64,000 nt of DNA from assembly GCA_030637515.1 (NCBI GenBank), contig DAOWGM010000051.1, positions 62,001 through 126,000 on the forward strand, read 5' to 3'. The position numbers were made by a program, and so were the translations under genes. Within the stretch, counting starts at the first letter, position 1. Every line of letters starts with the position of its first letter. Below the pieces are notes generated by a model. That model worked only from the letters and a program-made list of their open reading frames with translations, made no database searches and was not told the DNA's origin. Shown here piece after piece: positions 1 to 64,000 of the stretch. Source of the DNA: Bacteroidales bacterium (GTDB taxonomy: Bacteria > Bacteroidota > Bacteroidia > Bacteroidales > UBA12077).

Positions 1-720
1 GCTTCCAGCCATAAGCCAAATTCCATCCCATTGACCAGGAATATCATCGTAATCATCTTCGAGTCTGTCACCTTGAAAAGTAATAGGAGATTCAAGTGTT
101 CCATCTGCAAGAATTGTTCCCGCAACATATAGTCTTGAATTCTTATGAAAATGTAAAATTGCTCCGGGTTCAATAGTAAGAACACAAAGTGAATCTACCA
201 ACATTGAATTGTAAATCAGATATGGTTTATTGGCTGTCCATGTTTCTGTTTCAATTATTTCACCATTAATAAGGTTAACATCTTGTCCCCATGCTATAAG
301 GTTAATATCTTGTTGAGTATTATTAAATGAAAAAACGATTGAATCCTGAACAACAAGAGGTAAATCAGAATTATTTGGGTCAATAGTAACTTCAACAAAA
401 ATATAAAGACTGTCTTTTGCTCTTAACTCAATATCATTTAACCTTTTTCCAGGAAATCCATCAATATTTAATCTGTATGGAGAGTTTTCACCTCCGGCAA
501 GATAAATCGAAGAAAGATTTATATTTTTATTGTATGGGTTTTTTACTGTAAATCTTTGTGTTGCTGTGCCAATAGTAGTAAATACAGTATCAAATAATAT
601 GGTGTCTTGTGAAAAAATTAAGTGTGCATCCGACGAAGTGTTAAATTCTTCCTTTTCGCATGCAAAAAATATCGGGAAAAATAATAAGAGAGGGAAAATA
701 TGTTTTAAAATCCTGAACAT
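1..720 (-). CDS. Surface lipoprotein, beta-helix-like, 3' end outside window (partial)
   Basis: I translated this from the minus strand. It starts at an ATG at 718-720 and stays open to the window edge, giving 240 visible residues. The N-terminus is a hydrophobic stretch ending in a lipobox (FFACEKE, Cys21), so the product is probably a lipid-anchored envelope protein. Residues about 35-140 look like a beta-sandwich (DTVFTTIG, then FTVKNPYNK). From about residue 165 there are phrases typical of Bacteroidota right-handed beta-helix proteins (TIEPGAILHF, LYVAGTILADGT, QWDGIWLMAG). The exact function is unknown. It diverges from the GNAT gene across about 180 bp. Confidence 0.75.
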   Translation of the reverse strand, partial: MFRILKHIFPLLLFFPIFFACEKEEFNTSSDAHLIFSQDTILFDTVFTTIGTATQRFTVKNPYNKNINLSSIYLAGGENSPYRLNIDGFPGKRLNDIELRAKDSLYIFVEVTIDPNNSDLPLVVQDSIVFSFNNTQQDINLIAWGQDVNLINGEIIETETWTANKPYLIYNSMLVDSLCVLTIEPGAILHFHKNSRLYVAGTILADGTLESPITFQGDRLEDDYDDIPGQWDGIWLMAGS

Positions 721-861
721 TTTGATTTATTCATTTTCGGTTTGCTAAATAACATAAAATAAACGATATAATCTATGTAAAATTTTAAATTCACCCGATT
801 TTTTATTAAAATTGGTATAGTTTTTATATTTAAATATGAAGGTGAAATTTAAATAATTGTT

Positions 862-869
862 TACATTTG
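862..869 (+). promoter_or_regulatory. -7 promoter element (TACATTTG)
   Basis: This is an exact match to the Bacteroidota sigma -7 consensus TAnnTTTG, 34 bp before the ATG of the GNAT gene. I see no clear -33 TTTG at the usual spacing, so the call rests on the -7 element and its position. Confidence 0.4.
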
Positions 870-903
870 TTATTATTAGATATTAATATATCCCTTTGTA
901 GGT

Positions 904-1404
904 ATGCAAGTAGAAAAAGCAAAAGCAGGTAATGTTCTTGAAGTAATGTATTTATTGCAACATTGCATTGATGATTTTAATGAAAATAGCATTTATCAAT
1001 GGAATACTTCCTATCCAGATTATTTCCGATTACTTCGCGAAGTTGAAGAAGGGAAATTATACGTTATAAAAAATAAAGGAGTTTGTATAGGGACTGTAAC
1101 TTTCGACGAGCAACAGGAATTAGCTTTCGATGAAATTGAATGGAAAAATAAATCAGATAAATTTATTGTAATACATCGTATTGCAGTATTTCCTACATGG
1201 CAGAAAAAAGGAATAGGAAGAATGCTTATTGAATTTGCTGAGAAGTTTGCAAAAGAAAATAATTATAAATCGATTCGTTTAGATGTTGCCAGTTCAAGCA
1301 GCCATTTAATAAAGCTATACGAAAGTATTGGTTATTCTTTTACTGGAGATATTTTATATCCAAAGCAAAAGGAACCATTTAAGTGTCTTGAGAAAGTAAT
1401 TTAA
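904..1404 (+). CDS. GNAT family N-acetyltransferase
   Basis: This is a 166-residue single-domain acetyl-CoA-dependent N-acetyltransferase of the GNAT fold. The acetyl-CoA pyrophosphate-binding motif A is visible at about residues 96-112 (HRIAVFPTWQKKGIGRML, with Q/RxxGxG as QKKGIG). The C-terminal strand and helix pattern is present in YESIGYSFTGDI. The length is normal for the family. The substrate cannot be read from sequence; small-molecule amines or protein N-termini are both possible. The gene stands alone, with its own -7 element upstream and a strong terminator directly downstream. Confidence 0.85.
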   Translation: MQVEKAKAGNVLEVMYLLQHCIDDFNENSIYQWNTSYPDYFRLLREVEEGKLYVIKNKGVCIGTVTFDEQQELAFDEIEWKNKSDKFIVIHRIAVFPTWQKKGIGRMLIEFAEKFAKENNYKSIRLDVASSSSHLIKLYESIGYSFTGDILYPKQKEPFKCLEKVI

Positions 1405-1426
1405 GATATTTGTAAAATAAAATAAG

Positions 1427-1450
1427 GGAGCTTCAAGCTCCTTTTTTTTT
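1427..1450 (+). terminator. Rho-independent terminator of the GNAT gene
   Basis: A 6-bp stem (GGAGCT / AGCTCC, loop TCA) is followed by a run of nine T, 22 bp after the stop codon. Confidence 0.8.
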
Positions 1451-1455
1451 ATATA

Positions 1456-1480
1456 AAAGTCCGGTAACCAACCGGACTTT
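1456..1480 (-). terminator. Hairpin downstream of the TolC-like gene
   Basis: Perfect 10-bp arms (AAAGTCCGGT / ACCGGACTTT) with a 5-base loop lie about 105 bp beyond the stop of the minus-strand TolC-like gene. Together with the preceding hairpin it separates two convergent genes. Confidence 0.55.
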
Positions 1481-1585
1481 ATGAAAAGCAAATTTTGAAT
1501 GAAAAACCAACTATTAATCCTAAACTATAAATAAATCGTTGAATATTAAATAACCCTAAAATTTAATCATGAAAAGTGATTTCGT

Positions 1586-2932
1586 TTATAGTGTAATTTG
1601 CTCTCCTCTATAAAATTCTAATATTTTTGTTCTAAAAATATACTCATATTTAGCTTGTGCTAAATCAGATTTCGTTTTATTTAAATTGTTCTTAGCAGTT
1701 TTATATTCTAAAATATCTACTAAACCAACCTCATACTTTTGTTCCGTATATCTAAAGGCTTCTTCCATTGACTCAACTGCCTCCAGATTTGCAGTATATC
1801 TATCCATAGCAGCTATAGCCAAAGCTCGCGCTTGTTGAATGCTTTTATATAGATTTTGTTTTTGTAGGTCAAGATATAATCGAGAATCAGCAAGATTTAT
1901 TTTTGCCTTACTTATTGCAGTTCCTGTATTCCAATTATTAAAAATAGGAACCCTCAAAGACACATATATTGCTTGTGATGCATTATCCGATATTTGATCC
2001 ATATAAGGATAATTTGAAGTTGGATCTACAATATTTGTTGCTATTTCATTATATCTTGATTGGTACTGATATCCAAAGAATATACTAGGGCTTATTCTTC
2101 CATAAGAAATTGCAAGGCTTTTCTCAGAACTTTTTAGCATAAGTTCAGCACTTTTAATTTCAGGTAAGAAACCTATAGCTTCTGAAAAAACAGTCTTTAC
2201 GTCTGAAATTTCATCTGACAAAGTAATGTCTGGTATCTCAGGAAATACAATTTCAAAGTTATCAGTTTCACTAAGATTTAAAAGTTGAGTTATATCCAGA
2301 TATGAAATATTTAAATTATTATTAGCATCAGTAAGGCTTGCTTTTTCCATTGCAGCCTGAGATTCGATTAATAACAAATCGCCTTTAGCAGCATTTCCTA
2401 TTTCAACAAGTCTCTTTGTTTTTTGAATTTGTTCTAATGTAATATCAAGTTGTTGTTGTGCGTTATCTCTTAGTTCTTTATTTAGTAATATTTGAAGATA
2501 GGCTGTAGAAACATTTAATGTGATATCGTTTTTTACTTTTTCAACAGTTTGTAGTTGAGATAAAAGATCGTATTTATTCTTTTTTATCGTATTAAAGTTT
2601 TGCAAACCACTAAATACAGTTATTTCAGTTGTAGCTGAAACACTTCCTCCTTGGAAACTTTGATTTTCATAAGTGTAAGTTTCAGTATTTAAAGTTTTAC
2701 CGGAATTATAATAATGATTACCATTCGCATTCGCATTTGGCAGTATTTCCATTAATGATTGAAAATGAGTTTTATCAGCTGTTTCTGCAGTTAATTCCTG
2801 TCTTTTTACAGTAATGTTATTCTCAATTGCATAATTAATACAATCTTCTAAAGTCCATGATTCTTGGGCTTGCGAAACTGTAACTAAAGTAAATAATGCG
2901 ATTAATATTAATAATATTCGGTTTGATTTCAT
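1586..2932 (-). CDS. TolC family outer membrane efflux protein
   Basis: This 448-residue protein has a signal peptide (cleavage likely after SQAQ, about residue 22) and then the repeated long-helix pattern of outer membrane efflux proteins (OEP/TolC). Typical phrases are LEDCINYAIENN near the N-terminus, LEYKTAKNNLNKTKSDLAQAK near the C-terminus and two coiled-coil halves. It would form the trimeric outer membrane channel of a tripartite efflux pump or type I exporter. The inner-membrane and adaptor partners that usually adjoin such a gene are absent from this window, so the exported substrate is unknown. The upstream region holds the five-copy motif array shared with the divergent 3293 gene. 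Confidence 0.88.
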   Translation of the reverse strand: MKSNRILLILIALFTLVTVSQAQESWTLEDCINYAIENNITVKRQELTAETADKTHFQSLMEILPNANANGNHYYNSGKTLNTETYTYENQSFQGGSVSATTEITVFSGLQNFNTIKKNKYDLLSQLQTVEKVKNDITLNVSTAYLQILLNKELRDNAQQQLDITLEQIQKTKRLVEIGNAAKGDLLLIESQAAMEKASLTDANNNLNISYLDITQLLNLSETDNFEIVFPEIPDITLSDEISDVKTVFSEAIGFLPEIKSAELMLKSSEKSLAISYGRISPSIFFGYQYQSRYNEIATNIVDPTSNYPYMDQISDNASQAIYVSLRVPIFNNWNTGTAISKAKINLADSRLYLDLQKQNLYKSIQQARALAIAAMDRYTANLEAVESMEEAFRYTEQKYEVGLVDILEYKTAKNNLNKTKSDLAQAKYEYIFRTKILEFYRGEQITL

Positions 2933-3292
2933 TTTAGTATTCTTTATTTAATATTCAACATAAATTCATTTTCAAGTTATCATATATTGTGCCATGCATT
3001 TTAATGTTCTGCAAATCAATATTTAACATTGTAATTGTTATGCCTTTAATTTACATGAGGTGAACGATAATGAAACACACTGTGTACGATAATGAACAAA
3101 TAGTTTCTTTCAATCAAATTTATAAATTATAACGTTAATTTAGGAATATCCTACGATAAACTTACAAACCATAACGATAAAAAAGTGGTGAAAAAATATT
3201 TGACCAGAAAATATACTTTAGTACCATCAAAAAATAGAATGGGAATCTTATTAAAATCGGATAAAAAATCATAAAAAGAATTTACTTGTACA
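2933..3292. other. 360-bp divergent intergenic region
   Basis: This stretch has no convincing ORF. It separates the TolC-like gene (minus) from the 3293/3605 pair (plus). It contains the five-copy 9-bp motif array described separately at 3063-3181. I found no clean -33/-7 promoter pair; the best plus-strand -7 candidate is TACTTTAG at 3214-3221, one mismatch from consensus. Confidence 0.6.
3063..3181 (+). promoter_or_regulatory. Array of five spaced 9-bp direct repeats (WACGWTAAW), LytTR-like sites
   Basis: Five same-strand copies lie at 3063-3071 (AACGATAAT), 3085-3093 (TACGATAAT), 3131-3139 (AACGTTAAT), 3152-3160 (TACGATAAA) and 3173-3181 (AACGATAAA). Start-to-start spacings are 22, 46, 21 and 21 bp, that is about two or four helical turns. 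LytTR-domain regulators such as AgrA bind pairs of 9-bp direct repeats with centres about 21-22 bp apart; the 3131 copy fits the published AgrA-type consensus and the others differ mainly at one position. The array could serve either divergent gene. The binding protein is an inference; a membrane LytTR gene is present at 17872. Confidence 0.55.
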
Positions 3293-3583
3293 ATGAATAC
3301 AATTAGTGTAAGTGTTAGGATAAAAGAAAGATCTGAAAAAGTAAACCTTATTCTTTTCCAGAAAATTTATTCAACACCTTACGGGATAGTTAATCATTGG
3401 TCAACAAACAAGAATTCAGATTACAGATTAGAAGTAATAATTGATGAAGATGATTTAAGTGTTAATCCGATGAAAATTACTAAAGCTCTAAATATTCTGA
3501 CAGATGAAACTGAGATAGCTGATCAGATTATAATTGAGTTATATGGAACAAAGAGTTTGTATAAAACTCATTTTTTAATTTAA
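3293..3583 (+). CDS. Small protein of unknown function, partner of pseudo-trypsin
   Basis: I do not recognise this 96-residue protein. It has no signal peptide or membrane segment. The predicted pattern is alternating strands and helices (ISVSVRIKER, LEVIIDEDDL, then a helix around PMKITKALNIL), so it is probably a small soluble alpha/beta domain. It ends 21 bp before the trypsin-fold gene and is surely co-transcribed with it. Small domains that co-occur with trypsin-like proteins are known from bacterial conflict and signalling systems (effector-associated and TRYPCO domains). That association is only a contextual hypothesis here. Confidence 0.65.
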   Translation: MNTISVSVRIKERSEKVNLILFQKIYSTPYGIVNHWSTNKNSDYRLEVIIDEDDLSVNPMKITKALNILTDETEIADQIIIELYGTKSLYKTHFLI

Positions 3584-3604
3584 ACTCTGATAAATACACG
3601 CCCC

Positions 3605-4441
3605 ATGTATAGAGAAATTTGGAAAAAATGCTGCGAATCTGTTTGTCAACTTAGTTTTTATAGCTCTGAAGGTATAAAGCTTTTATCGATTACAGGTTTT
3701 AAGGCGTATGGAGATTTTTTAGTAACGGATAATTATATAAATAAAATATATAAAGCTACAGAAGTAGCTTTAAGATTTGTAGAGTCTGATGGATTTACAG
3801 AGAAAGTTTGTGTGAAGATGTCGATGAATGAGTTCAAAAAGAGAATTATTAAAGATGTAGATAATAAAGCTGCTGAATTTGTTGCAATAAATATAAATTT
3901 AGATGTATTAAAAGATATTCCTTCTCTCAAATTAAACAAAAATAAAGTAATTGAAATAGGGCAACCTATTGCTTTGCTTGGATATCAATTGGAACAGGAT
4001 AATTTAGCAATAAAGACTGGGATTCTTTCATCTGCATTCAAGCAAAAGAATGGCTTAAAGTATTTTCAGATAAATTCAAGTATAAAACAAGGAAATTCAG
4101 GTAGTCCTTTAGTAAATGCAGAAACAGGAGAGGTTATTGGAATTATTGGATATAAGCTTGCTTCAATAACTCAGTCGCATAAAAGGATGAAACAAATTAT
4201 TAATAAAAATCTGGCAATTCTGAAGAAAAGCCAGGGCGTTTTTAATGTAGAAGAAATTGATCCTGTACAAGTATTAATTGCAAATCAGAATCAGATAAAG
4301 CATATTACAAATGAAATATACAAAACAGCAACAATGACAACCGGGTTTGCTTTAGATATTTCATATGTACATAACTTATTCGAAGATTTCACCGATGCTG
4401 AAGTTTCGCAATCTTCAATGGGACTTCAAATCGGTGTATAG
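3605..4441 (+). CDS. Trypsin-fold (S1/HtrA-like) protein lacking the catalytic His
   Basis: This 278-residue protein has a chymotrypsin-like fold without a signal peptide, so it is probably cytoplasmic. The oxyanion-hole and nucleophile motif is intact as QGNSGSPLV (Ser165), followed by GEVIGIIGYK as in HtrA-type proteases. The segment that normally carries the catalytic His (TNNHV) reads LVTDNYINK, with Tyr44 in the His place, and there is no His at all before Ser165. The Asp position aligns with Glu91 (AAEFVAIN). It is therefore likely a pseudo-protease or binding module. The C-terminal 70 residues are a separate region of unknown role. It forms a two-gene unit with the 3293 gene. Confidence 0.75.
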   Translation: MYREIWKKCCESVCQLSFYSSEGIKLLSITGFKAYGDFLVTDNYINKIYKATEVALRFVESDGFTEKVCVKMSMNEFKKRIIKDVDNKAAEFVAININLDVLKDIPSLKLNKNKVIEIGQPIALLGYQLEQDNLAIKTGILSSAFKQKNGLKYFQINSSIKQGNSGSPLVNAETGEVIGIIGYKLASITQSHKRMKQIINKNLAILKKSQGVFNVEEIDPVQVLIANQNQIKHITNEIYKTATMTTGFALDISYVHNLFEDFTDAEVSQSSMGLQIGV

Positions 4442-4470
4442 TTCCTTAATGTAAGATGGTTTAGGTTAAA

Positions 4471-4497
4471 AGGGCTGTTTATTAACAGCCCTTTTTT
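4471..4497. terminator. Bidirectional terminator between pseudo-trypsin gene and xseB
   Basis: A 9-bp stem (AGGGCTGTT / AACAGCCCT, loop TATT) carries six T on the plus strand and a TTTT tract on the minus strand. It serves the convergent genes ending at 4441 and 4518. Confidence 0.8.
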
Positions 4498-4517
4498 AAT
4501 TACTTAAATTAGAAATT

Positions 4518-4721
4518 CTATTCAGTTTCGATATTGTCGAGGATTTTTTGAACTTCATCTTCTGTATGTTTTAATTTCTTTTTACATAAACTAATCAAAA
4601 CAGAAACTCGTTTAACCTTTTCTGATAAATTGTCAATATCGGGCTCTCCATCTTCAAATTCCTTTAATATATTTTCTAATTCAATTATTGCTTCTGAATA
4701 TGATATTTCTTTTTTTGCCAT
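4518..4721 (-). CDS. xseB: Exodeoxyribonuclease VII small subunit
   Basis: This 67-residue protein matches the XseB family in length and pattern: YSEAIIELENILKEFEDGE, then a second helix ending in a charged tail. Several XseB helical hairpins bind each XseA to form the nuclease that degrades single-stranded DNA to oligonucleotides. It starts 3 bp after the stop of the TPR histidine kinase at 4725, so it is translated from the tail of that operon. xseA lies about 5.3 kb upstream on the same strand, with two kinase genes between, although the two subunits are usually encoded side by side. Confidence 0.9.
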   Translation of the reverse strand: MAKKEISYSEAIIELENILKEFEDGEPDIDNLSEKVKRVSVLISLCKKKLKHTEDEVQKILDNIETE

Positions 4722-4724
4722 CTT

Positions 4725-7640
4725 TTATTTTTTTGATATAGTAAATTTAAATGTACTACCGATATTTTCCTCACTTTTCACCCATATTTTTCCGCCATGT
4801 TTTTCAACAAATTCACGGCATAGAATCAGACCTAAACCACTACCTTGTTCTTCAGAGGTGCCAGAAGTAGAATGATGAATATCAATTCTGAATAATTTTT
4901 TAATATTTTCCTCACTAATACCAACACCATTATCCATTACTGAAATTTCAGTATAATCATTTGAATCTTTTTTACTTATTCTAATAAAACTATTTTTATT
5001 TGAGAACTTTATGGCATTTGAGACTAAATTTCTGAGGATTACAGTAATCATATCTGCATCGGCAAGTATAATATAATCTGTCGGAATTTCATTTATAAGA
5101 TTTATTTTCTTTTTATCAGCATTTATTATAAGCTGATTAAATATCTTATTTATTATTTCTGAAAGATCTATTTCTCTGGGTGAAAACTGTATTTCCCCAC
5201 GTTGTGTTCTCGACCAATGAAGTAAATTTTCGAGTAATTCCAGTAAATCATCAGCCGAATTATATATTATCTCAAGGGATTCTTTAACTTCATTTTCAGA
5301 GAAATTGGAATAGTTTTCGAATAAATACAGTGCTAATCCATGCAATGCATTAAAAGGGTTTCGCAAGTCATGAGCAATAATTGAAAAAAATTTGTCCTTT
5401 GTTGCGTTTAATATTTTTAAATCGTCTTCTGATTCTTTAAGTAACTTATTAGCTTTATCAACTTCATTTATTTTTTCTTTGAGAAGAACATTGGTCTTTC
5501 GTTTAGATAAATATTGATTAAAGATAAGAATTACTGAAATCAAGGTTATTAATACAATAACAAACAATAGATTTCTGACATTTTTTTGCTTTTTCAGTTC
5601 AAGATCTTTGAATTTTTTTTCAGCAGTTAATTCTGTAATTTCATTTTCAATTCTTGAGATCTCACTATAACTTTCTTCTAATTCAAAATTCATTTGTATT
5701 TCAACTAACCGCTGCGAATTCAATTTAGAAGTTATGGAATCTTTAATATTTGTAAAGTTTATATAATATTCTAAAGCTTTACCTTTTTCTTCTGTATTAT
5801 TATAATAGGTAAAAAGTTCAAAATAAGCATTTTTAATAATTTCAAGATTGTTGAATCTTTGACCAATTTTCAATGAATTATTAATATTTTCTAATCCTTC
5901 AATATCAAGACCTTCATTTAATTGAATTACACCTATTTTTTTATTACAAGCAGCTGTTAAAAAAAGATCACCAGTTTTCTTACAAAGTTCAATAGTTCTG
6001 CTGTAGTATTCCAAGGCATCATCAGGTTTGTTAATAGCAATGTAGAAGTTGCCGATATCATTTAAAATATCGCTAACACCTTTAATGTCGCCAATGTCTT
6101 CTCTTAATTGTAAAGCTTCTTTAAGATAAGTTATAGAATTGGGATAATCTTTCATTTCTAGATTTACATTTCCAAGACTTTTCAAAGAGTTTGCAATATT
6201 TATTTTATCACCAACTTCTTTGCGAAGGTTTAATGATTCTGTATAGTAGTTAAGTGCCTCAGATGCATTGCCCGATTTTAAATACGTATTACCTATAATA
6301 TGCAGAGAATAAGCAATTTCTTTTTTATTACCCAAACTTCTTTTTATTGTCAAACTTCTTGAGTACGATTCGAGTGCTTTTGAGTAATTGCTTATATCTT
6401 CGTAAATTATTCCAATATTTGTAAGTATTGAAGCTACTTTACTTTGTTCTCCTTTGCCTTGCCATATTCTTAAAGCTTGTAAGTAATTCTCTAAAGCAAG
6501 ATCGTATTTATTTAATTTTTTATAAATATTACCAATTTGGTTAATAGAACCAGCAATGTATGATAGGTTGCCAATTTTTCTATAGTTAGCAAGAGACTTA
6601 TTAAAATATTCTAGAGCTTCGGTATATTTGTCCTGTTTTCTATAAACCAGACCAATGTTGTTCTGAGACTGTGCAATTCCTAAAATATCATTTATATTCT
6701 CTCTGATTTTTAAAGAAGATAGATAAAATTCAAGTGCATTATCATTATCATTAATTGACCAGTAAATATTACCAATATAATTATATGATGCCGCAGTTTG
6801 CTTTTTATTACCTGCTTCTGCTCTTAGTTCCAGCGCTTTAGAGTTGTAATCTAATGCCTTTTTAAATTCACCAATATCTTTATATACTATTCCAATACTA
6901 CTTAACATGGTAGCTTCTCCTGGAGTATTATTATGTTCGCGATAAATCTCTAAAGCTTTCTCAAAATAAAATAATGAACTATCATAATTGCTTTTAGTCC
7001 AATACAAGCTCCCTATATATTTTAATGAATTAGCAATTTCACTCTGGTCTAAAGCTAAATTAGAAGTTTCAAGTGCTTTCTGGTGATACTCAAATGCTTC
7101 ACCATATTCTCCTAACAACTTATATATGATTCCAATATTATTATAAGCCTCAGAGATTTTATTGTTTTTCTCAGCAAGGTAAAGGTTTAAAGGTTTTTGA
7201 TAATAGAATAGTGCATTATTATAATTACTTAACGATTTTTCAGAATCTCCAAGTTTCGTATAAATATAAATTTTATAATCTGAGGAACGTTGGTCAAAGA
7301 AATAATTCAGTGCTTTTTCGTAGAATTCAATGGCAGGCTGAAAGCGACTCATTTCAAAATAAGCATCTGCAATATGAATATTAGAAACTGCAATTGAGTT
7401 TTTATTTTTATTCTTTGTAGATATCTCGAGAGATTTTCCTGCAAATGTCAAACTCTTATTTACGTCTTTTAAAATATAGGCTTCTGAAAGTTGCCATAAT
7501 AAAGGAACTGACTTTTCTTCCTTAGTTTTCTTTAAAACATTCTCAAGGCTGTCACTAACAGCCTGATTTGCACCTAAAACATTTACAGCATTTAAACTTA
7601 AAATTATGAAGGATAATATGAAAATCCTGATTAGACTCAT
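4725..7640 (-). CDS. TPR-repeat hybrid membrane sensor histidine kinase (orphan)
   Basis: This 971-residue kinase begins with a signal peptide (about residues 1-24). It is followed by about 14 tetratricopeptide repeats (residues about 40-640, with recurring Y..AL.YY..AL phrases), one transmembrane helix (about 690-708), a coiled coil, and a HisKA domain with phospho-acceptor His757 (IIAHDLRNPF). The HATPase_c domain has an N box (LRNLVSNAIKFS), G1 (DNGVGIS) and G2 (GSGLGL). The TPR part is outside the cytoplasm and probably binds a protein or peptide ligand. There is no receiver domain and no response regulator nearby. It is paralogous to the 7691 gene 50 bp upstream, with the same spacing of 67 residues from TM start to His. 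Confidence 0.9.
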   Translation of the reverse strand: MSLIRIFILSFIILSLNAVNVLGANQAVSDSLENVLKKTKEEKSVPLLWQLSEAYILKDVNKSLTFAGKSLEISTKNKNKNSIAVSNIHIADAYFEMSRFQPAIEFYEKALNYFFDQRSSDYKIYIYTKLGDSEKSLSNYNNALFYYQKPLNLYLAEKNNKISEAYNNIGIIYKLLGEYGEAFEYHQKALETSNLALDQSEIANSLKYIGSLYWTKSNYDSSLFYFEKALEIYREHNNTPGEATMLSSIGIVYKDIGEFKKALDYNSKALELRAEAGNKKQTAASYNYIGNIYWSINDNDNALEFYLSSLKIRENINDILGIAQSQNNIGLVYRKQDKYTEALEYFNKSLANYRKIGNLSYIAGSINQIGNIYKKLNKYDLALENYLQALRIWQGKGEQSKVASILTNIGIIYEDISNYSKALESYSRSLTIKRSLGNKKEIAYSLHIIGNTYLKSGNASEALNYYTESLNLRKEVGDKINIANSLKSLGNVNLEMKDYPNSITYLKEALQLREDIGDIKGVSDILNDIGNFYIAINKPDDALEYYSRTIELCKKTGDLFLTAACNKKIGVIQLNEGLDIEGLENINNSLKIGQRFNNLEIIKNAYFELFTYYNNTEEKGKALEYYINFTNIKDSITSKLNSQRLVEIQMNFELEESYSEISRIENEITELTAEKKFKDLELKKQKNVRNLLFVIVLITLISVILIFNQYLSKRKTNVLLKEKINEVDKANKLLKESEDDLKILNATKDKFFSIIAHDLRNPFNALHGLALYLFENYSNFSENEVKESLEIIYNSADDLLELLENLLHWSRTQRGEIQFSPREIDLSEIINKIFNQLIINADKKKINLINEIPTDYIILADADMITVILRNLVSNAIKFSNKNSFIRISKKDSNDYTEISVMDNGVGISEENIKKLFRIDIHHSTSGTSEEQGSGLGLILCREFVEKHGGKIWVKSEENIGSTFKFTISKK

Positions 7641-7690
7641 GCAAATGTTCTGTAAATTTTATTTTTGAACTTTTTTCTACTATCTCTTTA

Positions 7691-9988
7691 TTATTCTTTA
7701 ACCGGTAAAGTAAATTTGAAGTTGCTGCCTTTACCTAAAACGCTTTCTACAAAGATCTTACCATTACTCTGTGTAATAAGCTCTTTACATAATATTAAAC
7801 CTAAACCGGTTCCCGATTCATTTTCTGTTCCTTTTGTAGAAAATTCCTGATCTATTTTGAATAATTTTTTAATATTTTCTTCGCTTATTCCTTTACCGTT
7901 GTCTTTTACAGAAATTACAACTTCCTTATTTACAACTTCTGATGAAATTATTATTTCCCCACCAATATTTGTAAATTTTACAGCATTGCTAATCAGATTC
8001 CGTAATAATGTCGATACTATATGTTTATCAGCAAAGATTACAGTCTTTTCCTTTACTTGGTTTGTAATTGTTATTTTTTTCTTTTCAGCTGGGATTTTTA
8101 AAAGTGATAAAATATCATCAAGTGATTCATAAAGATTTATATCTTTAGGAGATACATTTATACTTCCTAATTGTGATTTTGCCCATTGTAGAAGATTTCC
8201 CAATAAATTAAACAGGTTTTGAGACGATTCATTAATAAGTCTGGAATATTCAATAATATCTTCTTTTTCCAAATCGTCGAGTTGATTAAATAATGTTTCT
8301 GAAAAACCCAAAAGAGATTGAAAAGGATTTTTTAAATCATGTGCAATTATGGAAAAGAACTTATCTTTTGTGGCATTAAGTTCTTTTAAATTATTTTCTG
8401 ATTGAACAAGTTTCTCATTTGCATCATTTAACTGTTTGTTCTTTGATTTAAGTAAAACGTTTGTTTTTTTCTTTAAACGAACTTGATTAAATCCTAGTCC
8501 GGCAAGAGCAAAGATCAGAATAGAAAAAGCAATCCAGTAATTTTTTATATTTTTTTGTCTTTGCAGTTCCAGCAGATGAATTTTATTATCTTTCTTTAAT
8601 ATTTTGTTCTCTGTTTCCAGAAATTCAGTTTCATATTTAATTTTCATTTCGGCCAAGCTATTGTTGCTGGCCCTTTCAAAAATGCTATCTTTTGTTTCAG
8701 AATAGAGCTTAAAATACTCCATTGCTTTTTTATAATCGTTTTGCTCAGTGTAAAGCTGAGAATATAACTCGTATGACTCTACCAGCCATTCCTTAACATT
8801 AAGCTTTTTTGCCAGTTCGGAAGCTAATACCAGATAATTTTTAGCTTCATTATATTGTTTTTGCGACAAAAATAAATTTGCAAGATTATTATAGTTATTC
8901 GATAAGCTGTATAAATCATTAATTTCTTTACTTATCTCTGTTGATTCCCAAAGATTTTTATATGCTTTTTCGTACTCTCCCAAATCAAGATAAATTAAGC
9001 CAATATTATTTAAAGCCATAGCTACACCATCTGTTAAATCAAGTTCTTTATTTATTTCGAGAGCTTCGTTATAATATTCAAGAGCTTTTACCTTATCTCC
9101 CTTTTCGTCATAAGCAGTACCAATATTATTTAATGCTGTAGCTTCGCCTTCTTTAAAACCGCTAATTCTATCCATTTCTAGCGTTTTTTCGTAATAGGTC
9201 AATGCTTTATCGTTTTCTTTTAAACTTTGATATACAATTCCCAGATTGTTATAAATCATGGATATACCATCTTTTTCATCATGTTTTTCATAAATTTTCA
9301 ATGCGTCCAGAAAATATTTTAAGGCTTCTTCATAACTTGAAATTTCATGATAAATATTACCGAGACTGTTGTATATGTTAGCTATGGTTAAGTCATCATT
9401 AAGAGTTTTTGTAATTTCCAGCGATAAAATATAGTTTTCAATTGCATTTTTGTAATCAGGAATTTCAGTGTAAGTTGTTGCTATTGAATTATAGTAGGAT
9501 GCGATATCTTTGTCATCATTTCTCTTCTGACTTTCTTTGAGTGCTTTAAAGAAGTACTCTATAGCTATACCGCGCTGTTTCTCAGCACTGTACGAGACGG
9601 CGAAATTATTATAAACATTTGATATCCCCTTTGAGTCTTCCAATTCCAATCTTATATCAAGACATTTTTGATAGAATTCTAAAGCCAACTCATTTTCGTT
9701 CTGAAAAGAATAAACATTTCCTATCCTGTTATAAGCATCAGAAATCCCTTTTTTATCCTGAACGATATGAGCAATATTTAATGCTTCATTTGCAAAATAA
9801 AGGCTACTATCCAGAGAAAAATTCCAGTATTTTAGAGATAGTTCATTTAGAATATCTATTTTTTGTTTCTCTTCGGTATTTTCTAAAACATTTAATAAAC
9901 TATCAATAACTTTTCTTTCATTTTGTGAATATAAAATTGTTGATAGAAAATAAAATGATATTAACAGAAGTAGTTTAGCTTTATACAT
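7691..9988 (-). CDS. TPR-repeat hybrid membrane sensor histidine kinase (orphan paralogue)
   Basis: This 765-residue paralogue of the 4725 kinase has a signal peptide (cleavage near ILYSQ), about 10 tetratricopeptide repeats to about residue 430, one membrane helix (about 483-501), a coiled coil, HisKA with His550 (IIAHDLKNPF) and a full HATPase_c domain (LRNLISNAVKFT, DNGKGIS, GTGLGL). It differs from its neighbour mainly by having fewer repeats. It lies between xseA (81 bp upstream) and the second kinase. Its cognate response regulator is not in the window. The product should sit in the inner membrane with its repeats in the periplasm. Confidence 0.9.
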   Translation of the reverse strand: MYKAKLLLLISFYFLSTILYSQNERKVIDSLLNVLENTEEKQKIDILNELSLKYWNFSLDSSLYFANEALNIAHIVQDKKGISDAYNRIGNVYSFQNENELALEFYQKCLDIRLELEDSKGISNVYNNFAVSYSAEKQRGIAIEYFFKALKESQKRNDDKDIASYYNSIATTYTEIPDYKNAIENYILSLEITKTLNDDLTIANIYNSLGNIYHEISSYEEALKYFLDALKIYEKHDEKDGISMIYNNLGIVYQSLKENDKALTYYEKTLEMDRISGFKEGEATALNNIGTAYDEKGDKVKALEYYNEALEINKELDLTDGVAMALNNIGLIYLDLGEYEKAYKNLWESTEISKEINDLYSLSNNYNNLANLFLSQKQYNEAKNYLVLASELAKKLNVKEWLVESYELYSQLYTEQNDYKKAMEYFKLYSETKDSIFERASNNSLAEMKIKYETEFLETENKILKKDNKIHLLELQRQKNIKNYWIAFSILIFALAGLGFNQVRLKKKTNVLLKSKNKQLNDANEKLVQSENNLKELNATKDKFFSIIAHDLKNPFQSLLGFSETLFNQLDDLEKEDIIEYSRLINESSQNLFNLLGNLLQWAKSQLGSINVSPKDINLYESLDDILSLLKIPAEKKKITITNQVKEKTVIFADKHIVSTLLRNLISNAVKFTNIGGEIIISSEVVNKEVVISVKDNGKGISEENIKKLFKIDQEFSTKGTENESGTGLGLILCKELITQSNGKIFVESVLGKGSNFKFTLPVKE

Positions 9989-10069
9989 AATATTTAAAGT
10001 CAGTCTTATTAATGTTTCAAGTTATGAAATAATTGCGAAATATAAAAAAACGATACAAATTAAGATAAA

Positions 10070-11470
10070 TTAATCTTTTGTTTTAATCTTATGATTTATC
10101 ATTTTTTCATTTACAGTACTACGGATAAACCCTGAGGAAAGTTTTGTTATTATAACATCATTTTTAGTAATTTTTTTAATAGCATTTAATCTTTCTCCAT
10201 TCACATAAGTTATTGAATAGCCTCTCTTCAAAATGTTCTCAGGATTAGACAGTTCTGCTCTGTTTTTTAATTGGTCAACAATTAATTTATTTTTCTGTAA
10301 TAACAATGAAGATTTAAAGGAAATATTGTATTCAATTTTATTTAGTTTCTTTAAGCTCTTATGAAGAATTTTATTTGTCTTGTTATCAGAATTCTTGGCA
10401 ATCTGATTCAGGCTTGAGTGCTTGTTAGTGAGTAAGATACGAACATTGTTAATGCACTGATCTTTATATCTGGCAATTTTATTGTTATTTTTCTCCAATA
10501 TTATTTTTGCAGTTGGAACAACCAATTGACTATAACTAATAAATCTTGCTTTTTCGTTTCTTACTATGTCTGAACTATAATTTTTTATTATATCTTCTAT
10601 AAATAAGAGCTTCTCTTCATATGTTGAAGTTTTTTCAATAATGTATTCTGCTGCAGCTGTTGGAGTTTTTAATTTCTTATAAGATACAATATCAACAACC
10701 GTTTCATCTTTATCATGACCAATTCCTGTAATTACAGGTAAAGGGAATTGTGCAACATTAGTAGCAACTTGATAGCTATTAAAGCACTGTAAATCTGATT
10801 GAGATCCTCCACCTCTAATGATAACTACTATATCAAAAAAGTTTTCATAGTTATAAATGTTTTCGAGAGATTTTATAATAGATTCTTCTGCTTGCATTCC
10901 CTGCATAATAGAAGGAAATAACTTGGTGTAATATTTGTATTCTTCTGAATTGTTATTTAATTGATTAATAAAATCCTGATATCCTGCAGCAGTTTCCGAA
11001 GATATAATTGCAATTTTTTGCGGAACAATCGGAAATGGAAGGTCTTTATTCATATCAATAATACCATCATCTTCCAATGTTTTAATTGTTTCCGCTTTTT
11101 TAAGGGCAAGATCTCCCAAAGTATAATTAGGGTCAATATCAGTAATATTTAGACTTAAACCATATAACTCATGAAACTCAACATTTGCTGAAACAAGAAC
11201 TTTCAAACCAATAGTTAACTCATGTCCCGATGCATTTTCAAAATAAGGTTTTAACATTCGAAATGTAAAAGCCCAAATAGTGGCTCTTGTTTTTGCAATA
11301 ATGCTATCATTTAGCGCATCTTTTTCGATAAACTCCAAATAACAATGCCCATTTCTATTAACCTTTATTTCACTTATTTCTGCAACAACCCAAACAGATT
11401 CAGCAAATCCATTATTAATGGTTTCCTGTATATTCTTATTCAACTCAAGTAAAGAAATACTTTTTATCAT
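10070..11470 (-). CDS. xseA: Exodeoxyribonuclease VII large subunit
   Basis: This 466-residue protein has the XseA layout. An N-terminal OB-fold nucleic-acid-binding domain (WVVAEISEIKVNRNGHCYLEF) is followed by the catalytic domain, with IAIISSETAAGYQDF, VVIIRGGGSQSDLQCFN and PVITGIGHDKDETVVD, and then a long helical region that binds XseB. The C-terminal NPENILKRGYSI phrase is typical of the family. It degrades single-stranded DNA in both directions. It lies 6 bp after the subtilase gene and is followed by two kinase genes before xseB, so the XseA:XseB ratio may depend on a long transcript. Confidence 0.93.
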   Translation of the reverse strand: MIKSISLLELNKNIQETINNGFAESVWVVAEISEIKVNRNGHCYLEFIEKDALNDSIIAKTRATIWAFTFRMLKPYFENASGHELTIGLKVLVSANVEFHELYGLSLNITDIDPNYTLGDLALKKAETIKTLEDDGIIDMNKDLPFPIVPQKIAIISSETAAGYQDFINQLNNNSEEYKYYTKLFPSIMQGMQAEESIIKSLENIYNYENFFDIVVIIRGGGSQSDLQCFNSYQVATNVAQFPLPVITGIGHDKDETVVDIVSYKKLKTPTAAAEYIIEKTSTYEEKLLFIEDIIKNYSSDIVRNEKARFISYSQLVVPTAKIILEKNNNKIARYKDQCINNVRILLTNKHSSLNQIAKNSDNKTNKILHKSLKKLNKIEYNISFKSSLLLQKNKLIVDQLKNRAELSNPENILKRGYSITYVNGERLNAIKKITKNDVIITKLSSGFIRSTVNEKMINHKIKTKD

Positions 11471-11476
11471 AGTGTA

Positions 11477-13123
11477 TTACTTGCTTTTACATATTCTTCT
11501 GATTTCGGCATCATTTTTTGTGCTTATTTTCAAAAGATAAATTCCAGAAGGTAGATTTTCCAGGTTCTTAGATAATTTAATTGTACCATAATTCGCTGAA
11601 AACTTTTCTGATTCGAATAGTTTTTCTCCTGTTATACTAAACAACTCAATAGTAAATTGGTTTTTTGTTTTTTGGAATAACTCTATATTTATTTCGGAAT
11701 AGAATGGATTGGGATAAATTCTCACAATAGTATTTTCTTCTAAAATTGATATACCTGAACTTGTTATTCCTGAAGCTTTACCAAAATCAGGAATTCCATA
11801 TCCCATATTATAGTCAGGATTTGAATAGTGATGTGCACTTTTTTCTATTTTTTTGAAAATTTCCATATTGGTTAATTCTGGAGATGATTCCCATAAACAA
11901 GCTGCTAAACCTGAAATTAAAGGAGCAGAAAACGAAGTGCCGTTTCCTGTTGTTACATTTCCGTCTATACCCATAAGAACTGTATGTAAGCCAATTGCTG
12001 CAATATTTGGTTTTATTCTACCATCCGATGTTGGTCCTATACCACTGAAATAAGCATAATTTGCATAGAAATCAACGGCTCCAACTGTTAATACACTATC
12101 GCCATCGGCTGGAGCAGAGATATATTTCCAAGGATCATCACCAAGGTTTCCAGCGCTTGAAATAACCAAAATGCCTTTTGACGCTGCAATATCAGCTGCT
12201 TTTGTAATAATTGTTGTGTTTCCGTTTAAATCGCTATAAGTGTAGTTTTGATCCGAGATGTCAAACTCAGTATAACCCAACGAAGAGTTAATAATATCGA
12301 CACCAACGCTGTCGGCAAATTCAGCAGCAGCAACCCAATAATCTTCTTCAATTGTTTGTTCCGAAGAGTTGTCTTCACTTCGTAATAACCAATAATTTGC
12401 TTTTGGTGCACTTCCTATTAATTCTCCAGGTAAATTTCCTCCCATTATTGACAATACTTTCATACCATGACTTGGTGCATCAAATACCTGATTGTCATTG
12501 TCAACAAAATCTTTAACGCCCAATATTTGATTGTTAATCCATAAACTATCGAAAGCAGGCAATATATCAACATTATAAAATCCTGCATCGATAACTGCTA
12601 TTGTCATTCCTGAGCCTGAATATCCGCTTCTATGTAAAACGTGACCATTCAACATACTTATTTGTATTCCAGAGCTTCCGTAATCAGGATAATATGTTTC
12701 GCTAATCTGCGTGAGGTTTTTTCTTTGCAATGAGTTTTTTAGACTTGAAGATGTTATGCTTGAATAGTTTTGTTGTTTAGATTTTATGAATCCTAATTGT
12801 GTAATTGTATCTATTAAAGATAAATTAGTTGAATACACAATAACACTATTAAACCATTTCGACTTTGTAAGAACTTTTAATCCAAGAGATTTTAAGCTGT
12901 CAATATATTCGTTTGAAACAGGTAAGTCATTCTCAGTAATATTAATTCCCTGATTTATTCTCCTATTAATAGACTCCTGACTTAGAAATTCTCCGGGATT
13001 ATAAATTGAAAATTCGGTGTTGTTTTTATCCGTAAGAAAAAGTCTGTAGCAATTTTCAGCAACCTGCGAGTAACTATTCAAAAAGAAAAGTAATGAAGAA
13101 ATAAGTGTTATTAAATATTTCAT
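11477..13123 (-). CDS. S8 subtilisin-like peptidase with type IX secretion sorting domain
   Basis: This 548-residue secreted protease has a signal peptide (cleavage near SYSQ) and a propeptide to about residue 150. The subtilase triad motifs are Asp in IAVIDAGF, His in DAPSHGMKVL and Ser in GNGTSFSAPLISG. The last about 80 residues begin at IVRIYPNPF and end with GIYLLKISTK, the type A C-terminal sorting domain used by the Bacteroidota type IX secretion system, so it is exported and probably anchored on the cell surface. It sits between the MORN-like gene and xseA in the same tight operon. This location next to a DNA repair gene is probably chance or shared expression. Confidence 0.93.
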   Translation of the reverse strand: MKYLITLISSLLFFLNSYSQVAENCYRLFLTDKNNTEFSIYNPGEFLSQESINRRINQGINITENDLPVSNEYIDSLKSLGLKVLTKSKWFNSVIVYSTNLSLIDTITQLGFIKSKQQNYSSITSSSLKNSLQRKNLTQISETYYPDYGSSGIQISMLNGHVLHRSGYSGSGMTIAVIDAGFYNVDILPAFDSLWINNQILGVKDFVDNDNQVFDAPSHGMKVLSIMGGNLPGELIGSAPKANYWLLRSEDNSSEQTIEEDYWVAAAEFADSVGVDIINSSLGYTEFDISDQNYTYSDLNGNTTIITKAADIAASKGILVISSAGNLGDDPWKYISAPADGDSVLTVGAVDFYANYAYFSGIGPTSDGRIKPNIAAIGLHTVLMGIDGNVTTGNGTSFSAPLISGLAACLWESSPELTNMEIFKKIEKSAHHYSNPDYNMGYGIPDFGKASGITSSGISILEENTIVRIYPNPFYSEINIELFQKTKNQFTIELFSITGEKLFESEKFSANYGTIKLSKNLENLPSGIYLLKISTKNDAEIRRICKSK

Positions 13124-13152
13124 TTTTTAAAAGCTATTGCTGATATCTTTCT

Positions 13153-13938
13153 TTATTTAAATATGTCTTCTTCAGTTGGTTCCTTAAATTTACCTTTGTT
13201 ATTTTCCAGCATTTCTATATATTCATTTTCCAGTTTTTCTAGCTCTTCTTGGTTTTCTGCTACACCATTTATATAATTGATTTCGTTTTCAATATGTCCG
13301 TTATCTTTATAATATTTCCAGGCTCCTTCGCGTTTATTATTTTTATATTGACCTTGAATTAAAATTTTTTCATCTGGTCCGTACACATTGTATTCTCCAT
13401 CAAAACGCCCATACGAGTATAAAATTCTCATCATTACCTTTCCTGAATCATAGTATTTTAAAACCAATCCATCTTTAATACCTTCTTCCCATACAGTTTT
13501 TTCATACAAGTTTCCGTTTTGGTAAAATTTTTCTTCAACACCTGACTTTATATCGTTAACATAAGGTACCTTATTAATTAGAAATCCTTCTGCAGTATAA
13601 TAATTCCAGATACTATCTTTACTTTGCCCAATATAAATACCTTCTGCCTGAATTATTTTTCCTGGATGATAAAATTTTGCATTTATCTTATCGGAATTTT
13701 CTTTGTAGTTTAATATTACCTTAAGAACTCCATCATTAGAGTATCTCTTAAGTTCTCCAACAGGTTTATTGTTTTTAAAATGCCCTTCATACTGAATTTT
13801 CCCATTTTGGTAGTACTTCTGCCATAAACCTTGTTTATATCCTTTATCGTCAACTTGATTTATAGAATTGTTTTGAGCAAAGCTTAAAAGGCTACTTATA
13901 ATAAATAAGAAAGTGATAAAAATAGTTTTGTATTTCAT
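13153..13938 (-). CDS. MORN-variant repeat protein (YwqK-like), secreted
   Basis: This 261-residue protein has a signal peptide (cleavage near SFAQ) and about eight MORN-variant repeats of the YwqK type (G.W..YY.NG....E........G, for example KQGLWQKYYQNG, REGAWKYYKDNG). Such proteins are often auto-named toxin-antitoxin antitoxins, but nothing here supports that role. In Bacteroidota they are common envelope proteins of unknown function. It is the first gene of the probable six-gene operon running to xseB, and has a -7 element just upstream. Confidence 0.8.
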   Translation of the reverse strand: MKYKTIFITFLFIISSLLSFAQNNSINQVDDKGYKQGLWQKYYQNGKIQYEGHFKNNKPVGELKRYSNDGVLKVILNYKENSDKINAKFYHPGKIIQAEGIYIGQSKDSIWNYYTAEGFLINKVPYVNDIKSGVEEKFYQNGNLYEKTVWEEGIKDGLVLKYYDSGKVMMRILYSYGRFDGEYNVYGPDEKILIQGQYKNNKREGAWKYYKDNGHIENEINYINGVAENQEELEKLENEYIEMLENNKGKFKEPTEEDIFK

Positions 13939-13955
13939 AATGGTGTCTTTTTTTA

Positions 13956-13963
13956 CAAAATTA
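13956..13963 (-). promoter_or_regulatory. -7 promoter element for the MORN-xseA-kinase-xseB operon
   Basis: Read on the minus strand this is TAATTTTG, an exact TAnnTTTG match, 17 bp before the start codon of the MORN-like gene. No convincing -33 TTTG was found. Confidence 0.35.
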
Positions 13964-13997
13964 ACAAGAAAAATTAACTTTTAAATTTAGTTAAAAT

Positions 13998-14027
13998 AAA
14001 AAGAGCTCTCGTATGAGAACTCTTTTT
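13998..14027 (-). terminator. Terminator of dnaK
   Basis: Eight-base outer arms (AAAAAGAG / CTCTTTTT), a small internal mismatch, an inner CTC/GAG pair and a GTAT loop are followed by a T-rich tract on the minus strand, about 20 bp beyond the dnaK stop. Confidence 0.7.
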
Positions 14028-14048
14028 TTATTGAGATATAGTAAGATA

Positions 14049-15962
14049 TTACTTTACTTCTTCAAAATCTACATCAGTTACTTCACCATCTTTATTGTCA
14101 GAAGCCTGTTGTTCCGCATTTTGAGCTCCGTCAGGACCTGGTTGCTGCGCTCCAGCTTCCTGGCTGGCTTTGTACATTTCTTCAGATGCTTCTTTCCAAG
14201 CATTATTAAGAGCTTCAGTTTTAGCTTCAATGTCTGCTAATTCCTCTTTTTTATGAGATTCTTTTAAATCTGCTAAAGCTTTTTCAATATTTGCTTTTTT
14301 ATCTGCAGATAATTTATCTCCAAACTCTTTTAATTGCTTTTCTGTTGAGAAAATTAAACTGTCAGCAGCATTAAGCTTGTCTACTCTATCTTTAACTTCT
14401 TTATCTGCATCTTCGTTTGCTTTTGCTTCATCACGCATTTTTTTGATTTCCTCGTCAGTTAATCCTGATGATGATTCAATACGGATACTTTGTTCTTTAT
14501 TAGTAGCTTTGTCTTTAGCTGTAACATGTATAATACCGTTTGCATCAATATCAAAAGAAACTTCTACTTGAGGTACTCCTCTTGGTGCAGGTGGTAAACC
14601 ATCTAAATGGAAACGTCCAATTGTTTTATTGTCTTTAGCCATTGGTCTTTCACCCTGTAAAACATGAATTTCAACAGAAGGCTGATTATCAGCTGCAGTT
14701 GTAAAAGTTTCAGATTTCTTTGTTGGTATTGTAGTATTTGCTTCAATTAAATGAGTTAATACACCTCCCATTGTTTCAATACCTAATGAAAGCGGAGTAA
14801 CATCAAGTAATAATACATCTTTAACATCACCAGTTAAAACACCACCTTGAATTGCTGCACCAACTGCAACAACTTCGTCAGGATTAACACCTTTTGAAGG
14901 TTTTTTGCCAAAGAATTTCTCAACAACTTCCTGAATTGCTGGAATACGGGTTGACCCACCTACCAAAATAACTTCATCTATATCAGACGGTTTCATGTTT
15001 GCATCTTTTAATGCCTTTTTACATGGATCCAGAGTCGCCTGAATTAATTTATCTGCTAATTGTTCAAATTTCGATCTTGATAATGATTTTACAAGATGCT
15101 TTGGTACTCCATCAACTGGCATTATGTATGGAAGGTTGATTTCGGTGCTGGTTGAGCTTGATAATTCAATTTTAGCTTTTTCAGCAGCTTCTTTTAATCT
15201 TTGAAGAGCCATTGGATCTTTTCTCAAATCAATACCTTCATCTTTAAGGAATTCATCTGCCAGCCAATTAATAACCATTTCATCAAAATCATCTCCCCCT
15301 AAATGAGTATTACCATTTGTAGATTTTACTTCAAATACACCATCACCAAGTTCAAGAACTGAAATATCAAATGTACCACCACCCAAGTCAAATACTGCAA
15401 TTGTAATTTCTTTGTCTTTTTTATCAAGTCCATAGGCCAATGCAGCAGCAGTTGGTTCATTAATAATTCGTTTTACTTCAAGACCAGCAATTTCTCCGGC
15501 TTCTTTTGTAGCCTGACGTTGAGAGTCGCTAAAATATGCAGGTACAGTAATAACAGCTTCTGTTACTTCTTGTCCAAGATAATCTTCAGCTGTTTTCTTC
15601 ATTTTTTGAAGAACTATTGCTGAAATTTCTTGAGGAGAATATTGTCTGTCATCAATTTGTACTCTTGGAGTATTATTTTCACCTTTTACAACTTTATAAG
15701 AAACCCTGTTTATTTCTTTTGACATTTTATCATAAGTTTCTCCCATAAATCTTTTAATAGAAGATATGGTTTTTGTTGAATTTGTAATTGCCTGACGTTT
15801 TGCAGGATCTCCAACTTTTCTTTCTCCGTTTTCTATAAATGCCACGATAGAAGGTGTAGTTCTTTTACCTTCGCTATTAGGAATAACAACAGGCTCGCTA
15901 CCTTCCATTACTGAAACACATGAGTTTGTTGTTCCTAAATCTATTCCAATTATTTTACCCAT
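14049..15962 (-). CDS. dnaK: Molecular chaperone DnaK (Hsp70)
   Basis: This is a full-length 637-residue Hsp70. The ATPase domain shows [25 protein letters not shown] and the late [11 protein letters not shown]. The interdomain linker reads [15 protein letters not shown], followed by the substrate-binding domain and a lid ending in the acidic tail [11 protein letters not shown]. It folds and protects client proteins in the cytoplasm with DnaJ and GrpE. Neither partner gene is adjacent, as in many Bacteroidota. It is monocistronic, with its own terminator and a 280-bp upstream region that holds a weak promoter candidate and no CIRCE element. Confidence 0.98.
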
Positions 15963-16088
15963 TTTCTTATTAATTTAATGATATTTTATAATATTTTTTT
16001 TCTTGTTATAATTCGAAGATCAATTAATCAATCATTATGCCATTAAAAAAAAAAGTGTTTTTTGTGAAAATATGGCATTTGATGATTC

Positions 16089-16096
16089 CAAAATTA
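16089..16096 (-). promoter_or_regulatory. Possible dnaK -7 element
   Basis: On the minus strand this reads TAATTTTG (TAnnTTTG). A TTTG lies 24 bp further upstream (16121-16124), slightly longer than the usual spacing. The leader to the dnaK ATG would be about 120 nt and includes a 7-bp inverted repeat (ATGCCAT at 16037, ATGGCAT at 16072). Confidence 0.25.
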
Positions 16097-16183
16097 CAGT
16101 CATTGTTAGTTATTACATGACAAAAAGACATAATGACATATTTTATGATTATTTAAGACTCTTAATATGTTTGTTTAATAAAT

Positions 16184-16217
16184 TTTGGGTTTTTGATTTG
16201 TATTATTTGTAGCTTTG
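16184..16217 (+). promoter_or_regulatory. panB promoter (TTTG-N22-TAGCTTTG)
   Basis: A -33 TTTG at 16184-16187 and an exact -7 TAGCTTTG at 16210-16217 are separated by 22 bp, close to the Bacteroidota optimum. They lie 25 bp before the panB ATG. Confidence 0.5.
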
Positions 16218-16242
16218 CTCTGTGAAATAAATAATTATTGTT

Positions 16243-17058
16243 ATGTCAGTTCATCAAAAAGTTAAAAGAGTTACTACTCATGTTTTACATGAGATGAAAC
16301 TAAGAGGTGAAAAAATAGCCATGTTAACAGCTTATGACTATTCAATGGCCAGAATTTTAGATCAGGCAGAAATTGATGTAATTCTTGTAGGAGACTCAGC
16401 TTCAAATGTAATGGCTGGAAATGAGTCAACATTGCCAATTACAATGGAAGAAATGATTTATCACGCAAAATCCGTTGTAAAGGGTGTTGGCAGGGCATTG
16501 GTTGTGGTTGATTTGCCTTTTGGTTCTTATCAGGGAAATTCAAAAGAAGCGTTAACAAATGCAATCAGAATGATGAAAGAAACTGGAGGTCATGCAGTTA
16601 AAATTGAAGGAGGAAGTGAAATTATAGAATCGGTTCAAAGGATTTTATCTGCAGGAATACCAGTAATGGGGCATTTAGGATTAACTCCTCAATCAATACA
16701 TAAATTTGGAACTTACGTTGTAAGGGCAAGAGAAGAAGAGGAAGCAAATAAGTTAATTGAAGATGCACATAAGTTACAGGAAGCGGGCTGTTTCGGTATA
16801 GTTCTCGAAAAAATACCAGCAGCTCTTGCTGCCAGAGTAGCAAGTGAACTTACAATTCCTATAATTGGAATAGGAGCAGGACATGAAGTTGATGGTCAAG
16901 TTCTTGTTTTGCACGATATGCTGGGTATTACACAAGAATTTTCACCACGGTTTTTACGTCGTTATCATAATCTTTCTGAGGAAATTAAAGGTTCAGTAAA
17001 ATCTTATATTAGTGATGTTAAGACCGTTGATTTCCCAAATGAAAAGGAACAATATTAG
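16243..17058 (+). CDS. panB: 3-methyl-2-oxobutanoate hydroxymethyltransferase
   Basis: This 271-residue enzyme has the PanB signatures [31 protein letters not shown] with the metal-binding Asp, GHLGLTPQS and [16 protein letters not shown]. It transfers a hydroxymethyl group from 5,10-methylenetetrahydrofolate to 3-methyl-2-oxobutanoate to make ketopantoate, the first step of pantothenate and CoA synthesis. No other pan genes are near. A weak hairpin separates it from the downstream pseudouridine synthase gene, so partial read-through is likely. Confidence 0.97.
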
Positions 17059-17091
17059 ATATAAGCATAGTCATTAGTATTTTACTAATTG

Positions 17092-17117
17092 TTCCGGGTT
17101 TTTCCCGGAATATTTTT
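17092..17117 (+). terminator. Hairpin after panB
   Basis: A 7-bp GC-rich stem (TTCCGGG / CCCGGAA, loop TTTTT) is followed by TATTTTT. It lies just 10 bp before the next ATG and may be a leaky terminator. Confidence 0.55.
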
Positions 17118-17126
17118 ATAAAAAAT

Positions 17127-17804
17127 ATGGAAATTCTATTTGAAGATAATCACATAATTGCTGTAAATAAGAAGATTTCTGATATTGTTCAGGGTGATAA
17201 GACCGGAGACGAACCATTATCTGAAAAAGTAAAATCATATATAAAAAAGAAATATGACAAGCCTGGAGCAGTTTATTTGGGTGTTACTCATAGACTCGAC
17301 AGACCTGTTAGTGGAGCGTTGTTATTTGCCAGAACAAGCAAGGCTTTGACTCGACTAAATGAAATGTTTCTTCAGAAAGAAATAAAAAAAACATATTGGG
17401 CAATAGTAAAAGAAAAGCCAGAGAAAGAAGCTGATACAATTAATCATTATCTTGTAAGAGATCAGAAAAAGAATAAATCATTTGCTTATAATAAAGAAAT
17501 GAAGAATTCTAAACTGGCAAGTTTATCATATAAGATAGTAGCATCATCAGATAATTATTATTTATTGGAAGTTGATTTGCATACAGGACGTCATCATCAG
17601 ATACGAAGTCAGTTAGCTAAAATAGGATGTCCTATAAAAGGAGATTTGAAATATGGTTTTCCCAGATCAAATCCTGACGGAGGAATAAGTTTACATTCTC
17701 GAAGAATTGAATTTATTCATCCCGTAAAAAAAGAGAAGATATCAGTTGTAGCAAATCCACCTGATGATTCTTTATGGAAATATTTTGTTTCAATTCTTTC
17801 TTAA
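17127..17804 (+). CDS. RluA family pseudouridine synthase
   Basis: This 225-residue protein is a catalytic-domain-only member of the RluA family. The active-site motif HRLDRPVSG with its catalytic Asp is at about residues 56-64, followed by FARTSKALTRL and the later phrase DLHTGRHHQIRSQL. There is no N-terminal S4 domain, unlike RluC and RluD. It converts a uridine in rRNA or tRNA to pseudouridine; the target cannot be told from sequence. It follows panB closely and may be partly co-transcribed with it. Confidence 0.92.
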   Translation: MEILFEDNHIIAVNKKISDIVQGDKTGDEPLSEKVKSYIKKKYDKPGAVYLGVTHRLDRPVSGALLFARTSKALTRLNEMFLQKEIKKTYWAIVKEKPEKEADTINHYLVRDQKKNKSFAYNKEMKNSKLASLSYKIVASSDNYYLLEVDLHTGRHHQIRSQLAKIGCPIKGDLKYGFPRSNPDGGISLHSRRIEFIHPVKKEKISVVANPPDDSLWKYFVSILS

Positions 17805-17871
17805 TATTAAATTTAGGTACAGAATAAAAAATAGATTATTTTAGCACAACAAAAATAGAGTATTTATAAGC

Positions 17872-18708
17872 ATGTCAAATTTTTTAAATAAGCCATATCC
17901 TTTTAACGATGATTTAAAATATAATAGTAAACTTATATTTTTTATTAGTATTGGGGTTTTGGCATTCTTGTATTTATTTCAGCCACTTGATGTTAGTTTG
18001 ATGGATAATAAACAGAAACTCTACGTTGTCGTAGGTCTGGGCGCTGTTACATTTCTTTCGCTAAGTTTAAATTTATTGATTCTTCCAAGTTTATTTCCAG
18101 GTATATTTATTAAAAGAATCTGGAATATTAAAAAGGAGATATTATGGAACTTGTGGATCTTATCGACTATTTCTGTGGGCTATTCTCTGTATTATCGACT
18201 CCTTGATATATTCAATGTTGATTTTAGAGTGATTTTGGGCTTAATAATTATTGCAATTATTCCAATTACAGGTTTAATAATTGTGAATCGTAACAGAATG
18301 CTACGTACTAATTTGAGAGTATCCGAAAGGATAAATAAGAAACTGCATGATAATAAGTCGATTGAGGAAAAGCTTGTACATTTCGAATCTGATTATGAAA
18401 AAGATAATTTATCAATAAAAGTTAGTTTTCTATTACTAATTAGAGCTGCAAATAATTATATTGAAGTATTTTGGAAAGAAGGTGATAAGTCTAAAAGCCA
18501 GATGATAAGAACTAGTTTATTGAAAGCAGAAGAACTATTGAAAGAACATAAATTTATTTTTAAATGTCACCGTTCTTATATGGTTAACGTTAATTATATT
18601 GATAAAATTGAAGGAAATGTTCAGGGTTATAAATTATTCTTTGAAAACCTTGATTTTTCAATACCAGTTTCCAAAAACTTTGTATTTAAGCTTAAAGAAT
18701 TAATATAA
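17872..18708 (+). CDS. Membrane-anchored LytTR DNA-binding regulator
   Basis: This 278-residue protein has four predicted transmembrane helices in the first about 140 residues (around 22-40, 50-75, 86-106 and 117-136), a short charged linker, then a LytTR domain from about residue 172 to the end. The conserved FKCHRSYMVNVNYID and IPVSKNFVFKLKEL phrases of LytTR are present. It is a one-component type: no receiver domain, and no LytS-type kinase nearby. The LytTR domain should bind paired 9-bp direct repeats. An array of that format is found at 3063-3181 in this window, but a link is untested. Confidence 0.88.
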   Translation: MSNFLNKPYPFNDDLKYNSKLIFFISIGVLAFLYLFQPLDVSLMDNKQKLYVVVGLGAVTFLSLSLNLLILPSLFPGIFIKRIWNIKKEILWNLWILSTISVGYSLYYRLLDIFNVDFRVILGLIIIAIIPITGLIIVNRNRMLRTNLRVSERINKKLHDNKSIEEKLVHFESDYEKDNLSIKVSFLLLIRAANNYIEVFWKEGDKSKSQMIRTSLLKAEELLKEHKFIFKCHRSYMVNVNYIDKIEGNVQGYKLFFENLDFSIPVSKNFVFKLKELI

Positions 18709-18725
18709 TTCGCGTCAAAATAAGC

Positions 18726-18750
18726 TTCATTCGCCCCTGAATGAAAGATT
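18726..18750 (+). terminator. Hairpin after the LytTR gene
   Basis: Perfect 7-bp arms TTCATTC / GAATGAA with the loop GCCCCT lie 17 bp after the LytTR stop. They are followed by AGATTTTTG, so the T tract is short. Confidence 0.45.
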
Positions 18751-18827
18751 TTTGTCCCTGAAAGTGTTATTTTAAACCTATATTTAACTGTTTATACCTT
18801 TTTTTTCCTGCAAACATGTTTTTCTGG

Positions 18828-18835
18828 TAGATTTG
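18828..18835 (+). promoter_or_regulatory. -7 promoter element (TAGATTTG)
   Basis: This is an exact TAnnTTTG match 25 bp before the ATG of the nitronate monooxygenase-like gene. No clear -33 TTTG is present. Confidence 0.4.
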
Positions 18836-18860
18836 TGATGTTTTTAAATAAATAACTATT

Positions 18861-20036
18861 ATGAATCCATTAAGAATAGGAAATCTAAGAGCAAACTTGC
18901 CAATTATTCAGGGAGGTATGGGTGTTGCTATATCCTTATCCGGATTAGCATCGGCTGTTGCGAATGCAGGAGGAATTGGAGTAATTTCTGCTGTTGCAAT
19001 TGGAATGACTGAGCCAGATTATATGAAAAACTATAAAGAGGCAAACAAAAGAGCATTACGAAAAGAAATAAAAAAGGCTAGGAGTTTAACAAACGGAATC
19101 CTGGGAGTAAACTTAATGGTCGCTGTAAATGATTATGAAGAACTATTAACAGTTGCTTTAGAAGAAAAGATTGATGTAATAATACTAGGTGCAGGACTAC
19201 CATTAAAAATGCCACAATATGTTACTGAACGTGGTTTTGATAATATTCACACTAAATTCATTCCAAAAGTTTCTTCGGCAAAAGCAGCTAAAGTGATTTT
19301 TTCTTATTGGGCAAAAAACTTTAATCATATACCTGATGCAGTTGTTGTGGAAGGTCCGCTTGCAGGTGGACATCTTGGATTTAAAAGAGATGATTTAGAA
19401 GGTGAGGTAGTGCCATTAGGAGATTTAGTTGAAGAAACTGTTCTTGAAATAAGTCATTTTGAAAAAGAATTTAATAAAGAAATTCCAGTTGTTGCTGGAG
19501 GTGGAATATATTCTGGACGCGACATGTATGAAATCATGCAAAAAGGAGCAAAAGGTGTTAAAATGGGCACTCGATTTGTTCCTACAGATGAATGTGATGC
19601 TTCTATAAAGTTTAAGGAAACTTATGTGAATTGTAAAAAGGAAGATATTACCATAATTCAGAGTCCTGTGGGACTTCCGGGTAGAGCTATAAAAAATAGT
19701 TTTATTGAAAAAGTTAATTCAGGAAATGCTGAGCCTTTTAAATGCTACTGGAAATGTCTTAAATCTTGTGATTCAAAAAACGTACCTTATTGTATAGCAA
19801 AAGCCTTACATAATGCTTCAATAGGGAATATGGATGAAGGTTTTGCATTTGCAGGATCAAAAGCATATTTAGCAACAAAAATTCAACCGGTTTCACAGGT
19901 AGTTTTAGAACTAAAAGTAGAGTACTACAAAATGAAATATATTGAATATCTTAAAAATTTTATTGGTCAAAGAATTATACCTGAGCGTATTAAATTGCCA
20001 AATGTAATACCTAATATTGGTTTGAAATTGGCTTAA
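18861..20036 (+). CDS. Nitronate monooxygenase / FabK-like flavoprotein
   Basis: This 391-residue FMN-dependent TIM-barrel protein belongs to the nitronate monooxygenase family. It has IIQGGMGVAISLSGLASAVANAGGIGVIS near the N-terminus (a glycine-rich FMN region), VVVEGPLAGGHLGF and VVAGGGIYSGRDM with the phosphate-binding glycines, and KMGTRFVPTDEC. A Cys-rich segment near residue 290-310 (CYWKCLKSC) is typical of the longer Bacteroidota clade. The family includes nitroalkane-oxidising enzymes and FabK enoyl-ACP reductases, so the true substrate is uncertain. It is a single-gene unit with its own -7 element. Confidence 0.88.
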   Translation: MNPLRIGNLRANLPIIQGGMGVAISLSGLASAVANAGGIGVISAVAIGMTEPDYMKNYKEANKRALRKEIKKARSLTNGILGVNLMVAVNDYEELLTVALEEKIDVIILGAGLPLKMPQYVTERGFDNIHTKFIPKVSSAKAAKVIFSYWAKNFNHIPDAVVVEGPLAGGHLGFKRDDLEGEVVPLGDLVEETVLEISHFEKEFNKEIPVVAGGGIYSGRDMYEIMQKGAKGVKMGTRFVPTDECDASIKFKETYVNCKKEDITIIQSPVGLPGRAIKNSFIEKVNSGNAEPFKCYWKCLKSCDSKNVPYCIAKALHNASIGNMDEGFAFAGSKAYLATKIQPVSQVVLELKVEYYKMKYIEYLKNFIGQRIIPERIKLPNVIPNIGLKLA

Positions 20037-20127
20037 AAATTCTTTAAAATCTATTTTTTTCTTAAATTTTTTATGCAAGTAATCCAATATATTCTTATCT
20101 TTATCTAAATAATTATAAATTAATATT

Positions 20128-20319
20128 ATGAATAAAGGAACAGTAAAATTTTTCAATGAATCAAAAGGATATGGATTCATTAAAGACACAGAAACAGAAA
20201 AAGAGTACTTTGTACACGTATCTGGTTTAATTGATGAAGTAAACGAAAATGATGAAGTAACTTTCGAATTACAAGAAGGTAAAAAAGGATTAAATGCAGT
20301 AAATGTAAAATTAGCTTAG
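20128..20319 (+). CDS. Cold-shock domain protein (CspA family)
   Basis: This 63-residue single cold-shock domain has the RNA-binding motifs RNP1 (KGYGFIKD) and RNP2 (YFVHVSGL). The start GTVKFFNESKGYGF is the family hallmark. It binds single-stranded RNA or DNA and acts as an RNA chaperone or anti-terminator. It is followed by a strong terminator and has about 90 bp upstream with a near-consensus -7 (TATCTTTA at 20096). It is monocistronic. Confidence 0.95.
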   Translation: MNKGTVKFFNESKGYGFIKDTETEKEYFVHVSGLIDEVNENDEVTFELQEGKKGLNAVNVKLA

Positions 20320-20352
20320 ACTAAAAATATTACGCTCATTTAAACGTAACGA

Positions 20353-20378
20353 AGCCGTCTCAATCGAGACGGCTTTTA
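20353..20378 (+). terminator. Terminator of the cold-shock gene
   Basis: Perfect 9-bp arms AGCCGTCTC / GAGACGGCT with the loop AATC are followed by a T-rich tract, 33 bp after the stop codon. Confidence 0.85.
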
Positions 20379-20425
20379 TTTTTCTAAATGTAATTAAAGA
20401 TTTGCATTAATAAGAAAAGTGAAAG

Positions 20426-21460
20426 TTACTTATCAAATCCCTCAATTACTGGAGTTTCATCAATAGCTTCCTGATGTGTTTTTATGTTCCTTAGCCATAG
20501 TTTCTTTCCTATTTCTGATTTGTCACCTTTTTCCATCAGGTTTTTTTCATAAAGCTTATTTAATTTAACACCATACTTCTGAGATATTAAGTACATTGTT
20601 TCTCCAGCCTCGACAGTGTGATATTCTAATCCATGCCCCGCTTTATTCCTTTTGGGTTGCAGATATAATATTTGACCTTCAGATATTTTCGCAGGTTGAT
20701 TGAGTTCATTGTATTTATAGATTTCAAAAGGAAGCATACCAAACTCCTCTGTTATAGCTTTATAAGTATCACCTTTTTTAACAATTATATAATCAATTCG
20801 ATTTTGATTATAAACTTTGTGTTTATTGATACTAATAGTGAAATTATCAACATCACCAGCAATAAATTCTAAAGAATCTGTTCCTGTATTTACAGGATCG
20901 CTATAATCCATCTCTTTTCCTGAATCAAAGTCGTATAATTTATTATCTTCAATAATCTTTATAAGCATAGTAGCATATGTTCTACTTGTAGCATAACCCG
21001 CTTTTTGTAAACCTTTTGCCCATGATTTATAATCAGTGGTTTTATAATTGAATAAGAATTGATATCTGTCTCCGTTTGCAATAAAGTCTGAATGATTTTT
21101 ATATGAATCGTAAACCGATCTATATTTTCTAAAACACTCATTTCTTTTATCATCATCATGAAATACTTTTGGTCCGGACCAGCTACTATGACACTTTATT
21201 CCAAAATGATTATTTGCTTTAGTTGCAAGAGTGCTGTTTCCGTTATCAGATTCAAGTAATGCTTGTGCAAGAGTAATACTTGCAGGGATTCTACTTCTTT
21301 TCATTTCTTTAATAGCTAAGCTATTAAAGGTTTTAATATATTCTCTTCGCTCAATTGGAATATAAGAAGTGTTGGTATTTTTATTTGATACCTGCCTCTG
21401 CTGTACTTTACAGCCAAATATAAATAAGGGTATAATAAGTACTAATATCTTTTTTGTCAT
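20426..21460 (-). CDS. Glucosaminidase (GH73) lipoprotein with two LysM domains
   Basis: This 344-residue lipoprotein has a lipobox FIFGCKVQQ (Cys17). The glucosaminidase domain at about residues 50-175 has the catalytic Glu in LAQALLESDNGNS, then NNHFGIKC and the typical KYRSVYDSYKNHSDFI and YAT phrases. Two LysM peptidoglycan-binding domains follow (IIVKKGDTYKAITEEFG and YHTVEAGETMYLISQKYG). It should cut N-acetylglucosaminyl bonds in peptidoglycan at the outer membrane or periplasm, for remodelling or cell separation. It diverges from cdd across 84 bp that contain a perfect 9+9 palindrome. Confidence 0.93.
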   Translation of the reverse strand: MTKKILVLIIPLFIFGCKVQQRQVSNKNTNTSYIPIERREYIKTFNSLAIKEMKRSRIPASITLAQALLESDNGNSTLATKANNHFGIKCHSSWSGPKVFHDDDKRNECFRKYRSVYDSYKNHSDFIANGDRYQFLFNYKTTDYKSWAKGLQKAGYATSRTYATMLIKIIEDNKLYDFDSGKEMDYSDPVNTGTDSLEFIAGDVDNFTISINKHKVYNQNRIDYIIVKKGDTYKAITEEFGMLPFEIYKYNELNQPAKISEGQILYLQPKRNKAGHGLEYHTVEAGETMYLISQKYGVKLNKLYEKNLMEKGDKSEIGKKLWLRNIKTHQEAIDETPVIEGFDK

Positions 21461-21480
21461 TTTTTTTTTGTTATTTTGAA

Positions 21481-21488
21481 CAAATGTA
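21481..21488 (-). promoter_or_regulatory. -7 element of the glucosaminidase gene
   Basis: On the minus strand this reads TACATTTG, an exact TAnnTTTG match, 20 bp before the glucosaminidase ATG. No -33 TTTG is evident. Confidence 0.38.
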
Positions 21489-21514
21489 AATAAAAAAATC
21501 GTTTAAATATTTGA

Positions 21515-21534
21515 TTATTTCATTGATGAAATAA
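21515..21534. promoter_or_regulatory. 20-bp palindrome between divergent glucosaminidase and cdd genes
   Basis: Perfect 9-bp arms (TTATTTCAT / ATGAAATAA) flank a TG centre. The palindrome ends 10 bp before the cdd ATG and lies about 26 bp upstream of the glucosaminidase -7. The form and position suit a dimeric repressor operator; there is no T tract to make it a terminator. Confidence 0.4.
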
Positions 21535-21544
21535 AATTTACGAA

Positions 21545-22027
21545 ATGAATAAACGCGAAATAAAATCAATACTTATTGATTACAATTCTATTGCTGAGCT
21601 TGAAGAAGAACAACAAGAATTAATAAAAAAAGCAAAAGAAGCAGCAATAAAAGCTTATGCACCATATTCTCAATTTGAAGTAGGAGCTGCAGTTTTACTC
21701 GAGAATGGCGAAATAATTCAAGGTAATAATCAGGAAAATGCTGCTTATCCTTCTGGTTTATGTGCCGAAAGAGTTGCAATTTTTTATGCAAATTCGAAAT
21801 ATCCTAATGTTGCTATTAAATCAATAGCAGTAACTGCAAATACAAAAGATGGAATTATTAAGGATCCTATACCTCCTTGTGGTTCATGTTTGCAAGTGAT
21901 GCTGGAAACAGAAAAGAGACTAGAGAAAGATATTCAAGTGATTCTTTATGGAGAAAACAAAATTACAATAGCTGAGAATATTAATCAGTTTTTACCAATC
22001 AATTTTAATAAAGAAATGCTAAAATAA
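21545..22027 (+). CDS. cdd: Cytidine deaminase
   Basis: This 160-residue protein has the cytidine deaminase zinc site: CAERVA (zinc Cys plus catalytic Glu) and PCGSC (two zinc Cys), with the substrate phrase YAPYSQFEVGAAVL. The N-terminal about 35 residues are a short extension before the catalytic fold. It deaminates cytidine and deoxycytidine to uridine forms in pyrimidine salvage. Its stop lies 9 bp from the stop of the convergent cyclase gene with no terminator between, so the two transcripts probably overlap at their 3' ends. Confidence 0.95.
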   Translation: MNKREIKSILIDYNSIAELEEEQQELIKKAKEAAIKAYAPYSQFEVGAAVLLENGEIIQGNNQENAAYPSGLCAERVAIFYANSKYPNVAIKSIAVTANTKDGIIKDPIPPCGSCLQVMLETEKRLEKDIQVILYGENKITIAENINQFLPINFNKEMLK

Positions 22028-22036
22028 GGGTGTTTG

Positions 22037-23638
22037 TTAGTATTTTGATAGTAATCTCCTGAATTCTGCATTTGGAATAACTCCATGTTCATCTTCTGAA
22101 AATTCCGGTTTTAATCTGTTAACAAAGTACATATCAAGTTGAATATTGTTTTTTACTTCAATTTTGCCTCTGTGCGTGCAATCAAAATAATCTTTAATAT
22201 ATTCAAATGTATTTCCTGATACATTAACTTTACCAACTTCACCTGCTTGCTCCATTCTACTTGCTTTATTAACTGCATCACCCCAGATATCATAAGTAAA
22301 TTTCTTTTTCCCGATTACCCCAGCAATTACTTCACCAGTATGAATTCCAAGTCGCAATTCCCAAGGTTTTTCACCATTTTGTCTTTTCTCCGCACCATAA
22401 TCAAGCATAAATTTTTGAATTTCAAGTCCGGCAAGTGTAACGTCAATTGGATTACTTTTATTTCTTAAAGGCAAACCACCTGCACACATAAATGCATCTC
22501 CTATGGTCTTAATTTTCTCAATATAGTGCCCCTCTATTATTTCGTCAAACTTTTGAATATAAACGTTTAATTCTTTAATTAATTCTTGACTTTCCATTAC
22601 TTCAGGGAGTTTTGAGAAGTCTTTGAAATCTGTAAAAAGGATGGATACTAATTTATATTGTTTTGATTTCGCAAATCCTTTTTTCTTCAGTTGTTCAGCT
22701 GTTTCAAAAGGTAAAATATTTAAAAGAAGCTCATCTGATTTTTTCTTTTGTTCAGTAATAAATTCTTTCTGTTCTTCAATCTCGCCTCTCTGTTTTTCAA
22801 GTAGCTCGTTGCTATTTTCAAGATGTTCAGTTAAAGTTAGTAAACTTTCATTTTTAGCTTCAAGCCTTTCTTCAGCTTCTTTAAGGGCTGTAACATTAGC
22901 TTCAATTGCTATATATTTTATAATAATATCTTGCTCATTATAAACAGGTGTAAGTGTTGTCTGAACCCAAATTGGTCTACCTTCACGGGTTTCCCATTTA
23001 TTTTCATAAGCAAAACTATCTGCTCCTTCTTTACATTTTGTAATTGCATTTGCTAACTTCGGATTAGAATCGGCTTTAAAAATTTGATTTTCAAATTTTT
23101 CCTTAAATTCATTAAGTTCATACCCATACATCTTTTCAAAACCTTCGTTTACCCACTCAATACTTCCGTTTCCACTAAGTATGGCAACACCTGTAGCTGT
23201 TTTTTTAGCAACAATAGAAAGCTCTCGTAGTAATTCATGCTCGATGTAAATGTCATGCTGAAATTCCCTACGACTATCGGCAGCTTCAATTCGCATTAAT
23301 AATTCATCTCTTGAATAAGGTTTTTTTATGAAATCTTCGATACCATAGGCAAATAAACGGTCAAATATTGTTTTGGGAGAATAGTCAGTAATTAATAATA
23401 CAGGAATACCATGAGTTAATTTATCCTGCTTTAAAGACATTATACTTTCTATTCCATTTCTTGATAAAGATTCAACATTTACCAGAATTATATCTGGATT
23501 TTGTTCAATTGAGGTATTATAAATATTCTTTCTTGTAGTCTGAATAATTTTAAATCGATCACTATCATTTTTGAGAACATTTTGCAAATACACAAATGCA
23601 TCATTGTTTTCATCTGCAATTAAAATTTTATAGCTCAT
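22037..23638 (-). CDS. REC-PAS-class III adenylate cyclase
   Basis: This 533-residue soluble protein has a receiver-like domain (1-120), a PAS domain (about 135-255), a coiled coil (255-325) and a class III nucleotide cyclase catalytic domain (about 330-510). The cyclase has both metal-binding Asps (Asp337 in FTDF, Asp381 in IGDAF), the adenine-specifying Lys377 and Asp450, and the transition-state Asn457 and Arg461. It should therefore make cAMP. The receiver lacks the phospho-acceptor Asp: the aligned position in PDIILVNVES is Asn54. Acidic Asp9/Glu10, Thr84 and Lys105/106 are present. It diverges from the SpoIIE-Sia operon, so control by that switch is possible. Confidence 0.92.
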   Translation of the reverse strand: MSYKILIADENNDAFVYLQNVLKNDSDRFKIIQTTRKNIYNTSIEQNPDIILVNVESLSRNGIESIMSLKQDKLTHGIPVLLITDYSPKTIFDRLFAYGIEDFIKKPYSRDELLMRIEAADSRREFQHDIYIEHELLRELSIVAKKTATGVAILSGNGSIEWVNEGFEKMYGYELNEFKEKFENQIFKADSNPKLANAITKCKEGADSFAYENKWETREGRPIWVQTTLTPVYNEQDIIIKYIAIEANVTALKEAEERLEAKNESLLTLTEHLENSNELLEKQRGEIEEQKEFITEQKKKSDELLLNILPFETAEQLKKKGFAKSKQYKLVSILFTDFKDFSKLPEVMESQELIKELNVYIQKFDEIIEGHYIEKIKTIGDAFMCAGGLPLRNKSNPIDVTLAGLEIQKFMLDYGAEKRQNGEKPWELRLGIHTGEVIAGVIGKKKFTYDIWGDAVNKASRMEQAGEVGKVNVSGNTFEYIKDYFDCTHRGKIEVKNNIQLDMYFVNRLKPEFSEDEHGVIPNAEFRRLLSKY

Positions 23639-23874
23639 ATAATGATTCGTAATACAATTCTATTTTCAAGTTTAAAAATAAAACAATTAAACTTAATAAT
23701 TATTTTTTTAACATAATTTTTAATCTCTTTAAAATGTTGTTTGCACTTACTTTTTGGTCTTTCATCAAAAACAGGTTTAAACCTCGTATCTAAAAAGTGA
23801 AAAATGTGTTAAGAAAATAGAATAATAACTCAGTAATCATTATTTTTATTTTCCAATATTCAGAAATCCAAAGA

Positions 23875-25113
23875 ATGGATCATAAAATACTATTAATAAA
23901 TATTGAGCAACAATCTTCTGAGAAAATAGAATTTATTTTAAAAAATGAATTTCCTTTTGTTAAAATAGATTCTGTTGAGAATAGTGGTCAGGTATTAAAT
24001 TATCTCAATAAAATTAATCCTGATATTGTACTTTATGATTTTGATCTTCCTGAAAATGAATTGAAAGAAAATTTAGAATTGCTTGAAATTATTAGCAAAA
24101 AATACAGACTCCCGGTAATAGCTCTTTCATCGTCGGAAAATCATTCACTTTTATTTAAATCTGGTGCTGTAAACTTTATTCATAAGCCATATATTGATAT
24201 AACTTTGATTTCAAATATTAATACAGCTATTAATTTAACTGGAATATTAAGAACAATTGATTTAAAGGAAAAAATTATTAATGAGAAGGATCAAAGAATT
24301 CAGTTTCAAATTAAAAATGAACTAAAACAAAGAGAAGTTATTATTACAAAGAATAAAGAAATAATGGCTGACATTAGATATGCAAGTAGAATTCAACATG
24401 CTATACTACCTCAGCTTGAGCAATTGGAAGAATCTTTTCATGAATATTTTATTTTACATCAACCTAAGAGGCACATAAGTGGTGATTTCTATTGGGCGTA
24501 TTGTAATGGAACTAAAAAAATTGTTGCGGTAGGAGATTGTACAGGTCATGGTGTTTCCGGTGCATTAATGCATATGTTAGGGAATGCATATTTAAATGAA
24601 ATTGTTGCGGGCAATAAATATAAAACAGCAAGTGATATTTTGGAGCAGTTAAGAGAGCATGTAATGCAATCTTTAAATCAAACTGGTGAAAGTGGTGAGA
24701 CTCAAGATGGGATGGATATAGCACTTTGTATTATTGATTGTGAGAATAAGAAGCTTGAGTATGCAGGCGCAAATAATCCTATTTACATTATAAGAGAGAA
24801 GGAGCTAACAGAATTTAGAGGTGATAGAATGCCAGTTGGAATACATATTAATTTTAGTAAACCATATACAAATCATATAATCAACTTGGAAAGTATGGAC
24901 CAAATTTACTTATTCTCTGATGGATATGCAGATCAGTTTGGAGGACCGAGAGGAAAAAAATTTCGTTACAAACAATTCAAGGAAATGCTAATTGAAAATA
25001 GTCATGAACCTATGAATATTCAGAAGGAGATACTTAATAATGTTCATGATAAGTGGCGAGGACAGTTGGAGCAAATTGATGATATTCTTGTTTTTGGCTT
25101 AAAAATAAAATAA
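23875..25113 (+). CDS. REC-SpoIIE (PPM) serine/threonine phosphatase
   Basis: This 412-residue soluble protein has an N-terminal receiver domain (1-120) with phospho-acceptor Asp55 (PDIVLYDFDLP) and Lys in FIHKPY. The usual acidic pair is poor (LLINIEQQ: Asn9, Glu11). A coiled coil (about 130-165) leads into a SpoIIE-type phosphatase domain with metal-binding motifs SGDFYWA and GDCTGHGVSGA and the C-terminal FSDGYADQFGG. Such proteins dephosphorylate Ser/Thr on an antagonist protein in partner-switch systems. It is the first gene of a four-gene operon that ends with SiaB- and SiaC-like genes. Confidence 0.9.
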   Translation: MDHKILLINIEQQSSEKIEFILKNEFPFVKIDSVENSGQVLNYLNKINPDIVLYDFDLPENELKENLELLEIISKKYRLPVIALSSSENHSLLFKSGAVNFIHKPYIDITLISNINTAINLTGILRTIDLKEKIINEKDQRIQFQIKNELKQREVIITKNKEIMADIRYASRIQHAILPQLEQLEESFHEYFILHQPKRHISGDFYWAYCNGTKKIVAVGDCTGHGVSGALMHMLGNAYLNEIVAGNKYKTASDILEQLREHVMQSLNQTGESGETQDGMDIALCIIDCENKKLEYAGANNPIYIIREKELTEFRGDRMPVGIHINFSKPYTNHIINLESMDQIYLFSDGYADQFGGPRGKKFRYKQFKEMLIENSHEPMNIQKEILNNVHDKWRGQLEQIDDILVFGLKIK

Positions 25114-25138
25114 CTTTAACCTTTATAAATTTTTTGGT

Positions 25139-26881
25139 GTGAGAAAATCGTTCAAAACATTTAGCCTGATAATTATAAGTTTATTCTTATATTTTTCAAT
25201 TTTTGCGCAAGGAATACCAGAAAGTATAAAGACAGAACTCACCGATTACGAAAAACAAATCGAAAAATATAGAAGTGAAAATAATATTCAACAGGAATTA
25301 AGCTTGTTAAATAAAGCTGCATTTCTTTGTTGGAATAATCAGTTATATGATCGTTCAATAAAGCATTTTAAAAGGGTTCTGGAATTGAATGAGCAATCAG
25401 GAAATCAGAATGGAGTACTTTTAAGTACAAATTATATTGGTATGATCTATGACGAAAGTGAAGATTACAATTCTGCAATGGTTTATTTTAATAAGGCGTT
25501 GGATATTAGCCGAAAGTTAAATGACAGAAAAAATATTACTTCATCTTTAATTAATATTTCTCAGACATATCAATTGCTCACAAATTTTGAGGAATCAAAT
25601 AAATTTGCCTTAGAAGGAGCAGGGTTAGCAAAAGAAGCTAATGATTTAAAATTAGTTAGAAGTTTTTATAGTATTCTGGCAAATAATTACCAAAATTTAG
25701 GAAATTCCAAAAAAAGTATTGAATATTTTGATTTATTTGCCTCAATCGACAAATTTCTTAAGAAGGAAGAAATAAAGGATATTAAAGAACAGTCTAAAAC
25801 TGAAATTAATAAAGCACAACAGGAAAAAAAGCAGACGCAGGATGAGCTTGTAATACAGACAGATAAATTGAAAGATACTGAGGATTCTCTGGCGAAAGTT
25901 GAAGAGCTTACTCAAGAACAAAAAATGCAAATAGAATTACAAGAGTCACAAATTAGAGAACAAACAGCACAACTTAAGTTTGAAAGACTTGTAAGAAAAA
26001 TACTGTTTTTTGGATTTGTCACTATTTTTATTATTGCCGGGATACTCATACTTCTATACCGAAAAATAACTGCGCAAAAAAATAAAATTGTGGAGCAACG
26101 TGATGTACTTGATTTGCAGAATAAAAAAATAAATTCAAGTATTCATTATGCACAAAATATACAAAGAGCTATTCTTCCTGTAAAAAACCAGATAAAAAAT
26201 TTATTTGATAGCTTTATTATTTATAAGCCTAAGGATATTGTATCGGGTGATTTCTATTGGTTTACAAAACTAAAAGATAAAGCATTTCTTGCGGCAGTAG
26301 ATTGCACCGGGCATGGTGTTCCAGGGGCATTTATGTCAATGATTGGGAATAGTTCTTTAAATGAAATTGTATTAGAAAAACAGGTGACCGAACCATCTAA
26401 AATATTATCTTTATTAAACGAAAGAATTATTGAGTCATTACGACAAGATGAAACTGAGAATAATGATGGAATGGATGTGTGCTTTATTTCTATTGATTTA
26501 AAGTCTAATGAAATTGCTTTTTCCGGTGCTAAGAGACCTTTATTTATTTATAATAAAAAAACTGCTATATTAGATGAAATAAAAGGTGATCGAATATCAA
26601 TTGGAGGAGCAAAGAATTATAAAAAAGGTGAGGCTTTTAATAATCATATAATTAAAGCAGAATCCGGAGATATATTATATTTGTCTTCTGATGGATTAAC
26701 AGATCAAAATAATTCGGATCGAAAACGTTTTGGAACTAGTAAGCTGAAAGAAATCATTATAGAAAATATATCTGAGCCTATGGAATCTCAGAAAGAAGCT
26801 ATTGAAAAAGAATTGAATGAATTTCAAAAGGATGAAGAGCAAAGGGATGATATTACATTAATAGGAATAAAAATAAATTAA
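25139..26881 (+). CDS. TPR-transmembrane-SpoIIE phosphatase (SiaA-like)
   Basis: This 580-residue protein starts at a GTG, which directly precedes a signal peptide (cleavage near IFAQ); no nearer ATG exists. TPR repeats (about 35-210) in the periplasm are followed by a coiled coil, a membrane helix (about 281-303), a second coiled coil, and a SpoIIE phosphatase domain (SGDFYW, DCTGHGVPGAFMS, SSDGLTDQ). It is the likely membrane sensor-phosphatase of a Sia-type switch, taking the place of SiaA. It starts 25 bp after the REC-SpoIIE gene and ends 7 bp before the SiaB-like kinase gene. Confidence 0.9.
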   Translation: MRKSFKTFSLIIISLFLYFSIFAQGIPESIKTELTDYEKQIEKYRSENNIQQELSLLNKAAFLCWNNQLYDRSIKHFKRVLELNEQSGNQNGVLLSTNYIGMIYDESEDYNSAMVYFNKALDISRKLNDRKNITSSLINISQTYQLLTNFEESNKFALEGAGLAKEANDLKLVRSFYSILANNYQNLGNSKKSIEYFDLFASIDKFLKKEEIKDIKEQSKTEINKAQQEKKQTQDELVIQTDKLKDTEDSLAKVEELTQEQKMQIELQESQIREQTAQLKFERLVRKILFFGFVTIFIIAGILILLYRKITAQKNKIVEQRDVLDLQNKKINSSIHYAQNIQRAILPVKNQIKNLFDSFIIYKPKDIVSGDFYWFTKLKDKAFLAAVDCTGHGVPGAFMSMIGNSSLNEIVLEKQVTEPSKILSLLNERIIESLRQDETENNDGMDVCFISIDLKSNEIAFSGAKRPLFIYNKKTAILDEIKGDRISIGGAKNYKKGEAFNNHIIKAESGDILYLSSDGLTDQNNSDRKRFGTSKLKEIIIENISEPMESQKEAIEKELNEFQKDEEQRDDITLIGIKIN

Positions 26882-26888
26882 TCCGACG

Positions 26889-27416
26889 ATGGATACGAAT
26901 ATTGTTTCACTTATGAACAAAAAGACATTATTATCTTATAGAGGTCCATTTTATATTGAGTTGATCTCAGTTTTTGGAATGAATATTAGAAACTTTAATG
27001 ATTCTTATATAAATGCACGAAAGAAGTTATTTAAGATTTTCATTGAACTTTCTCAAAATGTTTCAAATTATTCTGAGAACTTTCATATGGTAAATAATGT
27101 TCAAAGAATTGGTGTTGGAGAGCTATTTTTAAAGGAAATGGAAAATTCATACAGCTTTACAACAACAAATCAAGTTAAGAAAGCTGATGCCAATATTTTA
27201 TCTGAGCGTTGTGAATTAGTAAATGCTTCTGATCAGATTAAATTAAGAGAGCTTAAACGAGAGCAAAGAATAAACTCTCCGGGAGAAAAGTTTGGAGCCA
27301 GGATTGGCTTAATCCAAGCGGTAATGCTTTCAGGAAATAAATTGGATTACAAAGTGAAAGAAATTGATGATAAATATTCATATTTTTCACTTACAGTAAC
27401 TATAGATAAATATTAA
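26889..27416 (+). CDS. SiaB family protein kinase (DUF6272)
   Basis: This 175-residue protein matches the SiaB/DUF6272 family, a degenerate GHKL-type kinase. The early helix holds FIELSQNVSNYSE, equivalent to the ATP-lid N box, and a late ARIGLIQAVMLS helix follows. SiaB phosphorylates the SiaC protein in Pseudomonas aeruginosa, opposing the SiaA phosphatase. The gene is in the expected position, between a SpoIIE phosphatase and a SiaC-like gene, with 7-bp and 14-bp gaps. Its function here is inferred from family and context. Confidence 0.82.
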   Translation: MDTNIVSLMNKKTLLSYRGPFYIELISVFGMNIRNFNDSYINARKKLFKIFIELSQNVSNYSENFHMVNNVQRIGVGELFLKEMENSYSFTTTNQVKKADANILSERCELVNASDQIKLRELKREQRINSPGEKFGARIGLIQAVMLSGNKLDYKVKEIDDKYSYFSLTVTIDKY

Positions 27417-27430
27417 AATAGCAATATATC

Positions 27431-27814
27431 ATGGAAAATATTACTTTACAAAGTTCGCCAGCTACTCCATACTTCCCTGAAGTTAATTTTAATGCAGATC
27501 AGGGTATTTGCGAACTGAAAGGTGAATCTTACATGGAAGAAACGTATAAGTTTTATCTGCCACTAATAAACTGGATAAAGGATTACACTCAAAATACAAA
27601 AAAGAGCTTGGAAGTAAATGTTAAATTAATATACCTGAATACAAGTTCTACAAAGTGTGTTCTTGATATACTTGAGTTATTAAAAGATTTTGAGGATCAA
27701 GGAGGCGAAGTGAAAGTGAATTGGTATTACGATAAATCTGATCCTGATATGGTTGATGAGGTTGAAGATTTTGAGGCTGAGTCAGGTATGAAAATTGAGC
27801 TTAGAGAATTTTAA
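27431..27814 (+). CDS. SiaC family regulatory phosphoprotein (DUF1987)
   Basis: This 127-residue protein is a DUF1987/SiaC homologue. It has the family phrase KGESYMEETYKFY and the phosphosite region YLNTSSTKCVLDIL, in which Thr74 is the probable acceptor (an inference from the family). In Pseudomonas, unphosphorylated SiaC activates the diguanylate cyclase SiaD. No GGDEF gene exists in this window, so the output is different or encoded elsewhere. The adenylate cyclase gene divergently placed at 22037 is one candidate. A terminator 26 bp downstream ends the operon. Confidence 0.85.
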   Translation: MENITLQSSPATPYFPEVNFNADQGICELKGESYMEETYKFYLPLINWIKDYTQNTKKSLEVNVKLIYLNTSSTKCVLDILELLKDFEDQGGEVKVNWYYDKSDPDMVDEVEDFEAESGMKIELREF

Positions 27815-27840
27815 AGAAAAACAATTGAACAAAGATAATA

Positions 27841-27867
27841 GGGAGTTTTGTAGCTCCCTTTTTTTTA
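27841..27867 (+). terminator. Terminator of the SpoIIE-SiaBC operon
   Basis: A GGGAG / CTCCC stem with additional pairing in an 8-base loop is followed by eight T. It lies inside the long reading frame that starts at 27795, which supports moving the next gene's start to 27909. Confidence 0.75.
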
Positions 27868-27908
27868 ACTTTTTTCAGAAAATATTTAGAAGAATAATCT
27901 TGAAACTT

Positions 27909-28793
27909 ATGAAAAAACTGAATTTATTATTAGCTACGATGCTTATATGCTTTTATGCTGGTGCTCAGGAATATATTGAGAATGCCGAAGGAGATTATTT
28001 TGGACAAATAGTACCACAGGATTCTGCAATAATTTTTGCTCCTGAAATTGTATCAGTGGCAAATCGTTATGAATATGGATTAGCTATTTCTCCCAATCAT
28101 GATGAAGTTTTCTTTACATGTGAAGGTGCAGAAGATTCGACTCAAATTTCAGGACTACTACGTATTAAAAGAGAAGGAGATAGATGGTTGAAACCACAAA
28201 AAGCTAACCTAAATCAGGAAGCATTGTGGGAGCAGGAAGCATTTTTTACCCCTGATGGGAAAAATGTTTTTTATGCAGTTTCTGATTCCATAGGTACAAA
28301 AATTTGGACTTCTTCAAAAATAGCAGATGGTTGGAGTAAAGGAGAACTTCTAAATTCTTCAATAAATAATTCAGCAAAAAGGTTGTTTTATACGAGTTTC
28401 AATAGTAAAGGTGACATGTATTATACAAATGTTGATGAATTTAAAATCTATAAGTCTGAGGTCATAAATGGGGCGTATAATAATTATACTGATATTGGTT
28501 TGCCACGTGCAGGTCATGCATTTGTTGCTCTTGATGAAAGTTTTATAATATTTGATTCACGACAACAAGATAGTTATGGGAAATTAGATATTTATGTATC
28601 ATTTAAAGAAGAAAATGGCAGTTGGAGTAATCCAATTAATTTAGGAATTAAAGTTAATTCAGAATATTCTGAAACATGTCCAGCTTTATCTCCTGACGGG
28701 AAATATATTTTCTTTGGACGTTACAATGATATAAACGAGAAATCAAATATTTACTGGATAAGTTCTGATATTATTCAAAAACTCAAACCATAA
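27909..28793 (+). CDS. Exported PD40/WD40-like propeller protein
   Basis: This 294-residue protein has a signal peptide (cleavage near YAGAQ) and PD40-type beta-propeller phrases (LAISPNHDEVFFTC, AFFTPDGKNVFYAV, ALSPDGKYIFFGRY). Proteins of this type are found with OmpA- or TolB-related envelope proteins, but a specific role cannot be read. The open frame continues upstream to 27795, but that would cross the SiaC stop and a terminator. The ATG at 27909 begins a clean signal peptide and is preferred. Confidence 0.78.
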   Translation: MKKLNLLLATMLICFYAGAQEYIENAEGDYFGQIVPQDSAIIFAPEIVSVANRYEYGLAISPNHDEVFFTCEGAEDSTQISGLLRIKREGDRWLKPQKANLNQEALWEQEAFFTPDGKNVFYAVSDSIGTKIWTSSKIADGWSKGELLNSSINNSAKRLFYTSFNSKGDMYYTNVDEFKIYKSEVINGAYNNYTDIGLPRAGHAFVALDESFIIFDSRQQDSYGKLDIYVSFKEENGSWSNPINLGIKVNSEYSETCPALSPDGKYIFFGRYNDINEKSNIYWISSDIIQKLKP

Positions 28794-28794
28794 T

Positions 28795-28822
28795 AAAAAA
28801 GCTACCTAATGGTAGCTTTTTT
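28795..28822. terminator. Bidirectional terminator after the PD40 gene and the ilvE-end remnant
   Basis: The stem AAAAAAGCTACC / GGTAGCTTTTTT with loop TAAT gives T tracts on both strands. Its GCTAC..GTAGC core also occurs in the hairpin after intact ilvE at 29491, so it may be a divergent copy of it. Confidence 0.8.
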
Positions 28823-28845
28823 ATTATATAATCAGTATTCCTTAT

Positions 28846-28937
28846 TTTATAATTTCAACCCAGTTGTATGGTCTGGCTCATCGCCATATTGGATAGCAAC
28901 TAATTTCTCATTAATCTTTGTAAATATCGGACCCGTT
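28846..28937 (-). pseudogene. Duplicated, frameshifted 3' end of ilvE
   Basis: About 90 bp on the minus strand match the last about 30 codons of the intact ilvE at 29538. A 40-bp block is identical (28872-28911 against 29569-29608). Translated in the ilvE frame it gives EKLVAIQYGDEPD, then a one-base deletion shifts the frame, and a further one-base deletion follows. It has no start codon and cannot be a gene. It is separated from intact ilvE by one acetyltransferase gene on the same strand. Confidence 0.85.
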
Positions 28938-28977
28938 TATTTGTTTTTACTGAAATAGTATTTTTTGTATAATAATC

Positions 28978-29466
28978 CTAATTATTACTTAAAACTTTAG
29001 CAGGTACTCCGACAGCCACTTTCCCATCTGGAACTGATTTATTGACTAAGCTACCTGCTCCAATTATGCTGCTTTTACCAATAATTAGTCCATCCTTACC
29101 AGAAATTATATTACATCTCATACCAATGTAGGCTCCATCTTTGACATTAATTGTTAATCTGGTTTGACCTTTTCCATGTAGTGCAAAATAGCAACCATAT
29201 GAAATTGTTACCCCACTACCTATTGTAGTGTTTTTAGGCTCAATGTCGTCTAAATAACATTTCATGCCAATAAATGTTTTTTTGCCAATTCTAAACCCAA
29301 TTAGTCTGTAGAATCCAATTCTAATACTATTAAAAGGGATGTTTGGAATAATTACTACATTAAAATATTTTCTTATAGGTTTCCAGAAAATTAGCCAGAT
29401 AGAATATTTAGCATAGTAAGGAATTTTTCTCTTACGTTTTCTATAATAGCTTTCAAGTATTTTCAT
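28978..29466 (-). CDS. Left-handed beta-helix (hexapeptide) O-acetyltransferase
   Basis: This 162-residue protein belongs to the hexapeptide-repeat acyltransferases, of the WcaF/serine acetyltransferase-like type found with polysaccharide genes. Repeats such as IGSGVTISYGCYF, VKDGAYIGMRCNI, IIGKSSIIGAGSLVNKSV and VAVGVPAKVL form the left-handed helix. A His in ALHGKG may be catalytic. It would acetylate a sugar in a cell-surface glycan; the nearest glycan genes are the GT pair at 36-38 kb. The gene sits between intact ilvE and a repeated ilvE 3' end, which suggests that it arrived as an insert. Confidence 0.85.
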   Translation of the reverse strand: MKILESYYRKRKRKIPYYAKYSIWLIFWKPIRKYFNVVIIPNIPFNSIRIGFYRLIGFRIGKKTFIGMKCYLDDIEPKNTTIGSGVTISYGCYFALHGKGQTRLTINVKDGAYIGMRCNIISGKDGLIIGKSSIIGAGSLVNKSVPDGKVAVGVPAKVLSNN

Positions 29467-29490
29467 AAAAGGAATATTAAAGCCAAATAT

Positions 29491-29520
29491 AAGAAATGCT
29501 ACTTAAATGTAGCATTTCTT
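29491..29520 (-). terminator. Terminator of ilvE
   Basis: Perfect 12-bp arms AAGAAATGCTAC / GTAGCATTTCTT with a 6-base loop lie 17 bp after the ilvE stop, ahead of the acetyltransferase gene. Confidence 0.7.
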
Positions 29521-29537
29521 TAAACAGATTTAAGTAA

Positions 29538-30557
29538 TTATTTAATTATTTCAACCCAGTTATGAGTATCTGGCTCATCGCCATATTGGATAGCAACTAA
29601 TTTCTCATAAATTTTTGTAGATATTGGACCCGCTTTTCCATCTTTGCAAAAGAGGTATTTCTTATCTTCATCAATATCATAAATCTCACCAATTGGAGAA
29701 ATAATTGCTGCAGTTCCGCAAGCACCTACTTCTTCAAATGAATCTAATTCCTCAATATCAATAGGACGGCGTTCAACATTAAGTCCTATATCTTCAGCCA
29801 ATTGCATAATACTCATATTAGTAATTGAAGGCAATATTGATGGTGATTTTGGTGTAATATAAGTACTATCTTTAATTCCAAAGAAATTTGCAGCACCTAT
29901 TTCATCTATATATTTTTTATGTACTGAATCGAGATACATTGGGGCTCCGTAACCTTCATCGTGAGCTTTTTGTACTCCTTTTAAACTTGATGCATAATTA
30001 CCACCTACTTTAATACTTCCAGTTCCCAAAGGCGCAGCACGATCAGAGTCTCTTACAACAGCTATTTTCACCGGACTAAAACCTTCTTTAAAATATGGTC
30101 CAACAGGTGTTGCAAAAACCATAAATAAATATTCATCGGCAGGTTTTACTCCAACCTGAGGTCCAGAACCAATTAATAATGGACGTAAATACAATGAAGC
30201 TCCTGTACCATATGGAGGAACAAATCTTTCGTTCAATAATACAGCTTTTGTAATTGCTTCTTTGAAAAGTTCCTTAGTAATAGGCTGCATTAATATTCCA
30301 TGAGCTGAACGTTCCATTCGTTTGAAGTTTTCTTCCCAACGGAATAATCTTATTTTTCCATCTTTGCCACGATAAGCCTTCATTCCTTCGAATGCTTGCT
30401 GTCCATAATGCAGGGCTGTGGCTGAAATATGTAGATTTAAAAATTCAGATGAAGAAACTTCTAATTCGCCCCATTTTCCATCCTTGTAATAGCATCTGAT
30501 ATTATAATCGGTTTTTAAATAACCAAAAGGCAGTTCGCCCCAATTTAAATTTGTCAT
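29538..30557 (-). CDS. ilvE: Branched-chain amino acid aminotransferase
   Basis: This 339-residue PLP fold-type IV aminotransferase is of the longer BCAT II clade. The PLP-binding Lys183 is in GSIKVGGNYASSL. FEGMKAYRG, YLRPLLIGSG and EEVGACGTAAIISPIG are family signatures. It transfers amino groups between valine, leucine or isoleucine and 2-oxoglutarate in the last step of branched-chain synthesis or the first of degradation. It is monocistronic, with a -7 element and a terminator. Its 3' end is repeated at 28846-28937 beyond an acetyltransferase gene. Confidence 0.97.
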   Translation of the reverse strand: MTNLNWGELPFGYLKTDYNIRCYYKDGKWGELEVSSSEFLNLHISATALHYGQQAFEGMKAYRGKDGKIRLFRWEENFKRMERSAHGILMQPITKELFKEAITKAVLLNERFVPPYGTGASLYLRPLLIGSGPQVGVKPADEYLFMVFATPVGPYFKEGFSPVKIAVVRDSDRAAPLGTGSIKVGGNYASSLKGVQKAHDEGYGAPMYLDSVHKKYIDEIGAANFFGIKDSTYITPKSPSILPSITNMSIMQLAEDIGLNVERRPIDIEELDSFEEVGACGTAAIISPIGEIYDIDEDKKYLFCKDGKAGPISTKIYEKLVAIQYGDEPDTHNWVEIIK

Positions 30558-30591
30558 AATATTTTGTTTTTGATTTTCAAATTTTGCAGTT

Positions 30592-30599
30592 CAAAGATA
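30592..30599 (-). promoter_or_regulatory. -7 element of ilvE
   Basis: On the minus strand this reads TATCTTTG, an exact TAnnTTTG match, 34 bp before the ilvE ATG. A TTTG lies 24 bp further upstream (30624-30627), a little beyond the ideal spacing. Confidence 0.42.
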
Positions 30600-30683
30600 C
30601 CAAAATCATTTTAAGAATTTGGACAAAAAAACCTATTGCATAGCAGGTTTTACTAATGCATTTTATTTACATTAAGTTAATTA

Positions 30684-30713
30684 CAAAAAAAGCCGTTCCA
30701 GTATGGAACGGCT
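30684..30713 (-). terminator. Terminator of the M3 oligopeptidase gene
   Basis: Perfect 9-bp arms AGCCGTTCC / GGAACGGCT with a 5-base loop are followed on the minus strand by seven T. It lies about 22 bp after the stop of the M3 gene. Confidence 0.88.
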
Positions 30714-30735
30714 TGTATTTTATATAAGAAAGATA

Positions 30736-32835
30736 TTATTTTTCAATACCTAAGCTTTTTAGCAAAGCTTCAATTTTTGGCTCACGACCACGGAATGCAA
30801 CATACATTTCCATTGCATCTTTAATACCGTTCATTGCAAGAACATTTTCTCTAAATGATTTAGCAATTTCCTGATTAAAAATGTCTGTTTCTGAGAATGC
30901 TTCAAATGCATCTTCATCTAATACATTTGCCCAAGTATAAGAGTAATAACCAGCGTCGTAACCACCAATCATATGTGAAAAATAGGTTGGTCTGTATCTT
31001 GAGTAAATCTCAGGAATTAAACCTATTTCATTCATATATTCTTTTTCAAAATCCATTACATTTAAATTTGGATTTTCTTCTGTCATCATATGGAATTTCA
31101 TATCAAGTAAAGACGCAGCTAAAACTTCTGTTAATGCAAATCCTTGATTAAAGTTTGCACTAGCTTCTAATTTCTTTACTAATTCTTCTGGGATTACTTC
31201 TCCTGTTTCGTAATGAGTAGCATACATTTTAAGAACTTCTGGTTCAAAAGCCCAATGCTCCATAATCTGTGATGGTAACTCAACGAAGTCCCAAGCTATA
31301 CTTCCTGCAGAATATGATGTTTCTGAAAACATTCCGTCTAAAGCATGGCCAAATTCGTGGAACATTGTACTTACTTCATCAACACTTAATAAAGCTGGCA
31401 TATCTCCACTAGGACGTGTGAAATTACACGTGTTTGTTACTAAAGGAGTAATTTCTTTACCTTCTTTTGTAAATTGATGATCTTGGTATCCGCTGCACCA
31501 TGCACCACCACGCTTGCTAGCTCTAGGATGCATATCCATAAAGAATAATGCTAAATGGGACCCATCAGCTTCTTTTACTTCATAAACTGTAGTTTCTGTA
31601 TGTGGAACAGGAACACCTTCAACTTGTGTAAAAGTTATTCCATAAAGTTTTTCAGCAACTGCAAATATTCCATTTCGAACATTTGCAAGCTCAAAGTATG
31701 GTCTTACTTCACTTTCATCTAAGTCATATTTTTCCTTACGTAATTTTTCTGTATAATAAAACCAGTCATGTGGCTCTAATTTAAATTTGCCACCTTCATT
31801 GTCAATCATAGTTTGAAGAGCAGCTCTTTCTTCTTTAACTTTTGGTAATATACCATCCCATAATTGATTTAATAAATCAAAAACTCTTTCAGGATTTTGA
31901 GCCATTCTTAGTTCTGTTTTATATGATGCATGGTTTTCATATCCTAATAATTTTGCTTTCTTAACTCTAAGGTTAACTATTTTAGCAACAATTTCTTTAT
32001 TATCTTTTTCGTCATCATGATTTCCCTTATTAACATATGCATCGTAAATTTCTTTTCTTAATTCACGGTTATCAGCATAATTTAAAAATGGGATCATACT
32101 AGGTTTCTGAATAGTAAAAACCCAGCCTTCAATACTATCTGCTGCAGCAGTTTCAGCTGCTGCTTGAATAGATGCTTCAGGTAAACCTGCTAAATCAGCT
32201 TTTTCAGTAATAACTAATTTAAAATCATTTACTTCTGCTAAAACATTTTGACTAAACTTTAATCCTAAAGAAGAAAATTCTTGGTTAATTCCTTTTAAAA
32301 TTTCTTTTTTATCTTCTGGTAATGCAGCTCCATTACGAATAAATCCTTTATAAAGGTTTTCAAGTAAAAAAGATTGTTCTTCGTTTAATTCAAAATTATC
32401 TTTGTTTTCATACACTGTTTTAATTCTTTCCCAATATCTTGGATCTAAACCAATTTCATCACCATGTGCCGATAATTTTGGAGAAAGTTCTTGCTGAAGT
32501 ACTTGTAATTCAGGACTTATATTTACTCCACTGTAAGTGTAAAAAACAGTTAATACTCTGTTTAATAACTCACCAGCATAATAAGATGCTTCTACAGTAT
32601 TTTCATAAGTAGGTTCTTCAGTGTTTGATAAAATTACTTCCATTTCTGCTTTATGCTGTTTCATTGCTTCTTCAACTGCAGGAGTAAAATGTTTAAGTTC
32701 AATTTGATCAAATAATGGAACATTATATTCGTTATCCCATTCTGCCAATAATGGATTTACATCATCAGCTGCTTGTTGTGTACAAGACATTGCAAATACA
32801 CCTAAAGCCAAAATAATTAAAAATGATTTTTTCAC
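30736..32835 (-). CDS. M3 family metallopeptidase, Dcp/OpdA-like lipoprotein
   Basis: This 699-residue zinc peptidase starts at a GTG followed by a lipoprotein signal (lipobox FAMSCTQQ, Cys18). The thermolysin-like zinc motif FHEFGHALDGMFS is at about residue 493, with the third ligand region downstream. LAVPAHTETT-like and YAGYYSYTW-like phrases (here VPHTETTVYE and YDAGYYSYTW) mark the M3A peptidyl-dipeptidase/oligopeptidase group. It should cut short peptides in the periplasm, which fits with the peptide transporter and PepD genes in this window. It is monocistronic with a strong terminator. Confidence 0.95.
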   Translation of the reverse strand: MKKSFLIILALGVFAMSCTQQAADDVNPLLAEWDNEYNVPLFDQIELKHFTPAVEEAMKQHKAEMEVILSNTEEPTYENTVEASYYAGELLNRVLTVFYTYSGVNISPELQVLQQELSPKLSAHGDEIGLDPRYWERIKTVYENKDNFELNEEQSFLLENLYKGFIRNGAALPEDKKEILKGINQEFSSLGLKFSQNVLAEVNDFKLVITEKADLAGLPEASIQAAAETAAADSIEGWVFTIQKPSMIPFLNYADNRELRKEIYDAYVNKGNHDDEKDNKEIVAKIVNLRVKKAKLLGYENHASYKTELRMAQNPERVFDLLNQLWDGILPKVKEERAALQTMIDNEGGKFKLEPHDWFYYTEKLRKEKYDLDESEVRPYFELANVRNGIFAVAEKLYGITFTQVEGVPVPHTETTVYEVKEADGSHLALFFMDMHPRASKRGGAWCSGYQDHQFTKEGKEITPLVTNTCNFTRPSGDMPALLSVDEVSTMFHEFGHALDGMFSETSYSAGSIAWDFVELPSQIMEHWAFEPEVLKMYATHYETGEVIPEELVKKLEASANFNQGFALTEVLAASLLDMKFHMMTEENPNLNVMDFEKEYMNEIGLIPEIYSRYRPTYFSHMIGGYDAGYYSYTWANVLDEDAFEAFSETDIFNQEIAKSFRENVLAMNGIKDAMEMYVAFRGREPKIEALLKSLGIEK

Positions 32836-32994
32836 GATTTTATGGTTTTTATGGTTAATATTTTTTTTAATAAAACTTCTGGTTTTATTTGACTCTATTC
32901 AACTAATAGAGTTTAATTGAATGTTTGTAAAAATATGAATTCTTATTTAAATAATATAACTCTTTGAGCTTAACGAATTATTTTTTTCAAATAA

Positions 32995-33963
32995 TTAAAA
33001 GGTGTAATCATTAATTTTCTGGAAACCTCTAAGAAATTCAGTAATGACCATTCTCTTTTTACCTGCTAATTGTAATTCCGTAATAATAATAAAGCCTTCT
33101 TTTACAGCGATTTTCATATAAGTCTTAGTGTCGGTAAAAATTGTGCCAATTGGGTTATTGTGTTTTTTACTTTCTTTTTCAGTTTTAAAAATCTTTAATT
33201 GAATTGGATTTTCTTCTTGTTTTTTAATTTCAGTCCACGCAGCAGGATATGGACTTAATCCGCGTATTAAATTATGAATTGAGTTAAGATCTTTTTGCCA
33301 ATTTATTTTGCAATCATTTTTAAAGATTTTTGGTGCATGCTTTATAATTGTTTCTGATGAACTAACATCGTTCTGGTTAATTTGAGGAAAATCGTTTTCA
33401 ATAATTGCATCCACAGTTTTCAAAACTAATTGCGCTCCTGTATGCATAAGTTTGTCATGAATAACTCCTGCATTATCATTCTCATTAATGTTTACTTCTT
33501 CCTGAAATATAATGTTCCCGGTATCTATTTCGTGCTTTAAGAAAAATGTAGTTACTCCTGTTTTATTATCGCCATTAATTATTGCCCAATTTATTGGAGC
33601 TGCACCACGATATTGAGGAAGGAGTGAGGCGTGTAAGTTAAATGTTCCTATTCTTGGCATATCCCAAACTATTTCTGGCAACATTTTAAAAGCTACAACA
33701 ATTTGAAGGTCTGCATTTAATGTTTTTAGATCATTAAGAAATGCTTCATCACGGAATTTATGAGTTTGTAATATATTTAAATTTTTACTTTTGGCATATA
33801 TTTTTACAGCGGATTCTTGAATTTTCTGACCTCTTCCAGCTGGTTTGTCTGGATTTGTTACTACACCTACAATGTTGTATTCGTTCTCAATCAGTAATTT
33901 TAATGGTTCGACAGCAAAATCTGGGGTGCCCATATAAACAATTCTAAAATCCTTTTTATTCAT
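32995..33963 (-). CDS. fmt: Methionyl-tRNA formyltransferase
   Basis: This 322-residue enzyme has the Fmt signatures RIVYMGTPDFAVEPL, NPDKPAGRGQK and FNLHASLLPQYRGAAPINW, with catalytic Asn and His, and then the Asp in HEIDTGNII. A C-terminal OB-like domain binds tRNA. It formylates Met on the initiator tRNA. Peptide deformylase (def) is not adjacent. Its -7 element overlaps in mirror image with that of the divergent DUF4405 gene. Confidence 0.97.
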   Translation of the reverse strand: MNKKDFRIVYMGTPDFAVEPLKLLIENEYNIVGVVTNPDKPAGRGQKIQESAVKIYAKSKNLNILQTHKFRDEAFLNDLKTLNADLQIVVAFKMLPEIVWDMPRIGTFNLHASLLPQYRGAAPINWAIINGDNKTGVTTFFLKHEIDTGNIIFQEEVNINENDNAGVIHDKLMHTGAQLVLKTVDAIIENDFPQINQNDVSSSETIIKHAPKIFKNDCKINWQKDLNSIHNLIRGLSPYPAAWTEIKKQEENPIQLKIFKTEKESKKHNNPIGTIFTDTKTYMKIAVKEGFIIITELQLAGKKRMVITEFLRGFQKINDYTF

Positions 33964-33979
33964 TGTAATTCCGTTTTAT

Positions 33980-33997
33980 TACTTTTGAACAAAAGTA
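33980..33997. promoter_or_regulatory. Divergent overlapping -7 elements (fmt and DUF4405 gene)
   Basis: TACTTTTG at 33980-33987 (plus) and its reverse complement at 33990-33997 (minus) are both exact TAnnTTTG matches, with only AA between. They form an 8-bp inverted repeat. The minus copy lies 26 bp before the fmt ATG and the plus copy 67 bp before the 34055 ATG. Confidence 0.42.
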
Positions 33998-34054
33998 TTA
34001 AAATATATTTTAAACTTTTAAAGTTAAAATAGATCTATTAAATAAAACTTAAAT

Positions 34055-34675
34055 ATGACAAATAAATTTAATTGGCAGAGCTTTATAAGTATTGGGCTAT
34101 TAATTTCTTTTTTAGTAATGTTATTATCAGGAGTAATTTTATATGTTGCACCAGAGGGGAGCTTGTCAAGATGGATTGGATGGGATGTTTTTAATTTAAC
34201 AAAAAAGCAGTGGGAGCATCAACATTCCATATTCTCATTGTTATTTATTCTGTTTTCAATATTTCATATTTTTACAATTAACTGGGGATTGTTAATTTCA
34301 TATTTTGCTCTTGAAAATAAAAAGTTAACTAATATTAAGGAACTTCTGGCTGCATTCGTTATTTCTATACTTGTGTTTACAGGTACATTTTTTAGTTTAA
34401 GTCCATTTGAAAATATAATTGAGCTTGGTAATAATATATCAGAGAATCAAACAATAGAAGTTGATCGGCCAGATATTCCAAATATTGATAAACTGCCATT
34501 AATAGAATTTTCAGAAAAAGTATTTAACATCTCAATTACTGAGATGGAGATTGTACTTGAGAAGAATAATCTGAAAATTGTTGATGCAAATGTCTCGGTA
34601 AATGAATTTTGTTCACAAAACGATATGAGCCCACAAGAGCTATATCTTTTAATAAAAAAAAGCATTTCTAAATAA
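34055..34675 (+). CDS. DUF4405 domain membrane protein
   Basis: This 206-residue protein has three to four membrane helices in its first about 115 residues (around 12-32, 58-80 and 92-115), with several His in WEHQHSIFSLLF and SIFHIF that could bind haem, as in cytochrome b-like DUF4405 proteins. The C-terminal about 80 residues are soluble. They resemble a small helical domain ending FCSQNDMSPQELYLL that is often found on this family in Bacteroidota. A role in electron transfer is an inference. The stop codon lies in the loop of the terminator hairpin. Confidence 0.8.
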   Translation: MTNKFNWQSFISIGLLISFLVMLLSGVILYVAPEGSLSRWIGWDVFNLTKKQWEHQHSIFSLLFILFSIFHIFTINWGLLISYFALENKKLTNIKELLAAFVISILVFTGTFFSLSPFENIIELGNNISENQTIEVDRPDIPNIDKLPLIEFSEKVFNISITEMEIVLEKNNLKIVDANVSVNEFCSQNDMSPQELYLLIKKSISK

Positions 34676-34688
34676 AGAAATGCTTTGT
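34660..34688 (+). terminator. Terminator overlapping the DUF4405 stop codon
   Basis: Ten-base arms AAGCATTTCT / AGAAATGCTT enclose the TAA stop in the loop. T tracts are short on the plus strand and longer on the minus strand (TTTTTTT), so it may also act on transcription from the opposite strand. Confidence 0.5.
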
Positions 34689-34716
34689 AAATTGATTCGA
34701 CAGACTCCTGTTCCTG

Positions 34717-35967
34717 CTATTTTTTATTAGGCTTGTAAACTAATTCAAGAGAATGTCCCATTTTCACCTTTTTTGTTTCGAGGTAAAATTCATTATGTTT
34801 ATTTGGTTCAATTTCAAGAGGTACATTATCTACAATTTCAAGTCCGTATGCTTCAAGTCCTTTTCTTTTTATAGGATTATTTGTTAAAAGCTTAATTTTT
34901 CCAAGTTCCAGTTCTCTTAAAATACTTGCTCCAACTCCGTAGTCTCTTTCATCATCTTCAAACCCAAGTTCAATATTGGCTTCAACAGTATCCATTCCGT
35001 CTTCCTGAAGTTTATATGCTTTCATTTTATTAAATAAACCGATTCCTCGACCTTCTTGGTTCATATATACAACAACGCCTTTTCCAGCTTCATCAATTTT
35101 TTTCATAGCTTCATGAAGCTGTTGTCCACAGTCACAACGCTTAGATCCAAAAATATCACCTGTAACACATGATGAGTGAACTCTTACGCAAACTGGTTCA
35201 TCTTTTTCCCATGTTCCTTTTATTAATGCAACATGCTCTAATCCATTGGATTTTTGCTTAAAAGGAATCAAATCAAAATCGCCATATTCTGTAGGAAGTT
35301 TAACTCTTACACCTCTTTCAATTAAACTATCTTCTTTTAATCTGTATTTAATAAGGTTTTCTATGGAGATTATTTTCAGATCAAACTTTTTAGCTATTTT
35401 AAGTAACTCAGGCAAACGAGCCATTGTCCCATCTTCATTCATTATTTCTACCAAAGCACCACCAGGTTTTAATCCGGCTAATTTGGTGAGATCAACAACA
35501 GCTTCGGTGTGTCCTGCTCTTCTAATAACTCCTCTTTCTCTTGCTTTTAACGGAAAAATGTGTCCCGGACGACCTAAGTCTTCAGGTTTAGTTTCTGGAT
35601 TAACTAGAGCTTTTATTGTTTTAGCTCGATCAGAAGTAGAAATTCCAGTTGTACAACCATGACCATTTAAATCGACAGACACTGTAAATGGAGTAGCATG
35701 CAAAGCTGTATTATTACCAACCATTAATTCAAGCTCAAGTTCTTCACATCTGGCTTCAGGCAGCGGAGTACAAATTAATCCTCTACCATGAGTTGCCATG
35801 AAGTTAACTATTTCTGGAGTTATTGTTTCTGCTGCTACTACAAAATCACCTTCATTTTCGCGATCTTCATCGTCAACAACTATAATTACCTTCCCCTTTT
35901 TGATATCTTCAACAGCTTCTTCAATTGTATTTAGTTTGCTGGTCTTATTGTGTTGATTGTCAGACAT
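34717..35967 (-). CDS. ribBA: 3,4-dihydroxy-2-butanone-4-phosphate synthase / GTP cyclohydrolase II
   Basis: This is a fused two-domain riboflavin enzyme of 416 residues. The N-terminal RibB part has [28 protein letters not shown] and [11 protein letters not shown]. The C-terminal RibA part has [20 protein letters not shown] with the three zinc Cys, and [11 protein letters not shown]. It makes both the four-carbon unit and the pyrimidine precursor for riboflavin. The open frame extends five codons upstream to a TTG (35982); the ATG at 35967 is preferred, 30 bp from a -7 element. There is no room for an FMN riboswitch upstream. Confidence 0.97.
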
Positions 35968-35997
35968 GTCTTTAAAATTCAAGATGTTAATTCAGTG

Positions 35998-36005
35998 CAA
36001 AAGTA
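35998..36005 (-). promoter_or_regulatory. -7 element of ribBA
   Basis: On the minus strand this reads TACTTTTG, an exact TAnnTTTG match, 30 bp before the preferred ATG. Confidence 0.4.
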
Positions 36006-36051
36006 TAATAAGTCATTATAATTCCCTATAAAAATTGCTATAAAATAAAAT

Positions 36052-37221
36052 TTAAAAATCTCTTTTTGATTTTTCCCAGTTTACAGATTGCTTTTTCTTC
36101 GAAAATCTTATTATTCCAATTATTTGGGATAGGTTCATTATAAAAACATAGTAAGGTGAAAAAAGTATTTTAAGCTTCATGCTTTTCGATTGAAAAAGAT
36201 AACCAAATAGTACAAAAAGATAAAAAATAACTTGAAGAAGGAAAGCTAATTTATAGATGTAGCTATTGTTATTTAAAAAGAGAATTGAAAAGTTGACAAA
36301 AAAGAGTGAGAAAAATGCAAATGGAACTAAAGTCCATCTTAAAAGTTTATGTGAGAAATACTGAAAGCTTAATACTGGATTTATAAATGGATTCAAAGAT
36401 TTTTTTAATCTTGGAATTGACTGAATCCCTCCGTATGCAATTCTTACTTTTCGTTTAAGTTCTTCTTTAATATTTAACGAGGCTCTTTCTGTAGCATATG
36501 CATTTGGAGCATATTTAATTTTATATCCCTTTTGTGCTATTTGCATCGAAATTATAAAATCATCTAGGATTGTATCATTTTTAATCTCTTCGAATAAATT
36601 TGTTCGTATGGCAAACAATTCACCCGCAGCTCCAATAACAGAGTTTAGTTCTGATTCTTTCTTCTTTATAATAGACTCATATTTCCAGTAAAAACCTTCT
36701 CCTGAATTAACAGCATTATCTTTACCTTTTAATTGAATTCTTTTTTCACCAGCAACACAACCAACTGTCGGATCCTTAAATAATTTAACAATTTCATTAA
36801 TCGATTCCTTGTTTAGTTCTGTATTTGCATCAGAAAATATTACAATAGGAGTGTCTACGAATTTCATTCCTCTATTAATAGCTCCCGTTTTTCCGTTGCG
36901 CGCTTCTTGATGGTATACTTTTATAAAGTTGTATTTCTCTAAATGTTTTTTGGTTCCATCAGTTGAGCCATCAGTTATCCAAACCTGATGAACTTTTTCT
37001 TTTGGATAATTTAATGATAGCGAGTTTGATACTTTTTTGTCTATAAAATCAATTTCGTTGTATGCAGCAATAAACAATGTAACTTCAGGATTTTCTGCGG
37101 AACTATTCTCATTATTTTTTTTAAACAATCCAGGGAAATAGCATAAAACTATAAGAAGTATAGGGTAAGCTATGTATGCATAGATAACGATCGAAAGTAG
37201 TATCCAAAATATAGTAATCAA
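36052..37221 (-). CDS. Membrane glycosyltransferase family 2
   Basis: This 389-residue protein starts at a TTG; an in-frame stop lies four codons upstream, so no earlier start exists. An N-terminal membrane helix (about 5-28) is followed by a GT-A domain with VTLFIAAYNE, the nucleotide-binding Asp in WITDGSTDG, the metal-binding DANTEL motif and the catalytic DDFIIS region, then KRKVRIAYGG in the QxxRW position. Three membrane helices follow (about 290-375). It resembles processive or lipid-linked glycan synthases. It is co-transcribed with a GT4 gene 7 bp upstream and an LptF/G-like gene, pointing to a surface glycan. Confidence 0.9.
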   Translation of the reverse strand: MITIFWILLSIVIYAYIAYPILLIVLCYFPGLFKKNNENSSAENPEVTLFIAAYNEIDFIDKKVSNSLSLNYPKEKVHQVWITDGSTDGTKKHLEKYNFIKVYHQEARNGKTGAINRGMKFVDTPIVIFSDANTELNKESINEIVKLFKDPTVGCVAGEKRIQLKGKDNAVNSGEGFYWKYESIIKKKESELNSVIGAAGELFAIRTNLFEEIKNDTILDDFIISMQIAQKGYKIKYAPNAYATERASLNIKEELKRKVRIAYGGIQSIPRLKKSLNPFINPVLSFQYFSHKLLRWTLVPFAFFSLFFVNFSILFLNNNSYIYKLAFLLQVIFYLFVLFGYLFQSKSMKLKILFSPYYVFIMNLSQIIGIIRFSKKKQSVNWEKSKRDF

Positions 37222-37228
37222 ATCTGTT

Positions 37229-38428
37229 TTATTTTATAAAGCTTATAATATTAGCCGCAATATTCTCAAAATCAAAATTCTTTTTCGCAAATTCAAATGC
37301 ATGCATTCCAATTTCTTTCTCAAAGTTCGTATTTTGAATTGTTTTAATTATTGAATTAGCAAAACTTTCAGGATTATTTGCAATAACAATATTAACATTA
37401 TTTTCATAATTGATTCCTTCAGCGGCAATTGGAGTTGCTATAACTGTCTTTTTAAAAGCCATGGCTTCAATTATTTTTATCCGCATACCACTACCTGAAA
37501 ATAAGGGTACTATTATTGGTCCTGGATTTTGAATGAATTCATAAGCATTTTCAACTTCCCCAATAAAGTTAATATTTTTGCGTTTTAGTTTTTTAATAAA
37601 CCATTTAGGTGCATTTCTGCCAGCGATATGTAATTCAATATTAGGAATTTCTTTTACAATTAAAGGCATGCATTTTTCTGTAAACCAAATAATTCCTTCC
37701 TGATTTGGTATCCAGTCAAGTGCTCCAATATAATTTATTTGTTTTGTTCCGCTTTTTGTATCGTTTTTCTCAGCTTTTGCAAGTGCTATTGTATCAAATC
37801 CATATGGTGATACAAGGACGGGCTTTATATTTCCTTCCTTCTCAAAATCTACAGCATCTTTATCAGAAATAGGTAAGATATAATCATATAAGTTAAGAAA
37901 ACGCTGTTCAAATTTTCTTAATTTATTTGATAGAACTTTAAAATAGATTTTCTTTAATATATTACTGGATTCTTTAGAATTGCTTTCCCAAATTTTATAT
38001 TCAAGGTTATGAGGTCTGTAAACAATATTCCCCTTGTAACCTGATTTTATAATATGAATATATTGAAGCACATAGAGCCCTTCAATCTGAATAAAATCAA
38101 AGTTTTCTGTTTTAATCAATTCTGTTATTCGTTCGGAGAATTTATTCGTATAGAATCTTTTAGCTATATATGGTTTTTTTGAGAAAAAAAAGTTTAGCAA
38201 TAACCTTAAAACAGAGATTTTTGTATTTACTTCTTCAGTAATTATTTTTAGATGATCAAGATATTCTTTTTCAATTATGGAAATATTGTTATAATGTTTT
38301 GGTGTTGTCATATTCAGTAAATGAACATTGTGTCCATTTCTGACATAGCCTTTTGACATGCTAAGTATAGCTTGCGTACCTCCATCAGGTGGATATATTG
38401 CTTTGTTGGAAATCTGAAGTATATTCAT
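37229..38428 (-). CDS. Glycosyltransferase family 4 (group 1)
   Basis: This 399-residue GT-B protein has the N-terminal glycine-rich acceptor region PPDGGTQAIL, a linker, and the C-terminal nucleotide-sugar domain with INYIGALDW, NIELHIAGRNAP, GSGMRIKIIEAMAFKK (the E-x7-E-like region) and VIATPIAAEGI. It has no membrane helix and should act on the cytoplasmic side. It starts at the base next to the stop of the upstream permease gene, so translation is coupled. The substrate sugar cannot be read. Confidence 0.9.
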   Translation of the reverse strand: MNILQISNKAIYPPDGGTQAILSMSKGYVRNGHNVHLLNMTTPKHYNNISIIEKEYLDHLKIITEEVNTKISVLRLLLNFFFSKKPYIAKRFYTNKFSERITELIKTENFDFIQIEGLYVLQYIHIIKSGYKGNIVYRPHNLEYKIWESNSKESSNILKKIYFKVLSNKLRKFEQRFLNLYDYILPISDKDAVDFEKEGNIKPVLVSPYGFDTIALAKAEKNDTKSGTKQINYIGALDWIPNQEGIIWFTEKCMPLIVKEIPNIELHIAGRNAPKWFIKKLKRKNINFIGEVENAYEFIQNPGPIIVPLFSGSGMRIKIIEAMAFKKTVIATPIAAEGINYENNVNIVIANNPESFANSIIKTIQNTNFEKEIGMHAFEFAKKNFDFENIAANIISFIK

Positions 38429-39985
38429 TTATTCAGATTTTTTCAAAAATCTTTTAAAAAGTTTTTTAAAGAAAAGTAAATAGGTATCTGTGTTTAGTAT
38501 TACAGAATCAGTTGTTGCTTTGTATGTTAGAAAAATACCTAAAGGCATTAATATAAATGAAGAAAGCCACATTCCAATATAGGGTGGCATTACTGCTTCA
38601 CGGGCGAACTTTTCTCCTGAAATTGAAATTATATAATAAAGAATAAAAAATAATACAGATATTACAACAGGAGTTCCAAAGCCTCCTTTTCTTATTATAG
38701 CACCAAAGGGTGCTCCGATAAAGAAAAAAACAAGACATGCAAAAGAAAGAGCAAATTTTCTGTGCCATTCAATTTGGTGTCTTCTTATTAATTCAGCTTT
38801 TCTGTTTAATTGGATTTTTGAATTTGTAATATTATTTTTAGCAGCTCGCGCAAATGTCAATGCCTGATTAATAGCACTTTCCTTTATTTTATTATCCTGT
38901 TTATAAAAAATACTATCAGTATTATAGGGAACTTCACTAATAGGAGAATCATCAGGTTTTGTAATTATTATTTTAGTGGAATCTGCATTATTGCGATCAA
39001 TTATTTTTTGTTTTCTTATATTCTTTTTCTTAATTTGCTTTTTCTTTCTTTCCTGATCTTTAATCAAAATATCCTCTTTTTTGAAATAGCTGCTTGAAGC
39101 AATTGTTTTTCTAAAATTTCTTGCTTGATTTTCAAGTTGTAATTCTAATGAATCTTCAGCATAATTCAATTGTTCCAGATTTAACATTCTGAAATGATTT
39201 TTGAATAAATTTTCATCACTTCTATTAAAATCGAAACCTGTAAGTTCAAATATTATTTCTTGCTTTTCAAAATTCTGTCTTCTGTGTGGATAGGTCCTGC
39301 TATTTTTTCTACTACCCGATTTATTCTCTTTTAATTCCTCATAACTGTAACCATTATACAAAGTCAAAATCAGATTTTTTTCGTCTGCCGTCATTTTCAT
39401 ATAACCAGAATCTGCAATAGTAACATTAACATTTTCCTGATTGTCATGATGGTCATAAACCATTATATTCTTTAATAGATTAGTTTTATAATCTTTTTCA
39501 GCAATTTTAATACTATAATTCTCTATCCCATTATAAAATACACCTTCTTTTATTTGTAATTCAGGTCTTTGATTTTTTACATCGTATATTAAAGTGTTCG
39601 TTTTTAAATTGGTATATGGTATAACATAATCAGAGTAAAAAAATGTAGCAACACAAATAAGTACTGTTAGGTAAATTAGTGGAGACATAAATCGTTGCAA
39701 TGAAACTCCTGCAGATTTTATCGCAGTTAATTCAAAATTTTCACCTAAGTTTCCAAAAGTCATTATGGAAGAAAGAAGAATTGCTAATGGTAACGCCATA
39801 GGAACCAACTGAGCTGACATATATAGCATTAGTTCAGCAACTACAGTCCACTCCAGGCCTTTTCCTGCAAGATCATCGATATACTTCCACAAGAATTGCA
39901 TTAATAATATGAAGAGAGAAACAAAAAATGTTGCTACTAGAGGAGAAAAGTAAGATTTTAATATAAACTTATGTAATCGCTTCAC
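38429..39985 (-). CDS. LptF/LptG family (YjgP/YjgQ) permease
   Basis: This 518-residue protein starts at a GTG directly after an in-frame stop. It shows the LptF/G layout: N-terminal membrane helices (about 13-35, 53-75 and 100-122), a long periplasmic jellyroll-type region, and three C-terminal helices (about 412-475). FGNLGENFELTAIKSAGVS is a family signature. It would form the inner membrane part of the lipopolysaccharide export ABC transporter. It is longer than the enterobacterial form, partly because of a very basic stretch (KKKQIKKKNIRKQK) near residues 310-325. It leads the glycosyltransferase operon. Confidence 0.92.
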   Translation of the reverse strand: MKRLHKFILKSYFSPLVATFFVSLFILLMQFLWKYIDDLAGKGLEWTVVAELMLYMSAQLVPMALPLAILLSSIMTFGNLGENFELTAIKSAGVSLQRFMSPLIYLTVLICVATFFYSDYVIPYTNLKTNTLIYDVKNQRPELQIKEGVFYNGIENYSIKIAEKDYKTNLLKNIMVYDHHDNQENVNVTIADSGYMKMTADEKNLILTLYNGYSYEELKENKSGSRKNSRTYPHRRQNFEKQEIIFELTGFDFNRSDENLFKNHFRMLNLEQLNYAEDSLELQLENQARNFRKTIASSSYFKKEDILIKDQERKKKQIKKKNIRKQKIIDRNNADSTKIIITKPDDSPISEVPYNTDSIFYKQDNKIKESAINQALTFARAAKNNITNSKIQLNRKAELIRRHQIEWHRKFALSFACLVFFFIGAPFGAIIRKGGFGTPVVISVLFFILYYIISISGEKFAREAVMPPYIGMWLSSFILMPLGIFLTYKATTDSVILNTDTYLLFFKKLFKRFLKKSE

Positions 39986-40014
39986 TGCTTAATATCTTTT
40001 AGATAAAACGAATA

Positions 40015-40022
40015 CAAAAATA
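40015..40022 (-). promoter_or_regulatory. -7 element of the LptF/G-glycosyltransferase operon
   Basis: On the minus strand this reads TATTTTTG, an exact TAnnTTTG match, 29 bp before the GTG start at 39985. Confidence 0.38.
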
Positions 40023-40058
40023 GATTATTTTACAAGAAAAATGGATATTTGGCGAAAA

Positions 40059-40433
40059 TTAAAGTCCGAGTGCATGTTTTAGCTCATCAATTTGTCTATT
40101 CCAAAGCTCTACACTATCATTTTTATCTTCGTCTTCAGCAAAATCAGTAATGATAATGGCAACATCGTTTGTAAGTTCATCTTTATGAATCTTAAATTCA
40201 AAATAAGTGTCATCTTCATCATCAACCCATTTAAAACGTACCTGTTGGTTTTGCTTTTTACAAACTAATTCAGCTTCTTGCTCTGATCCATCCCAAATAA
40301 AAGTGTATATATTTCCTCGTATATTTATATCATCAGCAAACCATTCAGATAAACCTCCTGGTGTACTTAATCTGGCATATAAAATTTTTGGGGAAGAGTT
40401 TATTGAGTATTCTAATTCAAATTTATTTTTCAT
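40059..40433 (-). CDS. START-like domain protein (SRPBCC superfamily)
   Basis: This 124-residue protein has the helix-grip fold pattern of Bacteroidota START-like proteins: FELEYSINSSPKILYARLSTPGGLSEWFADDI, the strands YTFIWDG and VRFKWVDDED, and a C-terminal helix ELWNRQIDELKHALGL. (The first phrase spans residues 5-36 and is quoted only by its ends in comparisons.) The fold binds hydrophobic ligands, but no ligand or partner is evident. It is separated from the LptF/G gene by 73 bp. Confidence 0.8.
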   Translation of the reverse strand: MKNKFELEYSINSSPKILYARLSTPGGLSEWFADDINIRGNIYTFIWDGSEQEAELVCKKQNQQVRFKWVDDEDDTYFEFKIHKDELTNDVAIIITDFAEDEDKNDSVELWNRQIDELKHALGL

Positions 40434-40527
40434 AGGTATAATTATTAGTAATTTTCCCTGTAATGCAATATATAATTTTTTTTTCAGAAAATTTATATAA
40501 GCATAATAAAAGATAAAATCTTTTATA

Positions 40528-40535
40528 TATATTTG
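40528..40535 (+). promoter_or_regulatory. -7 element of tRNA-Met
   Basis: TATATTTG is an exact TAnnTTTG match, 16 bp before the tRNA 5' end. No -33 TTTG was found. Confidence 0.4.
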
Positions 40536-40551
40536 CTGCCCAAATGGATTT

Positions 40552-40625
40552 GGCGAGGTAGCTCAGATGGTTAGAGCGCATGATTCATAATCATGAGGTC
40601 GGCGGTTCAATTCCGCCTCTCGCTA
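40552..40625 (+). tRNA. tRNA-Met (anticodon CAT), elongator type
   Basis: The cloverleaf is complete: acceptor GGCGAGG pairing with TCTCGCT (positions 1-72 a G-U pair), D arm AGCTCAG..TTAGAGC, anticodon stem CATGA/TCATG with loop TTCATAA, and T arm GGCGG-TTCAATT-CCGCC. The discriminator is A and CCA is not encoded. The lack of three G-C pairs in the anticodon stem argues against an initiator. It resembles elongator Met more than the lysidine-modified Ile2 type. Its 3' half is partly repeated at 40945-40988. Confidence 0.95.
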
Positions 40626-40631
40626 CAAAAA

Positions 40632-40657
40632 GCAAGTCAGAAATGGCTTGCTTTTTT
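40632..40657 (+). terminator. Terminator of tRNA-Met
   Basis: The stem GCAAGTCA / TGGCTTGC with loop GAAA is followed by six T, directly after the tRNA. Confidence 0.8.
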
Positions 40658-40674
40658 AATTTAAAAAAGACGAG

Positions 40675-40920
40675 ATGTTTTTTGTTTATATTTTATACAG
40701 TAATAAAAGAGATCGTTATTATATTGGATATACATCAGAAATTGAAAATAGAGTTGCAAAGCATAACGTTGGTTCAACAACATCAACAAAATCAGGTATT
40801 CCGTGGGTGTTAGTCTATAAAGAAGAGTTTGAATCAAAAACAGATGCTATAAAACGAGAAAAAGAAATAAAAAGGATGAAAAGCAGAAAGTATATTGAAA
40901 GATTGATAAAAATGAATTAG
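40675..40920 (+). CDS. GIY-YIG nuclease domain protein
   Basis: This 81-residue protein is a stand-alone GIY-YIG endonuclease domain. The two motif strands appear as VYILYS and YYIGYTS. The conserved Arg is in ENRVAKHN, and the putative metal-binding Glu is in the region KREKEIKRMKSRKYIE. Small proteins of this group are abundant and multicopy in Bacteroidota, and their function is not settled; relatives include UvrC, homing endonucleases and YhbQ-like proteins. There is no DNA-binding accessory domain. Its position between an intact tRNA and a duplicated tRNA end suggests involvement in, or passage with, the insertion. Confidence 0.85.
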   Translation: MFFVYILYSNKRDRYYIGYTSEIENRVAKHNVGSTTSTKSGIPWVLVYKEEFESKTDAIKREKEIKRMKSRKYIERLIKMN

Positions 40921-40924
40921 AGTG

Positions 40925-40973
40925 TCCCGATTTACAATCGGGAAGGTCGGCGGTTTCCCGATTGATATCGGGA
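40925..40973. repeat. Two REP-like palindromes with the same arms
   Basis: The first hairpin is TCCCGATT / AATCGGGA with loop TAC (40925-40943). The second is TCCCGAT / ATCGGGA with loop TGAT (40956-40973). They flank the 11-bp tRNA-derived block GGTCGGCGGTT. The shared arms and tight spacing resemble a REP pair. Confidence 0.65.
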
Positions 40974-40988
40974 CCTCTCGCTACAAAA
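40945..40988 (+). pseudogene. tRNA-Met 3'-end remnant, interrupted by a palindrome
   Basis: Two blocks identical to the tRNA (11 bp and 15 bp) are in the right order, with 18 bp of palindrome in place of 8 bp of the T arm. It cannot fold as a tRNA. A CAAGTCA / TGACTTG hairpin follows at about 40990-41012, as after the intact tRNA. Confidence 0.8.
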
Positions 40989-41179
40989 GAACAAGTCATT
41001 TTTGACTTGCTCTTGTTGTATAAGGAAGGATATGCAGTTTAATTTTGTCACTTACTGCAAAATGGAGTAGATCGTTGAGAATTATTCTACATTTAATTCA
41101 GATCACAGAATAATTTACTGCAATTCACTTGTTTTTGCAGGTTTTAGTCGATGGTGTTTATCTTCATGTAAATATTTCA

Positions 41180-41187
41180 TATTTTTG
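41180..41187 (+). promoter_or_regulatory. -7 element of pfkA
   Basis: TATTTTTG is an exact TAnnTTTG match, 47 bp before the pfkA ATG. The rest of the 245 bp between the tRNA remnant and pfkA shows no ORF or other structure. Confidence 0.38.
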
Positions 41188-41234
41188 TATATAGATGTTT
41201 TTTAAAATTGAATTTAAAATAGAATTAATAATAT

Positions 41235-42329
41235 ATGAAAAGAGTATTAGTAGCAACAGCGGGTGGAGATTGTCCTGGTTTAAATGCTGTAATCAGAGCA
41301 ATTGTAAAGAGAGCTTCAAAAGAACGTGATTGGGAAGTAGTAGGTAGCATACAAGCATTTAATGGAATCCTGTGGGAGCCAACAGAAATTAAAATACTGG
41401 ATGAAAAAGCTGTAGCAGGTATCCATTTTCAGGGAGGTACAATAATTGAAACCACGAACAAAGGAGGACCATTTGCATGGCCGGTAAAAGATAAAGATGG
41501 CAAATGGACTACAGCAGATCGTTCAGAAGAAATGATCCGAAAGTTAATGTATATGGGTGTTGATGCTGTAATAAATATTGGTGGAGATGGCTCCCAAAAA
41601 ATTTCTCAGAGACTTTTTGAAAAAGGCCTAAATATAATTGGTGTGCCAAAAACTATTGATAATGATTTATCAGCTACTGATTCTACTTTTGGTTATCAAA
41701 CGGCTGTGCAAATTGCAACAGAAGCTGTTGATAAGTTAGTTACTACAGCTGCAAGTCATAATAGAGTTATGATATTGGAAGTTATGGGACGAGATGCAGG
41801 TTGGATTGCAATGAATGCTGCTATAGCAGGAGGTGCCGAGATTTGTTTGATTCCGGAAATACCATATGATATAAATAAGGTTGTTGAGAAAATTAATGAC
41901 AGATTTCAACGTGATCGTGGATTTACAATAATTGTTTTAGCTGAAGGAGCAAAAGCAATAGGAAAAGATTCTTCAAAAGAAGAAAATGATGAAGTTGGTT
42001 ACAGAAATGAAAAATTAGCTGGAGGAGCTGTACGATTAGTTAATGAACTAAAGAATGCTGGTTTAAAGCACGATATGCGAAAAGCGGTATTAGGTCATAT
42101 TCAACGAGGAGGAATTCCAATTGCCTATGATAGAGTTCTTGCTACGCAATTTGGGGTAAAAGCATTTGAAATGGTTATGGAAGCTAAATTTGGAGAAATG
42201 GTTTCATACAGGCACCCAAATATTATCTCTGTTCCTTTTACAGATGCAATTAGAGAACCTCATTTTGTTACAATGGATTCTGACTTAATGAAAAGTGCGA
42301 GAGGAGTTGGTATTAGTTTTGGAGATTAA
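41235..42329 (+). CDS. pfkA: 6-phosphofructokinase, group III type
   Basis: This 364-residue enzyme phosphorylates fructose 6-phosphate to the 1,6-bisphosphate. Motifs are TAGGDCPGLNAVIRA, INIGGDGSQ (Gly119 where PPi-dependent forms often have Asp), and VPKTIDNDLSATDSTFGY (Lys139 where ATP-dependent bacterial forms have Gly), then EVMGRDAGWIA and GHIQRGG. The Gly plus Lys combination is typical of the mixed group III (long PfkA-like). The phosphoryl donor, ATP or pyrophosphate, cannot be settled by sequence alone. It is monocistronic, with a -7 element and a strong terminator. Confidence 0.95.
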   Translation: MKRVLVATAGGDCPGLNAVIRAIVKRASKERDWEVVGSIQAFNGILWEPTEIKILDEKAVAGIHFQGGTIIETTNKGGPFAWPVKDKDGKWTTADRSEEMIRKLMYMGVDAVINIGGDGSQKISQRLFEKGLNIIGVPKTIDNDLSATDSTFGYQTAVQIATEAVDKLVTTAASHNRVMILEVMGRDAGWIAMNAAIAGGAEICLIPEIPYDINKVVEKINDRFQRDRGFTIIVLAEGAKAIGKDSSKEENDEVGYRNEKLAGGAVRLVNELKNAGLKHDMRKAVLGHIQRGGIPIAYDRVLATQFGVKAFEMVMEAKFGEMVSYRHPNIISVPFTDAIREPHFVTMDSDLMKSARGVGISFGD

Positions 42330-42346
42330 TTTAATTTTGTAGACAT

Positions 42347-42375
42347 AAAAAAAGGAGATCTATAGATCTCCTTTT
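42347..42375. terminator. Terminator of pfkA (bidirectional)
   Basis: The perfect palindrome AAAGGAGATC / GATCTCCTTT with loop TATA has A and T tracts on both sides. It lies between convergent pfkA and the POT transporter gene. Confidence 0.88.
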
Positions 42376-42396
42376 TTATTAGGTTATAATAGTATC

Positions 42397-43920
42397 TTAT
42401 TTAGCTACACGTTCAAGCCATTTGATCATAAACATAATCGTAAACATAGAAATTGCTGTTGCAATAACAAAGATACTCCAAGTCATCCAGATTGGAATAG
42501 TCTCATAAAGAATAGCACCAATAAATAATAATCCATTACCCAATGCTGTTGCACCAAGCCAACCACCTTGCATCAATCCCTGATACTGTGGTGGAGCTAC
42601 TTTTGAAACAAATGAAATACCCATAGGACTTATGAATAATTCAGCAATAGTTAAAATAAAATAGGTTCCTAATAACAAGAAAGGAGCTACACGAGCAGCA
42701 TCTTCAAGAGGTACACCACCGGTTTGAGGATTAATTGTTTCAAATAGAGGCAATCCTAAAGAACCAAAAGCCATTAAAACAAACGCTGATGATGCTATTC
42801 CCATTCCAATTGCAATCTTTTTTGGAGTGGAAGGTTCTATATTCTTACTACGTAACCATCCAAAAAGTCCAACAACAACAGGAGTTAAAAACACAACGAA
42901 AAATGGATTCATGGATTGGAATATTTCCGCTGAAAATTCCCAGGAACCTAATTTAAGTACAGTATAATCCCTGGCAAAGAAAGTTAAAGTTAGTCCATTT
43001 TGGTGGAAAGAAAACCAAAAGAAAATTACAACACCGAATACAGCTAATAAAGCATACATACGTTGTTTTATCTCTTTAGCTTCCATTTTAATTTCATCAG
43101 TTACCTCTCCGGTTCCTGTTGTTGCTTTTTTTGGATCAGGGAATTTCTTTTTGTTTTTTACATAAATAACAAGAGAAATAAGCATTGCCAGAATAGCAAT
43201 TCCAAATGCATAATGAAAACCAGTGTTAAACACATTAAGGTAATCATTAGAAAAAGTAGTTAAATCAGTAACAACAGAACCACTTGCTTTGTCAGCCATA
43301 GTTTGGAATGAGATTGCTGCTTTATCAGAAATAGATCCATCAATAAAAGAATGGCACATAGCAGGTAAATCTACATCGTAACTAAAATTGTGTTTATTTA
43401 ACCACCAGCTTCTAATACCAACAGCAGTAAATGGAGCAAAAATAGCACCTACATTAATGAATGCATAGAATAACGAAAAACCGGAATCTCTCATTGGACC
43501 ATATTGTGCATTATCATACATTTGACCAACTAACGCCTGTAAGTTCCCTTTAAACAATCCATTACCAAAAGCAATTACAGCTAAACCAATTATGGTAATA
43601 GTAAGGTAGAAATAAAAACTAGAAACAGGTGTAGGCGTAGGAATAGCCATTATAATATAACCGGTTCCCATTAAAATTAGACCAGCTAAAATAGTTCCTT
43701 TATAATTTTGTATTCTATCTGCAATTATTCCTCCAACAAGAGCTAAAATATAAATTGAAAAATAGAAAGCACCGTAAATAATACCGGCATTTGTTCCTGA
43801 CAGACCAAATTTTGCTTGCAAAAACAGAACTAAGATTGCCATCATAGTGTAAAAACCAAACCGTTCCCCCATATTGGCCAGTGCTGCGGGAATTAATCCT
43901 TTCGGATGTCCTTTAAACAT
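42397..43920 (-). CDS. Peptide MFS transporter (POT/PTR family)
   Basis: This 507-residue protein has about 12-14 membrane helices and the POT layout, with a long periplasmic-side segment around residues 165-230. The start MFKGHPKGLIPAALANMGERFGFYTM is split here only by its ends: LANMGERFGFYTM corresponds to the ExxERFxYY motif, but the first Glu is Asn. AFYFSIYILALVGGIIADR and FSLFYAFINVGAIFAPF match the PTR2 signatures. It should import di- and tripeptides with protons. Together with pepD and the M3 peptidase it suggests peptide use as nutrient. Confidence 0.93.
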   Translation of the reverse strand: MFKGHPKGLIPAALANMGERFGFYTMMAILVLFLQAKFGLSGTNAGIIYGAFYFSIYILALVGGIIADRIQNYKGTILAGLILMGTGYIIMAIPTPTPVSSFYFYLTITIIGLAVIAFGNGLFKGNLQALVGQMYDNAQYGPMRDSGFSLFYAFINVGAIFAPFTAVGIRSWWLNKHNFSYDVDLPAMCHSFIDGSISDKAAISFQTMADKASGSVVTDLTTFSNDYLNVFNTGFHYAFGIAILAMLISLVIYVKNKKKFPDPKKATTGTGEVTDEIKMEAKEIKQRMYALLAVFGVVIFFWFSFHQNGLTLTFFARDYTVLKLGSWEFSAEIFQSMNPFFVVFLTPVVVGLFGWLRSKNIEPSTPKKIAIGMGIASSAFVLMAFGSLGLPLFETINPQTGGVPLEDAARVAPFLLLGTYFILTIAELFISPMGISFVSKVAPPQYQGLMQGGWLGATALGNGLLFIGAILYETIPIWMTWSIFVIATAISMFTIMFMIKWLERVAK

Positions 43921-43972
43921 AATTTATTATTTTTAGTTAATATTAATTTTCAATTTTTTAAATTAGGAATGA

Positions 43973-43980
43973 CAAATATA
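43973..43980 (-). promoter_or_regulatory. -7 element of the POT transporter gene
   Basis: On the minus strand this reads TATATTTG, an exact TAnnTTTG match, 52 bp before the ATG. Confidence 0.38.
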
Positions 43981-44026
43981 AAAATCTTTTTTTTGAGACC
44001 AAGTTTTTAATTCAAGGTTTAAGCTT

Positions 44027-44034
44027 TAAATTTG
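44027..44034 (+). promoter_or_regulatory. -7 element of the NAD(P)HX repair gene
   Basis: TAAATTTG is an exact TAnnTTTG match, 18 bp before the ATG at 44053. It overlaps the alternative TTG start at 44032, which argues against that start. Confidence 0.4.
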
Positions 44035-44052
44035 TTTAAAAAGAATCTAAAT

Positions 44053-45573
44053 ATGAAAATCCTGAAATCTTCACAAATTAGAGAAGTGGATGAATTCACT
44101 ATTAAAAACGAGCCTATTATTTCTGTAGATTTAATGGAGAGAGCGGCAAGGACAATTTCTAATTGGATTGCAGAGAAAATTAGCAAAGAAAAAGGTGTTA
44201 AAATCTTTGTTGGACCAGGTAATAATGGAGGAGATGGATTAGCAATTGCTCGTCAATTAATAGATGATAAGTACAAGGTTGAAGTTTTTATATTAAATAT
44301 ATCAGGAAATTTATCAAAAGATTGTCAAATTAATTTAGATAGATTAAAAGCTCAAATGCAAAATTGCATTCATGAAATTAACAAGAAAAGCGATTTTCCA
44401 GAAATTAATAAAAATGATATTATTATAGATGGATTATTTGGATCTGGTTTAACTAGACCTTTGGACGGATTGATAAAAAATCTCGTTCAGCATTTAAATA
44501 ACTCAGATGCTGAAATTATTGCAATAGACATTCCATCAGGTTTATTTGGTGAAAATAATTTACAAAATGATCTTGAAGCAATAATAAAAGCAAAGTACAC
44601 ACTCACTTTTCAACTGCCTAATCTGTCATTCTTTTTACCTGAAAATGAAATTTTTGTTGGAATATGGAAAATATTGCCAATAGGATTAAATAATGACTTT
44701 ATAAACAGTTTAGATTCTGATTTTTATATGGTTGATTCTGATTATATAAAAAGTAAAATATTAAAACGTACAAAGTTTTCACATAAAGGAAATTACGGTC
44801 ATGTATTAATGATTGCGGGTAGTTATGGGAAAATGGGTGCTGCAATATTAGCCTCAAAAGCTTGTTTGCGGACAGGGTCAGGATTAGTGACTGTGCATGT
44901 TCCAAGAATAGGATATGAAATAATGCAAACAGCAATACCAGAAGCTATGATAAGTATAGATCAGTCTGATATTATATTTACAAATATTCCAGATGCAGAA
45001 AGTTATACTTCTGTGGGAGTTGGCCCTGGAATTGGAACAAAACAAAATACAAAAAAGGCTTTAGCAAATCTGATTGCAGAAGTGTCAACTCCAATAGTTT
45101 TTGATGCTGATGCATTAAATATTATATCGGAACAGAACGAATTGCTGAAGAATATTCCTGAAAATAGCATATTAACTCCTCATCCAAAGGAATTTGTGAG
45201 ATTGGCAGGGGAGGTTTCCAATGATTACGAAAAAATCCACACACAAATTAATTTTTCTGTTACATATAAAGTAATTGTCGTTTTAAAAGGAGCTAATACA
45301 TCGATAACTTGCCCCGATGGAGCTTGTTACTTTAATAGTACTGGAAACCCGGGAATGGCAACAGCAGGCAGTGGCGATGTACTAACGGGGATAATACTTT
45401 CGTTATTAGGACAGGGTTACAAACCTAAGGATGCAGCTATAACAGGAGTGTATTTACATGGTTTAGCGGGAGATATTGCATCTGAAAAAATCGGACAGGA
45501 AGCATTAATAGCCAGCGATATAATAGAAAATTTGGGATATGCTTATTTAAGAATTAAAGAAAATAAGATATGA
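44053..45573 (+). CDS. Bifunctional NAD(P)H-hydrate epimerase / dehydratase
   Basis: This 506-residue two-domain repair enzyme has an N-terminal YjeF_N epimerase domain (about 1-210, with VGPGNNGGDGLAIARQL) and a C-terminal ADP/ATP-dependent dehydratase domain (about 225-500, with GHVLMIAGSYGKMGAA, VFDADALN, TPHPKEF and GNPGMATAGSGDVLTGI). It restores NADH and NADPH from their hydrated forms. The frame extends to a TTG at 44032, but the ATG at 44053 is preferred. The stop overlaps the next gene by four bases (ATGA), showing translational coupling. Confidence 0.95.
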   Translation: MKILKSSQIREVDEFTIKNEPIISVDLMERAARTISNWIAEKISKEKGVKIFVGPGNNGGDGLAIARQLIDDKYKVEVFILNISGNLSKDCQINLDRLKAQMQNCIHEINKKSDFPEINKNDIIIDGLFGSGLTRPLDGLIKNLVQHLNNSDAEIIAIDIPSGLFGENNLQNDLEAIIKAKYTLTFQLPNLSFFLPENEIFVGIWKILPIGLNNDFINSLDSDFYMVDSDYIKSKILKRTKFSHKGNYGHVLMIAGSYGKMGAAILASKACLRTGSGLVTVHVPRIGYEIMQTAIPEAMISIDQSDIIFTNIPDAESYTSVGVGPGIGTKQNTKKALANLIAEVSTPIVFDADALNIISEQNELLKNIPENSILTPHPKEFVRLAGEVSNDYEKIHTQINFSVTYKVIVVLKGANTSITCPDGACYFNSTGNPGMATAGSGDVLTGIILSLLGQGYKPKDAAITGVYLHGLAGDIASEKIGQEALIASDIIENLGYAYLRIKENKI

Positions 45574-46715
45574 AAAATATAAAAGGGATACTATTTATAG
45601 GATTAGTTGCATTGTTTTCATGTAAATCTACTTCTGAAACCCGTGTTACAAAGTTAGAAAATGCAGGATCAATAACTGAAACTGGAATTATATATGCGCT
45701 ACCCAGAACGAATCTGAAATTTACAGTTACAACACAACGAACTGATATTTTTCCGGGACCATATCATGAATATGCAGAGAAATATCTCGGTATCGAAAAT
45801 GTTCCTGATAAAGAAACATCTGTTTGGCAAATATCAGATATTGTTATTAATAATTATAATGATGTTGATCCAGAGCAGTATTATATGCTTGAACCTTCTG
45901 GAAAAATGAATTTCAATTTTAATAAATTAATTGAGAATGGAAGTATTTTGCCTGTAAATAGACCAATTAAAAAGAATTTTGAAAATGAGTTTTATGGAAC
46001 GGGTAAATCTGAAAGTGGAATAGTTTTTAAAGATTTAAGTGTTTCGAGATATGTTGGAGAAGAAAAAGTAACATATTACAAAAGAGTGCAGAGAGATTCC
46101 CTTTTTGCTAAAGTTCCTGTTGTAAAAACACAGTCGGTATATAAATCATTTGAAGATAAAGCCGAGGAAGCTGCAAGTTTTATTTTTACAATTCGTGAAA
46201 AAAGGGTTGAGCTTTTATCGGGAATGGCAGATTTTTATCCGGAAGGAGAATCGCTTGAAATAGCTTTGAAGGAGATGGATAAGCTTGAGGATGAGTATTT
46301 AACTTTATTTATAGGAAAAAGATTTGAAAGCAGTTTTTTAGCAAACTTTGAGTTTGTTCCGTCAAATACAGAATTAAATCAGCCATATATATTATTTAGG
46401 TTTAGTGAAGAAAGAGGAGTGTTGCAAGCAAATGATTTAAGAGGAAGACCTATTATAATTGAGCTTGATAAAACAGGTCAGACTAAGAATCTTGATTTCT
46501 TGATAGCGGATCGAATTAATAGAGAAGGATTGGAGTACAATAATAAGTTGTTTTACAGAATTCCTGAGCTAACATTAGTCGAAATCTTTGATGGGAACAT
46601 ACTACTTGCAAAACGAAAAGTGAATATTGAACAATACGGATTTACTACTTCTATACCCGCAATGTTTTTAATGAATGAAGAAACATTCATTGAGTTCTAC
46701 AGAGAAAAGGATTAA
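45570..46715 (+). CDS. DUF4831 family lipoprotein
   Basis: This 381-residue protein has a lipobox (ALFSCKSTS, Cys19) and the DUF4831 pattern known only from Bacteroidota: GIIYALPRTNLKFTVTTQ near the N-terminus, PGPYHEYAEKYLGI, then AEEAASFIFTIREKRVELLSG. The role is unknown; it is probably in the cell envelope. It overlaps the NAD(P)HX repair gene by four bases, so both are made from one transcript. This coupling is positional and does not show a shared function. Confidence 0.85.
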   Translation: MKNIKGILFIGLVALFSCKSTSETRVTKLENAGSITETGIIYALPRTNLKFTVTTQRTDIFPGPYHEYAEKYLGIENVPDKETSVWQISDIVINNYNDVDPEQYYMLEPSGKMNFNFNKLIENGSILPVNRPIKKNFENEFYGTGKSESGIVFKDLSVSRYVGEEKVTYYKRVQRDSLFAKVPVVKTQSVYKSFEDKAEEAASFIFTIREKRVELLSGMADFYPEGESLEIALKEMDKLEDEYLTLFIGKRFESSFLANFEFVPSNTELNQPYILFRFSEERGVLQANDLRGRPIIIELDKTGQTKNLDFLIADRINREGLEYNNKLFYRIPELTLVEIFDGNILLAKRKVNIEQYGFTTSIPAMFLMNEETFIEFYREKD

Positions 46716-46743
46716 TGCAAACAAGAATTGAATTTTAAATTTT

Positions 46744-47280
46744 TTAGTTTGTATTTATTGAACTCTTAAAAGTTTTTTGAAATTCTTCAAAAGAGATTGA
46801 TTTAAATGCATCTTCAGCAAAAAACTTAAGAAGAGGTTCAAGCCTGTCTGCAGAATAAAATCCAGGAACAGCAGTTAAAAGCTGATTCTTTTCATTTAAA
46901 TAGGCTACAGACGGATAAGACATTTTACCTTGAAGTAATGCAACGGCTAATTGATGAGGTGAACGGCTTCTGTTTCCTTCATTTATGAATCTCTGACCTG
47001 CGAAATTTATTGTATCATTCGTTTCAGCATCGAACCGAACAGCATAATAATCTTCATTTAATATTTTTGTAATAGCAGGATGAGTAAAAGTAGTTGCTTC
47101 CATTTTTTTACACCATCCGCACCAGTCAGTATATACATCAATAAAGATTTTGCGCTCTTGTATTTTGTTTAGTTCAAGAGCTTCTTCAATTGAGTACCAT
47201 TTTACTGTTGCTTCCTGTGCAAAGCTGAATTTAATTAAACCAGCGCTTATTACTAATATTAGAAAGATTACTTTTTTCAT
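46744..47280 (-). CDS. Secreted thioredoxin-like protein (CGWC)
   Basis: This 178-residue protein has a signal peptide (cleavage near FSFAQ) and a thioredoxin fold with the redox motif TDWCGWCKKME (Cys54, Cys57). It belongs to the thioredoxin_7/DUF255-like group. It probably acts on disulfides in the periplasm. The frame continues 7 codons upstream to a TTG at 47301; the ATG at 47280, which starts the signal peptide, is preferred. It is convergent with the DUF4831 gene across 28 bp. Confidence 0.87.
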   Translation of the reverse strand: MKKVIFLILVISAGLIKFSFAQEATVKWYSIEEALELNKIQERKIFIDVYTDWCGWCKKMEATTFTHPAITKILNEDYYAVRFDAETNDTINFAGQRFINEGNRSRSPHQLAVALLQGKMSYPSVAYLNEKNQLLTAVPGFYSADRLEPLLKFFAEDAFKSISFEEFQKTFKSSINTN

Positions 47281-47597
47281 AATTTGATTATCAACAAACA
47301 ATATAAATAGTTATATATGTAATAACAAGCCACAAATAAAATTGTTTTGTTTCAATTTTGCAATTATTTACACATTTAATTTCAAACTATTAGACGATAA
47401 AAAAAACGAAAAGTTACTTATAGGTTTTACTAATAAGTTAATAAAGGTTAACAATAAGAAATTAAAAAGATTGAAATTTAGTATCCCATTATTTTTTTCT
47501 AAATTTGAGCTTGAAAATTTTGAATTGATTTAAACAATTTAATAGAAAATTAGTCTTTATAATATTAATTTAAATAAAAATAACGGAGGAATTATTA
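47281..47597. other. 317-bp AT-rich divergent intergenic region
   Basis: I see no credible gene here. A 63-codon open frame at 47342-47533 is low in complexity and has no start context. The region must hold promoters for the thioredoxin-like gene (minus) and pepD (plus), but no exact TAnnTTTG match was found at a useful distance. Only the Shine-Dalgarno site at its end is clear. Confidence 0.5.
47585..47590 (+). promoter_or_regulatory. Strong Shine-Dalgarno site before pepD
   Basis: GGAGGA lies 7 bp before the pepD ATG. Bacteroidota rarely use such sites and other genes in this window lack one, so this start is unusually well marked. Confidence 0.7.
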
Positions 47598-49055
47598 ATG
47601 AGTGAAATTCGTAATCTTGAACCAAAAGCGGTTTGGGAAATTTTCCAACAACTATGTGACATACCACGCCCATCCAAAAAAGAACAAAAAGCAGCAGATT
47701 TTGCCAAGAAATTTGGTGAAGATTTGGGCTTAGAAACCATTATGGATGAAATTGGTAATGTTATTATCAAGAAACCTGCTACTCCTGGAATGGAAGACAG
47801 AAAAACAGTCGTGCTTCAGGGTCATCTTGATATGGTACCACAAAAAAATAGTAATATAGATCATGATTTTGAAACGGACCCTATTCAGGCATACGTTGAT
47901 GGAGAATGGGTTACAGCAAGAGATACTACTTTAGGTGCTGATAACGGAATTGGTGTTGCTGGTGCAATGGCAGTTTTGAAATCTAAAGATGCAGTTCACG
48001 GACCACTGGAGGTATTGCTTACAATTGATGAAGAAACCGGAATGACCGGAGCTGAGAATCTTAAAGGTGGTGTTTTAAATGCTGATATAATGATTAATAC
48101 CGATTCAGAAGATGAAGGAGAATTGTATATTGGTTGTGCAGGTGGTATTGATACAAATGCAAAATTTCATTATAAGGAAGAATCAGTTCCTGCAGATACT
48201 AAAGCTTTTAGGATTGATGTGAAAGGATTAAAAGGAGGACATTCAGGACTAGATATTTCATTAGGTCGAGGAAATTCTAATAAGATTCTGAACAGAATTC
48301 TATATGCTACAAATAAATCTTTAGATATTCGTTTAGCTGATATCCAGTCAGGAAGTTTGCGTAATGCAATTCCTCGTGAAGGATTTGCAATTGTTACTGT
48401 GCCGAATGCTCAGGCAGGTGAATTTAAAACTTTTATTGATGAGCTTGTTCCACAAATAAAAAGTGAGCTTTCAGTTACTGAACCAGATATTGATATCGCA
48501 TATGCAGAATCGGATATGCCCACAAAAGTTATTGATGAAAAAACAAGTAATAATCTAATCAAAGCTATTTATGGAATTCCAAATGGCGTTATTAGAATGA
48601 GTGATGCAATGGAAGGATTAATTGAAACTTCAACCAATCTTGCTATTGTGCAAAAGAAGGATGGATTTATTGAACTTGCTTCATTGCAACGCAGCTCGGT
48701 TGAAAGTGCTAAGGAAGATTTGGCTAATATGATTAGGTGCATTTTGGAATTAGCAGGATCTGAAGTTGTGCACGAAGGTGCTTATCCGGGATGGAATCCA
48801 AATATTAATTCGCCGATTTTAAAAACTATGCAGGATGTTTATAATAACAAATGGGGTAAAGTTCCTGAAATTAAAGCGATACATGCTGGTTTAGAATGCG
48901 GTATAATAATGGAAAATTATCCAAATCTCGATACTATTTCATTGGGACCAACAATTCGTTTTCCACACTCTCCTGATGAAAAAGTGAATATTAAAACTGT
49001 TGGAATGTTTTATGAATTCTTAATTGAAACTCTAAAGAATATTCCTAAGAAATAA
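47598..49055 (+). CDS. pepD: Aminoacyl-histidine dipeptidase (M20 family)
   Basis: This 485-residue zinc dipeptidase has the M20 ligands in VLQGHLDMVPQ (His), LGADNGIGVAGAMA (bridging Asp) and IDEETGMTGA (catalytic Glu pair), then NTDSEDEGELYIGCAGG and a dimerisation insert. It cuts Xaa-His and other dipeptides in the cytoplasm, the final step of peptide use. It starts behind an exceptional GGAGGA ribosome site and ends at a perfect terminator. Confidence 0.96.
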   Translation: MSEIRNLEPKAVWEIFQQLCDIPRPSKKEQKAADFAKKFGEDLGLETIMDEIGNVIIKKPATPGMEDRKTVVLQGHLDMVPQKNSNIDHDFETDPIQAYVDGEWVTARDTTLGADNGIGVAGAMAVLKSKDAVHGPLEVLLTIDEETGMTGAENLKGGVLNADIMINTDSEDEGELYIGCAGGIDTNAKFHYKEESVPADTKAFRIDVKGLKGGHSGLDISLGRGNSNKILNRILYATNKSLDIRLADIQSGSLRNAIPREGFAIVTVPNAQAGEFKTFIDELVPQIKSELSVTEPDIDIAYAESDMPTKVIDEKTSNNLIKAIYGIPNGVIRMSDAMEGLIETSTNLAIVQKKDGFIELASLQRSSVESAKEDLANMIRCILELAGSEVVHEGAYPGWNPNINSPILKTMQDVYNNKWGKVPEIKAIHAGLECGIIMENYPNLDTISLGPTIRFPHSPDEKVNIKTVGMFYEFLIETLKNIPKK

Positions 49056-49074
49056 TATCAAAATAGATAAGAGT

Positions 49075-49106
49075 AAAAAAGGGTGTTAATTTTAACACCC
49101 TTTTTT
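49075..49106 (+). terminator. Terminator of pepD
   Basis: GGGTGTTAA / TTAACACCC with a TT centre has A runs before and six T after. It lies inside the long frame that begins at 49083, which argues against that start for the next gene. Confidence 0.85.
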
Positions 49107-49175
49107 ATTGCACTATATAATTTACTTTCCAATGTATTATTTGTAATTTGTATGAGAATCAACTCCTCATGCAAT

Positions 49176-49823
49176 ATGAAAAGGAAATATTTAATTTATA
49201 TTATTTTAATATTTTGCATTGGATGTGGTCCATATATTTGGTTTAAAGTGCCACAACCTGAAGGATTTAATAATCTGAAATCTTTCCCTGATAACATACA
49301 AGGTAAATATATTTCTTTAGCAGATACTTCAACTATTAGAATTGAATCTGAAGAAATTGTACAAGAATATCGTGAGAATTTAATAATGACAAAAATTGAG
49401 TTTCGTGAAGAAACAGGTGACACAATTCCTACAGATACCTCATTTGCATTTGCTGACAAATGGGATGTGAAGGTAATGTCAATAGGTGATTCAGTCTATG
49501 TCTATTCCAGAAAAGATGAGCAATTATTTAAAATATCAGATCGGAATATATTGAGAGAATATAAAGGATATTATTTTCTTAATTATAAAGATTCAACGGC
49601 TTACTGGAAAGTTAAAATACTGAAATTATATAACGATACCTTAGAATTTGATTATATACTTACAGAAGACGATATTGTAAATATTGTGAGTATTACTACG
49701 GTAGAAAGCGTTAAAGATACTACAGAAGATGTAATAAAGTATTATCTGCAACCATCAAAGCGCCAGTTAAAGAAGATTTTAAAGCGTAGGTCTCAAGGTG
49801 AAAAATTTATCAAGATAGATTAA
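49176..49823 (+). CDS. Lipoprotein of unknown function
   Basis: This 215-residue protein begins at an ATG at 49176 followed by a lipoprotein signal (lipobox FCIGCGPYIW, Cys17). An upstream extension to 49083 would start inside the pepD terminator and is rejected. The rest is rich in beta strands and acidic residues, with no motif I recognise. The last 25 residues are basic (KRQLKKILKRRSQGEK). It precedes the DUF3667 gene by about 70 bp on the same strand and may share its transcript. Confidence 0.7.
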   Translation: MKRKYLIYIILIFCIGCGPYIWFKVPQPEGFNNLKSFPDNIQGKYISLADTSTIRIESEEIVQEYRENLIMTKIEFREETGDTIPTDTSFAFADKWDVKVMSIGDSVYVYSRKDEQLFKISDRNILREYKGYYFLNYKDSTAYWKVKILKLYNDTLEFDYILTEDDIVNIVSITTVESVKDTTEDVIKYYLQPSKRQLKKILKRRSQGEKFIKID

Positions 49824-49890
49824 ACAACAAAATCACTATTTTTTTGAAATTATTACGTATTTTCATTTGCTGAAAAAATGTGATAATTGT

Positions 49891-50949
49891 ATGGCTAAAA
49901 AAAATGAGTTAAAGAAAATTGATAAAAAGAATCAGGAAGTAACTAAATATGATTTTCTAATATGTCCGAATTGTGGAGCTGAGGAAGTTGGTAAGTTTTG
50001 CCCAAACTGCGGACAATCAAACAAGGATTTTAACAAACCTTTAAAGGAGATTTTTGGTGATTTATTGGATTCAATTAATTTGGATGTCAGATTAATAAAT
50101 TCACTTATTCCATTTTTTACAAAACCAGGTTTTCTAACAGAAGAATATTTTAAAGGTCGTAGAAGAAATTACGTTCCTCCAATGCGAATGTATATTCTAT
50201 TTAGTGTACTTTTTTTCTTTTTGGCTCAATTTGCACCTCTCGATCAGCTTAATGAAATAGGAAAAGTAACAAACGATCCTGTTGATTCTTTGAGTCAAAA
50301 TGCAACGGCATTAATAGGTGAGCCAAATGAATTGATTATTAATGAAGGATTAGACAACTATGTTGTTCAAGATTCATCTGAAATAACAGAAACTGATAAA
50401 GAAAAATCTGATAGTTCTGATTATATAACTTTTGGTGATTTAACTCCAGAGTATAGAAAAGAATTGATAGAAGATTTTGAAGTAGATACTACAATTTCGG
50501 TTGGAGTGAGAAAAACCGCTATAGGAGCTTTGAAGATTACAGAAAATATGGATGTTTTTTGGGCTAAATTCTTGAAAAATATTTCATACGTACTCTTTTT
50601 GCTAATGCCATTTTTTGCTCTGATTTTAGCTATGACATTATGGAAATCGAAAAAGTTGTATGTTCATCATTTAATATTCTCAATTAACTTCCATTCGTTT
50701 ATTTTTGGGATCTCATCTATATTTATTTTGCTTGGATTAGTTTTTTCTGAAAAAATATATGAGCATTCATCATATTTATTGTTGTTTATTTCCTTGTATC
50801 TCTTGTTTGGGATTAGAAACTTTTATAAAAAAACATATATCAAATCATTTTTCAAAACTTTGGGCATAACTCTATTCTATATGCTTACTATTCTTATAGT
50901 GATTGCAATAATTATGGCATTTACATTTCAAGGTTTTTCTGAAATGTAA
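49891..50949 (+). CDS. DUF3667 membrane protein with zinc ribbon
   Basis: This 352-residue protein matches the DUF3667 family of Bacteroidota. An N-terminal zinc ribbon (ICPNCGAEEVGKFCPNCGQ) is followed by the signature FTKPGFLTEEYFKGRRRNYV and membrane helices near residues 100-120 and three or four in the C-terminal part. Between them is an acidic loop (about residues 125-215). The frame starts at a TTG (49867), but the ATG at 49891 is preferred. The function is unknown. Confidence 0.85.
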   Translation: MAKKNELKKIDKKNQEVTKYDFLICPNCGAEEVGKFCPNCGQSNKDFNKPLKEIFGDLLDSINLDVRLINSLIPFFTKPGFLTEEYFKGRRRNYVPPMRMYILFSVLFFFLAQFAPLDQLNEIGKVTNDPVDSLSQNATALIGEPNELIINEGLDNYVVQDSSEITETDKEKSDSSDYITFGDLTPEYRKELIEDFEVDTTISVGVRKTAIGALKITENMDVFWAKFLKNISYVLFLLMPFFALILAMTLWKSKKLYVHHLIFSINFHSFIFGISSIFILLGLVFSEKIYEHSSYLLLFISLYLLFGIRNFYKKTYIKSFFKTLGITLFYMLTILIVIAIIMAFTFQGFSEM

Positions 50950-51024
50950 AGTTTAGTAAGGCAATAGTCTTCAATTCTTATTATTGAAAAATATAAACTA
51001 TATCGTAACTTGTAAAAAAAAGAG

Positions 51025-51999
51025 ATGAAAACAAGTATGTATTTATTTGTTGTAATACTTCTATGTTTATCTTGCTCAGAAGATGATGAAATCCCTGATT
51101 ATGGAGATCTTGATTTTAAACAAGAAATGCGTGATTTTGTTACCGGAATTAGTCAATATTCAAAAGCAGAAAGTGCCGCTTTTATTGTTATTCCACAAAA
51201 CGGGCAGGAACTTGTTACTTTGAATGGAGAAGAAGATGGAACTCCTTCAACATCATATTTAAATGCTATTGATGGTGTTGGTCGCGAAGACCTCTTTTAT
51301 GGTTATGATGACGATAATGTAGCAACTCCCGCATCTGAAAAAGATTACATGGTTTCATTCCTTGATATTTGCGAAGCAAATAATGTTGAAGTTCTAACAA
51401 CAGATTATTGTTGGACAGAATCAAAAATGGATGATTCTTATGCACAGAATGTAGCAAAAGCTTATATATCATTTGCTGCACCAGATCGTGAGTTAAATAT
51501 TATTCCTGATTATCCGGTTTCACCTTATAATGTAAATTCGAATGATATAAGTTTATTATCTGAGGCTAAAAACTTTTTGTATTTATTGAATATAGAATCT
51601 TATACAACAAAACAAGAACTCATTGATGCCATTTCTGAAACAAATTACGATGTAATTATTATCGATTGTTTTTTTAATGAGGTATTACTAACAGCAAGTG
51701 ATGTTGCTCAATTAAAAGCTAAAGAGAATGGAGGCTCACGTTTGGTAATTTCCTATATGAGCATTGGTGAGGCTGAAGATTATCGTTTTTACTGGCAAAT
51801 AGAATGGAATTCATCCAAACCTGATTGGGTAGAAGCTGAAAATCCAGATTGGGCTGGAAATTATAAAGTTAAATACTGGGAAGTAGAATGGCAAAATATT
51901 ATTTTCGGAAGCACGAACTCATATTTAGATAAAATACTAAATTCTGGATTTGATGGTGTTTACCTTGATATTATTGATGCTTTTGAATATTTTGAATAA
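51025..51999 (+). CDS. GH114/TM1410-like lipoprotein (putative polygalactosaminidase)
   Basis: This 324-residue lipoprotein (lipobox LCLSCSEDD, Cys17) resembles the TIM-barrel family of TM1410 and GH114 endo-alpha-1,4-polygalactosaminidases. Key phrases are YDVIIIDCFFNE, RLVISYMSIGEAEDYRFYW and GFDGVYLDIIDAFEY, with acidic residues at the ends of barrel strands. Family relatives cut galactosamine-rich exopolysaccharides such as Pel. The substrate here is not known. It lies alone on the plus strand, 15 bp before a cupin gene. Confidence 0.8.
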   Translation: MKTSMYLFVVILLCLSCSEDDEIPDYGDLDFKQEMRDFVTGISQYSKAESAAFIVIPQNGQELVTLNGEEDGTPSTSYLNAIDGVGREDLFYGYDDDNVATPASEKDYMVSFLDICEANNVEVLTTDYCWTESKMDDSYAQNVAKAYISFAAPDRELNIIPDYPVSPYNVNSNDISLLSEAKNFLYLLNIESYTTKQELIDAISETNYDVIIIDCFFNEVLLTASDVAQLKAKENGGSRLVISYMSIGEAEDYRFYWQIEWNSSKPDWVEAENPDWAGNYKVKYWEVEWQNIIFGSTNSYLDKILNSGFDGVYLDIIDAFEYFE

Positions 52000-52014
52000 T
52001 TTAATTTATAAATT

Positions 52015-52377
52015 ATGATACAAATAATTAGTAATCCTTCTATAATTGAAGCTGTAGGAACTAAAGGCAAAATTATTGAAGAATTCTTTGGTAGGGTAAA
52101 TAGCAAAACTTCAGATATTAGTATTGCAAGAATGAAGAGCCCGCAAGGTTGGGAAGAACCAGGACAAAAGCCCGAATTCGATGAATATACTGTTGTTTTA
52201 AAAGGTACTTTAAAAGTGGAAACTAAAGTAGAGGAATATAATGTAATTGCAGGCCAAGGAATATTAACAGAAAAAAATGAATGGATAAAATATAGTACTC
52301 CTTATGAAGGAGGTGCAGAATATATTGCTGTTTGTCTTCCCGCATTTTCTCCAGATATTGTTCACAGAGACGAATAA
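52015..52377 (+). CDS. Cupin domain protein
   Basis: This 120-residue single-domain protein has the cupin pattern: FDEYTVVLKGTLKVETKVEEYNVIAGQGILTEKNEW is the double-stranded barrel (quoted by its ends: FDEYTVVLKGTLKV and VIAGQGILTEKNEW). Typical metal-binding His residues of motif 1 are not evident, so it may be a non-metal or degenerate cupin. It follows the GH114-like gene by 15 bp. Downstream lies the foldback element that separates it from the SpoIIE gene. Confidence 0.78.
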   Translation: MIQIISNPSIIEAVGTKGKIIEEFFGRVNSKTSDISIARMKSPQGWEEPGQKPEFDEYTVVLKGTLKVETKVEEYNVIAGQGILTEKNEWIKYSTPYEGGAEYIAVCLPAFSPDIVHRDE

Positions 52378-52382
52378 AAGAA

Positions 52383-52507
52383 GCTGTCTAAAAAGGCACA
52401 TAACTGTCATTCCCTTGAAAAAGGGAATCTCATATTTGACAGTGATACATTTTGTTATGAGATCTCTAATCAGGTTGGAGATGACAAAAAATGCCTTTTT
52501 AGACAGC
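52383..52507. mobile_element. 125-bp MITE-like foldback with 16-bp terminal inverted repeats
   Basis: GCTGTCTAAAAAGGCA at 52383-52398 is perfectly mirrored by TGCCTTTTTAGACAGC at 52492-52507. Inside are three further inverted pairs: TGTCAT/ATGACA (52405, 52481), a hairpin ATTCCCTT/AAGGGAAT (52409-52428), and ATCTCATA/TATGAGAT (52427, 52456). There is no ORF. The ends resemble those of Bacteroidota insertion sequences (GGGGCTGTCT type on the right side). It lies between convergent genes, where it may also act as a terminator. Confidence 0.72.
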
Positions 52508-52515
52508 CCCTTAAT

Positions 52516-55500
52516 TTAAAACTTTATTCCGATAAAAATAAGATCATCGATTTGACTTAAATCGCCTTTCCATTTATTAAAACGATCTTCCAGAATTTGT
52601 TTTTGATCTTTCATTGATGATTTATGAATCTCCAGTAACATTTTCTTAATATTTACACTTTTAAATTTTGTTTCGCCAGGGCCACCAAACTGATCTGCAT
52701 ATCCATCAGAGAAAATATAGATTACATCATCTTTTTTTATTTTTATTTCGTGATTAGTAAAATTTTCCTTTTCAACGTGATAAATTCCAATAGGCATTCT
52801 GTCTGCTTTATATTCTAACAATTCACCATCTCTGATCAGATATAATGGGTTATAAGCTCCAGCATATTCAATAATGTTTTTATTTTTATGATAAATGCAC
52901 ATTGCCATATCCATTCCATCTTTATTTTCACCTTCTTTACCTGTTTGATGCAGTGAATATTTTATTTTTTCACGAAGTAATTCCAGAATTCTTGCTGCTG
53001 TCAGATTATGATTTTCGTTACCAAAAATTTCATTTAATGAAGAAACACCAAGCATGCTCATGAATGCTCCGGGAACTCCATGTCCTGTACAATCAGCCGC
53101 TGTAAAGTATAATTTATTGTTATCTTCGGCAATCCAATAAAAATCACCACTTACAATATCACGGGGTTTAAAAAGAATAAAATGATCGCTAAATGCTTTT
53201 TCAAAATGATCATTTAATGGCAAAATAGCATTTTGTATTTTGCTTGCATAATTTATACTATCGGTAATTTCTTCTTTATTCCTTAATATTTCATCGTGTT
53301 GAATTGTAATTTCATCTCTTTGAGCTTCAATTTCTTTTGCTTTTTCCTGGATTTCTACTGTTCGTTCTTTAACTTTTTGCTCTAGTACTTTTTTATCGCG
53401 AATCAGTTTGCGTTCTCTTGTTTTTGATATAATCAGAAATACTACAATAATTCCAATTAAAATCGAAATATAAAACCAGATGCTTTCTGTAAAAGGAGGT
53501 TTAATTGTAAAGCGCATCGATTTTATTTCGCTAACGTTTCCTTGTATATCTTTTGCACGAACATTAACCTTATATTTCCCTGATTCAACAATTAAATTAA
53601 TTTCCTGATTTGTACTCCAGGAAGACCAATCACTCATTGATCCATCAACAAAGTATTGATACTGTGTGGAGTTTTTCTTAATATAGTTCGGAGCAATAAT
53701 TTTTATATAAATTGCATTATTCTCAGAATCAAGCTGTAAATCTGAAAGTTCAAAAGAAATACCTTTTTCATTTTTGATATTATTAAAATATATATCAAAT
53801 TCAGGCTGTAAGATTTTAAATCTTGAATGATCAATTTTAAATATTTGATTATTATTATTTATGATCCAAATATTTTGGTTGTTGTCCGATACAATTGATG
53901 AAATATCATCAAAGAGTTTAAGATAGGTTATTTCCTGATCGGACCAATCGTTGTTTAAATTCAGACAAGACCATTTATTTTCAGTTTTTAACCAAGGTAG
54001 ACCTTGTTGAATTAACAGAAACTTTAATTTGGTTTTAAAATTGTAAGAGTCTGATTTGTATTGTTTAAAAGAATCAGTTTCAGAGTGATAATAATATATT
54101 CCCGATTCCAGAAAAAGAAATAAAGAATCATTAATAAAATCAAGTTTATATTGTTCTGGAAAATCTGTTTCAATATGGTAATACTTTAAGTCTTTGGGTT
54201 CTCCAAGAGAATCGATTAAGAAAGAATATGCTGAATCATCGCCACCAAGCCAAGCTACATTCTCATTCAATATATTAATTGTGTAAATTGATTCCGAAAA
54301 ATCAACAAAATTATATAGAGCCTGCCATTTCTCGTCTTCATAAATAATTGAAAACAGACTTGTTGCAGTTGAAATATAATAGCTGCCAGAATCAGTTTTA
54401 CTACTAATTTGATTAATATATCTGTTTCCAATAATTTCTTCAGCCTTATGTTCATTTATATAATACAAACCATTATTTGAAGCTACAAGAATTCCATGTT
54501 CGGTCGATACCAACTGATTACATTTGCCATTAAGACCTTCAACTTTTTTAAATATGTAGTTAATTGACTTTAATTTACTTATAGTTTTCTTAACGTATCT
54601 TGTTCTTGGTTTAGCTGTTGTAGTTTTCTTAACGGATTCTTGTTTTGTTTCATCAGCAGTAGTTTCTTCTTTCTTATTGAAAAGTCTTGAAAATAATCTT
54701 TTTGTTGGTTTTGTAGCCTCAGAATCTTCACTTTTTGTACTTCCAGAGGTTTTTACATTTGAAGATGTTTTCCGTCTTGACGGACTGGTTTTTATCCAAA
54801 TATCTACTTCATTAAAATCCTTAACTTCAGAAAGATAATATACACCCTCGTTTGTAGCAACATATAACTCGTTGTTATGCCATAAAGTAGAAATTAAATT
54901 CCCTTTTAATCCAGGATAAGTGGTGTAATTGCGTAATGGTAAGTCAAAATCGACTCTGCTTACACCAAATTCATGAGATACCCACAAACCATTATTATTA
55001 TCAAGTCCAAGCGAATATATTTCATCATCGGGTAATCCATTTTGGTAATTAACTGTATATACTATTTTCCCGGTTTTTTTATTAACTATTTCTATACCAC
55101 CATATAACGTGCCGAAGGCATATAATGTGTCGGATATAATTTGTCCATCAGCTAAAATGCTTTCATATAAATATCCATCATCATTAATATCATAATTGTA
55201 ATATTTTATTCCATCGAAAGTATAAAGTTCGCTGTCATCAGTGCCAACTAAAACTCTATTTTTACTATAAGGTAAACTAAAAAGGATCTCGCTATTTTCG
55301 GTGTAAAAACCGGTTACAATTGGAAAAAGTGTGTCACTTTCTATTCTATATAATCCTTCACTTGCGACGTTGAAAAATGTATTTTTGTGTGTAACAAACA
55401 TGCCTGTAAATGGTCTGAAATCTTTAGAATACCAACGTTTAAATCTCTCTGGGTTTTTTACAGAATGCCTTGTTATAGTGTTTTCTCCGTAGAAGAAAAT

Positions 55501-55902
55501 AGTAGAATCGGTAAAAATAATTTTTGAAATAATTCCAATATTTGCGGTGTCCGTTGATAATGACTTATATTCTATAAAGCCTTTTGAGTTTCTTTCAAGA
55601 TATCCATAGTTGTTATTAGCCCCAACATATACTTTGTTATCTAACGGGCTCTTTTTAAGAGCAAAAGGAATGTGAGGAAGTTTTAAAAGATCCCAGTTCT
55701 GACCATCAAAAGTTGAAATACCTTTTCTGTTTGCAAATAGCATAACATTCTGGTTGTCTTGACTTATAGACCAGTTTTGAGATTCTATTTCTTTAGATTC
55801 TTTAAAATGTGTTATATAAGGCGTTCCATCTTGGGCATTTATATCAGAAAAAAAAACAGATATAATAAACAGGAGTAATGCTAATTTCAGTTTCGGTATC
55901 AT
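52516..55902 (-). CDS. Propeller-Y_Y_Y-transmembrane SpoIIE phosphatase
   Basis: This 1128-residue sensor has a signal peptide (cleavage near DINAQ), two-component-regulator-type beta-propeller repeats (about 30-740), a Y_Y_Y domain (about 745-815), a membrane helix (SIWFYISILIGIIVVFLIIS), a coiled coil and a C-terminal SpoIIE phosphatase domain (SGDFYW, DCTGHGVPGAFMS, FSDGYADQFGG). It puts a phosphatase where classical hybrid two-component systems have a kinase. A low-complexity Lys/Thr/Ser-rich insert of about 80 residues interrupts the propeller (about 375-455). The frame starts at a TTG (55914), but the ATG at 55902 is preferred. Confidence 0.92.
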   Translation of the reverse strand: MIPKLKLALLLFIISVFFSDINAQDGTPYITHFKESKEIESQNWSISQDNQNVMLFANRKGISTFDGQNWDLLKLPHIPFALKKSPLDNKVYVGANNNYGYLERNSKGFIEYKSLSTDTANIGIISKIIFTDSTIFFYGENTITRHSVKNPERFKRWYSKDFRPFTGMFVTHKNTFFNVASEGLYRIESDTLFPIVTGFYTENSEILFSLPYSKNRVLVGTDDSELYTFDGIKYYNYDINDDGYLYESILADGQIISDTLYAFGTLYGGIEIVNKKTGKIVYTVNYQNGLPDDEIYSLGLDNNNGLWVSHEFGVSRVDFDLPLRNYTTYPGLKGNLISTLWHNNELYVATNEGVYYLSEVKDFNEVDIWIKTSPSRRKTSSNVKTSGSTKSEDSEATKPTKRLFSRLFNKKEETTADETKQESVKKTTTAKPRTRYVKKTISKLKSINYIFKKVEGLNGKCNQLVSTEHGILVASNNGLYYINEHKAEEIIGNRYINQISSKTDSGSYYISTATSLFSIIYEDEKWQALYNFVDFSESIYTINILNENVAWLGGDDSAYSFLIDSLGEPKDLKYYHIETDFPEQYKLDFINDSLFLFLESGIYYYHSETDSFKQYKSDSYNFKTKLKFLLIQQGLPWLKTENKWSCLNLNNDWSDQEITYLKLFDDISSIVSDNNQNIWIINNNNQIFKIDHSRFKILQPEFDIYFNNIKNEKGISFELSDLQLDSENNAIYIKIIAPNYIKKNSTQYQYFVDGSMSDWSSWSTNQEINLIVESGKYKVNVRAKDIQGNVSEIKSMRFTIKPPFTESIWFYISILIGIIVVFLIISKTRERKLIRDKKVLEQKVKERTVEIQEKAKEIEAQRDEITIQHDEILRNKEEITDSINYASKIQNAILPLNDHFEKAFSDHFILFKPRDIVSGDFYWIAEDNNKLYFTAADCTGHGVPGAFMSMLGVSSLNEIFGNENHNLTAARILELLREKIKYSLHQTGKEGENKDGMDMAMCIYHKNKNIIEYAGAYNPLYLIRDGELLEYKADRMPIGIYHVEKENFTNHEIKIKKDDVIYIFSDGYADQFGGPGETKFKSVNIKKMLLEIHKSSMKDQKQILEDRFNKWKGDLSQIDDLIFIGIKF

Positions 55903-56060
55903 GATTTGAAGCAATTCTTTTATAAGAAATGGGTGGATAAGTTACTAAAAATTATTTAATCGGCATTCGATAATTCCTAAATTTGTATAAAAATTAAAAG
56001 AGAAATTTTTTAGATAGAATAGCAACTTTTATTGTTAGTAAAATTGATTTTTAAAACTAA

Positions 56061-56092
56061 AAAATAGTCCGGATTGTTGTCCGGACTATTTT
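56061..56092 (-). terminator. Terminator of the acyl-CoA synthetase gene
   Basis: A 13-bp perfect stem AAAATAGTCCGGA / TCCGGACTATTTT with a 6-base loop lies just beyond the stop on the minus strand. Confidence 0.85.
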
Positions 56093-56096
56093 GTTT

Positions 56097-57998
56097 TTAG
56101 AATTTATTAAGCTCTATAAGATTTTCGGGATTTGTAATTTCTTTAGCCTCTGGATTAAAAAGGTATTCGAGTTTTTTAGCATGATATTCAACGATTTTTC
56201 CTCGCACCATTTTAAGTGTAGAGTTTATTAATTTATTTTCTTCAGAGAAAGGTTCGCCTATAATAGCAGTTGCAGCAGGTAACCAACGTTCAGGGAACTG
56301 ACCTTCAAATTTGCCCCCTTTTTTAAATTCGTCTATTTCTTCTTGAATTTTAGTTAATGCCAGTTTTTTACCTTCTTCAGTATCGAATTTTAAACCACTT
56401 TCAGTTACTGTTCTTTTCAAAGCTTCTTTTTTTGGCACAATCAAACCAACAGTATATGGACTTTGTTCATTGTAAAGCATTACCTGATCTATGAATTTTG
56501 TTTGCTCAACCAAGGCTTCTTCTATTGATTCAGGACTATATTTTTCACCATCATTGCTAATTAACAAACTTTTAAATCTCCCAAGAACATATAAAAATCC
56601 ATCTTTATCCATATATCCTAAATCGCCGGTGTATAGCCAACCTTCTTTTAATGTTTCATTGGTTGATTTTTCGTTTTCCCAGTATCCTACCATAATATTT
56701 TCGCCGCGAACAACTATTTCTCCTTTTTCGCCTACAGGAACTTCATTACCATCATCATCACAAATTTTAAGATCAAGATTTGATACCAAATATCCTGAAG
56801 AGCCTAACTTATGTTTTTTCATCGAATTAGACGATATAATTGGTGCAGATTCAGAAAGTCCATAGCCTTGAAACATAGGCATACCAATTGCATAGTAAAA
56901 CTTTTGAAGTTCAATATCAAGTAATGCACCACCACCAATAAAAAATTTGAGATCTCCTCCAAAACCTGCTCTAATTTTACTGAATAAGATTTTATCAAAA
57001 AGATTAAGTATCGGTTTTTTCCAGAAATGGAGTAATCCTCCTTTATTAAATCCTTCTTTATTATAGCTATATGCCATTTTTAAAGCAAAATTGAAAAGCT
57101 TCTCAGCAGTTGTACCTTTTTCTTGAATCCCTTTTTCAATATTTTTTTTAAAGTTTTTTGCAAGTGCTGGAACACTTAGTAATAAATCAGGTTTTATTTC
57201 TTTTATATTTTGAGGAATATTTTTCAAAGTTTCCATAAGGGTTTTACCCGACTGAGTAAATGCAAGGCTGGCGCCGTAAGCCATAAAACTGTATATTCCT
57301 GCTGTATGGGCAAAAGAATGATCCAGGGGAAGAATCAATAAAGTTTTATACGTAGGAGGAATATCCATTAAGCTACATGCTTGCTCAACATTTGCTGTAT
57401 AATTCCGATGAGTCAACATTATTCCTTTTGGATCGGCTGTTGTTCCTGAAGTATAACTAATATTTGCAAGATCATTAGGCTTTATTGACGTTATTACCTT
57501 TTCAAAATCTTCATTATTTGATTTTATAAAATCGGTTCCAAGACTAAAAATATCATCAATAAATATCTCATCATCATCATAGCTCTCCTGAGGATCAAGA
57601 TATATGATCTTTTCAAGGCTTGATATATCATTTTTTATTTGTTTGATTTTATGCGCTTGAGAGTTAGAAACTATAACCATTTTTGTTCCCGAATGATTAA
57701 GCCTGAACTTTAAATCAGTTCCGGCATCTAACTTAACCGATAAAGGAACGTTTACTGCACCGCAATATAAAATTGCAAGTTCGCTCATTACCCAGTAGTT
57801 TCTACCTTCAGATAACAAAGCTATACGATCATCCTTTTTTACATTCAGACTAAGCAATCCTGCAGCTAATATTTTAGTTTGTTTAAGAACTTCGTTGTAC
57901 GTTAACGATTGATATTTATCTATTTTTTTCTCCCATAGAAATGCATTTCCAGAGAATTTACTTACGCTACTTTCAAAAAGATTAATTATAGTTGTCAT
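56097..57998 (-). CDS. Long-chain acyl-CoA synthetase (AMP-binding)
   Basis: This 633-residue ANL-superfamily enzyme has the P-loop-like motif SYTSGTTADPKGIMLTHRN, then MFQGYGLSESAP (A5), GWLYTGDLGYMDKDG (A7) and FLYVLGRFKSLLISNDGEKYSP (A8, quoted by its ends). It activates fatty acids to acyl-CoA with ATP for degradation or lipid synthesis, in the cytoplasm or at the inner membrane. The C-terminal extension (about 580-633) is that of the Bacteroidota FadD-like forms. It is monocistronic. Confidence 0.94.
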   Translation of the reverse strand: MTTIINLFESSVSKFSGNAFLWEKKIDKYQSLTYNEVLKQTKILAAGLLSLNVKKDDRIALLSEGRNYWVMSELAILYCGAVNVPLSVKLDAGTDLKFRLNHSGTKMVIVSNSQAHKIKQIKNDISSLEKIIYLDPQESYDDDEIFIDDIFSLGTDFIKSNNEDFEKVITSIKPNDLANISYTSGTTADPKGIMLTHRNYTANVEQACSLMDIPPTYKTLLILPLDHSFAHTAGIYSFMAYGASLAFTQSGKTLMETLKNIPQNIKEIKPDLLLSVPALAKNFKKNIEKGIQEKGTTAEKLFNFALKMAYSYNKEGFNKGGLLHFWKKPILNLFDKILFSKIRAGFGGDLKFFIGGGALLDIELQKFYYAIGMPMFQGYGLSESAPIISSNSMKKHKLGSSGYLVSNLDLKICDDDGNEVPVGEKGEIVVRGENIMVGYWENEKSTNETLKEGWLYTGDLGYMDKDGFLYVLGRFKSLLISNDGEKYSPESIEEALVEQTKFIDQVMLYNEQSPYTVGLIVPKKEALKRTVTESGLKFDTEEGKKLALTKIQEEIDEFKKGGKFEGQFPERWLPAATAIIGEPFSEENKLINSTLKMVRGKIVEYHAKKLEYLFNPEAKEITNPENLIELNKF

Positions 57999-58180
57999 AG
58001 TTTATATTATTTTGAAGTTACAATTTAGAAAAAATCGATAGAACTTGGTAGGCTTCTTATCTATTAATTAATCAAATAACTGTTATTGTCTGAAAATCAG
58101 GACGATGTCAAAGGGAGGGTTTGCGATAAATTTCAGAGTCAGTGCATAAAGATTTTAAATTCAGAATTTTATGTTATTTT

Positions 58181-58213
58181 TTTGATTCTCATTGGGATTT
58201 TTATATATATTTG
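58181..58213 (+). promoter_or_regulatory. Promoter of the SPOR gene (TTTG-N21-TATATTTG)
   Basis: TTTG at 58181-58184 and an exact TATATTTG at 58206-58213 are 21 bp apart, the closest match to the Bacteroidota consensus in this window. It is 36 bp before the ATG at 58250, and downstream of the frame's possible start at 58142. Confidence 0.65.
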
Positions 58214-58249
58214 CATTATAACTCAAAATCAACATCTAATCTTAATTTT

Positions 58250-58702
58250 ATGAGAAGTATAATAGTAGTATTAAGTTTATTGGTAGTTCTTAGTTCAGGC
58301 TGCGAAATGATCGGAAAGAAAAAAAGAGCCGAACAGGCAGCAATTGAACTTAAAGCAAAAAATGACAGTATTGCAAAAGCTAAGAAGAAAGCAGCTGCAT
58401 TAAAGCTTAAAAAGCAAAAAGATGCACAAGCCAAAAAAGAAGCAATAAAAAAAGCTGAAGAAGAAAGAAAAAAACTGTATAAATTCCATATCATAGTAGG
58501 AAGCTTTAAAACTCCTGAATATGCTACAGCATATAATAATTTAATGGGAAGCAAAGGTTATCAAACAGAATTGATTACTAATAATTATAATTTTAAAATG
58601 GTTAGTATTGGTGCCTTTAAATCGTGGAGAGAAGCAGTAACAGAATTGAATAAAGCCAGAGAGGCAATTGAGCCTAGTTCATGGATTTATATCAGAAATT
58701 AA
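58250..58702 (+). CDS. SPOR domain lipoprotein
   Basis: This 150-residue lipoprotein (lipobox LSSGCEMIG, Cys18) has a long Lys/Ala-rich helix (about 25-75) and a C-terminal SPOR peptidoglycan-binding domain (about 78-150: FHIIVGSFKTPEYATAYNN, MVSIGAFKSWREAV). SPOR domains bind glycan strands without stem peptides, as at division sites. A frame from 58142 would cross the promoter and lose the lipobox position, so 58250 is the start. It has its own promoter and terminator. Confidence 0.88.
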   Translation: MRSIIVVLSLLVVLSSGCEMIGKKKRAEQAAIELKAKNDSIAKAKKKAAALKLKKQKDAQAKKEAIKKAEEERKKLYKFHIIVGSFKTPEYATAYNNLMGSKGYQTELITNNYNFKMVSIGAFKSWREAVTELNKAREAIEPSSWIYIRN

Positions 58703-58729
58703 TTTAAGTATATATAATTTATTATAATG

Positions 58730-58756
58730 GAGCTGACAAACATGTCAGCTCTTTTT
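58730..58756 (+). terminator. Terminator of the SPOR gene
   Basis: GAGCTGACA / TGTCAGCTC with loop AACA is followed by five T. Confidence 0.85.
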
Positions 58757-58810
58757 ATTTGTTGTTTATTAACAATTCAATATATATTTTTTTTTTAGAT
58801 AATTAAATAA

Positions 58811-58818
58811 TAGATTTG
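58811..58818 (+). promoter_or_regulatory. -7 element of the first MFS gene
   Basis: TAGATTTG is an exact TAnnTTTG match, 31 bp before the ATG at 58850. A clear -33 TTTG is missing. Confidence 0.4.
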
Positions 58819-58849
58819 GTCTTCAAAAAAAATAAATGTAAGAATAAAA

Positions 58850-60241
58850 ATGGAACAAGTTAAAAGATTGCTAAATGAATCAGCAGCAGCAAGATGGGGG
58901 GCTTTACTCCTTATTAGTGTTGTAATGTTTTCGAGTTATTATTTTTATGATGTTTTTTCAGGAATAAAAAGCACATTGCAAGCTGAAACAGGCTTGTCCA
59001 ATGCCGATTATGGTACTATGTATGGTGCATATTCTTTTGCAAATGCATTTCTTTTAATGGCATTTTTTGGAGGAATTTTACTTGATAAATGGGGAATAAG
59101 AAAAACCGGATCATTATTCATTACTTTTTTAACAGTTGGAGTAATACTAACGGCATATGGTGCCAGTTATATTTACAAAGACAGTTCTGTGTATAATTTT
59201 ATGAATTCGTTTTTAACAAATTACTCAGCAGAATTAAAAATGATGATCTTCGGACGTGTATTGTTCGGATTGGGAGCGGAAACATTTTACGTGGTAATTA
59301 ATAAAGTAATAGCCAAATGGTTTAAAGGAAAGGAACTTGCTTTGGCATTTTCTATAAGTTTAGCTTTCGGACGATTTGGAACAGCAGCCGTTTTTATGTT
59401 ATCACCAAGATTAATAGCTGATGGAGCAAGGTGGACTAATGCAGGTTGGTTTGGTGTAATGCTTGGTTTAATTGCTTTTATTACCTTCTTTATATATATG
59501 ATTTTTGATATTAAGTTTGATAAAGTTGCCGGTGATCAGAGTGCTGATAATGAAGAGCCTGAGGTGTTTAGGTTGAAAGATTTCGGTTTGCTTATGAAAA
59601 ACAAATCTTTTATTTACATCACATTGTTATGTATTTTATTCTATTCAGCTGTATTTCCATTTTTAGGTTTTGCTGCCGATTTTCTACAGAATAAGTTTGG
59701 ATTTTCAGAGAAATTGGCTGGTGATGTTACAACGATATTACCTTATGGAACAATATTATTTACTCCATTATTTGGATGGTTTACCGATTTTAAAGGAAAA
59801 AATGCTTCTGTAATGATAATTGGTTCTATTTTACTAATTGCAGTTCATTTAACATTTTCTTTAACAAGCATATCTCCCTATGTACCTTTATTTGTGTTAG
59901 GTGTAGCATTTTCACTTGTACCTGCGGCAATGTGGCCTTCTGTGGCGCGAATAGTTGATGAAAACAGACTTGGTACTGCTTATGGATTTATGTTTACTGT
60001 TCAGAATTTTGGCTTAATGGGAATTCCTATTATTATGGGAAAAGTACTTGATGCAACAAATGTTGGCATTACAGCTCAAATGGTTAAAGATGGAGTTGCT
60101 CGTTATGATTATAAATATACTGTATTAATGCTTGCGGTGATTGGTGTATTTGGAGTTTTATTTGCGGTTTTATTAAAAAGAGAAGATAAAGTATCAGGAT
60201 TTGGACTGGAACTACCAAATAAATCTGAAGGTGAAAAATAA
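58850..60241 (+). CDS. MFS transporter, MFSD1-like (paralogue 1)
   Basis: This 463-residue protein has 12 predicted membrane helices. Motif A of MFS is visible (FGGILLDKWGIRKTG). The second half has the phrases LVPAAMWPSVARIV and LGTAYGFMFTVQNFGL, which resemble the conserved region of the eukaryotic MFSD1 family (carriers of dipeptides from lysosomes). This likeness is from memory of motifs and not from an alignment. It is the first of three paralogues in a row, with its own -7 element. A peptide or amino-acid-like substrate is an inference. Confidence 0.85.
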   Translation: MEQVKRLLNESAAARWGALLLISVVMFSSYYFYDVFSGIKSTLQAETGLSNADYGTMYGAYSFANAFLLMAFFGGILLDKWGIRKTGSLFITFLTVGVILTAYGASYIYKDSSVYNFMNSFLTNYSAELKMMIFGRVLFGLGAETFYVVINKVIAKWFKGKELALAFSISLAFGRFGTAAVFMLSPRLIADGARWTNAGWFGVMLGLIAFITFFIYMIFDIKFDKVAGDQSADNEEPEVFRLKDFGLLMKNKSFIYITLLCILFYSAVFPFLGFAADFLQNKFGFSEKLAGDVTTILPYGTILFTPLFGWFTDFKGKNASVMIIGSILLIAVHLTFSLTSISPYVPLFVLGVAFSLVPAAMWPSVARIVDENRLGTAYGFMFTVQNFGLMGIPIIMGKVLDATNVGITAQMVKDGVARYDYKYTVLMLAVIGVFGVLFAVLLKREDKVSGFGLELPNKSEGEK

Positions 60242-60392
60242 TTATTCCTTACTGTTTGTTTAAGTATTTGAAGCTTAAGCTAAATTTATTGAAAAAAAAG
60301 TTTAGTCGTGAGTAAAATCATTTTTATAAACCATTAATTATTTTAATTTCGCAAGGAAATCTTAGAATAAAATTAATTTATATAAAATTATT

Positions 60393-62051
60393 ATGACAGA
60401 AACAATTAAAAAAACACTTAAAGAATCGGCTGCCATGCGGTGGATGGTTTTGATATTGATTAGTGGACTAATATTTAGTACTTATTGGTTTCAAGATTTT
60501 TATGGAGGTTTAAAAGGTTTAATGGAAAGCGAGTTAGGTTTTTCTAGTGAGGAGTTTGGAAGAATTCTTGGGTTGACAACTATTGCTAATATGTTTGGTA
60601 TGATAATAGTTGGTGGTATAATTCTCGATAAATGGGGAGTTAGAATTGCTGGGCTTGTTTTTGGAGGTGTTGCCGTTTTAGGTGGAGTGATATCAGCACT
60701 TGCTTCAGCCGGCTTTTTTGGTGACGATCATAGTACAATGTTAAATTGGATGATTGTTGGTAGAGTATTTTTTGGATCAGGATTAGAAGTTGTTTGTGTT
60801 GTTGCAACCCGAACAGTTGTAAAATGGTTTAAAGGTTACGAGCTTGCACTTGCCATGGCTATTAATATGGGCTTTGGCCGATTAGGTAGTGCAATGGGTA
60901 TTGCTCTTTCTGTCGATATTGCCGGAGGACAAGTTTCTACTGCTGTTGCTTTTGCTGCCACATTAATAGCAATTACATTATTACTTTTCGTAATATATTT
61001 AGTTTTTGATATTAAATTAGATAAGCAATTAAAAGATGGTTCTAGTACATCTAGTGAGGATGAGGAATTTAAATTTTCTGATTTAATAAAACTTATTTCA
61101 AATAAATCATTCTTATATATTGCTTTATTATGTGTAACTTTTTATGCTGCAGTATTCCCATTTATTAATTATGCTCCTGATTTATTGATTAATAAATTTA
61201 ATTTTACTGGTATTTTAGCTTCTGAAGGTAATGTTATTATGTTTGGAAGTAAAACATTGGGTAATGCAAGTGTATATGTTGTATTCTTTATTTTTGCAAT
61301 TTTATTTTCAGTTGTACCGGGTAAAATAGCGGATAAATCAAAAAGAATGATTTTCATAGCAATTGTATTTACCGGATTCATCGCATATTTATATGGAATA
61401 CACACACAATTATCATTATGGTTTCAAAACGGACAAAAAACTGCTAGTTTAATACCGGTTGGCACTATTTTATTTACGCCTATATTTGGTAATTATGTAG
61501 ATAAAAAAGGAAAAGCTGCTTCATTAATGATTTTGGGTGCATTATTATTAATCTTTGCACATGTTTCTTTATCATTATTTAATAATGTTTATATGGCATA
61601 TGCCGGATTACTTAGTCTTGGTGTTGCATTTTCATTAGTTCCTGCAGCAATGTGGCCATCAGTTGCGAAAATTGTTCCTGAATCTCGTCTTGGTACTGCT
61701 TATGCATCTATGTTTACTATTCAGAATTGGGGCCTTGGTGCATTCTTCTGGGGAATCGGAGCATTGTTAAACAAAGTTAATCCATTAGTTTTAAACGAAA
61801 GATTAAAAATTAAGGAAAGTTTAACTGCTCAGGGAATGAATACCTCAGAAATTCTTGACAAAGTTATAGAAATGAAAGAAATGGGTAACTATCCTATGTA
61901 CGATTATACTTATCCTATTTTAATGCTTGTAGTTAGTGGTATTGTGGCTATTTTCTTGGCATTTGCATTAAAACGTGCCGATTTAAAACAAGGATATGGA
62001 TTAGAATTAGCTTCAAGTGCTAAAGCTCCAAATGGAGAAAATAATGATTAA
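60393..62051 (+). CDS. MFS transporter, MFSD1-like (paralogue 2, with about 90-residue insert)
   Basis: This 552-residue paralogue has the same motifs (GGIILDKWGVRIAG, LVPAAMWPSVAKIV, LGTAYASMFTIQNWGL). Compared with its neighbours it carries an extra about 90 residues in the second half between FNFTGILASEG and PVGTILFTPIFG. The insert has two hydrophobic segments (ASVYVVFFIFAILFSVV and MIFIAIVFTGFIAYLYG), so it may have 14 helices. It also has an insert near the C-terminus (NERLKIKESLTAQGMN). It is followed by its own terminator. Confidence 0.85.
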   Translation: MTETIKKTLKESAAMRWMVLILISGLIFSTYWFQDFYGGLKGLMESELGFSSEEFGRILGLTTIANMFGMIIVGGIILDKWGVRIAGLVFGGVAVLGGVISALASAGFFGDDHSTMLNWMIVGRVFFGSGLEVVCVVATRTVVKWFKGYELALAMAINMGFGRLGSAMGIALSVDIAGGQVSTAVAFAATLIAITLLLFVIYLVFDIKLDKQLKDGSSTSSEDEEFKFSDLIKLISNKSFLYIALLCVTFYAAVFPFINYAPDLLINKFNFTGILASEGNVIMFGSKTLGNASVYVVFFIFAILFSVVPGKIADKSKRMIFIAIVFTGFIAYLYGIHTQLSLWFQNGQKTASLIPVGTILFTPIFGNYVDKKGKAASLMILGALLLIFAHVSLSLFNNVYMAYAGLLSLGVAFSLVPAAMWPSVAKIVPESRLGTAYASMFTIQNWGLGAFFWGIGALLNKVNPLVLNERLKIKESLTAQGMNTSEILDKVIEMKEMGNYPMYDYTYPILMLVVSGIVAIFLAFALKRADLKQGYGLELASSAKAPNGENND

Positions 62052-62078
62052 TATTCTCTAAAACTATAATATATTTCG

Positions 62079-62107
62079 GGCTGCTCATTTTGGGCAGCCT
62101 TTTTTTA
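62079..62107 (+). terminator. Terminator after the second MFS gene
   Basis: The stem GGCTGC / GCAGCC (extended by one internal pair) is followed by eight T, 28 bp after the stop. Confidence 0.8.
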
Positions 62108-62146
62108 TTTGTATAATTGTGTTTCGAAAAATAATTAGGACTTATT

Positions 62147-63520
62147 ATGGCAAAGAAATTAAGTGAATCTAAATATCTACGATGGGGAATACTTATTCTC
62201 GTTGGTTTTATATTATCGGTAAATTATTATTTCTACGATGCCTTTTCAACCTTAAAGGATTTATTGGTAGAGGAATTCAGCTTTTCCAATACACAATATG
62301 GTTTGTTTGTAGCGTTTTATTCTATTCCGAATACTTTTTTATTAATGGCGGTAATTGGAGGTGTAGTTTTAGATAAATTAGGTATTCGCCGAACTGGATT
62401 TGTATTTATCTTCTTCATGGCTTTTGGAGCTATACTTACTGCTTATGGAGCGAGCGATTTTTATAAAGATGGTTTTGGATACAGTTTTATGAGTTCATTT
62501 TTACCTAATTATTCTCCAGAGTTAAAAATGATGTTGTTGGGTCGATTCTTTTATGGCTTAGGCGCTGAAACAAGTATTGTTGTTATAAGTAAGGTTCTGG
62601 TAAAATGGTTTAAAGGAAAAGATTTAGCTCTCGCTTTTGGTTTGAAAGTGGGATTTGGAAGATTAGGGACATTTGCAGCATTAAATCTATCTCCTGTATT
62701 AGCTAATGGTGGAAAAACACTTGATGTAGCAGTATGGTTTGCCGGAATATTAGTTTGCATTGGATTGTTTGCATTTATTGTTTATATGCTTTTCGATATA
62801 AAATTTGATAAAGAAGTAAACGAAAAACAAGTTCTTTTATCTGAAAAAGATAAGTTTAAAATATCTGATATATGGGGCATTCTCACAAATAGGGCTTATA
62901 TCTTTATTGCTCTTTTATGTGTAACCTTTTATTCAGCTGTTTTTCCATTTGTAGCATTTGCTCCTGATTTTTTCGCAAATAAGTTTGGATTTACACGTAT
63001 AGAAAGTGGCCAAATCACATCCTTGTTACCATTAGGTACAATGATTTTTACTCCAATTTTTGGAGCATTAATAGACAGGTTAGGTCGGGCGGCTTCTGTG
63101 ATGACATTTGGCTCTTTTATATTATTATTAGTGCATTTAACGTTTGCTTTAACTAATTTTCCGCCATACGCTCCAATGATTTTATTAGGTATTTCATTCT
63201 CTTTAGTTCCTGCCGCTATGTGGCCAACAATGGTTAAATTAGTTGAGGAAAAACAAATTGGGACTGCATATGGTTTAATGTACTCTATTCAAAACTTAGG
63301 TCTTTGGGGTTTTCCAATCATAGCAGGGTTTATTTTAGATAAAACAAATATTGGAATTACGCCGGAAATGGTTGCTTCCGGTGAAGCAAGTCTGAATTAT
63401 ACTTATACAATATTAATGTTTGCAGCATTAGGATTCTTCGGCTTATTCTTTGGTTACATGTTAAAACGAAATGATAAGAAATATAATCTCGGTGTTGATC
63501 AACCTTTAAATAAAAAATAA
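62147..63520 (+). CDS. MFS transporter, MFSD1-like (paralogue 3)
   Basis: This 457-residue protein has the same 12-helix layout and motifs as paralogue 1 (GGVVLDKLGIRRTG, LVPAAMWPTMVKLV, IGTAYGLMYSIQNLGL). Its length matches the first copy, without the insert of the second. It has a C-terminal hydrophilic tail (KRNDKKYNLGVDQP). It is separated from the second copy by a terminator, so it probably has its own promoter. The three copies probably arose by tandem duplication and then diverged. Confidence 0.85.
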   Translation: MAKKLSESKYLRWGILILVGFILSVNYYFYDAFSTLKDLLVEEFSFSNTQYGLFVAFYSIPNTFLLMAVIGGVVLDKLGIRRTGFVFIFFMAFGAILTAYGASDFYKDGFGYSFMSSFLPNYSPELKMMLLGRFFYGLGAETSIVVISKVLVKWFKGKDLALAFGLKVGFGRLGTFAALNLSPVLANGGKTLDVAVWFAGILVCIGLFAFIVYMLFDIKFDKEVNEKQVLLSEKDKFKISDIWGILTNRAYIFIALLCVTFYSAVFPFVAFAPDFFANKFGFTRIESGQITSLLPLGTMIFTPIFGALIDRLGRAASVMTFGSFILLLVHLTFALTNFPPYAPMILLGISFSLVPAAMWPTMVKLVEEKQIGTAYGLMYSIQNLGLWGFPIIAGFILDKTNIGITPEMVASGEASLNYTYTILMFAALGFFGLFFGYMLKRNDKKYNLGVDQPLNKK

Positions 63521-63547
63521 AAAAAGCTCCCAAAACGGGAGCTTTTT
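63521..63547. terminator. Bidirectional terminator after the third MFS gene
   Basis: AAAAAGCTCCC / GGGAGCTTTTT with a 5-base loop lies between the convergent MFS gene and the minus-strand gene at 63548. Confidence 0.88.
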
Positions 63548-64000
63548 TTATTCAGTATTTTTTATTTTTTCAATAACATCATCAAGATAGTTATACATGC
63601 CATTAAAGAACTGATATCTGGTTTTTTCAGCCACTTTACTAATTAGTGTAGACTTTCTAATAATATTGTTCAACCACTTTTCAGTTTCCTTGCAATAAGT
63701 AGCATTTGATGTGTTCATAGTATTAAACGAGAGATGACCAATATAAACAGCCTTAACATTCCCTAAGTTAACTAGTACGCAATTATTTGTTAATTCGATT
63801 TCACTAACATAAAAAGAGTAATTGTCTACATTCTCATCAGGATTGTTAGATTCAAGTATTTTTGTACCTGCCTCAGCTTGTTTTTCGATTTTCTTAATTG
63901 AATTGTACAATGATTCATAAACTTCAATTGCATCCTTGTTGCTTTTAAATACTCCTGAAGCCCAGAAGAACTCAATTTGTTTTACAGTACTCGTAAGTGT
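63548..64000 (-). CDS. Protein of unknown function, 5' end outside window (partial)
   Basis: The frame is open from the window edge (64000) to its stop at 63548, giving 150 visible residues; the start lies outside. The internal TTG at 63910 is not the start, because the 30 codons before it are open and protein-like (KQIEFFWASGVFKSNKDAIEV region). The visible part looks soluble, with helices at both ends and strands in the middle (FYVSEIELTNNCVLVNLG). I recognise no domain. Confidence 0.7.
   Translation of the reverse strand, partial: TLTSTVKQIEFFWASGVFKSNKDAIEVYESLYNSIKKIEKQAEAGTKILESNNPDENVDNYSFYVSEIELTNNCVLVNLGNVKAVYIGHLSFNTMNTSNATYCKETEKWLNNIIRKSTLISKVAEKTRYQFFNGMYNYLDDVIEKIKNTE

Follow-up and report, generated by a model that had tools for sequence, protein, structure and literature searches.

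How did a nuclease gene of 81 codons come to lie between an intact gene for tRNA-Met and a second copy of this tRNA that is broken? The question is raised by one locus in the window, by which we mean the whole 64-kb stretch of DNA that was analysed. The original prediction, made from the sequence of the window, read the locus as a GIY-YIG gene inserted at the 3' end of the tRNA, with the tRNA end and the terminator duplicated, and proposed a minimal element of about 360 bp with a homing-like mode of spread. That interpretation, taken as a whole, was partly supported.

The tRNA-Met locus

The order of parts that had been described (intact tRNA-Met, its terminator, the 81-aa GIY-YIG gene, tRNA blocks and a second hairpin) was borne out by exact repeats, an Rfam match and a PF01541 match (Table 1). 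Two exact direct repeats tie the tRNA to its copy: one of 12 nt, AGGTCGGCGGTT, at 40596-40607 in tRNA-Met and 40944-40955 in the copy, and one of 15 nt, CCTCTCGCTACAAAA, at 40616-40630 and 40974-40988. The hairpins at 40628-40657 and 40985-41014 are 83% complementary to each other, as expected of two related hairpins.

Table 1. Features of the tRNA-Met locus, in window coordinates
Feature	Position	Strand	Basis
Intact tRNA-Met(CAT)	40552..40626	+	Rfam tRNA, 69.9 bits
First terminator hairpin and T run	40628..40657	+	
GIY-YIG nuclease gene, single domain, 81 aa	40675..40920	+	PF01541
TTAGAGTG, D-arm 3' part of the second tRNA copy	40917..40924	+	gapped comparison
Hairpin TCCCGATTTACAATCGGGA, in the anticodon-arm slot of the second tRNA copy	40925..40943	+	
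AGGTCGGCGGTT, variable loop and T-arm 5' side of the tRNA copy	40944..40955	+	exact repeat
Second palindrome TCCCGATTGATATCGGGA, in place of the copy's T loop	40956..40973	+	
CCTCTCGCTACAAAA, acceptor 3' end of the tRNA copy	40974..40988	+	exact repeat
Second terminator-like hairpin, T run degraded	40985..41014	+	

The duplication of the tRNA end stands, but it is not the simple 3' end that had been proposed: the copy starts in the D arm and its anticodon arm is replaced. In a gapped alignment the duplication covers 85 nt, beginning at TTAGAG in the D arm and reaching the terminator, and the TAG stop of the GIY-YIG reading frame falls inside the D-arm-like TTAGAG of the copy. The anticodon arm has been swapped for a TCCCGA..TCGGGA hairpin, and a second palindrome of this kind splits the T arm. 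These two are the only matches to TCCCGAT-N1..10-ATCGGGA in the window, with a mean of 0.00 in 100 shuffles. A chance origin of the tRNA repeats was rejected on the palindrome shuffles, the gapped comparison and the wrong-amino-acid controls described below.

Between tRNA-Met and its copy, the open reading frames on both strands are the 81-aa GIY frame and shorter frames overlapping it, and none is a tyrosine or serine integrase. The seven flanking ORFs encode LptF/LptG, a START-like protein, phosphofructokinase, a POT transporter, YjeF/NAD(P)H-hydrate dehydratase and two glycosyltransferases. No integrase is among these seven, the only ones checked, and for them the earlier statement that none is present holds. 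Nor is there among them a Y1 transposase adjoining the palindromes; elsewhere the window's genome has two Y1 matches.

The GIY-YIG protein

The 81-aa protein matches PF01541 with E=3.4e-15 and 56.5 bits against a cut-off of 22.6, and has no match in NCBIfam or PHROG. GIY-YIG nucleases have two tyrosines, an arginine and a glutamate as conserved catalytic residues; in a 22-row alignment, Y5, Y16, R26, H30 and E62 are invariant. The nearest solved structures by profile are 1zg2 and 1ywl (UPF0213), followed by the structure-specific SLX1, whose matched chains are 183-324 aa long against 81 aa here.

In 17 protein pairs with dS <0.6 the dN/dS ratio was 0.05-0.42, although these pairs share a few loci and include one from loci with no tRNA (L083/L087), and so do not count as 17 independent tests. 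The full set of 3374 pairs, most of them distant, had a median of 0.45, with 15 pairs at or above 1. As judged from codon substitutions, the close pairs show purifying selection.

Spread of the family and linkage to tRNA genes

With the window protein as query, matches were found in 35/59 genomes (its own and relatives, E <=0.001), and with the family alignment as query in 73/149 genomes of the order (E <=1e-8), a few of them in long ORFs. A collection of 84,980 species yielded 257 relatives; the best 80 of the 257 loci were kept, and these come from Bacteroidetes groups, Ignavibacteria, 'Chlorobi', Melioribacteraceae and Neomarinimicrobiota. Beyond the first loci, 60 further places were picked from the match list of the 59 genomes, a selection from its rows. 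Loci are partly shared between the genome sets, and ORFs identical in sequence and near flanks were counted once.

To count tRNA remnants, ORFs >260 aa and matches of <55 profile positions were excluded, the best tRNA within 700 nt was taken, and the threshold was set at a score of 26. A duplicated piece of the neighbouring tRNA was found at 105/201 distinct GIY ORFs across the three genome sets (37/94 in relatives, 14/23 in the order and 54/84 in named species), and a same-strand tRNA lies within 120 nt at 36/94, 13/23 and 56/84, respectively. The homologues thus show a strong association with tRNA genes of which a piece is duplicated, an association that the original prediction had put forward as its check. 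In the wrong-amino-acid control, in which each of 108 downstream regions was compared with five tRNA 3' ends of other amino acids, 28/540 comparisons reach the threshold; the control is somewhat lenient because it uses one wrong tRNA per trial and the test the best tRNA within 700 nt.

The intact tRNA lies upstream of the GIY gene and a 3' remnant downstream in 86 of the 105, here called class I. A duplicated 3' end does not hold as the plan of the whole family, since the remaining 19/105 have the opposite order, with the intact tRNA downstream, a remnant of the 5' half upstream and often another palindrome. The remnant tRNAs belong to 13 amino acids by ARAGORN (Ala, Val, Met, Lys, Arg, Leu, Asn, Gly, Asp, Phe, Pro, Thr and His, the last three once each), and some of these labels are calls on altered copies, such as 'Phe(aaa)' in L015.

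At the other 96/201 GIY ORFs no remnant reached the threshold; the reasons include contig ends, which are frequent at GIY/tRNA repeats, and a group without tRNAs among GTCAT-type repeats. The window's own remnant falls below 26 because its T loop is split, and reaches a score of 40 only in the gapped comparison; it is outside the 105, and its protein is outside the tree described below. L199, a case like L009, has a remnant score of 19.

Several other arrangements were seen. The window's genome carries three more stand-alone GIY-YIG genes (L002, L003 and L004) with GTCAT..GAATCT-type repeats on both sides, and no tRNA was found near them. A mirror-image plan occurs at tRNA-Arg (L024, L054, L060, L062-L065 and L069): the upstream sequence and the 5' half of the tRNA are broken by CCTGCCTGCCGGCAGGCAGG or a near copy, the GIY gene follows, and its end reaches or enters the intact tRNA. 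At L080 a repeat before the GIY gene contains, next to a GTCTC..GAGAC palindrome, what looks by eye like the beginning of a Y1/RAYT transposase gene.

Carriage by phages or plasmids was also considered, and was rejected on the lack of a PHROG match and on the distance of the matches in phage records (9/50,697) and plasmid records (4/72,556), all of them <60% identical.

Presence and absence at orthologous loci

The tRNA-Met locus was followed by its LptF-START-tRNA-Met synteny in 20 congeneric genomes, of which 17 gave one full-length match each and three gave none or a partial one. This GIY type is present in 7/17 (truncated by a contig end in one genome and doubled in tandem in another), and the locus is empty in 5/17. 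One of the 17 has a different GIY lineage (37% identity), one has a gene start that appears decayed by eye, two retain, again by eye, only a tRNA 3' scar and a second terminator, and one is too short to judge because its contig ends. The cleanest empty site (L146/L115) reads tRNA, terminator, phosphofructokinase.

A similar picture was found at tRNA-Val(TAC), where the analysis covered the 15 full-length matches of 29. The gene is present in 6/15 and a fragment of it in 1/15, the downstream side is empty in 4/15 (one of which, L283, has broken copies upstream), and 2/15 are too short to judge. The last 2/15 have by eye only a scar, and one of these is the window's own genome (L284), which has no GIY gene at this tRNA. 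Empty alleles, which the proposed insertion calls for, exist at both the tRNA-Met and the tRNA-Val loci of relatives. With the tRNA linkage described above, the proposal thus withstood both of the outcomes that it had named as refuting it. No filled and empty site among the genomes compared make a near-identical, same-species pair, so the exact junction is not fixed.

The proposed size of about 360 bp agrees with tandem units of 351-354 bp in two genomes, but other tandem pairs are spaced 294-706 bp apart.

The rewritten anticodon arm

The replaced anticodon arm recurs across the family. Among the 84/86 class-I remnants that could be aligned, a hairpin of at least 6 bp lies in the 45 nt before tRNA position 44 in 66, compared with 1/84 when each was shuffled once, and 53 of the 66 start with TCCCG. 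In 55/84 the hairpin occupies the anticodon-arm slot itself (ending at most 3 nt from position 44); 50 of these 55 start with TCCCG, four have variant stems, and one (L245) is an unaltered tRNA-Gly arm. Altered hairpins thus fill the slot in 54/84 remnants, of 7 amino-acid types. The TCCCG stem is nearly identical across Ala, Lys, Met, Val, Leu, Asn and Arg remnants, whereas the native anticodon stems differ.

The loops behave otherwise. Comparing the letters inside the first and last five bases of 44 distinct hairpins (window and L009 added; L245, L220 and L247 excluded), the mean likeness to the anticodon loop of the hairpin's own tRNA was 4.36, against 3.78 (sd 0.15) when isotypes were permuted, and 0/2000 permutations matched the observed value. 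An earlier set of 42 hairpins gave the same outcome. Because the loop resembles the tRNA's own anticodon loop, the stem looks as if it was rewritten around a tRNA-derived loop rather than dropped in as a finished palindrome.

Some altered copies are full length and above the Rfam tRNA cut-off (L203 with 37.9 bits, and several tRNA matches in L223), so the remnant may have started out as an entire tRNA. T loops, too, are replaced by palindromes (the window, L009, L279 and L285), and some terminator loops contain them.

Arrays of full-length tRNA-Val-like copies, several with a hairpin for the anticodon arm, were seen in L015 and L223. In L203/L014 the upstream tRNA-Met lacks, by eye, a normal 5' half, and the downstream copy is nearly whole with its anticodon arm replaced; a genuine interruption instead of a duplication is possible there. 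The tRNA-Val remnants of L281, L284, L287 and L290 have a different, longer repeat (about TTTCTCATGAGCGAAGCGA..) in the T loop.

Host tRNA and protein lineage

For the 82 usable cases among 86 GIY ORFs with a tRNA <=120 nt upstream, the region downstream was compared with the element's own tRNA and with differing tRNAs of the same isotype. The own tRNA matched strictly better in 52/75, tied in 16 and was worse in 7. In 43/79 the likeness between the sequences that follow the remnant and the tRNA exceeded the 95% control level. When restricted to remnants scoring >=40, which makes the figures more favourable, the counts are 35/39 for the own tRNA and 24/40 for the terminator region. This would fit either recombination through the tRNA half, in which element and target each supply a 3' half and terminator, or repeated recent copying.

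A protein tree was built from 114 rows and 84 columns; it is weakly resolved, and it leaves out the ORFs without a remnant except for nine rows with no tRNA. Mapped on this tree, the 21 isotype labels require 36 changes (1 for Lys, 2 for Val), against a shuffled mean of 85.2, and 0/200 shuffles were as low, with near-copies in tandem contributing to the clustering. The labels Leu-CAA, Arg-CCT, Arg-TCT and Gly-TCC are unclustered (500/500 shuffles as low). Opposite-order Arg-type elements and a few others make one group with support 99, and the nine no-tRNA rows, relatives of the L002-L004 type, make another (support 91) apart from the rest. Indirectly, the tree suggests that protein lineage may go with target tRNA.

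Dispersed palindromes and Y1 transposases

Palindromes like those of the tRNA copy are also dispersed. The window's genome has the pattern TCCCGA-N2..12-TCGGGA at 34 places and the reversed control at 4. TCCCGATAGCTATCGGGA was found in 21/149 genomes, with GIY in 20/21 of them and in 53/128 otherwise; CCTGCCTGCCGGCAGGCAGG was found in 13/149, with GIY in 13/13 and in 60/136 otherwise, a GIY association that is inflated by some CCTGCCTGCCGGCAGGCAGG copies lying directly beside GIY genes. The reversed controls of both gave 0 in the genomes listed.

Together the palindrome-positive genomes number 27/149, and they have GIY in 26/27 and Y1 transposases (PF01797) in 27/27; Y1 transposases are present in 103/149 genomes. 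Within GIY-positive genomes the palindromes go with PF01797 (26/26 against 36/47, p=0.006), and within PF01797-positive genomes they track GIY (26/27 against 36/76, p=2e-6). These are genome counts made without a species tree, and the mobiliser is not identified by them; because Y1 transposases co-occur, GIY as the sole mobiliser of the palindromes is not established.

Fifteen loci (L038-L052) from the 34 places were inspected, and show dispersed TCCCGATAGCTATCGGGA-like palindromes in the window's genome. In L042, L049 and L051 the palindrome sits in the loop of a terminator-like hairpin, and in L044 and L050 it is, by eye, maybe in coding sequence. At least 6 flank bases are paired at 4/15 dispersed loci against 25/210 crossed controls, with full pairing over 8 bases at three of the 15. 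Insertion at hairpin tips was rejected as a general rule for the dispersed palindromes on this weak difference.

How the locus may have arisen

At the level of sequence, the comparisons establish the architecture of the family: an intact tRNA with its terminator, a single-domain GIY-YIG gene, and a tRNA copy running from the D arm onward with a terminator. They likewise establish its recurrence over tRNA types, its presence, absence and decay at orthologous loci, its tandem occurrence and the rewritten arm. Based on these results, we think it probable that the locus represents one member of a family of minimal, single-gene, homing-like elements (about 350 bp here) which sit at tRNA genes and restore the tRNA that they enter. 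The nuclease would cut an uninterrupted tRNA gene in the T arm or the anticodon arm, and repair from an element-bearing donor through the shared tRNA half would insert the GIY gene. The element's own tRNA half and terminator would then complete the tRNA, so that insertion into a seemingly single-copy tRNA gene would be harmless. The rewritten hairpin may be the binding site of the nuclease, or a change that makes the element's copy uncuttable and non-functional.

Some observations count against homing. The intact tRNA adjoining the GIY gene should itself be a target, 96/201 ORFs have no remnant, 19/105 have the opposite order, four isotypes are unclustered on the tree, the upstream tRNA of L203/L014 looks damaged by eye, and L245 has an unaltered arm.

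A bolder reading, possible but rather unlikely in our judgement, is that a hairpin-specific GIY-YIG nuclease and the TCCCG..CGGGA hairpin make up a new type of element. Such an element would use tRNA stem-loops as a landing site, turn the displaced copy's anticodon stem into the hairpin that it recognises, and give rise to the dispersed palindromes as well (TCCCGATAGCTATCGGGA, CCTGCCTGCCGGCAGGCAGG), as an analogue of RAYT/REP built on an unrelated enzyme.

The GIY gene may instead be a passenger: an ordinary tandem tRNA duplication would have trapped it, and recombination between tRNA halves would carry or delete it without the gene driving anything. This agrees with the arrays of whole tRNA copies in L223 and L015, where some anticodon arms are altered, with the GIY gene between intact tRNA-Gly copies in L245, and with solo scars of the kind that, by eye, recombination would give. 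However, the low dN/dS of the 17 closest pairs, the kept catalytic residues, the isotype-linked protein groups and the same plan at many tRNA types favour an active nuclease over a passenger, which we regard as unlikely.

It seems still more doubtful that the hairpins are REP-like palindromes in their own right, mobilised by Y1 (RAYT/IS200-type) transposases, with dead tRNA copies as tolerant targets and an indirect link to GIY. PF01797 is present in every one of the 27 palindrome-positive genomes, with an association that holds within GIY-positive genomes, and the palindromes are also found in T loops and some terminator loops. Yet they still track GIY within PF01797-positive genomes, altered hairpins fill the slot in most alignable remnants over 7 amino-acid types, and the isotype-like loop kept in the slot hairpin is not expected from inserting a finished palindrome.

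A use to the host is very improbable. Here the altered tRNA copy would serve as a regulator or a decoy, anticodon nucleases being one possible threat, and would be maintained or amplified by the GIY gene. Some altered copies are indeed full length and above the Rfam cut-off (L203, L223), and the available text of PMC13096335 describes phage SegB as amplifying tRNA-Tyr against Septu defence; but the remnants inspected mostly lack the 5' half and could not fold as tRNA, and frequent absence and decay argue against a steady host benefit. Least credible of all is descent from a conventional tRNA-targeting integrative element whose integrase has been lost: a tRNA gene with a duplicated tRNA part resembles att sites, but the seven flanking ORFs hold no integrase, tandem units are 351-354 bp in two genomes, duplicated tRNA pieces recur at 105 GIY ORFs, and the phage and plasmid matches are few and distant.

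Relation to known systems and significance

The homing-like reading places the locus near several known systems. Tyrosine-integrase elements at tRNA genes have a duplicated tRNA part at their ends. Such elements and Tn7/CAST are like the window element in using tRNA genes as safe sites, but they carry a recombinase or transposase, and none is present in the flanking ORFs scanned here. Short dispersed palindromes or hairpin-tip insertions are also known from the small dispersed repeats and double-hairpin elements of cyanobacteria, and in REP/RAYT systems a conserved tetranucleotide adjoins the hairpin. The likeness to REP/RAYT lies in short dispersed palindromes tied to a nuclease gene, but the REP/RAYT enzyme is a Y1 transposase, whereas the palindromes here are accompanied by GIY-YIG, in genomes that also contain Y1 genes. 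The window gene also shares with free-standing homing endonucleases that it is present or absent at orthologous sites (tRNA-Met, tRNA-Val), and its closest structures by profile, UPF0213 and SLX1, were given above. As for CAST I-D, the text available for PMC10293859 places its homing 30-33 nt downstream of tRNA-Leu.

SegB, a free-standing gene of T-even phages, is like the window gene a GIY-YIG gene among tRNA genes. The available parts of PMC13096335 describe it as a GIY-YIG enzyme which promotes recombination at tRNA genes and cuts inside them, with a RAWTSGAAC motif at 23/83 cleavage sites, and a table in PMC2988022 gives its insertion site as tRNA-Arg/tRNA-Ile. On our own reading, RAWTSGAAC would be the complement of the T-arm sequence GTTCSAWTY. 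SegB is phage-borne, whereas the window gene is chromosomal, 81 aa long with one domain, and part of a family at many tRNA types; and the available parts of PMC13096335 and PMC2988022 make no mention of a duplicated tRNA copy with a replaced anticodon arm. In the titles and abstract openings of open-licence PMC articles, no description was found of tRNA-linked bacterial GIY-YIG elements or of these palindromes.

Should the homing-like reading be right, Bacteroidota and neighbouring phyla have been colonised by a one-gene element, a few hundred bp long, that homes harmlessly into tRNA genes, and homing into tRNA genes would extend from phages to chromosomes. Many orphan single-domain GIY-YIG genes would gain a function, the occurrence of broken next to intact tRNA copies would be accounted for, and the hairpin repeats of these genomes would have an origin that can be put to the test. 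The isotype-linked protein groups would be a panel for studying how a nuclease of 80 residues chooses its target.
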